Part shown: positions 1 to 40,232 of the stretch, in pieces
Layout: each line of letters opens with the position of its first letter
Position numbering within the stretch: the stretch's first letter is position 1
Source: Deltaproteobacteria bacterium YD0425bin50
Lineage (GTDB): Bacteria > Desulfobacterota > Desulfobacteria > Desulfobacterales > YD0425bin50
DNA: 40,232 nucleotides
Direction: 5' to 3'
NCBI GenBank assembly: GCA_002753105.1
Contig: PDZT01000010.1
Span: 1-40,232, forward strand
The notes under the pieces: model-generated
The model's database searches: none
Seen by the model: the letters and a program-made list of their open reading frames with translations, nothing else
What the model was told of the DNA's origin: nothing
Made by a program: the position numbers and the translations under genes

Positions 1-1139
1 AAGAACTGAAAGAATGTAGTGGGAACATGTTGCCTGACACCATTCTTCATATAGCTCGTTTAAGTCTGATATCTGGAAAAACTGAATTTAAAAATTATGA
101 AAAACTCATCATTGGAAAACCCATTATTGCTGTTCCATTTACTGCCAAAAATGGAAATCGCTATGTATTTGCAGGACGTGTGCCTTATAGTATCTGGGAT
201 TTTATTTCTACACAGCCAGTATTTCAAAGTATCCGGTTTTTAACTATTCTTATCTGCACTTTTTTGTTGTGTTATTGTTTAGCGCGTTATCTTACCAATC
301 CCATCCGTAGTATTCAGGCTGCTTCCCGCCGTATAGCAGACGGAGATTTATCTGTTCGCATTAGTCATACTATTGGAAACCGGCGTGATGAACTGGCTGA
401 TTTAACCAAAGATTTTGATCGCATGGCAGAAAGAATAGAAGCGCTGATCATGTCTCAACGGTCTCTCATACGCGATATTTCCCATGAACTCCGTTCACCG
501 CTTACCCGACTGCATCTTGCGTTAGCATTGGCTCGTAAATCTGCATCTCCTGAAACATTCACTGCTTTAGACCGTATTGAACTGGAAGCGGATCGATTGA
601 ACCAACTGATTCAACAATTACTGACCATTTCACGCATTGAAATGGAGATGCAGACAGCGAATATGCCTCAAGTTAATCTAACGGATTTAATCGGAGAAAT
701 TACATCAGACGCTCATTTTGAAGCACAAAGCCGGGGATGCAGCGTCGAAGTTATATTTCGCCCCCCTGAAGATGTACATATTCAGGGAAACAGAGACCTG
801 CTAAAAAGCGCTATTGAAAATGTAGTACGCAATGCAATTCGTTATACTGCTGAAGGAACCACAGTAACGATTAACCTTGATGTAACAGAGCATGAAGGCA
901 GCAGCTATGTTTCTTTACAAGTCCAAGACAAAGGGCACGGAGTGCCAGATCAGTTTTTGGAACGCATTTTTCATCCATTTTTCCGTGTAGATAATGCTCG
1001 TGATAGAAAAACTGGCGGCATGGGTATAGGTTTAGCGATTACTGAACGTGCTGTACGGCTTCATGGCGGAAAAGTAAAGGCATTTAATGAAACAAACAAA
1101 GGACTAGTTGTTGAAATGCTGTTTCCACAGTCTATATAA
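1..1139 (+). CDS. Sensor histidine kinase, CpxA/EnvZ type (5' end outside window)
   Basis: This is the C-terminal part of a membrane sensor kinase that autophosphorylates on histidine and passes the phosphate to a response regulator not present here. The reading frame is open to the first base, so the gene begins upstream; the first ATG is at 27. Counting from that ATG, a short extracytoplasmic piece is followed by one membrane segment (about 70-88), a HAMP linker (about 89-140), a HisKA H-box with His153 in DISHELRSPL, and an HATPase_c domain with an N-box (NVVRNAIRY, 265-273), a G1 box (DKGHGVP, 301) and a G2 box (GGMGIGLAI, 330). A first membrane segment is expected upstream. The gene converges on the radical SAM gene, with only 9 bases between the stop codons. 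Family assignment is firm; the stimulus cannot be told from this part. Confidence 0.9.
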   Translation, partial: ELKECSGNMLPDTILHIARLSLISGKTEFKNYEKLIIGKPIIAVPFTAKNGNRYVFAGRVPYSIWDFISTQPVFQSIRFLTILICTFLLCYCLARYLTNPIRSIQAASRRIADGDLSVRISHTIGNRRDELADLTKDFDRMAERIEALIMSQRSLIRDISHELRSPLTRLHLALALARKSASPETFTALDRIELEADRLNQLIQQLLTISRIEMEMQTANMPQVNLTDLIGEITSDAHFEAQSRGCSVEVIFRPPEDVHIQGNRDLLKSAIENVVRNAIRYTAEGTTVTINLDVTEHEGSSYVSLQVQDKGHGVPDQFLERIFHPFFRVDNARDRKTGGMGIGLAITERAVRLHGGKVKAFNETNKGLVVEMLFPQSI

Positions 1140-1148
1140 TTTCTAATT

Positions 1149-2216
1149 TCATAAAAGACTGGAATTGGTTAGGTTATTAAAATTTATTTTTTGACCATTA
1201 ACCCAAATCTGATTGAATAATAGATCAGTTGATGTGTGAATTTGTATGTGTCTCTTTCCAAAATCATGTTGGAGGCGCTGGATATTTTGATTTTGATATC
1301 CTTTCATTTTAGAAATATCGTTTGGATGAACATGGATAACCACTGTATCTTCAGTAGAATGAATATCTGCAATTGCTAATTTAGCCATATCATAAAAAAT
1401 TTCAGATAAGACCAAGTGCCCAAACGCAGGATGATAGGGTCCAGCTAAAAACGCATCTGGCTGTTGAAGATGAACATCAGAATGCAACCCCATGCGTATT
1501 ACTGGAATAGAGTTGCGTAAACAATACACATATAATTGTTTTACTTGATGCACACATTCAGCTAACGTCATAGGCACGAATTCGCCATTGATGTACCATT
1601 TCGCCAACTCGCTATGATGAAGCACAATTGTAGGATATATTCTTACAAAATCAGGCGCTAAACTTACAATTTTTTGAGTAGTTTCAAAAAGCGTTTGTTC
1701 AGTATCCCCGGGAAGACCAACCATAAATTGAACCCCTATCTGATAGTTGTATTGTTTTAGCATTACAATTGCCAATTCAGAATCTTTCCCGGTATGACCC
1801 CGTTTGACGCGTTTCAATACGTCATCATTCATGGATTGTATTCCAAGCTCAATTGTTTTTACCCGATAATTCGACAATATAGAAAGCCGTTCAGATTGAA
1901 TCGTATCTGGTCTTGTAGAAAATCGAATACTGTGAACCATGCCTTGGTTGATATATTCAGATGCTGCATCAAGATAGGCGATCATTTCTTGGGGATGAAG
2001 CCCTAAAAAATTTCCACCATAAAATGCAATTTGAACCTCATCATGAGCCTTTTTCATATAAGACAAGTATGCTTTAACAGTCTGATGAAATTCAATTAAA
2101 CTGGATTGAGAACGGCGTATGCCCGTGATGGTATGTTGATTACAAAATGAACATAAATGAGGACATCCAGCGTGAGGAATAAAAAACGGTATAATAAAAG
2201 GACGATTTTGGATCAA
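1149..2216 (-). CDS. Radical SAM protein, Elp3-like (COG1243 type)
   Basis: This is a 355-residue radical S-adenosylmethionine enzyme. Near the N-terminus, Cys18, Cys22 and Cys25 (motif GCPHLCSFC) form the CxxxCxxC ligand set for the 4Fe-4S cluster. A FYGGNFLGL segment around residue 66 takes the place of the usual GGE strand. The opening IPFFIPHAGCPHLCSFC is typical of the bacterial Elp3-like radical SAM family that often sits beside rnc. No acetyltransferase domain is visible, unlike full-length Elp3. Its ATG overlaps the rnc stop codon by four bases (ATGA at 2213-2216), so translation is probably coupled and the gene ends the dksA-PHP-rnc operon. Substrate is unknown; a tRNA-related role is inferred from family and context only. 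Confidence 0.85.
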   Translation of the reverse strand: MIQNRPFIIPFFIPHAGCPHLCSFCNQHTITGIRRSQSSLIEFHQTVKAYLSYMKKAHDEVQIAFYGGNFLGLHPQEMIAYLDAASEYINQGMVHSIRFSTRPDTIQSERLSILSNYRVKTIELGIQSMNDDVLKRVKRGHTGKDSELAIVMLKQYNYQIGVQFMVGLPGDTEQTLFETTQKIVSLAPDFVRIYPTIVLHHSELAKWYINGEFVPMTLAECVHQVKQLYVYCLRNSIPVIRMGLHSDVHLQQPDAFLAGPYHPAFGHLVLSEIFYDMAKLAIADIHSTEDTVVIHVHPNDISKMKGYQNQNIQRLQHDFGKRHIQIHTSTDLLFNQIWVNGQKINFNNLTNSSLL

Positions 2217-2929
2217 TGGACATATATTCCTAATTTTTCCTTAAAGATGTCTATGGCTTTTTTGGCAGCATCCTGTTCTGCATTTTTTTTACTTTTTCCA
2301 ATGCCTTGGATATCCAAACCATGAAGTGTTAATCGAATAATAAATGTTTTATCATGGTCTGGCCCGCTTTCCTCAAGAACATGATAAACAGGCATTTCCT
2401 TTAAATGGATTTGTGCAAATTCCTGAAGCTGTGTTTTTGGATCGAATATGACATCATCAATATCCAAAATGATCAGGTAGTCAAAAAAATGAGCCTTTAC
2501 GACCTTGAATGCAGCATCAAATCCACCATCTAAATACACAGCAGCAATAATAGCTTCAAAGGTATCTGCCAAAATTGATTTTTTTTCACGCCCATGAGAT
2601 ACATGTTCGCCTTTACCTAGTTTTAAAAAAGGGCCGACATTGATTGTTGTCGCGATACGGGCTAAGTGGGATTCATTCACAAGACTAGAACGGATTCGGG
2701 ATAAGCCGCCTTCGTTTACATCAGGGAAAAAATCCATCAACATATGACTTACAACAAGATTAATAACTGCATCTCCAAGAAATTCTAAGCGTTCATTACT
2801 TTTAATATCAGTTTGACGTTGTTCATTGACAAAAGAGGTGTGCATTAATGATTGATGGAGGAGATCACTATTCAGAAATGTATAGTGGAGTTTATTTTCT
2901 AGTTCTTTAATATCGCAATTAATATTCAT
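2213..2929 (-). CDS. rnc: Ribonuclease III
   Basis: This enzyme cleaves double-stranded RNA in rRNA maturation and mRNA processing. The 238-residue length is usual. The RNase III signature NERLEFLGDAV (about 45-55) carries the first acidic metal-binding residues. The second acidic cluster is in SILADTFEAIIAAVYLDGG (about 118-136). A C-terminal double-stranded RNA-binding domain begins near DPKTQLQEF (about 163) and ends with the typical GIGKSKKNAEQDAAKKAI. The start codon overlaps the stop of the PHP gene (TAATG, base 2929 shared), and the stop overlaps the start of the radical SAM gene, so the three are translationally coupled. Confidence 0.96.
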   Translation of the reverse strand: MNINCDIKELENKLHYTFLNSDLLHQSLMHTSFVNEQRQTDIKSNERLEFLGDAVINLVVSHMLMDFFPDVNEGGLSRIRSSLVNESHLARIATTINVGPFLKLGKGEHVSHGREKKSILADTFEAIIAAVYLDGGFDAAFKVVKAHFFDYLIILDIDDVIFDPKTQLQEFAQIHLKEMPVYHVLEESGPDHDKTFIIRLTLHGLDIQGIGKSKKNAEQDAAKKAIDIFKEKLGIYVH

Positions 2930-3810
2930 TATACCGATGAAAAAGGAGTATTTTTTTTGAGGTGTTCAATGATATTTTCATATAGGTCATATGGAATAGA
3001 GAGATTGCCCCGCCCTTTTCCAATCTCGATATCATCAGATGGCTCTCCATGAAAGTCTGAACCGCCGGTTACGAGTAGTTTATGGTGTTGGGCAACAGAG
3101 TTATAGTATTCTGTCCATTCGTGGGTGTGGTTTGTATAATACGCTTCTATTCCCATTAAACCCATAGGTATTACAACTTGAATTAATTGATTAAAAACAT
3201 TTTTATCATAAATTCCTAGTAAATAGGGATGAGCTAAAACTGGAATTCCACCTGCATTTTTGATTAATTGAAATGCTTTTTCACATGATAGACGATACTT
3301 TTCAACATATGCAGGTTTCCCTTTAGCGAGATATCGATCAAAAGCCTCATTAATGGAGGCGACGTATCCTTTCTTGATCAACGCACGCGCTATATGGGGT
3401 CTTCCTGCTTGTAAATGGCCGCTTTCCATCAGAACGTCATGATATGAAATATCCATCCCAATCTCATGGAGACGACTAATCATATAAGGTATTCGATCCA
3501 TTCTTTGCTGTTGCAGGTAGCTCAGTGCATCTTGTAATTCAAGAGAGTCTGTATTTATACCATAACCCAAAATGTGAAAACTTCCAGAGCAATCGAAACC
3601 CGATGGAGCAGATGCGCTTATTTCAACACCGGTTAAAAAAGCAATTGAATACTTGTGTTGTTCTTCAAGAGCTTCTTTAACACCAGCAAGCGTATCGTGA
3701 TCCGTAATGGCGATTGCTTTTAGGTTCAACTGTTCTGCTCGTTGAAAAATTTCCTGAACCGAATTCAATCCATCGGATGCAAGCGTATGAATATGCAGGT
3801 CTATACACAT
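2929..3810 (-). CDS. PHP-domain phosphoesterase (RNase AM / TrpH family)
   Basis: This is a 293-residue PHP metal-dependent phosphoesterase. Visible metal-site motifs are IDLHIHTLASDG at the N-terminus (His7 and His9), AITDHDTLAG (about 36-45), a conserved GVEISA strand, LAHP (about 193) and the C-terminal GGSDFHG. Length and motif order fit the TrpH/YciV family, whose E. coli member (RNase AM) is a 5'-3' exoribonuclease acting on short RNA and on the 5' ends of rRNA. That role would suit its place directly before rnc. The start lies 15 bases after the dksA stop with no clear ribosome binding site, and the gene is coupled to rnc by a TAATG overlap. Exact substrate is inferred from the family. 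Confidence 0.85.
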   Translation of the reverse strand: MCIDLHIHTLASDGLNSVQEIFQRAEQLNLKAIAITDHDTLAGVKEALEEQHKYSIAFLTGVEISASAPSGFDCSGSFHILGYGINTDSLELQDALSYLQQQRMDRIPYMISRLHEIGMDISYHDVLMESGHLQAGRPHIARALIKKGYVASINEAFDRYLAKGKPAYVEKYRLSCEKAFQLIKNAGGIPVLAHPYLLGIYDKNVFNQLIQVVIPMGLMGIEAYYTNHTHEWTEYYNSVAQHHKLLVTGGSDFHGEPSDDIEIGKGRGNLSIPYDLYENIIEHLKKNTPFSSV

Positions 3811-3825
3811 GAACGTAATATCAAC

Positions 3826-4188
3826 TTATACACCCAGTGCTTTTTCTAAGGCTTCATCTTTTGTTTTGCATTCAATACACTGGGTGGCAACGGGTCTGGC
3901 TTTAAGCCGATCAATAGAAATATCTTCTTCGCAGCTTTCACAAATACCAAAAGTACCATTATCAATTCGTTCCAAAGCTTCTTTAATTTTTTTGATCAAT
4001 TTGTGTTCTCTATCACGTATTCTCAGCATAAAATTTCGATCTGATTCATGAGAAGCCCGATCTGTAGGATCAGGAAACGTTTCTTTAGGAGTGGTCATAC
4101 CTGTGACTGTATCATCTGCACTTGAAGCAAGTTCATTTAAACGGTCCGTAAGATAATTTCGAAAATATTCAAGATGTTCTTTTTCCAT
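3826..4188 (-). CDS. dksA: DksA/TraR family RNA polymerase-binding transcription factor
   Basis: DksA-type proteins enter the secondary channel of RNA polymerase and, with ppGpp, adjust rRNA and amino-acid promoters. The protein ends in a four-cysteine zinc finger (CESC ... CIEC, about residues 79-104) preceded by an acidic coiled-coil region rich in Asp, Glu and Arg. I place the start at 4188 (MEKEHLEYF, 120 residues) because a GAGG ribosome binding site lies a few bases upstream and 120 residues is a usual length for short DksA proteins. A longer in-frame extension to 4287 would add a basic hydrophobic leader not expected in this family. It heads the dksA-PHP-rnc-radical SAM cluster. Confidence 0.92.
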   Translation of the reverse strand: MEKEHLEYFRNYLTDRLNELASSADDTVTGMTTPKETFPDPTDRASHESDRNFMLRIRDREHKLIKKIKEALERIDNGTFGICESCEEDISIDRLKARPVATQCIECKTKDEALEKALGV

Positions 4189-4654
4189 ATAAGACCTCAT
4201 CAGAAGAAAAATATAATTTAGGAACGGAAATTTAATAAATTTCCTGATTGTCTGAACTATGATTCGTCTGATTTTTGTGATTAACAATGATTATCATGGC
4301 GATCATATAAATCAAAAAGATCACAGTTCAAGACAAAAAAGTAAGTTATAAAATTGACATTCCTTAGTGTTTTTTTATATAACTAGTTGATAAAAATTTG
4401 AATAAAGCCTAATTTAATACAGATAATCAGATAAACCCCAAAAAATATTCCATATATAAAAAGAGAAGAAACTTAGCATATAAATAATTTTATAATCAAG
4501 AGGAAATTTCAAAATTTCAACTCACAATTACATATATTTTTATCAATTATCAAAATAACTACTTGAAATCAAGCGAAGAATATTATACCAAAATAATATC
4601 TGTATTTTAACATGAATAAAAAAATTTTATTTTATTTTATTTGGAGTAATGACA
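4189..4654. other. AT-rich divergent intergenic region
   Basis: This 466-base stretch separates dksA (minus) from the SNF2 helicase gene (plus). It is very AT-rich, with many A and T runs, and I see no protein-coding gene or stable RNA in it. It holds one good plus-strand promoter candidate (4354-4383). A segment around 4284-4296 (AATGATTATCAT) resembles part of a Fur box but matches only about 12 of 19 consensus positions. The helicase transcript would have a leader of roughly 260 bases with no obvious riboswitch fold. Confidence 0.5.
4354..4383 (+). promoter_or_regulatory. Sigma-70-type promoter for the SNF2 helicase gene
   Basis: A perfect -35 hexamer TTGACA (4354-4359) is followed after 18 bases by TATAAC (4378-4383), five of six matches to the -10 consensus. 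A TATATA with 16-base spacing overlaps it. It points toward the helicase gene. In such AT-rich DNA chance matches are common, so this is moderate evidence. Confidence 0.4.
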
Positions 4655-7354
4655 ATGATTGAATTCTTCAACCGTGACTATATTCGTAAACATGTTGCTA
4701 ATTCTGAAATTATTTATCAGCGGGGAATAAAAGTGTATGAGAATGGCGCTTTTTCATGTAGTGAATGGAACCCTGAGATAGGCTCTTTTGCTTATGATGT
4801 TGATGGATCATTTGGAGATTATATCACACGAGTGAAACTTCTTGAGAATGCCATTCAGACTTCATGCAACTGTCCATATCCAAATGAAGGCTGTAAACAT
4901 GCTGTAGCTGTTACATTAGATTTACATGATCGTTTAAGCCACTGGAAACCGCTCATCGAAAAACAAAAAGCTGTTGATTCAAAACCTGAGCCATATCTCA
5001 ACGAAGATGAAATTAGGGCACAAGCCTTAGATGATCGTAAAAAAAGAGCTAAAACCGAATCATTTAAAGTAACACTTGGCGATATGTATAAAGGCGAGCA
5101 TATGTTAACAACATCAACAGGCAAGCAATATATTGTTACGTTGCATGATCCAGAAAAAAGCCTTGGGCATTGCAGTTGTCCTGATTTTACATCTAATCAG
5201 CTCAATACATGTAAACACATTATCCATTTAACCGACTCCATTAAAAAAAATTCTGATTTTAAAAGCCGTATTACCAAAGAGCGTTTCCCATTTATAGATA
5301 TATTCTGGGATTCATGTCATGATTTACCCCGCTTGTTTTGCGAAAGACCAGAACATGAACTATCCGAAATTAAAAACGATTTGGCAGAATATTTTACCCC
5401 TGATGGTTCATATGCCAAAAAGAATATTACAGATATACTTTCTCTAATTTCCATTTTAGACAACCATAAGAATGTTCGAATTCAAGATATTGTCATGGAA
5501 CGCTTAGAAGACATGTTGATGCAAAAAGAGCTTGAAAAACTTGAGCAATCCACTTTGCCTCCGTTAACTACTTTTGTTTCAGCAAAATTATATAGTTATC
5601 AGGAGAAAGGAATACGATTTGGTCTGTATAAAAAAGCAGCGCTGATCGGCGATGAAATGGGCTTGGGCAAAACACTTCAGGCAATCGTAATTGGATTATT
5701 AAAAAAAGAGTTATTAGGATTTGAGCGAATTCTCATTGTAACGTTAGCATCATTGAAAGAACAGTGGAAGCGCGAGATAGAACATTTTACCAATGAAAAA
5801 GCGACGATTATATCAGGGGGTAAAAATAAGCGTGAACTGATTTATTTCCAAGACCCGAACTTATTTAAAATTACCAATTATGAAGCTGTGTTAAGAGATA
5901 TCATGCTCATACAACGCTTCAAGCCAGATTTAATCATTTTAGATGAAGCGCAGCGGATTAAAAATTTTACCACTAAAACCTCTGATGCTGTCAAGCAGAT
6001 CAACAAAAAACATGCTTTAGTGCTTACCGGTACGCCACTTGAGAATAAACTTGAAGATGTGTATTCCATCATTCAGTTTTTAGACCCAAAACTCCTTTCA
6101 CCCTTATGGAAATTTGCAGCAAATCACTTTATGTTAAGCAGAGATAAAAAAGGGAAAATCATTGGGTATAGAAATCTTGAACATTTACATGACAAGCTCA
6201 AATCCGTCGTGATTCGACGCAGAAAAGAGGAGGTTTTATCTGACTTACCCAATGAAATTGTCAACAACTATTATATTGATCTGGATGAAAAACAGCAGAA
6301 AATGCATAATGGATTTCTTCAAGGCCTGCTTCCGATATTAAATAAAAAAATACTTACACCAATTGATCTTCGAAGAATTCAGGAACTCTTGCTAAACATG
6401 AGACGATCATGCGATTCTACTTATTTAATCGATCGCAAAACAAATATTTCTCCCAAACTTAAAGAACTTGAAGGTATCCTTGACGAACTTGTGATTCAAA
6501 ATGGTCGAAAACTCGTTATTTTCAGCGAATGGACTACGATGACATTTTTAATAGCCAAGTATCTTTCAACTGCCGGAATTCCTTTTGTCGATTTATCAGG
6601 TAAAGTACCGATAAATAAACGTCAGGCACTCATTGATGAATTTACCAATAATCCGTTATGCAAAGTATTTCTATCCACAGATGCTGGCGGAACAGGTTTA
6701 AACCTTCAGGCTGGAGATTGTGTTGTAAACTTCGAACTTCCATGGAATCCAGCACGTATGAATCAACGAATAGGCCGTGTAAATCGAATAGGTCAAAAAA
6801 GCCGCTGTATTAATGTCGTCAATTTAATTGCAAGAAACAGCATTGAAGAAAAAATTTTAGCAGGTATTCAATTAAAGACAGACCTGTTTAAAGGTGTTTT
6901 TGATGGCGGTACTGATGTCGTTGAATTTTCTCATGAAAAGCGAACAGAACTGCTAAACCGTTTACGTCAACTAGCCGGAGAAGAGCCAGTATTACCCTCT
7001 TATGAATCAAGACCCTCAGAAGAAATCCCTGAAGACACACCTCATTATCTTAATCCTGTGGTATTGGGAACTCATGACCAAAAACCAGAAATCGCTTATG
7101 ATGCTGAAGAATCCCCCAATGAAAAACCGATAGACCCAGAGCCAGTGTCTGAAACTCAAATAGACGCAAAAAGCAACGAACATTCTCCTGAAAAAATGGA
7201 AGAAGTATTGAATTCAGGTATGCAATTCCTTGGAGGATTATTAGAAATGGCTACCGGTAAAAAATTAGAGCCTGTTGGAAATCATTCTAAAATGATTCAA
7301 ATTGATAAAACCACAGGTGAAGTTACACTAAAATTTAAACTTCCGGGGTTTTGA
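4655..7354 (+). CDS. SNF2-family helicase with two SWIM zinc fingers
   Basis: This is a large SNF2/Rad54-type ATP-dependent DNA translocase of 899 residues. The N-terminus has two SWIM fingers of CxC...CxH form: CNC(6)CKH (about 71-82) and CSC(10)CKH (about 173-188). The ATPase follows, with Walker A DEMGLGKT (about 333-340), Walker B DEAQ (about 430) and motif III LTGTPLENK. The helicase C lobe has STDAGGTGLNLQ and motif VI QRIGRVNRIGQ (about 703). An acidic, proline-rich linker (about 780-870) precedes a short C-terminal segment. I prefer the ATG at 4655 over 4649 because GGAG at 4643-4646 lies 8 bases from it but only 2 from the other. The family remodels protein-DNA complexes, often in repair or transcription recycling; the exact role here is unknown. 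Confidence 0.93.
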   Translation: MIEFFNRDYIRKHVANSEIIYQRGIKVYENGAFSCSEWNPEIGSFAYDVDGSFGDYITRVKLLENAIQTSCNCPYPNEGCKHAVAVTLDLHDRLSHWKPLIEKQKAVDSKPEPYLNEDEIRAQALDDRKKRAKTESFKVTLGDMYKGEHMLTTSTGKQYIVTLHDPEKSLGHCSCPDFTSNQLNTCKHIIHLTDSIKKNSDFKSRITKERFPFIDIFWDSCHDLPRLFCERPEHELSEIKNDLAEYFTPDGSYAKKNITDILSLISILDNHKNVRIQDIVMERLEDMLMQKELEKLEQSTLPPLTTFVSAKLYSYQEKGIRFGLYKKAALIGDEMGLGKTLQAIVIGLLKKELLGFERILIVTLASLKEQWKREIEHFTNEKATIISGGKNKRELIYFQDPNLFKITNYEAVLRDIMLIQRFKPDLIILDEAQRIKNFTTKTSDAVKQINKKHALVLTGTPLENKLEDVYSIIQFLDPKLLSPLWKFAANHFMLSRDKKGKIIGYRNLEHLHDKLKSVVIRRRKEEVLSDLPNEIVNNYYIDLDEKQQKMHNGFLQGLLPILNKKILTPIDLRRIQELLLNMRRSCDSTYLIDRKTNISPKLKELEGILDELVIQNGRKLVIFSEWTTMTFLIAKYLSTAGIPFVDLSGKVPINKRQALIDEFTNNPLCKVFLSTDAGGTGLNLQAGDCVVNFELPWNPARMNQRIGRVNRIGQKSRCINVVNLIARNSIEEKILAGIQLKTDLFKGVFDGGTDVVEFSHEKRTELLNRLRQLAGEEPVLPSYESRPSEEIPEDTPHYLNPVVLGTHDQKPEIAYDAEESPNEKPIDPEPVSETQIDAKSNEHSPEKMEEVLNSGMQFLGGLLEMATGKKLEPVGNHSKMIQIDKTTGEVTLKFKLPGF

Positions 7355-7361
7355 TGACATT

Positions 7362-7453
7362 CTTGCTCTTAATAATCGTATTCTCAATTTTAATCTAATC
7401 TTGCTCGCAAGTCATGACTTAAGATTAAGATTACGATTACGATTAAGAGCAAG
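7362..7453. repeat. Imperfect palindromic intergenic repeat
   Basis: A perfect 12-base inverted repeat, CTTGCTCTTAAT (7362-7373) and ATTAAGAGCAAG (7442-7453), encloses a longer imperfect palindrome with iterated GATTA/GATTAC steps near the right arm. It lies between the convergent SNF2 and response-regulator genes. No T-run follows on the side expected for a standard terminator on either strand, although A8 follows the right arm. It looks like a small dispersed intergenic repeat or a bidirectional mRNA-end structure. Confidence 0.6.
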
Positions 7454-7473
7454 AAAAAAAACGGGAGGATGAG

Positions 7474-8160
7474 TTATTCAGGTAATTTCATCCGATACCC
7501 GATACCGTAAACGGTAATGATAATTTCCTGATCCAAAAATACCTTTGAAAGTTTCTTTCGAATATTTTTAATATGTGTATCAATGGTTCGTTCATATCCT
7601 TCAAATTCATAGCCTTGTACTAGGGAAACAAGCTCATTCCGTGAAAAAACACGATTGGGTCGGCTCATAAACACTTTTAACAGCGCAAATTCATTGGGAG
7701 TCAGGGACATTACATGCCCATCAGCAGTAACTTCAAAACTAGCTGGGTTGAGTTCAAGTAAACCCACTTTTAATTCCATGTTTTCTGGATTCTTTTGGCT
7801 TCTTCGGAACACGGCTTTAATTCTTGCTACTACTTCTCGTGGGCTAAATGGTTTGCAGATATAATCATCAGCCCCAAGCTCTAATCCAAGTATGCGATCC
7901 ACTTCCTCTATTTTTGCGGTAATCATGATAATTGGAATGTCCCATTGTTTACGAATATCTTTGCATACCTCCATACCGTCTTTACCGGGTAGCATGACAT
8001 CAAGCAGTATTAAATCAGGTTTATTTTTACATACTTGAGAATAGACTTGATCACCACGAGTGAGGCATGTGACAGAATAGCCTGATTTTTCAAGATATTC
8101 CCGCATAACCTGAGCGATTTTAAAATCGTCTTCGACAATCAAAATACTTGACTTTGTCAT
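7474..8160 (-). CDS. baeR: Response regulator, OmpR family, BaeR-like
   Basis: This 228-residue two-component regulator has a receiver domain with acidic pocket Glu10/Asp11/Asp12, phospho-acceptor Asp54 in LILLDVMLPGKDG, and the conserved Lys in YICKPFSP. It is followed by a winged-helix DNA-binding domain ending in TVYGIGYRMKLPE. The segment ITAKIEEVDRILGLELGADDYICKPFSPREVVARIK is extremely close to E. coli BaeR (written here in short: AKIEE...GADDYICKP...REVVAR), which responds to envelope stress. A GGGG ribosome binding site lies about 9 bases before the ATG. It is separated from the upstream kinase gene baeS by 83 bases, most of which belong to MITE copy A. The symbol is by similarity; the regulon is unknown. 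Confidence 0.88.
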   Translation of the reverse strand: MTKSSILIVEDDFKIAQVMREYLEKSGYSVTCLTRGDQVYSQVCKNKPDLILLDVMLPGKDGMEVCKDIRKQWDIPIIMITAKIEEVDRILGLELGADDYICKPFSPREVVARIKAVFRRSQKNPENMELKVGLLELNPASFEVTADGHVMSLTPNEFALLKVFMSRPNRVFSRNELVSLVQGYEFEGYERTIDTHIKNIRKKLSKVFLDQEIIITVYGIGYRMKLPE

Positions 8161-8196
8161 GATGATTTACCCCATTCATTTTCTTATTCTGATATA

Positions 8197-8299
8197 CAGA
8201 TTTTCAGATAAATAATTTCACTGCGTTATCAGTCGAAGATATACTAACATGTATTATCTCCTCCCTCTAGCCTTGTGCAATTAATTATCTGAAAATCTG
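8197..8299. repeat. MITE-like element, copy A
   Basis: This 103-base element has terminal inverted repeats of at least 15 bases (CAGATTTTCAGATAA at the left, its complement at the right) and is bounded by TA dinucleotides on both sides (8195-8196 and 8300-8301), as left by Tc1/mariner/IS630-type insertion. Its interior is nearly identical, in reverse orientation, to copy B at 14631-14733, with only a handful of differences. No open reading frame of its own is present. It covers the stop codon and last 18 codons of baeS and most of the gap to baeR. Confidence 0.85.
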
Positions 8300-9719
8300 T
8301 AGGAAAAGTAATCTGAATTAATAGCCCGCCCAATGCTGATGATTTTGCTGAAATTTGTCCATCATGAAGCTCTACAAGCTGCTTGGAAATTGAAAGTCCT
8401 AAACCGCTTCCGCCAAGCTCGCGGCTTCGAGATGGGTCAACTCGATACAGCCGATCAAAAATACGTTCAAAAGATTCATTGGGAACTCCCGGGCCAGTAT
8501 CCTCTATATCGATTTGAATAAATTTTTCAAACCGATGCGCAACAATATGAATCGTTCCGGGTGAGGCGCTATATCGAAGGTTGTTTTCCAAAATATTCGA
8601 AAAAATCTGATTCAGTCTAAATGGCTCTCCTTGTATATAAATACCCATGATATCATCACACTCAAAATTCACACAAAGACCGCGCTGTTCCATTCGATGT
8701 TTAACCATCTGTACTGTTTCCAGCAGTATTTCTAAGGGATAGATAGATGTTTTGCGAATGATTAGATTGTTCGAATCCGCCATAGAAAGCAGGTGCAAGT
8801 CATCAACAAGTTTTGCTAATCGAATAATCTCTGAATGCAGTGACGCAATCGTATCCATACTTGGGGTTCTAATTCCATCCTGAATTGCTTCGATTTCACA
8901 GCGCAACACTGTAATTGGAGTTCTCAGTTCATGTGAAATATCTGTAATCCATTGTTTGCGCAGGGTTTCATATTGTTCAAGAGTCAACGCCAGCGTATTA
9001 AAATTTTGGGATAAATCTCCAAGCTCATCTGATGAATACACAGGAATACGCTTTTTAAATTGGCGGGAAATCAAGTCCGATGTACCTTCTTTGAGTGCCT
9101 TGACCTGTATTACGATGTTTCGTGATATAAAAACTGTAACCAATATCGTTATCAACAGTGAAACGGATACTGAAACAAGCATAAATAGGTGTTGTCTCTG
9201 TAAAAAATCTTTTCCACGACGATCCTTAAACGGTTGGAGTTTATGAATTCCTAACCAACCAATAATCTGGCCATTATTTTCTATTGACTTGATTGTAAAT
9301 TCTTTTATTGGAAACGAACTTCCTGCAATGTTGTTTTGCTGATTATCAAATAGTCCAAGTCGTTGAATCATTTCGAAGGGATGTGGAAATGGAGGATGTT
9401 CAGGCTGAAATTGATCTGGGTGCATCTTGTTATCTGGATCATGTGGGGGCGGAGGAGGATGCGGAGGTTCTTTTTTGTAGATTCGTAACAACTGATACCA
9501 CAAAGAAGGATTGGATTGCAGTGGGTTCCAGCCATGGTTACTTAGATACATTTCTTTTAAAGCATTTTCTAAATCAGCAAGTCTATCTAATTCCGTACGA
9601 TTCACATATTCCATGAAATTACGACGTGCATAATTTTCGATTGCCATTGGTAAAAAAAGAATGAAGAGTGAAGTAGAAAGAAAGGCAATAAAAAGTTTAT
9701 AGCTCAGTTTTATTTTCAT
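8244..9719 (-). CDS. baeS: Sensor histidine kinase, BaeS-like
   Basis: This 491-residue inner-membrane sensor kinase is the partner of the BaeR-like regulator just downstream. Order of parts: membrane segment (about 8-25), periplasmic sensor (26-176), second membrane segment (177-199), HAMP (200-255), HisKA with His263 in DISHELRTPI, then an HATPase_c domain with FSNILENNLRYS, DTGPGVP and GGSGLGLSI. The early periplasmic pattern NHGWNPL...WYQLLR matches BaeS. Residues 84-116 form an unusual proline- and histidine-rich stretch with five histidines (87, 93, 100, 108, 113), possibly metal-binding. The last 18 residues (about 474-491) and the stop are encoded by MITE copy A. MITE copy C ends 7 bases before the ATG, and no good ribosome binding site remains there. 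Confidence 0.88.
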   Translation of the reverse strand: MKIKLSYKLFIAFLSTSLFILFLPMAIENYARRNFMEYVNRTELDRLADLENALKEMYLSNHGWNPLQSNPSLWYQLLRIYKKEPPHPPPPPHDPDNKMHPDQFQPEHPPFPHPFEMIQRLGLFDNQQNNIAGSSFPIKEFTIKSIENNGQIIGWLGIHKLQPFKDRRGKDFLQRQHLFMLVSVSVSLLITILVTVFISRNIVIQVKALKEGTSDLISRQFKKRIPVYSSDELGDLSQNFNTLALTLEQYETLRKQWITDISHELRTPITVLRCEIEAIQDGIRTPSMDTIASLHSEIIRLAKLVDDLHLLSMADSNNLIIRKTSIYPLEILLETVQMVKHRMEQRGLCVNFECDDIMGIYIQGEPFRLNQIFSNILENNLRYSASPGTIHIVAHRFEKFIQIDIEDTGPGVPNESFERIFDRLYRVDPSRSRELGGSGLGLSISKQLVELHDGQISAKSSALGGLLIQITFPTDFQIINCTRLEGGDNTC

Positions 9720-9725
9720 AATTTA

Positions 9726-9823
9726 TAGCTTTTCAGATAAATAATTTCAAAAAAGAAATATGCACGATCCGATGTTTTGTGAAATTACAAATCGAAAATC
9801 GAAAATCGAAAATCTGAAAATCT
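9726..9823. repeat. MITE-like element, divergent copy C
   Basis: This 98-base element shares its ends with copies A and B: TAGCTTTTCAGATAAATAAT on the left and CTGAAAATCTA on the right, with TA on each side (9724-9725, 9824-9825). After the left 25 bases the interior differs from A and B and contains a short tandem run of CGAAAAT. It fills the gap between the coiled-coil gene and baeS, so it replaces or overlaps the baeS leader. Confidence 0.65.
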
Positions 9824-9830
9824 ATAGATG

Positions 9831-10766
9831 TTAAGCATTTGGTAATTCCTGACGAAGCCGTTCCATTTTTGCCTGCGCATAAAGTTTATTAATGGCATCT
9901 TTGTCCCAAACGTCATAGGGTGGAAGTATGCTAAACCCTTCTTTTTGAAACAGTTTTGCTACATCAAGAGATGAGAAGCCTTTTTCATCTTTTAACATCA
10001 TAATATTTTTTAAAATGAGTCGCTTATAGTAATCATCCACAGGTTCTTTAGGTTTTATACTTTGCTTTTTAATCGCGTCATGAGTTGTTTTTTCAGGTTC
10101 ACTTCGCTTTTCAGCCCGCTGTTTAATCACGGTGATTTGTAATTTAAGCTCTCGAATTTCGTCCTGCAGTTTGGGAATAATTTTTTGTTTTTCCAAAACA
10201 TCTTTTAAAGGTTCTATGGCTGATTTCAGTTTGTCCAGCTCAGTGCGTAAATATAATATTTCAGATTTATGTTCGCCCAAAACATTCACAATTTCATGGA
10301 TATTGTCTTTTTTGGGCAAAGCTAATTCTGAAAATGCTTTTTGTATTGTCTCAATAATCAGTTGCTGATTGACATTTTGTTTATCTTGGACAGTGCTGAA
10401 CGTTTGACTATCTTCTTGCAGTGAATTGATTTCAGGTGTATCTTCCAGATCATCTTCAATGCTTGCTGCGATTTCTTCATGTCCTTTATCAGCAAGATTC
10501 GTTAATTTTTGAGTCATTTCATCTGTGGGTATTTGTGATTGCATTTCCGCTGAGGATTCATGTCTATCTGTAAGTGATTCATTGAATTCATCATCAAATA
10601 CCTTGTGGATATCCTGAGCTTCTATTGCAGGTGATAGATCAACACTTGGTTGCTGGGGCTGATCGAATTCTTCTGCAAATGTTTCTGAAAGGGAAATCCT
10701 TTTTCGTTTGCTTCGTGAGATAGCAAATGCTTCCATATCTAGGAGAGATGGTTTTGTTGGATGCAT
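9831..10766 (-). CDS. Coiled-coil partner of the ParA-like ATPase (putative adaptor or DNA-binding protein)
   Basis: I do not recognise a named family. The 311-residue protein has a short basic N-terminal patch (SRSKRKRISL, about 18-27), a long acidic, low-complexity region (30-130), a predicted coiled coil (about 150-225, many Leu/Ile/Glu/Lys heptads), a basic linker, and a C-terminal block (about 245-311). That block (GFSSLDVAKLFQKEGF, then WDKDAINKLYAQ) looks like a small helix-turn-helix of the kind seen in recombinase tails. It starts inside the end of the parA gene (28-base overlap) with GAGG 5 bases before the ATG, so the two are coupled. Basic N-terminus plus coiled coil is typical of ParA-activating partners. 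A ParB- or McdB-like role is inference. Confidence 0.7.
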   Translation of the reverse strand: MHPTKPSLLDMEAFAISRSKRKRISLSETFAEEFDQPQQPSVDLSPAIEAQDIHKVFDDEFNESLTDRHESSAEMQSQIPTDEMTQKLTNLADKGHEEIAASIEDDLEDTPEINSLQEDSQTFSTVQDKQNVNQQLIIETIQKAFSELALPKKDNIHEIVNVLGEHKSEILYLRTELDKLKSAIEPLKDVLEKQKIIPKLQDEIRELKLQITVIKQRAEKRSEPEKTTHDAIKKQSIKPKEPVDDYYKRLILKNIMMLKDEKGFSSLDVAKLFQKEGFSILPPYDVWDKDAINKLYAQAKMERLRQELPNA

Positions 10767-11404
10767 AGTCTCCTCATTTTCAATATATGGATAATTTCAT
10801 TGGTTAAACTGCGAATTTCATCGGCTGCTGCGCTATGTTTTTCAAATTCGATTACGGATTGTCCATAAATCATGGCATATTTGTAGTCAAGTCGGTCACA
10901 GGTTTCTGAAGCTAAAATTGGAATATCGTAAGTTCGTTTTAATACCTGAGCAAGTTCATTCGCAATGACCGTTTTAGGCTGAATACGACTTAATAAAAAA
11001 TATGCTAATAAGTCTGGTTTTCGTTCTTGGGCTTCATATATCAAATCTACTGTAACTTTAGTACTACGAATATCTAATGGAGAATCCTGTACTGGAATAA
11101 TGACTATATCAGAACTCATTATTGCAAGAGTAGTGGTCATATCATCTTGTGGTGGCGTGTCAACCACAGCACATGGATACATGGTGGAATAACGGTCAAT
11201 TTCTCTATGGATATTTTCAAGAACAGGAACCACCTTAACGAGAGTATCTTTACGGCGTTTTAACGTTTCGATACAACTGAATTGAGGGTCAGTGTCAAAC
11301 AAGACCATCTTTAATCCTTGATAGGCTAAAGAAATTGCGAGATTTATTGCGATAGTACTTTTACCGCAACCTCCTTTTTGATTCGCAATGGTAATTGTTT
11401 TCAT
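10739..11404 (-). CDS. ParA-family ATPase (short form)
   Basis: This 221-residue ATPase has the deviant Walker A box KGGCGKST (residues 10-17) after MKTITIANQ, Walker A' DTDPQ (about 38-42), and Walker B-like VVDTPPQ (about 86). There is no N-terminal DNA-binding domain, so it belongs with the short ParA group (ParF, VirC1, McdA), which moves plasmids, chromosomes or protein cargo on the nucleoid. The C-terminal EFEKHSAAADEIRSLTNEI is typical of these proteins. It is followed at once by the coiled-coil gene. The usual chromosomal parAB neighbours (gidAB, parB) are absent, so this is an orphan or accessory system. Its promoter overlaps a perfect 17-base palindrome. Confidence 0.9.
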   Translation of the reverse strand: MKTITIANQKGGCGKSTIAINLAISLAYQGLKMVLFDTDPQFSCIETLKRRKDTLVKVVPVLENIHREIDRYSTMYPCAVVDTPPQDDMTTTLAIMSSDIVIIPVQDSPLDIRSTKVTVDLIYEAQERKPDLLAYFLLSRIQPKTVIANELAQVLKRTYDIPILASETCDRLDYKYAMIYGQSVIEFEKHSAAADEIRSLTNEIIHILKMRRLCIQQNHLS

Positions 11405-11418
11405 GATCCCGCCGGAAT

Positions 11419-11448
11419 GCGTAAGGCGAATACTTATTCACCCTTACA
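11419..11448. repeat. Degenerate REP-like inverted repeat
   Basis: GCGTAAGGCGAATA (from 11419) and TATTCACCCTTAC (to 11447) are imperfect complements around a short centre. The sequence resembles the GTAAGGGCG...CGCCCTTAC hairpin found after the aldolase gene at 18589-18618. It lies in the leader of the ParA-like gene, just before its ATG. Confidence 0.45.
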
Positions 11449-11474
11449 GAGATGTTATTTATTTTTTTTCAACG

Positions 11475-11491
11475 TATCTATATTATAGATA
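11475..11491. promoter_or_regulatory. Perfect 17-base palindrome over the parA promoter (putative operator)
   Basis: TATCTATA (11475-11482), a central T, and TATAGATA (11484-11491) form a perfect inverted repeat. It overlaps the candidate -10 box of the promoter reading toward the ParA-like gene. Partition operons of the short-ParA type are commonly autorepressed through such sites, so it is a good candidate for binding by the coiled-coil partner. Binding itself is inference. Confidence 0.5.
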
Positions 11492-11515
11492 AAGGATTCT
11501 TATAAAATGTGTCAA
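11487..11515 (-). promoter_or_regulatory. Sigma-70-type promoter for the ParA operon
   Basis: On the minus strand a perfect TTGACA (complement of 11510-11515) is followed after 17 bases by TTATCT (complement of 11487-11492). It lies about 80 bases before the ParA start codon. The -10 region is covered by the perfect palindrome at 11475-11491. Confidence 0.45.
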
Positions 11516-11609
11516 CTGTTTTGTTGTTTCTTGGTCAGTTTGTTTTTACAGGATAGGAACCACCACCGTTAATTCTTACATTCGATTTGCCTTTTTGAGG
11601 ATTGATCAC

Positions 11610-11672
11610 ATGTAGGGGTAAACCACTAGGTTTACCCCCGTAATTTGACGACCATAAGGGTCGCCCCTACAT
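11610..11672. repeat. REP-like palindromic element after the EF-G-like gene
   Basis: The 63-base element begins ATGTAGGGG and ends CCCCTACAT, so its ends are exact inverted repeats. Inside are two hairpins: GGGGTAAACC/GGTTTACCCC with a 4-base loop (11615-11638, perfect 10-bp stem) and CGACC/GGTCG (11649-11663). It abuts the stop codon of the EF-G-like gene, so it forms the 3' end of that mRNA and may stabilise or terminate it. There is no U-run. Confidence 0.65.
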
Positions 11673-13741
11673 TATTCTTTATTCTTATTCACTTCATCAA
11701 TGATTTTTTGAGCGAGTTCTGCTGGTACCTCATCATAATGTGAAAACTCAACAGAAAAAGTGCCTCTGCCTCCAGTCATTGAATTCAAGTCTGGCGCATA
11801 ACTAACAATTTCAGACATCGGGACATTGGCTTTAATGGTTTGTTTTTTACCTTCACTGTCCATGCCTAAAACCCGTCCACGACGTGAGTTTAAATCACCC
11901 ATAATATCACCTAAAAACTCATCAGGCGCGGTTACTGTTACTTTCATGACGGGTTCTAATAGAATAGGTTTGGCCTGTTCAACTGCTTTTTTAAAAGCAA
12001 GTGAGCCTGCGATTTTAAATGCCATTTCAGATGAATCCACAGCATGGTATGAACCATCATCAACAGTAACTCTAAAATCAACACATGGAAATCCTGCAAG
12101 CATACCTCTTTGAGAAGATTCGACAACACCTTTTTCAACTGCTGGAATATATTGTCTTGGAATAGAACCACCCACGATCTGATCAACAAACTGAAAACCC
12201 TCGCCGCGGGGTAAAGGTTCCATTTGAATCCAGCAATCACCGAATTGACCATGCCCTCCAGATTGCTTTTTATGTTTACCTTGAACTCTGACTTTCTTTT
12301 TGATGGTTTCTCGATAAGGAACTTTGGGAGGAGAAATTTGCACTTCTACGTTGAATTTTCGTCTGAGTTTATCCACTGTTGCTTCAATATGAACAAGTCC
12401 ACCACCTGATAAAAGCATTTCTTTGGTTTCAACGTTTCTATATATTTGTAAACCGCTATCTTCTTCCAAAAGTTTAATTAAAGATGTGTAAATTTTATCT
12501 TCATCACCTTTTGATTTTGGAGCAATAGCAAAGGATATGACCGGTGGAATGGGTTCCGGGCATGTAAATAAGAGTTTTCGGTCTTCACTGCATAAGGTAT
12601 CACCTGTTTTGGTTTCTTTTAACTTAGCCACCGCCAATATAGATCCCGGCCCTCCAGAATCAACGGATTTTTGTTCTTTTCCAGCCATTCGTAAGAGAGA
12701 GGTATATCGTTCTTTCACCTGCTTTGTTGTATTGTACAATTGACCATCGTCTTCTAACGTACCTGATACAATTCGAAAGACAGACAATCGTCCCGCATAA
12801 GGATCGACTACGGTTTTAAATACAAAAGCCATGAATGGAGCTTTGGGATCAGGTTCAACAGTTACTTCATTACCTGCTTGATCTTTAGCAGTCATTGGTC
12901 CCCGTTCAATAGGAGATGGCAGATAGCCAATCATGGCATCCATAGCCAGATCAATACCAATATTTTTAATACCAGAACCGCATATAACCGGAATAAATAA
13001 ACGTGAATGCACTCCTTTTTTTATTGCGGACAGGATTTCTTCATTGGTTAATGTTTCGCCTTCAAGATATCGTTCAAGTAATGAATCATCTGCCTCTAAC
13101 GCAGTTTCAACCATTGATTCGCGCTGTTCTTCAGCAATATCTGCCAAATCATCTGGAATCGGTGATATTGTTGCCTTACCATTATTGTCATATATATATG
13201 CTTTTTGAGAAATCAAATCCACAACGCCACGGAATGAGGCTTCAGAACCCATGGGAATTTGGGTAACCAATAATTTAGTAGGAATAATATCAGATGCATC
13301 TTTAAGCGTTCTGAAAAAATCTGCACGTTCCCGATCTAATTTATTAATAAACATCAAACAAGGAAGTCCATAATCTTCGGCATAGGATAATGCCTGCTCA
13401 GTACGTACAGCAACGCCACTGACAGCATCCACAACAACCAATACACCATCTGCCGCTTTCATACATAATTTGGTATCTGAAAAAAAGTTCTGATCTCCGG
13501 GAGTAACAATCATATTGACAGTGTGGCTTTTCCATGGAAACTGATGGAAACTACTGCTTAAACTTACACCACGTTTTAATTCTTCCGGATCATAATCCAT
13601 AGCCGTATTACCTTCTTCGATACGCCCAATACGGTTAATGACACCACCTTTGTACAACATGATCTCAGCGAGAGATGTTTTTCCTGATCCACCATGCCCA
13701 ACAAACACAACATTTCTTAATTTATCAATTATTTCGGTCAT
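11672..13741 (-). CDS. Elongation factor G-like translational GTPase (FusA2 type)
   Basis: This 689-residue EF-G paralog has the EF-G domain order. The G1 box GHGGSGKTS is at about 15-23. Then come a switch region (RGVSLSSSF), G3, and G4 NKLD (about 133), followed by domains II-V with the typical ending MTGGRGTFSVEFSHYDEVP. The G3 motif reads VTPGDQNF instead of DTPGHxDF: the Mg-coordinating aspartate is Val and the catalytic histidine is Asp. Loss of the His is common in EF-G-like (FusA2) proteins; loss of the Asp is unusual. I place the start at 13741 (MTEIIDKLRN), because AGAGGAG lies 5 bases upstream; an in-frame ATG at 13762 would add 7 residues. A canonical fusA is presumably elsewhere. 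Confidence 0.88.
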   Translation of the reverse strand: MTEIIDKLRNVVFVGHGGSGKTSLAEIMLYKGGVINRIGRIEEGNTAMDYDPEELKRGVSLSSSFHQFPWKSHTVNMIVTPGDQNFFSDTKLCMKAADGVLVVVDAVSGVAVRTEQALSYAEDYGLPCLMFINKLDRERADFFRTLKDASDIIPTKLLVTQIPMGSEASFRGVVDLISQKAYIYDNNGKATISPIPDDLADIAEEQRESMVETALEADDSLLERYLEGETLTNEEILSAIKKGVHSRLFIPVICGSGIKNIGIDLAMDAMIGYLPSPIERGPMTAKDQAGNEVTVEPDPKAPFMAFVFKTVVDPYAGRLSVFRIVSGTLEDDGQLYNTTKQVKERYTSLLRMAGKEQKSVDSGGPGSILAVAKLKETKTGDTLCSEDRKLLFTCPEPIPPVISFAIAPKSKGDEDKIYTSLIKLLEEDSGLQIYRNVETKEMLLSGGGLVHIEATVDKLRRKFNVEVQISPPKVPYRETIKKKVRVQGKHKKQSGGHGQFGDCWIQMEPLPRGEGFQFVDQIVGGSIPRQYIPAVEKGVVESSQRGMLAGFPCVDFRVTVDDGSYHAVDSSEMAFKIAGSLAFKKAVEQAKPILLEPVMKVTVTAPDEFLGDIMGDLNSRRGRVLGMDSEGKKQTIKANVPMSEIVSYAPDLNSMTGGRGTFSVEFSHYDEVPAELAQKIIDEVNKNKE

Positions 13742-13844
13742 TGATACTCCTCTCATTAACATTATGTTTTATCCAACTGAACAGTTCAAGTAAATAACCG
13801 TACACTTTACTTTTTACTTCGTCAATAGTGCTTAAACATCTTCT

Positions 13845-14597
13845 TTATCTCTTCTGCAGAACAATAATAAATTCCTGATTTCCTTTTGCACCAAGAATAG
13901 GGGAAGAAACTATACCATGAGGTGTTAATCCAAGATTTAAAAAAAAGTTAGATAATTCTTCATTGACTTGGTGATGTAAATCAGGGTCTTTGACAATACC
14001 TTTTTTGCCGACCATGCCTTTACCCACTTCGAATTGAGGTTTTATCAAAGCGAGAATATAAGATAATGGATTACAAAATTGTAACACCACAGGTACCACA
14101 AGCTTTAATGAAATAAAAGAAACGTCAATTGTAACAATATCAATACGTTCTGGAATTTGATCTGTTGTCATAAAACGAATATTGGTGCGTTCAATGGTAA
14201 TAACTCTTGGGTCTTGTCGGATTTTCCAAGCGAGTTGCCCATATCCCACATCAATGGCATACACTTTTTTTGCATGATTCTGAAGTAAACAATCTGTAAA
14301 CCCACCTGTAGAAGCGCCCACATCCATACAGATACGATTATAAACATCCACATGAAAAGTGTCAATTGCATAGGCAAGTTTTAATCCGCCTCGACTGACA
14401 TAAGGAATATCTTCACCTTTTAATACAATATCATCTACGGATGAAATCACTATCCCGGGCTTATCAACCCTTGCTTGATTCACAAGTACTTTACCTGCCA
14501 TAATTAATGATTTTGCACGTTGACGGGTATTGGCAATCCCGCGTTCTACCAGCATGAGATCAAGTCGTTTTTTTGTTGGGTTAAGAGAAGGGATCAT
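13845..14597 (-). CDS. tlyA: TlyA-family rRNA (cytidine-2'-O)-methyltransferase
   Basis: This 250-residue protein has an N-terminal S4 RNA-binding domain (about 10-70: KRLDLMLVERGIANTRQRAK and VLVNQARVDKPG) and an FtsJ-like methyltransferase domain. The SAM-binding strand is DVGASTGGFTDCLL (about 92-105), followed by AIDVGYGQLAWKI and IKPQFEVGK. TlyA proteins 2'-O-methylate 16S and 23S rRNA; the name hemolysin is historical. No strong ribosome binding site precedes the ATG. MITE copy B lies 34 bases upstream, so the promoter region may include the element. Confidence 0.92.
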   Translation of the reverse strand: MIPSLNPTKKRLDLMLVERGIANTRQRAKSLIMAGKVLVNQARVDKPGIVISSVDDIVLKGEDIPYVSRGGLKLAYAIDTFHVDVYNRICMDVGASTGGFTDCLLQNHAKKVYAIDVGYGQLAWKIRQDPRVITIERTNIRFMTTDQIPERIDIVTIDVSFISLKLVVPVVLQFCNPLSYILALIKPQFEVGKGMVGKKGIVKDPDLHHQVNEELSNFFLNLGLTPHGIVSSPILGAKGNQEFIIVLQKR

Positions 14598-14630
14598 TCC
14601 AAGATAGCCATTTTTTTATTATATTTTATA

Positions 14631-14733
14631 TAGATTTTCAGATAATTAATTGCACAAGGCTAGATGGAGGAGATAATACATTTTAGTATATCTCCGACTG
14701 ATAACGCCGTGAAATTATTTATCTGAAAATCTA
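14631..14733. repeat. MITE-like element, copy B
   Basis: This 103-base element has terminal inverted repeats TAGATTTTCAGATAA (left) and its complement (right), bounded by TA on both sides (14629-14630, 14734-14735). Its reverse complement matches copy A along its whole length with only a few substitutions and no length change. It sits between the cytochrome gene and tlyA. It carries no gene. Confidence 0.85.
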
Positions 14734-14740
14734 TAGATGC

Positions 14741-14773
14741 AGGCACCAAATTCAAAGCAGTTGCTTGGCGCCT
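14741..14773 (-). terminator. Hairpin after the cytochrome gene
   Basis: On the minus strand AGGCGCCAA and TTGGTGCCT pair over nine bases, with one G-U wobble, around a 15-base loop. It begins about 10 bases after the cytochrome stop codon. No T-run follows, so it is either a 3' end stabiliser or a weak or factor-dependent terminator. Confidence 0.3.
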
Positions 14774-14782
14774 GTCAAAGCA

Positions 14783-15148
14783 TTACTTCTTCGTTGTACA
14801 CAGAGATGTTTTATCCTGCAAGGTTGTCAGGTATTCAACCATTGTTTTTTGTTGATCAGCATCAATAATTATATTTTTCTTTTGTCCTCTTTCAGCCATA
14901 CGAGTGATAATTTTTTCCCATTCAGCTTTGTCTATTTTGCCAATTTCAGAGCAAACTTTTTTGAGACCGTGGCAAGCTGCACATTTCTCTTTAACCAAAG
15001 CTTCATGATCGGGTTGATTTGAGGAAACGTTCGTTTGTGCTTGATCTGTGGCAGGTGTTTGAGGCTGTGTTTCTGCTGAAACAAAAGAAATGCAACATAA
15101 CGCACAGATAATAATACCAAATGCCATCCATCCATTTTTCATTTTCAT
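14783..15148 (-). CDS. Small monoheme c-type cytochrome, exported
   Basis: This 121-residue protein has a signal peptide (basic start, hydrophobic core about 9-22, likely cut after FVSA at 25) and a Thr/Gln-rich linker. One heme-binding motif, CAACH (56-60), follows in KEKCAACHGL. A downstream helix ending in ITRMAERG may offer the distal methionine ligand. It is probably a periplasmic electron carrier. Two extra cysteines (Cys66 and one near the C-terminus) could form a disulfide. A GAAGGG ribosome binding site lies about 9 bases upstream of the chosen ATG. It is divergent from lptG. Partner enzyme unknown. Confidence 0.85.
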   Translation of the reverse strand: MKMKNGWMAFGIIICALCCISFVSAETQPQTPATDQAQTNVSSNQPDHEALVKEKCAACHGLKKVCSEIGKIDKAEWEKIITRMAERGQKKNIIIDADQQKTMVEYLTTLQDKTSLCTTKK

Positions 15149-15275
15149 TTCATTTTTCCCTTCAATAAAAAAAATAATAAGATAATATGTAGATATGTAA
15201 TTGAACTTAGGTGTAAGTTTATGTTAGCTATTGGAAAATAATCAAGAGTTTTTTCTATGGAGAATAAAACAATCT

Positions 15276-16385
15276 ATGGTTTTACAACACAGTGTTTCAG
15301 TTATTCATCGTTATATTGCAAAAGAATGCCTAAAATACCTTATCCTTGTTCAGACCGTGATTCTTTCAATATTTATTGTTGTTGAATATCTTGAATCTAT
15401 GGACCGTTTTCAAAAAATGGGACTTTCCATGGCAAGAGGATTATTTTATGTATTGCTAAAAATGCCCTACATGATCAATCTGTTACTGCCAGTATGTATG
15501 ATGTTATCTTCTGTGATTGTTGTTAGCTTAATGAATCGAAACAATGAAATTATTGTTTTAAAGACGAGCGGTATGCCTGTTTTTTTCCTATTACAACCAT
15601 TGCTGTTCATTAGCTTTATTGCTGCCTGTTTGATATTTATCGCTTCAGAAACGATAGTTCCGATATCCATGACTAGGGTCAATTATATCAAACATACCCA
15701 GCTTCAAAAAAGAGATGTTGTTGCTGCAAAAGGGAAAAATATATGGATCAAGGGTAAGCATCAAATAACTCATATTGCTTATTACGATCAACAAACAGGT
15801 ATGATTTTTGGGATTTCTTTAAATTGTTTTAATGATGAGTTTCAATTGATCAAACGTGTTGATGCCAAAGCAGGGGTGTATATTAATGGAACATGGCGTT
15901 TATTTGATGCTTTAGAATACCTTCCTTTAAAAGGTCAAAAGGGAAATATAGCACAGAATCAATCTCAGTATTACTCAATCAAAGATGAAGTTCTGGATTT
16001 TTCAAAAGAAGATTTGCTTTCAGTGGTTAAAACATCTGAAGAAATGCGGTTTAAAGAACTTTTGGCACATATTCAGAAAATTGAATCTGATGGCTATGAA
16101 GCCGTAAATTATAAAGTTGATTTATTTGCAAAAACATCTTTCCCTTTGGCAGCAATAATTTTATGCTTACTTGGAACAAGTTTCGCTATTCGTAGCAAGC
16201 ACAAATACCACATGGCATTAAGTATTGCATATGGTATATTGATTGCTTTTTCATATTGGGTATGCCATAGTTTCTGCCTTTCATTGGGATATGGAACTGT
16301 ACTCAATCCGTTTTGGGCATCATGGAGCACCAACTTTCTTTTTTTGGGAATTAGCCTCATCCAGTTCTTTAATGCAACTGAGTAA
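15276..16385 (+). CDS. lptG: LptF/LptG family lipopolysaccharide export permease, LptG-like
   Basis: This is an inner-membrane component of the LptBFG transporter that extracts LPS. From the ATG at 15276 it is 369 residues, close to the family norm. Three N-terminal membrane segments (about 17-38, 62-85, 98-122) are followed by a periplasmic beta-jellyroll (about 140-280) and three C-terminal membrane segments (about 285-365). The opening IHRYIAKECLKYL and the MPYMINLLLPVCMM loop are typical. A longer frame begins with TTG at 15231, but it adds 15 residues not usual in the family and has no better ribosome binding site. LptF and LptG often lie side by side; here only one is present, so its partner must be elsewhere. 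Confidence 0.88.
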   Translation: MVLQHSVSVIHRYIAKECLKYLILVQTVILSIFIVVEYLESMDRFQKMGLSMARGLFYVLLKMPYMINLLLPVCMMLSSVIVVSLMNRNNEIIVLKTSGMPVFFLLQPLLFISFIAACLIFIASETIVPISMTRVNYIKHTQLQKRDVVAAKGKNIWIKGKHQITHIAYYDQQTGMIFGISLNCFNDEFQLIKRVDAKAGVYINGTWRLFDALEYLPLKGQKGNIAQNQSQYYSIKDEVLDFSKEDLLSVVKTSEEMRFKELLAHIQKIESDGYEAVNYKVDLFAKTSFPLAAIILCLLGTSFAIRSKHKYHMALSIAYGILIAFSYWVCHSFCLSLGYGTVLNPFWASWSTNFLFLGISLIQFFNATE

Positions 16386-16414
16386 ATTCAGTCATATTAT
16401 TCATGATTCATTAT

Positions 16415-16442
16415 TTGACACACATTATTTTTTGTGTAATAT
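16415..16442 (+). promoter_or_regulatory. Sigma-70-type promoter for the PilZ gene
   Basis: TTGACA (16415-16420) is followed after 16 bases by TAATAT (16437-16442), directed at the PilZ gene with a leader of about 115 bases. It follows the lptG stop by 30 bases, so the PilZ and aldolase region is probably a new transcription unit. Confidence 0.4.
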
Positions 16443-16564
16443 ATTAACTATCTATTGGGTAGGATAGCTCTACGTTTCGATGGTAGTGCATTGTCGTTTT
16501 TGCGGAATACAGATTCTTATTTTTTCATTAAAATATTACAAATATATATAGTATAATAGATATT

Positions 16565-16945
16565 ATGCTGAATAAGCGCAAGCATACACGACTGCCTATT
16601 CAAATCAAGGCAATGGTTAAAGTCAATCAAGATGAAGAATATATCATAGGTAAAACAAAAAATGTAAGTTTCGGTGGCATTTGTCTTTCAGTAGTGGATT
16701 CAATAGCAATTAAACAAGGGGAGGAATGTGAGGTTGTTTTGATTTTATATGAAGGAACTCCGCCTATTGGTATTGAGTTTAAATGTAAAGTCGTTCATAA
16801 TCGAGATTCGGACTTGGGGTTTAAATTCATAAGTATCAATTCAGAGGATTATGAACATTTTAAAAATTTGATGGTTTTGAACAGTTCAAATCCAATGATG
16901 CTTTTAGATGAGTTAAAGAAAAACCCGGGAATTTTATTAAGTTAA
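16565..16945 (+). CDS. PilZ-domain protein (probable c-di-GMP receptor)
   Basis: This 126-residue single-domain PilZ protein has the c-di-GMP motif RKHTR (Arg5 and Arg9 of RxxxR) and NVSFGG (about 36-41) in place of D/NxSxxG. Both halves of the ligand site are therefore present. Its place 5' of the FlgM group suggests a role in motility or surface behaviour, but that is inference. No clear ribosome binding site precedes the ATG; a TATAAT ends only 7 bases before it. Confidence 0.85.
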   Translation: MLNKRKHTRLPIQIKAMVKVNQDEEYIIGKTKNVSFGGICLSVVDSIAIKQGEECEVVLILYEGTPPIGIEFKCKVVHNRDSDLGFKFISINSEDYEHFKNLMVLNSSNPMMLLDELKKNPGILLS

Positions 16946-16990
16946 TTTAGTAGTACTATTTATTACAACCTTTAACTCAAAAAGAATTCT

Positions 16991-17245
16991 ATGAATGTAG
17001 CTGCCAAATATGAATTGGAGCCGTATGTTCATACCCCTTATACGAACGGTGTTCTTTATACTGAGTCTGTGAGTAGTCATCGGGATATTTTTTATCCGTT
17101 AAATCAATATGATACGAATCATCAGAGTTTACAGTCCCGCAAATATGTTTCGCATGAAAAAGGAAATATTGTCTATAATGCGAAATCAAAAATGGTTTCG
17201 CTGCGTATGAATTTAAAAGGATCAACCATTGATATTTATGCATAA
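16991..17245 (+). CDS. Small unknown protein upstream of the aldolase gene
   Basis: I do not recognise a family. The 84-residue protein is rich in tyrosine (about nine) and has no signal peptide or membrane segment. Its C-terminus is MVSLRMNLKGSTIDIYA. It lies 18 bases before the aldolase gene and follows the PilZ gene by 45 bases. An antisense frame of the same length exists, but the plus-strand frame fits the operon direction. The ribosome binding site is weak. It may belong to the flagellar group, as other small unknown genes around flgM do. Confidence 0.5.
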   Translation: MNVAAKYELEPYVHTPYTNGVLYTESVSSHRDIFYPLNQYDTNHQSLQSRKYVSHEKGNIVYNAKSKMVSLRMNLKGSTIDIYA

Positions 17246-17263
17246 AAGAAAAGGAGTTTACTT

Positions 17264-18556
17264 ATGTTAATGAATCCGGGAATTTCAAAAGTTGATTTTA
17301 TGAAAGCATTAGATATTGGCAGACCTCCAAATATTGTACGATTGTTTCCAAATTCAAACGCTTTGCTTGTTAGTGGAAAATTTATGGATATTGCCATGCT
17401 TAAAAAAGGAAAAAGTATGACAATTGCTGCTAATGGACGAAGTTATTTTATCATCCGGGGGGCATTGCAAGCTGCTCAAAGAGCGAATTCAGTACTCATT
17501 ATTGAAATTGCAAAATCAGAGGGCGGCAGGGATGCGTATTGTGCGATTAATTATTGGAATATGGCCAAAACAGTTGATTCTTTATGCAATGAATTAGGAA
17601 TAACGATTCCAGTTGCAATTCATGCGGATCATTATGCCATAAAAAATAAAGCTGATTTGGAAAAATCAAAAATAGAAGTGCCAAGTATGTTTGATGCAGG
17701 AATTACATCAATAGCAATTGATGCGTCTCACCAGCCAGATGCTCAAAATTTACTTACCAATATTGGCATTTCACCTTACGTTCCCAGATGGGCAGGATTG
17801 GAAACGGAAGTCGGAGAAATTAAAGGAAAATCTGGTCTATCTACAAAAGAAGAAGCCTTGTTTTTGATTCAGGGGTTAAATGCACATGATATTTTCCCAA
17901 ACTGGATCGCTTTAAACAATGGAACGACTCATGGCATTGAAGAAAGTTCACTAGGAATACAGGTTGAATTAACGGCTCAGATTCATGAGGCATTAACACC
18001 ATATAAGGTATCCGGAGCTCAACATGGGACATCAGGGAACAGCTCAGAACGGTTAAGAGCTATTGCCAATAAAACCAGAACTACTAAAGCAAATGTTGCT
18101 ACCGCGCTGCAAATGGTTGCTTGGGGATTGGCTGTGAATGATTATGGAAATGCAACCATTGAAAATAATGCCTTTATCAAAATAAAGGATGAAGGTGTGT
18201 CTGAACAATTGTGGGACGAAATGTTAACTTATGCAACATCAAAAAATTTAAAGCTCGGTGATTATAAAAAACTGAATCTTCAATTTGAAAATAAAATGCT
18301 TAGTCAGCCTAAGCATATCCGTGAGCGTATGGCAGATCGTGTTGAAGAATTTATATATCATATGCTGGTCAGTGTATTTAATGCCGCGGATACTGCCCCA
18401 CTTGCAATTGAAGCAATTTTAGAAACCGGTACATATGATCCCGGACCCAAAAGTGCCCGTATTGAAAATCCAGAGGATTGGACTGAAGAGAAAATTCTTC
18501 AAAAAGGTGCCGGCATGCAAGGAGATAAAGGGCCAGCAGGTAATTTTGACGATTAA
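17264..18556 (+). CDS. fba: Class II fructose-bisphosphate aldolase
   Basis: This Zn-dependent enzyme splits fructose 1,6-bisphosphate into dihydroxyacetone phosphate and glyceraldehyde 3-phosphate. At 430 residues it belongs to the longer class II branch. Visible motifs are the metal and catalytic HADH (120-123), LETEVGEIKG (about 179-188), NNGTTHG and the late metal-binding region SGAQHGTSGN. A strong AAGGAG lies 7 bases before the ATG. The C-terminal tail is glycine- and aspartate-rich. Its place inside a flagellar-regulation group has no obvious metabolic reason. Confidence 0.92.
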   Translation: MLMNPGISKVDFMKALDIGRPPNIVRLFPNSNALLVSGKFMDIAMLKKGKSMTIAANGRSYFIIRGALQAAQRANSVLIIEIAKSEGGRDAYCAINYWNMAKTVDSLCNELGITIPVAIHADHYAIKNKADLEKSKIEVPSMFDAGITSIAIDASHQPDAQNLLTNIGISPYVPRWAGLETEVGEIKGKSGLSTKEEALFLIQGLNAHDIFPNWIALNNGTTHGIEESSLGIQVELTAQIHEALTPYKVSGAQHGTSGNSSERLRAIANKTRTTKANVATALQMVAWGLAVNDYGNATIENNAFIKIKDEGVSEQLWDEMLTYATSKNLKLGDYKKLNLQFENKMLSQPKHIRERMADRVEEFIYHMLVSVFNAADTAPLAIEAILETGTYDPGPKSARIENPEDWTEEKILQKGAGMQGDKGPAGNFDD

Positions 18557-18588
18557 ATTGTGATATTATCATCATTGTGGCCAAATTA

Positions 18589-18618
18589 TGTAAGGGCGCG
18601 GGTTACATCGCCCTTACA
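18589..18618. repeat. REP-like hairpin after the aldolase gene
   Basis: TGTAAGGGCG (18589-18598) and CGCCCTTACA (18609-18618) form a perfect 10-bp stem with a 10-base loop, 33 bases after the aldolase stop. No T-run follows. It resembles the elements at 11419-11448 and 11610-11672 and probably belongs to one dispersed repeat family. Confidence 0.6.
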
Positions 18619-18645
18619 AATACAATTTATTAGAAAGAAAATATC

Positions 18646-18987
18646 ATGCAAATTCCTACGTATCAAATTTATAATGTTTTAAAACAATATATTGAACAGA
18701 TCCGTAGAAAAATAAACTCTTCAGATAATAGCCAAAAACAACCATTCATGGATATTGAACAGTTCATAGTTAGAACTCAAGGAAAACGTGAATTCGTTAT
18801 CGATAAAGTGGCTACCGATATTATTAAAAAGATAACCCATGATGTATATGGAAAAAGCGTTAGCAACACGATGAATCAGTTGACTCAAAGTCCAAACAAG
18901 AATGATGTATTTACATATATGTCAATTGATAAAAGTCAAAAAAAAAAACATATAATTAACGTAGATGAAGATACCTCTTCATTATGA
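18646..18987 (+). CDS. DVU0524-family FlgM-associated protein
   Basis: This 113-residue protein starts IPTYQIYNVLKQYIEQI and carries a helix-rich body. It matches my recollection of the small family found next to flgM in Desulfovibrio (DVU0524) and relatives. It has no membrane segment. Basic residues dominate the second half (KSQKKKH). The family has no proven biochemical role; linkage to flgM suggests it acts in flagellar regulation or FlgM handling. It is followed by a 219-base gap holding promoter candidates for flgM. Confidence 0.7.
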   Translation: MQIPTYQIYNVLKQYIEQIRRKINSSDNSQKQPFMDIEQFIVRTQGKREFVIDKVATDIIKKITHDVYGKSVSNTMNQLTQSPNKNDVFTYMSIDKSQKKKHIINVDEDTSSL

Positions 18988-19031
18988 TACAAGCGAACAA
19001 ATACACAGCACTTAATTTTTTATTTTTTTAT

Positions 19032-19059
19032 TTAAGTTTATAGACGAATCATCCGTTAA
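19032..19059 (+). promoter_or_regulatory. Candidate sigma-28 (FliA) promoter of flgM
   Basis: TTAAGTTT (19032-19039) and TCCGTTAA (19052-19059) match the sigma-28 consensus TAAAGTTT / GCCGATAA at 7 of 8 and 6 of 8 positions, with 12 bases between instead of 11. It reads toward flgM, whose product inhibits sigma-28, and would form a feedback loop like that known in enteric bacteria. Confidence 0.4.
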
Positions 19060-19138
19060 TATAATTAAGAAATGAGTTAAATGCAAAATTAAGTGATGCA
19101 TTAAATGTGCCAATAATAAAAAAAGCGTAAAAAAAACA

Positions 19139-19166
19139 TTGACAACGTTTGCTAAAAACTTATTTT
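19139..19166 (+). promoter_or_regulatory. Second flgM promoter candidate, sigma-70 type
   Basis: TTGACA (19139-19144) is followed after 16 bases by TATTTT (19161-19166), about 35 bases before the flgM ribosome binding site GGAGG. The -10 is only a fair match. Confidence 0.3.
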
Positions 19167-19206
19167 TTAACTACAATTAATCAACTATTATTTATGTGGA
19201 GGGGTT

Positions 19207-19524
19207 ATGGTAGATCTTACAAATATTACAGAGTATGCTAAGCAGACGTATATCAATAAAGCGGGTAATTCAAAACGACCATCTGCAAGTGATAAAACCG
19301 TAGCGACATCACCGTTGCAACAAATCAAAAAACAGGATGTAGTTAGTTTATCAGAAGGATCTAAAGAAATGCAGATTGCAAAGAAAGCTATTGATAGTGA
19401 AGGTGAAGATAGAATGGAAAAACTGGATCAGCTTCGTCAACAAATCCGGAGCGGAAAATATGAAATTAATGCACGTCAAATCGCTGAAAAAATGATCGGC
19501 GGTTTTGTAAGTGAAATTGCATAG
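19207..19524 (+). CDS. flgM: Anti-sigma-28 factor FlgM
   Basis: FlgM binds and inhibits sigma-28 (FliA) until the hook is finished, then is exported. The 105-residue length is usual. The N-terminal half is polar and likely disordered. The C-terminal binding region shows the family pattern DVVSLSEGSKEMQIAKKAI ... RMEKLDQLRQQIRSGKYEI ... IAEKMIGGFV. A GGAGG lies 4 to 5 bases before the ATG. It is preceded by a FlgM-associated gene and a possible sigma-28 promoter. Confidence 0.92.
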   Translation: MVDLTNITEYAKQTYINKAGNSKRPSASDKTVATSPLQQIKKQDVVSLSEGSKEMQIAKKAIDSEGEDRMEKLDQLRQQIRSGKYEINARQIAEKMIGGFVSEIA

Positions 19525-19537
19525 GAAATAGCTTCCA

Positions 19538-19556
19538 ATAGGAAATTATTTCCTAT
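19538..19556 (+). terminator. Hairpin after flgM
   Basis: ATAGGAAA and TTTCCTAT pair perfectly around TTA (19538-19556), 14 bases after the flgM stop. A third copy of ATAGGAAAT overlaps the stop codon. There is no T-run, so it is a weak terminator at best. Confidence 0.3.
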
Positions 19557-19717
19557 GTAAATGTATTCAAAGCAGTCATTCTTACACCTTCATCTTCTCA
19601 GTCTCAATTTTCACATATTTCTCATTTGCCCGCCTTATCTATGGTATATGGTCTATATTTTGCATTTTAAAGTGAATAAACAACTCTCACTAATTAATTA
19701 TTTAGGAGGTCCGCGTT

Positions 19718-20188
19718 ATGAATTCACTTTATTCGATATACAATACTTCTTCTATTTCTAGTTATAAAACCCAGCCCCAAACCTATACAGCCCAAGCAAC
19801 AACAGAGATGTTTCAAGACGTGTTGAAACGTGTTTCAGATACGCAAGAGATTCAACATATAGTTCAACCTGTCCAGAAGGATATTACCAAAGTTAAAGAA
19901 ATTGAACTCAGTCAGTTTAAAGAAAATCAAATAACCCATCAAGATGTATTTGACCATACCCTTCGTTTAGTTGATCGATTGGATCGTTATTCTAAAGAAC
20001 TCATGAACCCATCGCGCGCATTAAAAGATATTGAACCCATCATCGATGAAATTAATGTAGATGCAGAAGAATTGATGGCTGAAATGACCTCAATTAATGG
20101 TACGGATGATTTAAAGACAATTGCCTCTGAATGTTTAGTTGCAGCAAGCACTGAATATTTAAAATTTAAACGGGGTGATTACGTATGA
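19718..20188 (+). CDS. Unknown helical protein downstream of flgM
   Basis: I do not recognise a family. The 156-residue protein has a polar Ser/Thr/Gln-rich first third, then a mainly helical acidic region (DVFDHTLRLVDRLDRY, EPIIDEINVDAEELMAEM) and a final ECLVAASTEYLKFKRGDYV. Its size and place resemble the FlgN export chaperone that often follows flgM, but I see no sequence match to FlgN. A strong AGGAGG lies 8 bases before the ATG, so it is a real, well-translated gene. Its last 10 bases overlap the end of the convergent mazG gene. Confidence 0.7.
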   Translation: MNSLYSIYNTSSISSYKTQPQTYTAQATTEMFQDVLKRVSDTQEIQHIVQPVQKDITKVKEIELSQFKENQITHQDVFDHTLRLVDRLDRYSKELMNPSRALKDIEPIIDEINVDAEELMAEMTSINGTDDLKTIASECLVAASTEYLKFKRGDYV

Positions 20189-20916
20189 GTCGTTTTTATT
20201 TTTGCTTCAATTTGTCGAACTTTTTGTTCAAAACTCGATAAGATATGGTTTAATTCAGTTTCAGGATGCACATGATGTATCCATGCAAGCTGAGTTAAAG
20301 AGAATACCATCTGGCCAATCGCTTCAGAGATAGGTAATTTACTTTCTATTTGATTTTTAAGACCCATCCATTGAGTATCTATATCTTCAATAACCTCCAT
20401 AAGACTTAATCGTTGTATGCCTGCCCGAACTATACGTTCTATCATTAAATACGATCGATATAATGGCGGTAATTTTTTTGGAATCGTATCCACAATACTT
20501 TGACTTTGATCGGCTTCTGAACGCTCATGTTGTTTTATTTTATCCCATCTTTTTTTAACTTCTTCAGGTGTGGTTACACTTTCATTTCCAAATACATGGG
20601 GATGACGACGGATCATCTTATCTGTATTGGTGGTTACGATATCCGCTAATGAAAAATGTCCAGATTCTTTGTATAGAGCAATAATAAAACATACTTGAAA
20701 TAAGACATCTCCCAATTCTTCACATATATTTTCAGTGTCATTGGCTTCAATCGCAGCTAATAATTCATATACTTCTTCAACAAGAAACCGGGAAGCCGTG
20801 TCTATGGTTTGGACTTTATCCCAAGGACACCCGTTCTCTCCTCTTAAGCGTTCAATAATATGAATAATTGATTCAATCTTTTCATCTGCGTGTGTTTTTA
20901 GTTGAGTTGCTTCCAT
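20179..20916 (-). CDS. mazG: Nucleoside triphosphate pyrophosphohydrolase MazG
   Basis: MazG hydrolyses NTPs to NMP and pyrophosphate, cleaning nucleotide pools and lowering ppGpp under stress. The 245-residue protein shows NGCPWDKVQT (about 31-40), the Mg-binding LVEEVYELLAAIE and EELGDVLFQV of the first domain, and RRHPHVFG plus VKKRWDKIKQHE typical of the full-length two-domain type. Its start lies within the last 19 bases of cvpA, so the two are coupled. The 3' end overlaps the convergent unknown gene by 10 bases. Confidence 0.93.
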   Translation of the reverse strand: MEATQLKTHADEKIESIIHIIERLRGENGCPWDKVQTIDTASRFLVEEVYELLAAIEANDTENICEELGDVLFQVCFIIALYKESGHFSLADIVTTNTDKMIRRHPHVFGNESVTTPEEVKKRWDKIKQHERSEADQSQSIVDTIPKKLPPLYRSYLMIERIVRAGIQRLSLMEVIEDIDTQWMGLKNQIESKLPISEAIGQMVFSLTQLAWIHHVHPETELNHILSSFEQKVRQIEAKIKTTHT

Positions 20917-21431
20917 GTATTTTCAATTTTCCCGATTTGTTTATGAAATTCTTGATTAACGTTTTTTGGAATCACCGAAATCATCATATTGCTTAATATA
21001 CTAATGTGTGGGGAAAGTTTTGACTCTTTGATAATCGGAGATGTTTCAGAACTTATTGTTTTTATAAGAAAAAGCAATATCGAACATACGATTAATCCTT
21101 TTAGAAATCCTAAACAGCCTCCCAAAATTCTATCCAGCCATCCCAAACTTGCCAATTTTATCAGATACTTGATACCCACTCCGAGTATATACACCATAAG
21201 AAAAAACATACAAAAAATAATAACAAAACCTAATAAATTCAAATAGGCATTAAATTTATCAGAAAGAATTGGAGCTAATAATGCCGCTCCCTTAGGATAA
21301 AAATGATAGGCTATGTAAAAACCTCCAATTAAACCGACAATCGATGCGATTTCCTGAAAAAGGCCATTCACTATACCGTAAACAATGAAAAAGCTTAATA
21401 CGATGATGATGATAATATCCAATGGATTCAT
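20898..21431 (-). CDS. cvpA: CvpA family membrane protein
   Basis: This 177-residue protein has four hydrophobic membrane segments (about 4-22, 26-46, 64-88, 103-125) followed by a polar cytoplasmic tail. The opening NPLDIIIIIVLSFFIVYGIVNGL and GWLDRILGGCLGFLKGLIV are typical of CvpA (colicin V production / YwnJ-like) proteins, which support envelope integrity in several bacteria. No strong ribosome binding site precedes the ATG. It is divergent from phoH and overlaps mazG. Confidence 0.9.
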   Translation of the reverse strand: MNPLDIIIIIVLSFFIVYGIVNGLFQEIASIVGLIGGFYIAYHFYPKGAALLAPILSDKFNAYLNLLGFVIIFCMFFLMVYILGVGIKYLIKLASLGWLDRILGGCLGFLKGLIVCSILLFLIKTISSETSPIIKESKLSPHISILSNMMISVIPKNVNQEFHKQIGKIENTWKQLN

Positions 21432-21557
21432 ATCGAGTTTAATTCCAAAATACCCTGTGTTTTTTAGAGATTGATTTCTACATAGCTATCCACTATAAAT
21501 AAAAGGAAATTAAAAAAGCAACAGATTTTATGGTAATGTTTAAGTGTATAAAAAGAC

Positions 21558-21586
21558 TTGATTGGAAACAAATGAAGACATATAAG
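21558..21586 (+). promoter_or_regulatory. Sigma-70-type promoter for the phoH operon
   Basis: TTGATT (21558-21563) and TATAAG (21581-21586) are spaced by exactly 17 bases, each with five of six or four of six matches to consensus. The predicted start of transcription is about 60 bases before the chosen phoH ATG. This probably drives the long plus-strand cluster to 31744. Confidence 0.5.
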
Positions 21587-21651
21587 CTGTCTTAAAAAAA
21601 TTGAGGACTAAGAGTCAGAAATGGGAAACGAACAACCTATACTGGAACAAT

Positions 21652-22629
21652 ATGAAAAAAAACCATGATATGAATCAGACAAAGATAACTTTTTCAGACA
21701 TTGATTTGACAAGACAGTTATTTGGAGAACAAAATACGAATCTTCAGCGGATTGCGGATGCTGTTGATGTTAAGATTCAAGCAAGAGGAAATACGGTTCA
21801 TATTAATGGTGACGACCGTATTTCTATTGATTTGGCTCAAAGTATTCTTACGCAACTTTATGATTTAATCAAAGAAAAATATCCCATATATCCAAATGAT
21901 ATCGATTTTGCAGTACGAGCGTTAAGTTCAAACACAGAGACAAACTTGAAGGAACTGTTTTTAGATGCGGTCTATATTACCTCAAAAAAACGCTCTATTG
22001 TGCCGAAAAGTCTTGTTCAAAAACAATACATTGAGGCCGCAAGAAATTACGATATTGTTTTTGGTATTGGACCTGCTGGTACAGGCAAAACCTATTTGGC
22101 AATGGCAATTGCTGTGGCTGCATTAGCTAAAGGCAGTGTCAGTCGTATTATCTTGACTCGACCTGCGGTTGAAGCTGGAGAGACCTTAGGTTTTTTGCCG
22201 GGGGATTTAGCTGAAAAAGTAGATCCATATTTACGACCGCTCTATGATGCATTACATGATATGATGCATATTGAAAAAGCATCTGATTTACTAACTCAAA
22301 ATATTATCGAGGTTGCTCCGTTAGCCTTTATGCGCGGCAGAACATTAAACGATGCCTATGTTATTTTAGATGAAGCTCAAAACACAACTTCTGAACAAAT
22401 GAAAATGTTTTTAACGCGAATTGGATTCAACTCAAAAGCGATTATAACTGGAGATATTACCCAAGTTGACCTGCCTAAAGGGAAAAAATCAGGGTTGATG
22501 CAAGCATGTGAGATACTGAAAGATATTCAAGGGATTCAATTTGTGTATTTTACCAAAAAAGATGTGGTTCGTCATCGGCTTGTCAGGGATATTATTGCAG
22601 CATACGAGCGATATGAAGCATCAGAATAA
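21652..22629 (+). CDS. PhoH-family ATPase (YbeZ-like)
   Basis: This 325-residue PhoH-like P-loop ATPase sits, as in many bacteria, two genes before ybeY. The N-terminal part (about 1-100) is a KH-like region found in PhoH/YbeZ proteins. Walker A is GPAGTGKT (about 140-147) and Walker B is VILDEAQNTT (about 237-246), followed by ITGDITQVDLP. YbeZ works with YbeY in rRNA and mRNA metabolism. I use the ATG at 21652, with GGA a few bases before; a TTG 17 codons upstream (21601) is also in frame. Confidence 0.92.
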   Translation: MKKNHDMNQTKITFSDIDLTRQLFGEQNTNLQRIADAVDVKIQARGNTVHINGDDRISIDLAQSILTQLYDLIKEKYPIYPNDIDFAVRALSSNTETNLKELFLDAVYITSKKRSIVPKSLVQKQYIEAARNYDIVFGIGPAGTGKTYLAMAIAVAALAKGSVSRIILTRPAVEAGETLGFLPGDLAEKVDPYLRPLYDALHDMMHIEKASDLLTQNIIEVAPLAFMRGRTLNDAYVILDEAQNTTSEQMKMFLTRIGFNSKAIITGDITQVDLPKGKKSGLMQACEILKDIQGIQFVYFTKKDVVRHRLVRDIIAAYERYEASE

Positions 22630-22630
22630 T

Positions 22631-25081
22631 ATGATGGGTTTGCTTATGAAACTAAAGTTAACAAAAGGTAAAAATAGCATCACTGAGTTTTTTGCAACAA
22701 GTAAAGTGGTTGTCTGGTCACTTTATATACTGGTTTCATTGATATTTACGGTATTTATATATCCTGAACTGGTAGGTCAAAAGCATTCCTATCAACTTGG
22801 TGATGTGGTTGAACATGACATTAAAGCACCAAAGGATTTTTTTATTGAAGATATTGACGCGACTGAAGCGAATAAAAAACATGCAATGGAATCCGTATTA
22901 AACGTTTACGATTTTGATGAAACGATATTAACCACCATATTAAAGCATGTTGATAGGGCGTTTAATTTATTGCTTTCACTGATATCAGAAATGGATAAAG
23001 AACCTGAACCTAAAAATGAAAAGAAATCTGATTCAAAAAAAGATGAGGTACTGCCTGCCAATATTGATATTCCATTAACTACCCATGAAAAAATCTGGCA
23101 ACTCAAAGACCAGTTTGAAGCTCTTATAGGAATTTCCGTAAGTAACGGCGCCTTTCAATTGTTAGAAAAAGAAAAATTTTCATCTGAAATATCAAGACTT
23201 ATTAAAGAACTTCTTATAAAAATATTAGAAAATGGTGTGGTCGCCAATAAAGAAATGGTGTTAAGAGAATTGGATAAAGGCATTATTATCCAAGATGTTC
23301 AAACCAAGACTGAGCGGACTGTATATAAATTAAAACAATATTATGGTTTAGATCAGGCCAAAAACTTGGTGGGTATTATCGGCGAACCTTTATTAACCAA
23401 CGTCAATTATAATATTAAAAATCTAATTATTGATTTTGTACAGAGGCTCATTGTACCCAATATTACGTTAAACCGTAGCGAAACCAAAGAAAAAGAAAAA
23501 GAAGCATCTGATGAAGTCAAACCGGTTTTGTACAAAGTAAAATCAGGGGAGATGCTGCTTAGGGAAGGAGAACGGGTTACAGAAACACAACTCAGAATAC
23601 TCAAAGACCTTGATGCCTTGTCGAACCGGGATCATTTTTCAATAAGCAGTATTGGCACAATGATGCTGATTTTTTTATTTTTTCTAACCATTCATATCAT
23701 TCACGAACGATCCTTACTTCATCTTTCTACTTCCTTAAATAAAAGTGTATTATTTATCTGTTTTGTGATGATTATTTTTTTCTTTATTGCAAAGTTATAT
23801 TCAACCTTTCCTGAAACATTTGCTATAGATATTTCTTCATCATTTCCAAAACCATCGATCCCTTATACCATACCGCTTGCTTCTGGCGCCATGATTGTCT
23901 GTTTGTTTATGGGACTTGAAATCGCTGTGCTTTTTGCCTTATTGCTTGCGCTGGTTACGAGTATTGTGTTTGCCAATAATTTCAAATTATTTATCTATGT
24001 TTTTTTTAGCAGTTTAATGGCAGCTTACTGGATGCAAAATTGTAGCGAACGTCGGGTATTCATCAAGGCGGGCGCTAAGTTAGGACTTTTCAATATGGTA
24101 TTAGCTACAACACTGGACATTTATAATGCTAATTTTTCGTATATGATGTTCCTATGGGATTGTTTCTTTGGTTTTTTAGGGGGAATGGTTTCAGGTGTCA
24201 TTACTGCTGGACTTGCACCGTTGATTGAACTCTTGTTTGACTATACCACAGATATAAAACTGCTTGAATTTGCGAATTTGGATAAACCCCTTTTACGAAA
24301 ATTGATGCTTGAAGCTCCGGGAACCTACAATCACAGTGTTATTGTTGGAACTATGGCTGAAGCTGCAGCGTCTGAAATTGGCGCCAATCCGCTTTTAGCG
24401 AAAGTGTGTGGATATTACCATGATATTGGCAAGATCAAAAAGCCTTTATATTTTATTGAAAACCAACAAGATGGAAAGAATAAGCATGACAAACTAGCGC
24501 CATCCATGTCAGCATTGATTATTATAGCTCATGTAAAAGATGGTATTGAAATGGCGAGAACCCATAAATTAGGTCAGGCCATCATGGATACGATTCAACA
24601 GCATCATGGAACCAGTCTTATTAGCTACTTTTATGAAAAAGCCAAAATGTTAAAAGGTGAAGATGCAGTTGCATCAGAAGATTTCAGATATCCGGGGCCG
24701 CGTCCTCAAACACGAGAAGCTGGAATTGTCATGCTTGCAGATGTTGTAGAGGCGGCTTCACGCACCTTAGACAATCCTACACCAGCAAGGATTCAAGGTT
24801 TAGTTCAAACCTTGGTGAATAAAATTTTTTCAGATGGTCAACTGAATGAATGTGAATTGACACTCAAAGACTTACATAGTATTGCAAAAAGCTTTAATAC
24901 ATTGCTGAATGGTATTCACCATCATCGTATTGAATATTCTTCTGAGCCATCTTCATCTACTAATGGAAAAAGTAATAAAAATGAAAATATTGATAAGCAA
25001 CAACCAAAACAAGCACGAGATTTGTCAAAAAACCCTACAAAAGAAGGCGATGGCCATCTTAAACGCCTTGGATTATCATGA
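22631..25081 (+). CDS. 7TM HD-family phosphohydrolase (PgpH/YqfF type)
   Basis: From the ATG at 22631 this is an 816-residue membrane HD protein. One N-terminal membrane segment (about 27-45) is followed by a large extracytoplasmic 7TM-HDED sensor domain (about 50-335), a seven-segment membrane block (about 340-535) and a cytoplasmic HD domain. That domain has NHSVIVG and the catalytic YYHDIGKIKKP (about 594-604), then HHGTSL and VMLADVVEAASR. A polar tail ends the protein. PgpH of Listeria degrades c-di-AMP; whether this lineage uses c-di-AMP is unclear. It begins one base after the phoH stop; in-frame ATGs at 22613 and 22646 are alternatives. Its tail overlaps ybeY. Confidence 0.9.
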   Translation: MMGLLMKLKLTKGKNSITEFFATSKVVVWSLYILVSLIFTVFIYPELVGQKHSYQLGDVVEHDIKAPKDFFIEDIDATEANKKHAMESVLNVYDFDETILTTILKHVDRAFNLLLSLISEMDKEPEPKNEKKSDSKKDEVLPANIDIPLTTHEKIWQLKDQFEALIGISVSNGAFQLLEKEKFSSEISRLIKELLIKILENGVVANKEMVLRELDKGIIIQDVQTKTERTVYKLKQYYGLDQAKNLVGIIGEPLLTNVNYNIKNLIIDFVQRLIVPNITLNRSETKEKEKEASDEVKPVLYKVKSGEMLLREGERVTETQLRILKDLDALSNRDHFSISSIGTMMLIFLFFLTIHIIHERSLLHLSTSLNKSVLFICFVMIIFFFIAKLYSTFPETFAIDISSSFPKPSIPYTIPLASGAMIVCLFMGLEIAVLFALLLALVTSIVFANNFKLFIYVFFSSLMAAYWMQNCSERRVFIKAGAKLGLFNMVLATTLDIYNANFSYMMFLWDCFFGFLGGMVSGVITAGLAPLIELLFDYTTDIKLLEFANLDKPLLRKLMLEAPGTYNHSVIVGTMAEAAASEIGANPLLAKVCGYYHDIGKIKKPLYFIENQQDGKNKHDKLAPSMSALIIIAHVKDGIEMARTHKLGQAIMDTIQQHHGTSLISYFYEKAKMLKGEDAVASEDFRYPGPRPQTREAGIVMLADVVEAASRTLDNPTPARIQGLVQTLVNKIFSDGQLNECELTLKDLHSIAKSFNTLLNGIHHHRIEYSSEPSSSTNGKSNKNENIDKQQPKQARDLSKNPTKEGDGHLKRLGLS

Positions 25082-25418
25082 TCATGAATTGTCGATTGTG
25101 ATTACTGATGATACTGAAATTACAGAGTTGAATCAGCAGTATTTTAATCGACAAGGCCCAACTAATGTCATCGCGTTTCCCATGCAGTCTGAAACTTTTC
25201 CAGACATCAACCCGGATTTGTTGGGTGATGTCGTTATTTCCGCAGATACGGCAGCCCGGGAAGCTGAGGATGGAGAAATAGTTTTTGATCAACGGATGAC
25301 AGAATTATTGATTCATGGTATTTTGCATCTCCTTGGATATGACCATGAAACGGATGTTGAAGAAGCAAAAGAAATGGAAACAAAAGCAGAGGAACTGCTG
25401 CATTTATTAAATACTTAA
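24981..25418 (+). CDS. ybeY: Endoribonuclease / rRNA maturation factor YbeY
   Basis: YbeY is a zinc-dependent protein required for 16S rRNA 3' end processing and ribosome quality control. The signature HGILHLLGYDH (three zinc-binding histidines) is near the C-terminus, preceded by LNQQYFNRQGPTNVIAFPM and LLGDVVIS. I start it at 24981 (MKILISNNQNK, 145 residues), the usual YbeY opening. In-frame starts at 24909 and 24963 would only lengthen the overlap. Even so the first 101 bases lie inside the end of the PgpH-type gene in another frame. Confidence 0.92.
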   Translation: MKILISNNQNKHEICQKTLQKKAMAILNALDYHDHELSIVITDDTEITELNQQYFNRQGPTNVIAFPMQSETFPDINPDLLGDVVISADTAAREAEDGEIVFDQRMTELLIHGILHLLGYDHETDVEEAKEMETKAEELLHLLNT

Positions 25419-25438
25419 TCCAATAAGGAGACTTATAC

Positions 25439-26158
25439 ATGGCTGGATTAGCAGTAAATGTGGATCATGTCGCCACATTAAGACAGGCAAGGCAAGTGTT
25501 ATATCCTGATCCCGTAGCTGCTGCCATTCAGGCAGAATTGGCAGGGTGTGATGGAATTGTTGTTCATTTACGGGAAGACAGGCGACATATTCAAGATCGG
25601 GATGTACGGATTTTAAGACAAATCGTTCAAACTAAATTGATCTTGGAAATGGCTGCGACTTCAGAAATGATTGGTATTGCATTAGAACTCAAGCCTGATG
25701 TTGTAACACTTGTTCCTGAAAAACGAAATGAAATGACAACTGAAGGCGGTATTGATTTAACTGTATATAAAGATGAAATCGGGGCTGCCATTCAAACCCT
25801 TCAACTGAATGGAATTCGTGTCAGTGTTTTTATTGATCCTGATCCAGATCAAGTTAAAATCGCTCATAAAATTAATACGAATATCGTTGAAATTCATACC
25901 GGTGCTTTATGCGAGACCAAATCCATCGTTCATCAATCCAAATGCTTATCTAAAATCGTGGATGCCATTAAATTAGCTCATAAACTCAATCTGAATGTTC
26001 ACGCAGGACATGGGTTGTGCTATCAAACCATTAAATTGTTTGAAGGCTTGCATGAAATCGATGAATTTAGTATCGGACATAGCATTATTTCAAGAGCAAT
26101 TATGGTGGGCATGCATACTGCGGTTAAAGAAATGCTGGATATGATTTATTCACTTTAA
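25439..26158 (+). CDS. pdxJ: Pyridoxine 5'-phosphate synthase
   Basis: PdxJ condenses 1-deoxyxylulose 5-phosphate with 3-amino-1-hydroxyacetone 1-phosphate to make pyridoxine 5'-phosphate, the last ring-forming step of the DXP-dependent vitamin B6 route. The 239-residue TIM barrel shows NVDHVATLRQAR (7-18), HLREDRRHIQDRDV (about 43-56), LVPEKRNEMTTEGGIDL, HTGALC and NVHAGHGLCY. An AGGAG lies 8 to 9 bases before the ATG. The stop shares a base with an ATG of the next gene (TAATG). No acpS gene follows, although the two are adjacent in many bacteria. Confidence 0.96.
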   Translation: MAGLAVNVDHVATLRQARQVLYPDPVAAAIQAELAGCDGIVVHLREDRRHIQDRDVRILRQIVQTKLILEMAATSEMIGIALELKPDVVTLVPEKRNEMTTEGGIDLTVYKDEIGAAIQTLQLNGIRVSVFIDPDPDQVKIAHKINTNIVEIHTGALCETKSIVHQSKCLSKIVDAIKLAHKLNLNVHAGHGLCYQTIKLFEGLHEIDEFSIGHSIISRAIMVGMHTAVKEMLDMIYSL

Positions 26159-26172
26159 TGGAGATTACTCAC

Positions 26173-27780
26173 ATGTATCTGGTTACTGCTGAAGAAATGC
26201 AGGAAATGGATCGATTAACCATTACCTCTTTTGGTTTACCCGGCAGAATTTTAATGGAAAATGCCGGAAGAGGTGTAACTCAATCGATTTTAACTAATTT
26301 TCCGAACTGTCATGAAAAAAAAATTGGGATTATTGCAGGTAGTGGCAATAATGGCGGGGACGGTTTTGTTGTAGCCCGTTATCTGGCTCAAAAAGGCATT
26401 CAGACCAGTGTATTTTTGCTTGCATCATCAGAAAAACTTAAAGGAGATGCTGCAGAAAATTATAAATTATTATCTGTGTTACAAATACCTGTATATGAGA
26501 TTTTAACGATCGACTCATGGGAAACATTAACGACAAGTGTATTAGAACAGGATATTTGGGTGGATGCACTTTTAGGAACCGGTTTAAAATCTGATGTCAA
26601 AGGTTTTCTTCGAGATGTTATTCAACAAATTAATCAATTGAATAAACCTGTGATTGCTGTAGATTTACCTTCGGGCATAGATACAAATTCAGGCCAACCC
26701 CTTGGTGAGGCCATGAAAGCATATGCAACTGTTACATTTGCATTTCCCAAAATTGGACACGTAATTTATCCGGGAGTGGACTACACCGGCAAGCTTGAAG
26801 TAGTGGATATCGGTATTCCAACTTATATTTCAGAAGAAGTAAGCCCGCGTCAATTTTTACTGACCCCTGATGAAATTCAACATAATTTGCATGATCGGCC
26901 CGGGGATATTCATAAAGGCAAAACAGGTCATGTATTTGTATTAGCAGGCTCTTATGGAAAAACAGGCGCTGCCGTTTTATCTAGCATGGCAGCATTACGC
27001 GCAGGCGCAGGCCTTGTAACACTTGGAATTCCCGAAAGCTTAAATCCGATTCTCGAATCCCAATTGCTTGAAGCCATGACTCTGCCGCTTCCAGAAACCA
27101 TTTATGGAGTATTTGATGTAGCGGCATTGGATACAATTGTTGCATTTGCTTCAGCTAAAAACTGTCTTGCATTAGGCCCCGGTATTGGAACCCATCATCA
27201 AACGGTTGAGTTAGTATCCCAATTGCTGTCACAAATTACGATACCTATGGTGATTGATGCGGATGGTATCAATTGCCTAACTAAGAGTAATTTGCATCTT
27301 CTCAAACATTTAAAAAAACCAGCAGTGTTGACTCCACATCCGGGAGAAATGGCGCGTCTTATTAATGAATCTGTCGCCGATATTCAACAGAATAGAATAC
27401 ATTATGCCAGATATTTTGCTGAAACCTATAATGTTCACCTTGTCTTAAAAGGTGCCCGTACGGTTATTGCCCATCCAGATGGCCGTGTATTCGTTAATCC
27501 TACAGGTAACAGCGGCATGGCTCAAGGCGGAATGGGAGATGTGTTGACCGGATTAATTGCCGGGTTTATAGCTCAGGGGATGTCTCAGGAACAAGCCACG
27601 CATGTCGGTGTTTACTTACATGGTGCATCTGCAGATCAGTTGTTCAAAACAGTCGGGCCTTATGGCTATTTGGCATCTGAAGTCATAAATCAGATTCCTC
27701 ATGAAATTCAACGGATATTATCAATCAATCAACATCAAACCTCTTTGAAAGACTTATCCTCATATACAATTCAATTATGA
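26173..27780 (+). CDS. nnr: Bifunctional NAD(P)H-hydrate repair enzyme
   Basis: This enzyme repairs damaged NAD(P)HX. The N-terminal YjeF_N domain (about 1-215) epimerises R- and S-forms and shows GSGNNGGDGFVVARYL and VDLPSGIDTNSGQP. The C-terminal ribokinase-like domain (about 230-515) is the ADP/ATP-dependent dehydratase, with LTPHPGEMARL and NPTGNSGMAQGGMGDVLTG. From 26173 it is 535 residues. This ATG has GGAG 9 bases upstream and gives the conserved MYLVTAEEMQEMD opening; an earlier ATG at 26158 overlaps the pdxJ stop. The 3' end overlaps tsaE by ATGA. Confidence 0.94.
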   Translation: MYLVTAEEMQEMDRLTITSFGLPGRILMENAGRGVTQSILTNFPNCHEKKIGIIAGSGNNGGDGFVVARYLAQKGIQTSVFLLASSEKLKGDAAENYKLLSVLQIPVYEILTIDSWETLTTSVLEQDIWVDALLGTGLKSDVKGFLRDVIQQINQLNKPVIAVDLPSGIDTNSGQPLGEAMKAYATVTFAFPKIGHVIYPGVDYTGKLEVVDIGIPTYISEEVSPRQFLLTPDEIQHNLHDRPGDIHKGKTGHVFVLAGSYGKTGAAVLSSMAALRAGAGLVTLGIPESLNPILESQLLEAMTLPLPETIYGVFDVAALDTIVAFASAKNCLALGPGIGTHHQTVELVSQLLSQITIPMVIDADGINCLTKSNLHLLKHLKKPAVLTPHPGEMARLINESVADIQQNRIHYARYFAETYNVHLVLKGARTVIAHPDGRVFVNPTGNSGMAQGGMGDVLTGLIAGFIAQGMSQEQATHVGVYLHGASADQLFKTVGPYGYLASEVINQIPHEIQRILSINQHQTSLKDLSSYTIQL

Positions 27781-28262
27781 ATGAACATAAAGCACTAACA
27801 TCTTCAGCAGAAGAGACATTTCAGTTTGGGTATGCAATAGGAAAATCCTGTATTACTACGCCATTAATAATCTCGTTAATCGGTGATTTAGGGTGTGGAA
27901 AAACAGCATTTGTTCAAGGATTAGCACGAGGCCTTGATGTGCCAGACACAGTTCCAGTTACCAGCCCTACTTATGGTATCATTCATACATATTCAGGAAA
28001 AGTTACAATACACCATGTTGATTTATATCGATTGAAAGATCATGACGAGGAACAGTTGGAACAAATTGGACTGTCTGAGATATTTGACGATGATGCAGTC
28101 ATCGCTATTGAATGGGCAGATCGTTTACCCGCTCTCTGGTATGAGCATTATGTCAGTTTGTCTTTAACGTTTACAATCCTTTCAGATCAACAGCGTGATA
28201 TCCATGTGCGAGTCTTAAAACAGGAACAATGCAGTTTAAACACTTTACCCCTGATCAAGTGA
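27777..28262 (+). CDS. tsaE: tRNA t6A biosynthesis ATPase TsaE
   Basis: TsaE binds the TsaB-TsaD complex and is needed for N6-threonylcarbamoyladenosine at position 37 of ANN-decoding tRNAs. The 161-residue protein has Walker A GDLGCGKT (36-43), VTSPTYGIIHTY and HHVDLYRL (both highly conserved), and IEWADRLP as the Walker B region. It is coupled to nnr by a four-base overlap (27777-27780). Its stop TGA shares a base with the ATG of a 22-codon micro-ORF. Confidence 0.94.
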   Translation: MNEHKALTSSAEETFQFGYAIGKSCITTPLIISLIGDLGCGKTAFVQGLARGLDVPDTVPVTSPTYGIIHTYSGKVTIHHVDLYRLKDHDEEQLEQIGLSEIFDDDAVIAIEWADRLPALWYEHYVSLSLTFTILSDQQRDIHVRVLKQEQCSLNTLPLIK

Positions 28263-28330
28263 TGGTTCTCTTAATTTTAGGGATTGGGATTCTGTGTCTC
28301 ATCCTATATCGAACTGTTTATGGATTTTAA
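28262..28330 (+). CDS. Possible 22-residue single-pass membrane micro-protein
   Basis: An ATG at 28262 overlaps the tsaE stop (TGATG) and opens a 22-codon frame. The product is almost entirely hydrophobic (MVLLILGIGILCLIL) and ends YRTVYGF, as in a small membrane protein with a short positively charged end. Its stop at 28328-28330 lies just past the pabA start at 28320. It fills the gap between the two genes exactly. Coding is suggested by hydrophobicity and overlaps only; it could instead be a translational bridge. Confidence 0.4.
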   Translation: MVLLILGIGILCLILYRTVYGF

Positions 28331-28919
28331 GACCGTGAAACGGCTTGTTGTTATTGATAATTATGATTCATTTACTTATAATCTCGTTCAGATGTTCATG
28401 GTGTATGACCTTGACATCACAGTTGTTCGAAGCGATAAAATAAGTATCGAAGCTATTACGTCTAATTTACCAGATTATATCGTAATAAGCCCCGGCCCAA
28501 AAGACCCGCAACATGCAGGCATTTCTATTGAATTAATTCGGGCTTTATATAAACGAGTCCCTATTTTAGGAGTTTGTCTTGGAATGCAATGCTTTAATGA
28601 GGTATTTTCAGGTCATACCATAAGAGCCACCATCCCTGTTCATGGGAAAACCAGTCTTGTCTATCATCACGATCAGGGTATTTTCAAAAATATACCATCA
28701 CCGTTTGTTGCAGCCCGATACCATTCCCTGACTGTAAAAATAAACAGCCCGGAACTGATAGTCACAGCTACAACATCAGACAATTTAGTTATGGGGATGG
28801 CACATTGTGACTATCCAGTATTCGGAGTTCAATTTCATCCGGAAAGTTTTATGACTGAGTATGGATGGCAAATGATCAATAATTTTTTATCCGCAGATGT
28901 CGCAGATGGACGCAGATAA
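28320..28919 (+). CDS. pabA: Glutamine amidotransferase of aminodeoxychorismate/anthranilate synthase (PabA/TrpG)
   Basis: This subunit hydrolyses glutamine and channels ammonia to the chorismate-binding partner. From 28320 it is 199 residues. The catalytic triad is visible: Cys86 in GVCLGMQ, His173 and Glu175 in QFHPESF. The opening LVVIDNYDSFTYNLVQ and ISPGPKDPQHAG are typical. With the PabB-PabC fusion downstream it most likely makes 4-aminobenzoate for folate. The last nine residues (SADVADGRR) and the stop are encoded by the left repeat of the GxxExxY cassette. No clear ribosome binding site precedes the ATG, so coupling through the micro-ORF is possible. Confidence 0.9.
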   Translation: MDFKTVKRLVVIDNYDSFTYNLVQMFMVYDLDITVVRSDKISIEAITSNLPDYIVISPGPKDPQHAGISIELIRALYKRVPILGVCLGMQCFNEVFSGHTIRATIPVHGKTSLVYHHDQGIFKNIPSPFVAARYHSLTVKINSPELIVTATTSDNLVMGMAHCDYPVFGVQFHPESFMTEYGWQMINNFLSADVADGRR

Positions 28920-28940
28920 GCAAGATAAGCGAGATAAGCA
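28889..28940. repeat. Left flanking repeat of the GxxExxY cassette
   Basis: ATCCGCAGATGTCGCAGATG leads an iterated CGCAGATN pattern that decays into AGATAAGC repeats. The same opening recurs at 29286 and 29406. It encodes the C-terminus of pabA in one frame and the N-terminus of the GxxExxY protein in another. Confidence 0.75.
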
Positions 28941-29316
28941 AACATACGCAATAATTGGTGCGGCTATGATTGTTCATAGAGAATTGGGATGCGGGTTTTT
29001 AGAAGCGGTGTATCAAGAAGCTTTAGAAAAAGAATTTCAAATTCAACGTATCCCATATAAAAGAGAACATGAAATACCTGTTTTTTATCGAGGGGAAAAA
29101 CTTAAATCGTACTATAAAGCTGATTTTGTCTGCTTTGAAAACATCATTGTCGAGTTAAAAGCATTAAGCATTATTTCTGGAATTGAAGAAGCGCAGGTAA
29201 TAAACTATTTAAAAGCTAGTGGATTTCATAGGGCATTACTTATCAATTTCGGAACAAAACAATTGCAATATAAAAGATTGATTTTATCCGCAGATTACAC
29301 AGATTATCACAGATAA
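28897..29316 (+). CDS. GxxExxY protein (PD-(D/E)XK nuclease-like)
   Basis: This 139-residue protein has the family motif G33-F-L-E36-A-V-Y39 in ELGCGFLEAVYQEAL. A nuclease-like core follows, with Asp76 (YYKADFVCF) and Glu86-Leu-Lys88 (IIVELKAL), as in PD-(D/E)XK folds. The family is of unknown function and is often present in many copies per genome next to short repeats. Here both protein ends (SQMDADKQD and SADYTDYHR) are encoded by the flanking CGCAGAT repeats. The start is uncertain: ATGs at 28897 and 28906, no ribosome binding site. It overlaps pabA and separates it from pabB, so it appears inserted. Confidence 0.85.
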   Translation: MSQMDADKQDKRDKQTYAIIGAAMIVHRELGCGFLEAVYQEALEKEFQIQRIPYKREHEIPVFYRGEKLKSYYKADFVCFENIIVELKALSIISGIEEAQVINYLKASGFHRALLINFGTKQLQYKRLILSADYTDYHR

Positions 29317-29486
29317 AAAATAATAAATTATCTGCGTAATCTGCGTAATCTGTTGATTGTAATCTGCTGCTGCGGAACAACACAATTGCAAAAAGATTGA
29401 TTTTATCCGCAGATGTCGCAGATTATCACAGATTAAAACGTAATAATTTATCTGCGTAATCTGCGTAATCTGCGGATTGTAATCAG
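29250..29486. repeat. Tandem right-end repeat of the GxxExxY cassette
   Basis: Two direct copies of about 123 and 114 bases (29250-29372 and 29373-29486) each begin CGGAACAA, contain the last codons of the GxxExxY gene (AATTGCAA ... AAGATTGATTTTATCCGCAG), and then an inverted-repeat pair. In that pair ATCCGCAGAT-type and ATCTGCGTAATCTG-type arms face each other around an AT-rich centre. A third, partial right arm (AATCTGCGTAATCTG) recurs at about 29525-29539 inside the pabB frame. Confidence 0.8.
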
Positions 29487-29492
29487 CGGAAC

Positions 29493-29509
29493 GGAGGAGG
29501 AACGACTTG
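29493..29509 (+). promoter_or_regulatory. Ribosome binding site and TTG start of pabBC
   Basis: GGAGGAGG (29493-29500) lies 6 bases before TTG at 29507. No in-frame ATG exists nearby; the ATG in GGATTCATGTTG is in another frame. This strong site therefore decides the start. It stands just after the last cassette repeat. Confidence 0.7.
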
Positions 29510-31744
29510 GAACAAATCTGTGAGAATCTGCGTAATCTGGGGATTCATGTTGAACCGTTGCAAATTGATTTTTCATTTTTTGAAATCGCTGAAAAATTTG
29601 CATCTTTAGATGGAACTGTGGTTTTAAAAAGCGGTACCTCTTTAGATTGTGCACGATATGATATTCTTGCAGTAATGCCTTGGTTAACCTATTCCGCACG
29701 TCATCGTAATATACATTTGAACATTGATGGTCATATCTATTCTGATTCTGCTCATCCATTTGATGTATTGAAGCTGTTATTAAAGCAACTTGCACTTCAA
29801 GAACATCACTGGCCCCTGCCAGTTGTTTCAGGCTTGTTTGGATATTTTGCCTATGATCTTAAGGATGTACTTGAAGAATTACCTCAAACCGTAATGGATG
29901 ACTTATGTCTTCCGCATCTTTACCTTGTGTCTCCATCAATTATATTAATATATGATCATCAACTCCAGTCTTATAATTTATGTATTCCTATTCGTTCGAT
30001 GGATGAATCCGCCTACATAGAACAAGTCAGACATGCTTTTTTTTCCCGGATTTTTGAAATTACCCCCGCAAGTACTGAATTCTCAGCAGATATTCGCAAC
30101 TTCAAGTCCAATTTTTCAAAGATTCAATATATGGATGCAGTACAACACATAAAAAATTACATTGCAGCCGGGGATGTATATCAAGTCAATTTGTCTCAAC
30201 GCTTTATCATGCCTTTTGATGGCCATGCGTTTTCGTTATTTAAAACACTGTTTGAGCGGAATCCAGCGCCTTTTTTTGCATTTATTCAATGTGGTGATCA
30301 TCAGATCGTATCAACTTCACCTGAACGGTTTATTCACTTAGATCAAAATATCGTGGAAACCAGACCCATTAAAGGAACACGAAAAAGAGGACAGGATAAT
30401 AAAACGGATGAGGCTTTGCGTGATTCTTTGTTGCATAGCCCAAAAGATGATGCTGAACTGTCAATGATTGTCGATTTACTGAGAAACGATATTGGAAAAG
30501 TATGTCAACCCAATACAGTAAAGGTTGTTGAACATAAACGCTTAGAAGCCTATGACAATGTATTTCATCTGATATCCATTGTACAGGGGATTCTTCAATC
30601 AGATAAAGATGAAGTGGATTTACTTGCCGCTGTATTTCCCGGAGGATCGATTACCGGATGTCCAAAAATCAGAGCGATGGAAATCATTGATGAACTGGAA
30701 ACCGCAACACGGCATTTATATACTGGCGCAATTGGCTATATCAGTTTTCATAAACATATGGACCTTTCAATTGCGATTCGAACGGCAGTGATTCATAAAG
30801 GCAACCTTGTAATTTCTTTTGGCGGCGGCATTGTATATGATTCACTACCTGAAGATGAGTATGAAGAAACCCTGCATAAAGGCAGTACGTTTCTAAACAT
30901 ATTTCATCAACATACCACAAATACAGTTCAGAAAAAAATAATGATCTGGCATGATGGAAGAATACAGCCTGTTGAAGAAACGAGAATTTCGCCATTGGAT
31001 TTGGGATTTCAATATGGATATGGATGTTTTGAAACGATCAGATATGCTCATGGGAATAGTTTAAGATTACCTCAACATATTGAACGCTTTTATCACACAT
31101 GGCAACTGCTGTTTAAAACAGAACCGCCCACTATGACATGGCACTCCATTATTAATCAGATATTACGAGCCAATGAATTAGACCAGCAAACGGCATCAGT
31201 GAAATTGCTTGCCTATCAGGGAAACGATCAGGAGCTGATGAATGTCCATTTGATGGTCATTGCTAAGCCTTATATTCATCGAATGCAACATAAGCCCAAG
31301 AATCAGGGAATGCATTTAGGAATTTATCGCCATCAACGACATATATTTCTGGCTGAGCATAAGACACTGAATTATTTATATTATTACTTGGCGGGTGACT
31401 GGGCTAAAAAAAATGGATTTGATGAGGCCATTATTCTGAATTCTGATGGAACGATTTCTGAAACCAATACTGCGAATATTCTGTTGATTTTTGAAAAACA
31501 GGTTATTCGGCCAGAATCTCCACATGTTCTTCCGGGAGTTATGCTGATGACCGTATGTAATCTTTTGACAGAGTGGGGTTATCGTATCATCCAAAAACCT
31601 GTTCATATAGAAGAGTTATGGAAGGCAGATGAGATACTTTTAAGCAATGCGTTAATTGGGACAGTACCTGTAACTGCTATTGATGGCAAATCCATTAAAA
31701 CGCCTTCAGGTCTATGGGAATCGATCAACAAGATTGTTCTTTAA
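29507..31744 (+). CDS. pabBC: Aminodeoxychorismate synthase component I fused to 4-amino-4-deoxychorismate lyase (PabB-PabC)
   Basis: This 745-residue fusion should, with PabA, turn chorismate into 4-aminobenzoate for folate. The PabB part (about 1-465) has AAGDVYQVNLSQRF, STSPERFI, the catalytic-lysine motif ETRPIKGTRKRG, ELSMIVDLLRNDIGKV and PGGSITGCPKIRAMEIIDELE. The PabC part (about 480-745) is a class IV aminotransferase fold: DLGFQYGYGCFETIR, the PLP-binding lysine in EHKTLNYLYYYLA, and SDGTISETNTANI. The start is a TTG with a very strong GGAGGAGG. The first 12 residues (EQICENLRNLGI) derive from a cassette repeat arm, so the native N-terminus was probably replaced. Confidence 0.92.
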   Translation: MEQICENLRNLGIHVEPLQIDFSFFEIAEKFASLDGTVVLKSGTSLDCARYDILAVMPWLTYSARHRNIHLNIDGHIYSDSAHPFDVLKLLLKQLALQEHHWPLPVVSGLFGYFAYDLKDVLEELPQTVMDDLCLPHLYLVSPSIILIYDHQLQSYNLCIPIRSMDESAYIEQVRHAFFSRIFEITPASTEFSADIRNFKSNFSKIQYMDAVQHIKNYIAAGDVYQVNLSQRFIMPFDGHAFSLFKTLFERNPAPFFAFIQCGDHQIVSTSPERFIHLDQNIVETRPIKGTRKRGQDNKTDEALRDSLLHSPKDDAELSMIVDLLRNDIGKVCQPNTVKVVEHKRLEAYDNVFHLISIVQGILQSDKDEVDLLAAVFPGGSITGCPKIRAMEIIDELETATRHLYTGAIGYISFHKHMDLSIAIRTAVIHKGNLVISFGGGIVYDSLPEDEYEETLHKGSTFLNIFHQHTTNTVQKKIMIWHDGRIQPVEETRISPLDLGFQYGYGCFETIRYAHGNSLRLPQHIERFYHTWQLLFKTEPPTMTWHSIINQILRANELDQQTASVKLLAYQGNDQELMNVHLMVIAKPYIHRMQHKPKNQGMHLGIYRHQRHIFLAEHKTLNYLYYYLAGDWAKKNGFDEAIILNSDGTISETNTANILLIFEKQVIRPESPHVLPGVMLMTVCNLLTEWGYRIIQKPVHIEELWKADEILLSNALIGTVPVTAIDGKSIKTPSGLWESINKIVL

Positions 31745-31775
31745 AATTTTTTTGAATCTAACAGCCTCTGTATAT

Positions 31776-31802
31776 CCCCCTTTCTGAAGAAGTGAAAGGG
31801 GG
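31776..31802. terminator. Hairpin between pabBC and the convergent giant gene
   Basis: CCCCCTTTC (31776-31784) and GAAAGGGGG (31794-31802) form a perfect 9-bp stem with a 9-base loop. It lies about 30 bases after the pabBC stop and about 107 bases from the stop of the convergent gene. No T-run follows on either strand. It is a likely mRNA 3' end structure or another small dispersed repeat. Confidence 0.45.
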
Positions 31803-31908
31803 AGTTGATAAAAATACAGCAAGTTATATTAATTGAATGCAATAGGCTTTGCCGTTAAACAAGACTTTTCGTCACTTAGTTCATCGCAATGAAAATATAG
31901 GCACAACT

Positions 31909-33951
31909 TTAGTCTTCAACCAAAATACTAGTTGAACCTTGAACTATTCCTGTAACCGGAATAAACTGCCCGTCCCATTCGAGATATTCGGTTTTGTTGC
32001 CTTTATAATCCGGATCATAAATAATAATATCCAACCGATATACCCCTTTACCATCCAAAGCCTTCAGCTTTTCTTTTTGAATAGCGGGTAAAAAACCGCC
32101 AAAGAAGGGGACAATCTGGAATTCGCGTAGGGCTTGGCCTTTCAGATCAAAGAAAGGTACAAGTTCTTGGGTCAGGTTATCCATCCCATCTAAGGTCATA
32201 AAAAATGATCGTTTTTTCGGCGTTAAGATTCGGATAAAAATAAGTCCGGTATTAATCTCATTGGGAGAAAATGTCAGCAGCACTGAAGCGCTGTTTCCTT
32301 CATCAACTGCTTTCAGTGTCATGGGGCTGATACTGATCGTTGCAGTTACTACTTCGCCTGAAGAATCTGAAAGCTGGATAAGCATTGACCCGGAATCTAC
32401 TTCTGGAGGTAAGCTAAATGTTGTATTTTTACCTGTAACGCTGGACAACAGTGCTCCGGGAATCGGTTCAACACCCGGCATTGGCAACAATTCCCATTCA
32501 TAATTGCCTAATCCGCCTAAAGCTGAAAAAGTTTGTTCCTGACCTGGAAAAATGGTTGCCGCTCTTGGGGTAATTCGTAAAGGCCGAGTCGTAATCACTT
32601 CAGCATATCCCTGATTATCAAATTGATCTGTCACCACAACTCTGCCTATTGTCTCGGTTACATTGGAAACTACAACATGCACAACACTTGCATCTTCATT
32701 TAACGCTGTAATATCACCATTTGCGCCAACAAAAGCCCATCGGTATGGCGGCAATCCATGTACTGCGGTCATGGTAATTTCCATTCCCGGATCACCTGCA
32801 TACGTACTAGGTGTGATCACTGGATCCAGTTCAGTAACAACATCCACAGCAACAGTCAGTTTTGTATTTGCACCGTCATAAATCGTGATTGTATCCTGTC
32901 CCACAGGTATTGCCATAGGTTTTTCTGTGGTTATAGTTTCAGGATTCACGGTAGAATACTTAAATATTCCAAGGTTATAACTTTGATTTACAGACTGAAT
33001 ATATCCCCGATCGCTTACCGCAATATAATTTCCAGCGCCATTGAAGACTTCTAATTTGACGCTTTCACCTCTATGAAGTGTTATTTGCTGGCTCGGGTTA
33101 ACTCGCAATTCACCCATCACAAATAAAAATCCCTGAATTTGATGGCCGGAAACCTTGTCAGTTACTGTAATGGTGATCATGTTCTTTTTACTGGATAAGG
33201 TGGGAGTTGCAACAGACGCAACTTGAATGCTTGCTGACGCATTATTTTGATCTGAATAACTCAGGATTTCAGCGCTGTTATCAATGCTCCACTGATACGG
33301 CGGCACACCACCTTGCAATTCCATGCTCACACTATCACCAAGCTGAACGCTTTTGGATACTGTGATAAAACTCAAGGGATTCCGGTTATATACTGTAGAT
33401 TGGCACATATTACCAGAAGCATCTGTAACAGTTATGGTATCATCTTGTAATAAATCTGAAGCATGATACACAACCACTTCGCCTTCATTGATAATATTGC
33501 CGTTTTTATCTCTAAACTCACCCGTTACCGCATTCCATTTAAACGGAGGATAACCGCCAGACACGATCATATCTACTGTTTTTCCCGGGCTGACAACAAA
33601 TTCCTGACGTAAACTCATCGGCCGGTTAATAAACACCGTCGCTGTATCCTGCAAACCCGAATGATCTGTGACTGTAATCGTTGCTTCTGCATCGATAAGT
33701 CGTGGCGATGTAAATATTGCGCTTGATGTATTTTGTTGAGGCTCAATGGCGCCTTTATCCACAGTCCATACATACGGAGGATTTCCGCCGACCACTTGAA
33801 TTATAACGTCCTTATAGTCTTCATTAATCCAATTATATTTCGGCGATAATACGGGTTTATTTCTAACATGAATCATAATGCTTCTTGTATTATTTGCATT
33901 ATCAGCTACCGTCACCGTATAATCTCCAAGTTCATTGGGCGCTTTAAATTG
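31909..33951. repeat. Duplicated 2-kb segment, copy 1 (3' part of first giant gene)
   Basis: This 2043-base segment aligns with 38190-40232 at a constant offset of 6281 bases at the stop codon, in the middle and at the window edge, so no net length change separates the copies. Identity is patchy: 33020-33147 is identical to its partner, and about 31965-32340 differs at only a few bases, while intervening parts differ at many silent sites. Confidence 0.85.
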
Positions 33952-36900
33952 AACGCTTGGCCCTTTATATCCATCTGAAGGAATAAAAGAACCGCCTATA
34001 GGCGCTGTCCAGATTAATTCGCTCATACCGCCAGATGCTTCCAAATCAACAACTTCGCCTCGGGCAACTGTTTTTTCTGCCACTGCTAATTTTATTACAT
34101 TGGCTGCTGAAAAATTGATAATTGCCGTAACGTTTTTACCTGCGGCATCATATACCGTAAGCACATCATCTGTCGTAATGGCAGGCGCTGTGTAAGTGAC
34201 TGTGGTTTGATTCACAGTTGCACTGCCATTTTGAGCTACTGCGGTATAAGGTGATTTGCCTCCTGTGATGGTAAAACGATGAACGCTGCCCGTTTCTGTG
34301 ATTGTCAGCACGTTTGGCGAAATGATCAGCGGCAGAGCTATTGCTTCAAACAATGCAGTAATTGTTTTGGCTTTGTCCATTTTGATTGTCAGCGGATTCG
34401 TCAAACCGCTCGAATCTTTAGTCCAGCCCTTAAATGTATATCCTGTTTCGGGTTCTGCAATTAATGATACGGTTTCATTGCATGAATACGCAGGCTTTTG
34501 AGGATTGATAAAGACTTTTCCATTTTTAGCAATCACGGTTAGGGTATAAGTTTTTACAGAATCAATAAATGTTGCGGTTATACTATGATTCGCAGTAACA
34601 TTGTTGAAGGTATATGTCGAAACCGCTCCAACTGAATTTCCATCTACCGTCACATCAGCAATATCGTAACAGGTGTCGGGAGTAATTGTATAGGTTTGAG
34701 AACCTCCATGAGTTATTGTTACAGGGCTTGATGGAGAAATAAGGCCTCCCGTTCCTGCTATTGAGGTAAGGGTGTATTCTTTGCTGATCGCAGTAAATGT
34801 AGCCGAAATCGTTTGGTTGAACGTCACGTTGCTTATTGTATATGTTGACACTTTTCCTACTGATGTCCCATTCACCTTAACATCATCTATTTCAAAACCA
34901 TCATTGGCAGATATTGTAAATATCTGGCTTGCGCCTTGATTGACTGAAACCGATCCTGAAGGTGAAATAGTTCCTCCTGTACCGGCTGAAGCGGTAATGC
35001 TATATGAGGAATTCAGAGGATATGATCCATATGGTTGGTTACGAACGGCACGTACGTAGGATCCATATTTACTGGATCCATATCCATCTTTACTGGAGTA
35101 TCCATCCATGCCGTAGATGAAGCCTACAAGATACGCCATATCAGTGTGATTGATGTCAGTAGTACTTGACCAATAAAAGGACGCAAGAGTCGCAACCATT
35201 ATTTCCGTATGTATGGACGAACTGATTGTAAATAATTGATTTATCGTCGGACTACCTTTACCTTTGCTATTATCAGTTATGCTTAATAATTCTTTTATGT
35301 TAGGCAAACGCCAATCTGAATATCCAGCCAAATTCAAATTTTCACAATATACCAATGCATCTGACCATTTTCTTTCAACCCCATCATCTGATTTTTGCCA
35401 CATCAATCCCGTTGTCTGATCGGTTACAGTGCCATCGCCATTATCAATCATTAAATGATTCTGACTATCTAATGATTCACATGATCTTGCACGAACGGCA
35501 CGCATGCTGTAGACATCGGTCTTAGGTAGAGCTCCAGAGAGTGGTGGTCCAGAGCCGCCATAAAAACTCACGAGCCAGACGTTAGCACTGTTATTTACGT
35601 CCATAGTACTCGACCAATAAGTAGCTCCCGACCATGAGTTAGGAAATTTGCATATAAATACAGGGTTAATCATAGGATTTTTTTGGCCATAATCCACAAT
35701 ACCTCTCAACTCACTCAAAGTAGGCAACCTCCAATCTGAATACCCGGCAAAAATCAGATTATCGCAGTATGTGTTCGTATCATTCCAATTACGTTCAATG
35801 CCGTCATCTTCTTTCTGCCACATCAACCCTGTATTTAAATCGGTCACTGTACCATCGCCGTTGTCCTTATACCGCTGTTTATCATTATTGTACTGAGCAT
35901 CTTGACCATAAAAAGGTTGCCCTTCATTTGGACAAGGAATTTCAGTAGAATCATTGTAACATTTTTCCTGACCGGTATCAGAAGTAAAATTACATTCAAT
36001 AGAGGTAAGAACAAATGCAGCTTCAATGATGTTATTTGCTGTGACATTGCTGAATGTATAAGTAGAAACTGCACCAACTGATGTTCCATCAACCTTGACA
36101 TCAGCAATCTGATAACCAGAATTAGCAGTAATCGTAAAGGCTTGACTGCTTCCATGAGTTACGGATACTGAACCGGATGGGGAAATAGTTCCGCCGGTTC
36201 CTACATTTGCTGTGATCGTATATTTTTTTGAGCTGAACGTTGCAGCAATGCTTTGATTTGAAGTAACTTTGTTGAAGGTATAGCTTGACACAGACCCAAC
36301 CGAATTGCCGTTAACCGTGACATCAGCGATTTGATAGCCAGCGTTGGCAGTAATCGTAAACGTCTTGTTTGAGTTTTGCGAAACTGAAACCGAGCCAGAT
36401 GGCGAAATATTCCCTCCAGTTCCTGCAGTTGCGGTAATTGAGTATGTTATTGGAATGTAAGTTCCCGTAGAAGTTGTAGTCTGTCCCTGTTGAATCATTA
36501 CCGTTTGATTTGCCGGTTTTGTCCAGCCTGTAACATCTTTAAAATCAACATTATGCGAACCAATACTTAGACTTGTAACAGTAGCACCGCTCTCCTGCCA
36601 TATACCGTTATCCACTCGCCATTGAGCACCAGATGTAATGGAGCTTTGAGGGGATATGGTGACAGTGAGAGAACCAGTTTCGCCTTCCTTTACGTTAACT
36701 GGAATAACTACAGTAGCCCCTGAAGCATCTTTTACACTAACAGAACAACTACCTGCTCTAATACCGGTGATATTTAGATAACCGTCAGCGGTCAATTCTG
36801 TTTTATCAAGTGTTATATACTCTGCTTGATTTACGCTTATAACATAAGGTGGTGTACCAGCAGAAATGGAAAGTCTTATAGATTCACCTATACTAATGCT

Positions 36901-38073
36901 TACTGTACTCGGAGTCACTGAAAATTTACGAGGAGAAACTACTGTTACTTGAAGAGTTTTAACACTTGCATTAGCATCTGTGACTGTAACAATATAAGGT
37001 CCACCTAAATCATTCCCGGTAATTTTTAGTGTGCTTGAATCAATTGTCGCTTGGATAAAAAATTGATCTGCAGGTTCAATGTTTACTGTATAGGGAGTAA
37101 CACCACCATTGATAGGAATACTTTTGGTTGTACCTAACACAATTTCTGTGGAATATATCCCTAATGTTAATGGAGTAGTGTTCTCAATCACCTTCACTTT
37201 AATTGTTTTGGTAATTGAGGCATCGGTACTTATCACTTTTAATTCATACGTACCTGGAGTAGTTTTTGCTTCAATTTTAACAACATATCTGCTTGTAGAT
37301 GACCCAATATTTGCACCATTAACCAAATTTGTACCCGCTGAATTTCTAACAGCAATTCCGGTAGTATCAAAATTGATAACATACCCATTAGCAACTTTTA
37401 TTAATTTCCCATTTGTATTTCTTGGAAATATTGCTAAAGGAGCGGCACCGTTTATCGGAAGAACCAAATAATCATTTTCTGAATTTGGATAGATGTCAAA
37501 TTTTGATAGTGAATCAGTAGTTATAATATCTGTTTCGGTCAAAGATTTAGCAACAGCAATCTCAATCTCAATATGTTGAGTTGCAATTTGTCTTGTTGCT
37601 ACATTTCCTCCTTCATCATTGCGAGCTTCATACAGTGTTATTGTAATTATATCTGTTCCATTTGCATCGTTTGGATACAAAATATTTGTCAGTCCAATAC
37701 CCTGTTCAAGGTGAATATATTTAATTATTGTTGATAGAGTCCCTGTAGATGAATTAGTATATGCCAATGCAGGTGAACTATCACCACTTATTGAACTACC
37801 AAGCAAAGTACTAATTGAAGCAATAATGCCGGATCCACCGGATTCACCATAGACATCTACATTACCTAATTGATCTAAACCCATGATAGACATATTTAAT
37901 ATCCGCCCTGTTGATGCACCAATAGATGTAATATCTGTTCGCACATCTAATCCAACTGTTGTTGTATCCCATCTGTAACCACTTGAATTATTGATATAAA
38001 TTACTAATAGACAGATGATTGTAGTAGTAAAACGGATAGTCCAATGTTTATGATATGTGTTTCTTGGTTTCAA
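31909..38073 (-). CDS. Giant secreted repeat protein with tandem DUF1566 domains
   Basis: This 2054-residue exported protein starts with TTG, supported by AGAGGAG 7 bases upstream. A signal peptide (about 1-33) is followed by a unique region (34-300) and beta-sandwich-like repeats. Then come two InlB-B/Flg_new_2-like repeats (about 544-690; pattern GTGGxISPSGSVSV...YQIADVxVxGxSVG), a Cys-rich linker, two DUF1566 domains (about 735-870 and 878-1013; DNGDGTVTDxxTGLMWQK...AGYSDWRLP...YWSST...RAVR), and two more such repeats (about 1020-1170). A Cys-bearing repeat (GYTFKGWTKD) leads into at least six Ig-like units marked GGxPPYxW, then a C-terminal domain (about 1900-2054). No membrane anchor is seen. 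Surface adhesion or matrix function is inference. Confidence 0.85.
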   Translation of the reverse strand: MKPRNTYHKHWTIRFTTTIICLLVIYINNSSGYRWDTTTVGLDVRTDITSIGASTGRILNMSIMGLDQLGNVDVYGESGGSGIIASISTLLGSSISGDSSPALAYTNSSTGTLSTIIKYIHLEQGIGLTNILYPNDANGTDIITITLYEARNDEGGNVATRQIATQHIEIEIAVAKSLTETDIITTDSLSKFDIYPNSENDYLVLPINGAAPLAIFPRNTNGKLIKVANGYVINFDTTGIAVRNSAGTNLVNGANIGSSTSRYVVKIEAKTTPGTYELKVISTDASITKTIKVKVIENTTPLTLGIYSTEIVLGTTKSIPINGGVTPYTVNIEPADQFFIQATIDSSTLKITGNDLGGPYIVTVTDANASVKTLQVTVVSPRKFSVTPSTVSISIGESIRLSISAGTPPYVISVNQAEYITLDKTELTADGYLNITGIRAGSCSVSVKDASGATVVIPVNVKEGETGSLTVTISPQSSITSGAQWRVDNGIWQESGATVTSLSIGSHNVDFKDVTGWTKPANQTVMIQQGQTTTSTGTYIPITYSITATAGTGGNISPSGSVSVSQNSNKTFTITANAGYQIADVTVNGNSVGSVSSYTFNKVTSNQSIAATFSSKKYTITANVGTGGTISPSGSVSVTHGSSQAFTITANSGYQIADVKVDGTSVGAVSTYTFSNVTANNIIEAAFVLTSIECNFTSDTGQEKCYNDSTEIPCPNEGQPFYGQDAQYNNDKQRYKDNGDGTVTDLNTGLMWQKEDDGIERNWNDTNTYCDNLIFAGYSDWRLPTLSELRGIVDYGQKNPMINPVFICKFPNSWSGATYWSSTMDVNNSANVWLVSFYGGSGPPLSGALPKTDVYSMRAVRARSCESLDSQNHLMIDNGDGTVTDQTTGLMWQKSDDGVERKWSDALVYCENLNLAGYSDWRLPNIKELLSITDNSKGKGSPTINQLFTISSSIHTEIMVATLASFYWSSTTDINHTDMAYLVGFIYGMDGYSSKDGYGSSKYGSYVRAVRNQPYGSYPLNSSYSITASAGTGGTISPSGSVSVNQGASQIFTISANDGFEIDDVKVNGTSVGKVSTYTISNVTFNQTISATFTAISKEYTLTSIAGTGGLISPSSPVTITHGGSQTYTITPDTCYDIADVTVDGNSVGAVSTYTFNNVTANHSITATFIDSVKTYTLTVIAKNGKVFINPQKPAYSCNETVSLIAEPETGYTFKGWTKDSSGLTNPLTIKMDKAKTITALFEAIALPLIISPNVLTITETGSVHRFTITGGKSPYTAVAQNGSATVNQTTVTYTAPAITTDDVLTVYDAAGKNVTAIINFSAANVIKLAVAEKTVARGEVVDLEASGGMSELIWTAPIGGSFIPSDGYKGPSVQFKAPNELGDYTVTVADNANNTRSIMIHVRNKPVLSPKYNWINEDYKDVIIQVVGGNPPYVWTVDKGAIEPQQNTSSAIFTSPRLIDAEATITVTDHSGLQDTATVFINRPMSLRQEFVVSPGKTVDMIVSGGYPPFKWNAVTGEFRDKNGNIINEGEVVVYHASDLLQDDTITVTDASGNMCQSTVYNRNPLSFITVSKSVQLGDSVSMELQGGVPPYQWSIDNSAEILSYSDQNNASASIQVASVATPTLSSKKNMITITVTDKVSGHQIQGFLFVMGELRVNPSQQITLHRGESVKLEVFNGAGNYIAVSDRGYIQSVNQSYNLGIFKYSTVNPETITTEKPMAIPVGQDTITIYDGANTKLTVAVDVVTELDPVITPSTYAGDPGMEITMTAVHGLPPYRWAFVGANGDITALNEDASVVHVVVSNVTETIGRVVVTDQFDNQGYAEVITTRPLRITPRAATIFPGQEQTFSALGGLGNYEWELLPMPGVEPIPGALLSSVTGKNTTFSLPPEVDSGSMLIQLSDSSGEVVTATISISPMTLKAVDEGNSASVLLTFSPNEINTGLIFIRILTPKKRSFFMTLDGMDNLTQELVPFFDLKGQALREFQIVPFFGGFLPAIQKEKLKALDGKGVYRLDIIIYDPDYKGNKTEYLEWDGQFIPVTGIVQGSTSILVED

Positions 38074-38145
38074 TTTACGACTCCTCTTTTTTAGTGTTGT
38101 TGATTCTATAATTCTATAATACAGCCAAATTAATAATTGATTTGT

Positions 38146-38177
38146 AAAAGCCCGGCGGGCTTATAATAAGTCCGCCG
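38146..38177 (-). terminator. Rho-independent terminator after the second giant gene
   Basis: On the minus strand CGGCGGACTTAT and ATAAGCCCGCCG (complements of 38166-38177 and 38153-38164) form a 12-bp stem with one mismatch, followed by GGCTTTTAC. It begins about 12 bases past the stop of the upstream paralog and would separate its mRNA from that of the next giant gene. Confidence 0.6.
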
Positions 38178-38189
38178 AGTTCATATAGA

Positions 38190-40232
38190 TTAGTCTTCAA
38201 CCAAAATACTCGTTGACCCCTGAACCATACCAATTACCGGAATAAATTGCCCATCCCATTCGAGATATTCGGTTTTGTTGCCTTTATAATCCGGATCATA
38301 AATAATAATATCCAACCGATATACCCCTTTACCATCGAGCGCATTCAGCTTTTCTTTTTGAATAGCGGGTAAAAAACCGCCAAAGAAGGGGACAATCTGG
38401 AATTCGCGTAGGGCTTGGCCTTTCAGATCAAAGAAAGCTACAAGTTCTTGGGTCAGGTTATCCATCCCATCTAAGGTCATAAAAAATGATCGTTTTTTCG
38501 GCGTTAAGATTCGGATAAAAATAAGTCCGGTATTAATCTCATTGGGAGAAAAGGTCAGCAGCACTGAAGCGCTGTTTCCTTCATCAACTGCTTTCAATGT
38601 CATGGGGCTGATACTGATCGTTGCAGTTACCACTTCACTGGAAGAGTCTGAGAGTTGTATCAGCATTGAGCCGGAATCAACTTCAGGAGGCAACGTAAAT
38701 GTCGTATTTTTTCCTGTAACACTGGATAACTGTGCTCCGGGAATGGGTGCAACACCCGGCATTGGTAATAATTCCCATTCATAATTCCCTAATCCGCCTA
38801 AAGCTGAAAAGGTCTGTTCCTGCCCCGGGAAAATGGTTGCCGCTCTTGGCGTAATTCGTAAAGGTCGGGTTGTAATCACTTCCGCATATCCTTGCTTATC
38901 GAATTGATCCGTTACGACAACTCGGCCTGCGGTTTCCGTTACATTGGAAACAACTACATGGACGATACTGGCATCTTCATTTAACGGCGTAATGTCGCCA
39001 TTCGCTCCCCAAAAATCCCATCGATAGGGAGGCAAGCCATGTACTGCCATCATAGTTATTTCCATGCCGGGTTCACCTGAATACATGCTTGGCGTAATGA
39101 CCGGTTCAAGTTCTGTGATCACATCCACATTAATTGTCAGCTTAGTATTTGCGCCGTCATACACTGTGATAGTATCCTGACCAACTGGAATTGCAGCAGG
39201 CTTTTCTGTGCTGATGGTTTCAGGATTTACAGTAGAATACTTGAATATGCCTAAGTTATAACTTTGAGTTACAGACTGAACATATCCTCGTTCACTCACT
39301 GCAATATAATTTCCAGCGCCATTGAAGACTTCTAATTTGACGCTTTCACCTCTATGAAGTGTTATTTGCTGGCTCGGGTTAACTCGCAATTCACCCATCA
39401 CAAATAAAAATCCCTGAATTTGATGGCCAGCAACCTTATCGGTTACGGTAATAGTGATCATGTTCTTTTTACTGGATAAGGTCGGCCCGGCTATCGAAGC
39501 CACTTGAATGTCTGCTGTTGTATTATCCTGTCCAGAATAACTCAAAATTTCTGCACTGTCATCAATACTCCACTGGTACGGCGGCACGCCTCCCTGAACC
39601 TGCATTGTTACAGCACTTCCTAATTGAACGCTTTTGCTTGCCGTCACAAAACTTAGGGGAGTCCGATTATATACAGTGGCTTGACAGGTATTTCCAGAAG
39701 CATCGGTTACAGTGATCGTATCATCCTGCAGCAAATCCGAAGCATGATACACAACTATTTCACCTTCACTGACTATATTGCCGTCTTTATCACGAAACTC
39801 ACCAGTCATAGCATTCCATATAAACGGAGGATAGCCTCCAGATACAATCATATCAACTGTTTTCCCCGGGCTAACTACAAATTCCTGCCGTAATCTCATA
39901 GGACGGTTGATAAAGACTGTCGCTGTATCCTGCAAACCAGAATGATCCGTTACCGTAATCGTGGCTTCACCATCGATGATTCTCGGAGAACTATACACCG
40001 CTGTGGCTGTATCGGTTTTGGGCACAATACTTCCCTGATCCACTGTCCAGTGATACGGAGGATTACCGCCAATCACTTGCAGGTTTACATCTTTATATTC
40101 TGCATTTATCCAGTTATATTTCGGAGACAGTACAGGTTTATTTCTAACATGAATGACAATATTTCTACTATTATTCAAATTATCTGATACCGTAACCGTA
40201 TAATCTCCTAGTTCATCTGGCGCTTTAAATTG
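38190..40232 (-). CDS. Second giant secreted repeat protein, C-terminal part (5' end outside window)
   Basis: The frame is open to the last base of the window, so at least 681 codons of a longer gene are present. It matches the last third of the neighbouring giant protein without gaps: Ig-like units with GGNPPYHW, GGYPPFIW, GGVPPYQW, GLPPYRW and GGLGNYEW, then the C-terminal domain with SVLLTFSPNEINTGLIF, FFMTLDGMDNLTQEL and YRLDIIIYDPDYKGNKTEYLEWDGQFIPV. No DUF1566 domain lies in the visible part. The two genes are a tandem pair in one orientation, separated by a terminator and 116 bases. Confidence 0.85.
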   Translation of the reverse strand, partial: QFKAPDELGDYTVTVSDNLNNSRNIVIHVRNKPVLSPKYNWINAEYKDVNLQVIGGNPPYHWTVDQGSIVPKTDTATAVYSSPRIIDGEATITVTDHSGLQDTATVFINRPMRLRQEFVVSPGKTVDMIVSGGYPPFIWNAMTGEFRDKDGNIVSEGEIVVYHASDLLQDDTITVTDASGNTCQATVYNRTPLSFVTASKSVQLGSAVTMQVQGGVPPYQWSIDDSAEILSYSGQDNTTADIQVASIAGPTLSSKKNMITITVTDKVAGHQIQGFLFVMGELRVNPSQQITLHRGESVKLEVFNGAGNYIAVSERGYVQSVTQSYNLGIFKYSTVNPETISTEKPAAIPVGQDTITVYDGANTKLTINVDVITELEPVITPSMYSGEPGMEITMMAVHGLPPYRWDFWGANGDITPLNEDASIVHVVVSNVTETAGRVVVTDQFDKQGYAEVITTRPLRITPRAATIFPGQEQTFSALGGLGNYEWELLPMPGVAPIPGAQLSSVTGKNTTFTLPPEVDSGSMLIQLSDSSSEVVTATISISPMTLKAVDEGNSASVLLTFSPNEINTGLIFIRILTPKKRSFFMTLDGMDNLTQELVAFFDLKGQALREFQIVPFFGGFLPAIQKEKLNALDGKGVYRLDIIIYDPDYKGNKTEYLEWDGQFIPVIGMVQGSTSILVED
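38190..40232. repeat. Duplicated 2-kb segment, copy 2
   Basis: This is the partner of 31909-33951 in direct orientation. The similarity continues to the edge of the window, so the duplicated unit is at least 2043 bases. Confidence 0.85.

Follow-up and report, generated by a model that had tools for sequence, protein, structure and literature searches.

Gene conversion between paralogs is already well known in kind, and several bacterial systems of this type have been described. In Helicobacter pylori, the 3' segments of babA/babB and homA/homB are reported to undergo concerted evolution by intragenomic gene conversion while their 5' segments diverge (PMC2795765). Apilactobacillus kunkeei carries consecutive giant genes, Giant1-5, which encode large extracellular proteins and show complex silent divergence with short intragenic recombination; the recombination described in that account is between strains, and the account gives no sign of any recent conversion among the copies (PMC12863079). 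In Anaplasma, Borrelia, and Treponema, segmental gene conversion is described as diversifying an expressed variable region from silent donors (PMC4534519).

The locus analysed here resembles the Helicobacter pairs in that paralogous genes, probably for surface proteins, are homogenised at the 3' side and diverge at the 5' side. It differs in that the Helicobacter genes encode outer membrane proteins and come with strain data (PMC2795765), while the proteins here are of about 2000 residues and known from a single genome, a draft with a partial dsrA match. With Giant1-5 it shares giant genes in a row and complex silent divergence, but the exchange here appears to be between neighbours and there is reported between strains (PMC12863079). 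The non-reciprocal exchange proposed here between duplicated genes within a bacterium has a parallel in the two tuf genes of Salmonella; tuf, however, is an experimental system as described, whereas our case is argued from one sequence (PMC5485169). Segment exchange among copies of surface-protein genes, partial copies included, recalls Anaplasma, Borrelia, and Treponema as well, but here the exchange homogenises a common tail region (PMC4534519).

Two giant genes at the end of one contig

The window, i.e., the whole stretch of DNA analysed, is one complete contig (C24) of 40,232 bases from a draft genome that totals 4.97 Mb over 589 contigs and is thought from estimates to be 75% complete; the copies compared below all come from this single draft genome. 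At its right end, two giant genes lie head to tail on the minus strand:

31909-38073, minus strand: gene A, 2054 codons, TTG start after an AGGAG box; two Lcl_C domains, followed by InlB-type (Flg_new_2) repeats and by the shared 3' region
38074-38189, no strand: gap between B and A, 116 bases
38190-40232, minus strand: gene B, of which the 3' part is present (680 codons and the stop); the contig end cuts the gene

Over 121 bases, the end of the window matches the end of another contig, C74, exactly, and an open frame of 1831 codons on C74 runs into this overlap. For these two reasons C74 probably carries the rest (5' part) of gene B, although the join falls short of proof, as the assembler stopped there. 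A terminator scan listed none between the two genes. Their 3' flanks show no detectable likeness (the best local score, 24, equals the maximum after shuffling), so exchange seems to be confined to the gene interiors.

In the draft genome, a dsrA match at the end of a contig is partial (382.6 bits over 235 of 402 positions) and below the cut-off of 392.85; it suggests a sulfite-reductase-bearing, perhaps sulfate-reducing, lineage. The G+C content is similar to that of multicellular magnetotactic bacteria (PMC11239054), but an affiliation with them would be a guess and is not put forward. A neighbouring 7TMR-HD protein has a 38% match in a Verrucomicrobiales MAG, too little to place the lineage. 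Elsewhere in the window, a partly self-complementary dispersed element of ~110 bases is present at 8189-8301 and 14629-14738, with a 74% match to its own reverse complement. In its own genome it has at least 47 matches, at least 40 of them at 89–100% identity (40 of 122 candidates were scored), and 7 of the 47 are weaker and fall at sites counted before, on the other strand. No Rfam family matched within the window, and it is possibly a MITE-like or intergenic palindromic repeat. An intergenic imperfect palindrome of 96 bases is found at 7360-7455, and a direct repeat of ~120 bases occurs twice, 87% alike, at 29250-29484, just before a chorismate-binding/aminotransferase fusion gene.

Four copies of the tail in the genome

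We have searched the whole draft genome for further copies, both with the 3' protein region and with DNA. With the last 225 residues as query, exactly four loci are found, namely A, B, and two that adjoin in the same orientation on contig C111:

C111, 9033-11074 (shared region): gene C, complete, frame of 1929 codons
C111, 2920-3468: D, last 182 codons of the shared region, truncated remnant

The Ig-like part is also matched by other giant proteins of the same genome, at about 25–35% identity. D retains the tail together with a similar stem-loop past the stop (the stem-loop was read by eye). Being truncated, close to the complete gene C, oriented like it, and 93.4% identical with it along D's 549 bases, D could be regarded, with other partial copies, as a silent store that feeds an expressed gene, i.e., donor-cassette antigenic variation. 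We consider this very improbable. Such a store should hold silent partial copies with variants of the variable region of the expressed gene, but D spans only the conserved tail and lacks the variable 5' part. It is also the sole such remnant found in the bin, and it looks more like a tandem copy that has lost an internal part, as a 47-base stretch upstream of D is found again upstream of C.

Upstream of gene C, whose frame opens at 5286, the octamer ACTCAACA is repeated in 15.8 perfect copies at C111 4996-5121. It is a candidate length-variable tract and might allow switching of expression.

Patchy silent divergence between A and B

Gene A from 33951 down to 31909 was aligned with gene B from 40232 down to 38190, both on the minus strand. 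The original prediction was that at least 2043 bases align without any length change. Indeed the alignment has no gap over 2043 bases, and the "at least" reflects a limit set by the contig end: the homology between A and the C74 piece extends further upstream at 63–88% per 100 columns. In total, 1725 of the 2043 bases (84.4%) are identical, and 602 of the 681 codons specify the same residue or stop. The block predicted to be identical is an exact run of 128 bases, the longest in the alignment, and in the one predicted to be nearly so (about 31965-32340), exact runs of 83, 94, 114, 43, and 33 bases lie within 31973-32349. We have delimited the following tracts, the second of which lies in the last third of the aligned region:

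33020-33147, minus strand: tract 1 in A, 128 bases with no difference from B 39301-39428, also at silent sites; C is unlike both at about half of the silent sites
39301-39428, minus strand: tract 1 in B, identical to A 33020-33147
31996-32347, minus strand: tract 2 in A (offsets 1605-1956), tail domain; 7 of 352 bases differ from B; diverged on both sides
38277-38628, minus strand: tract 2 in B, partner of A 31996-32347
32716-32849, minus strand: candidate older A-C exchange, strong on all sites, nominal on silent sites
39948-40073, minus strand: candidate older B-C exchange, strong on all sites, without significance when only silent sites are taken

The proportion of differing silent sites (pS) was calculated in sliding windows of 50 codons. 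Between A and B it ranges from 0.00 to 0.77, so the divergence is as uneven as had been proposed. It is 0.00–0.21 in the six windows over the tracts, and 0.54–0.77 in the ten that begin within the first 676 bases; outside the tracts, 32–77% of silent sites differ. In the tract windows, the A-C and B-C values are 0.25–0.61 and mostly near 0.5. For example, at offset 826 pS is 0.12 for A-B, 0.52 for A-C, and 0.61 for B-C, and at offset 1726 it is 0.00 for A-B and 0.51 for both other pairs. The closest pair changes along the region: at offset 1126 it is A-C (0.33, versus 0.68 for A-B and 0.72 for B-C), and at offset 151 it is B-C (0.32, versus 0.59 and 0.66 for the other pairs). Over the whole region the three pairs have similar pS (0.449, 0.502, and 0.531), which indicates that no pair was recently duplicated as a whole.

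One may argue that the identical blocks are simply DNA barred from change, by strong codon choice or by an overlapping signal or RNA, and the tail domain protein is indeed well conserved among all four copies. However, inside the same blocks between a quarter and a half of the silent sites of C are unlike those of A and B, so constraint does not explain the A-B tracts, and no Rfam family was matched in the window. We therefore regard this explanation as extremely improbable.

Permutation tests

The significance of the tracts was evaluated by a GENECONV-like test on A, B, and C, in which the order of sites was shuffled in 5000 permutations (floor P = 0.0002). The test used 505 polymorphic sites when all sites were taken and 237 when only silent third positions were taken; the 34 of these 237 at which all three copies differ were retained. 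As only sites with at least one differing copy enter the test, slow regional evolution is unable to yield its signals.

The best A-B fragment is 1605-1956 on all sites, with 7 mismatches, and 1605-1866 on silent sites (P = 0.0002 by permutation). The second one is 813-928 on all sites, where it has no mismatch and scores 21.0 (null maximum 16.4); on silent sites it is 801-912 with a score of 12.0 (95% threshold 7.5, null maximum 12.4). Among the silent polymorphic sites, the longest run with A equal to B and C different is 14, versus a null mean of 4.8 (P = 0.0002).

For the patches closest to C, the evidence of exchange is divided. Both the A-C fragment (1103-1236) and the B-C fragment (160-285) lie above every permutation when all sites are taken, but on silent sites the former has no more than nominal significance (P about 0.02), and the latter is not significant (P = 0.15). 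From these sequence comparisons we take the A-B tracts as demonstrated, and the A-C and B-C patches as possible exchanges.

Since the genome is a draft of 589 contigs, we have also considered an assembly artefact, in which repeat copies were collapsed or chimeric, or strains were mixed in the metagenome bin. The window stops inside B at the 121-base overlap, where the assembly graph probably branched, and the 128-base identical run is longer than this overlap, such that the assembler probably had to rely on reads or pairs to cross it. But A and B share one contig, and 7 differences persist between them within the long tract, which makes the collapse of repeats, raised in advance as a possible objection, unlikely. 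A mis-join within the 128-base run would exchange the flanks without producing identity, and the separate C-D locus shows the same pattern of homogenisation. An artefact is thus quite improbable.

Homogenisation of the tail at two loci

Over the 352 bases of the tail tract, A and B differ at 7 positions and C and D at 13, while the cross-pairs differ at 60–65. Of the variable sites at offsets 1605-1956, 50 of 70 separate A and B from C and D, which again speaks against constraint; in the flanks this split is seen at 2 of 20 variable sites (1515-1604) and 2 of 15 (1957-2040). For C and D, the run test is modest (P = 0.028), and their likeness continues into the upstream flank, where 2 of 90 bases differ. 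Judged by these counts, each neighbouring pair is homogenised in the tail, independently at its own locus.

Probable gene conversion between neighbours

The features of concerted evolution are found here: near-identical tracts, silent sites included, have diverged borders on both sides, and the third copies differ inside them. The tracts and their significance are observed directly, and so are the opposite behaviour of the third copy at the same sites and the homogenisation within pairs at two loci. From them we infer recombination between copies inside one genome as the mechanism. As the tracts are of roughly 130 and 350 bases and diverged on both sides, internal conversion is favoured over a single unequal crossover. 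The proposed exchange between copies is thus backed by two significant A-B tracts and by C-D homogenisation in the same part of the gene, and gene conversion between neighbouring paralogous giant genes very likely accounts for the A-B tracts, chiefly the one in the tail.

The segments might instead have been imported by horizontal transfer from the copy of another strain. Conversion within a genome and homologous import are inseparable from one genome, and between-strain recombination that makes mosaic giant genes has been described (PMC12863079). Yet an allele of the same gene from another strain would not alone bring A towards B, and it is the neighbours that form the homogenised pairs, at two loci. 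An outside source is therefore unlikely.

Under gene conversion between neighbours, the copies would be old paralogs of a small family of giant, probably secreted or surface proteins that have a beta-rich, Ig-like 3' region of ~680 residues in common. Short non-reciprocal exchange between neighbours, by ordinary homologous recombination, would have overwritten parts of this region much more recently, the tail domain most. The uniform tail may be a passive result of proximity and similarity, or may have been retained as the tail must fit a common partner.

Domain content and distribution

In the Pfam search, gene A matches PF07603 (179.5 bits) and PF18998 (87.4 bits) above the curated cut-off. 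The C74 piece of gene B matches the same families (189.2 and 183.4 bits), with two Lcl_C domains and many InlB-type repeats. Gene C has a laminin-G-like domain with InlB-type repeats (PF18998, 321.5 bits; PF13385, 64.1 bits), and no Lcl_C domain was found in it by this search. Weak Pfam matches on the repeat-rich C74 piece (MlaD, AdoMetDC_leader, Ntox33, and others) gave no qualifying stretch and were discarded as repeat noise. At C74 889-2738, in the probable 5' part of B, 222-base units follow one another in tandem, about eight in number and roughly 89–92% alike, and the number of units likely varies.

The genome is rich in Lcl_C proteins, with 17 matches on 12 contigs, all over the cut-off, while among 14 control genomes one has a match and none has one over the cut-off. 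As inferred only from their hydrophobic N-termini (read by eye) and domain types, the proteins are probably secreted or surface-displayed. The AlphaFold2 model of the shared 3' region is poor (mean pLDDT 55.3, pTM 0.28, residues 542-680 under 50), and consists mainly of strands in this form.

Relatives of the shared region are few. Of 58 genomes, the only one with a match is its own, and two further contig scans of other genomes gave none. When 389 genomes of the class were searched by alignment, with at most three candidates scored per genome, 7 had a match, its own among them; in the other 6, at the same depth of scoring, the matches lie only within positions 1-487 and the tail is unmatched. 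The tail domain had no match in any other genome searched. In the literature searches, none of the listed titles and abstract openings describes this gene family. Both of these negatives are limited evidence.

Uniform 3' regions and diverse 5' regions

The original prediction also suggested that the exchange could vary exposed surface domains. This part is unsupported: the tracts make neighbours alike in their common 3' region, and it is the 5' part that varies, in domain content and repeat number. Since it is upstream of the shared region that the genes carry different domains, diversity lies at the 5' side and homogenisation at the 3' side, though small amino-acid mosaics do arise from exchange. 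A speculative and rather unlikely extension is that each cluster retains a distinct form of the tail domain of ~120 residues (A/B versus C/D, with many differences) to match a locus-specific export or anchoring partner, such that conversion would be selected for tail compatibility while the 5' domains diversify.

In conclusion, a clean textbook signature of conversion is seen in an uncultured bacterium whose giant proteins of surface type are many. Simple trees or dates of such paralogs would be misleading, as segments of one gene differ in their closest relative. Our results suggest that in this family of giant genes the 3' region is apparently held uniform while the 5' region bears the diversity.
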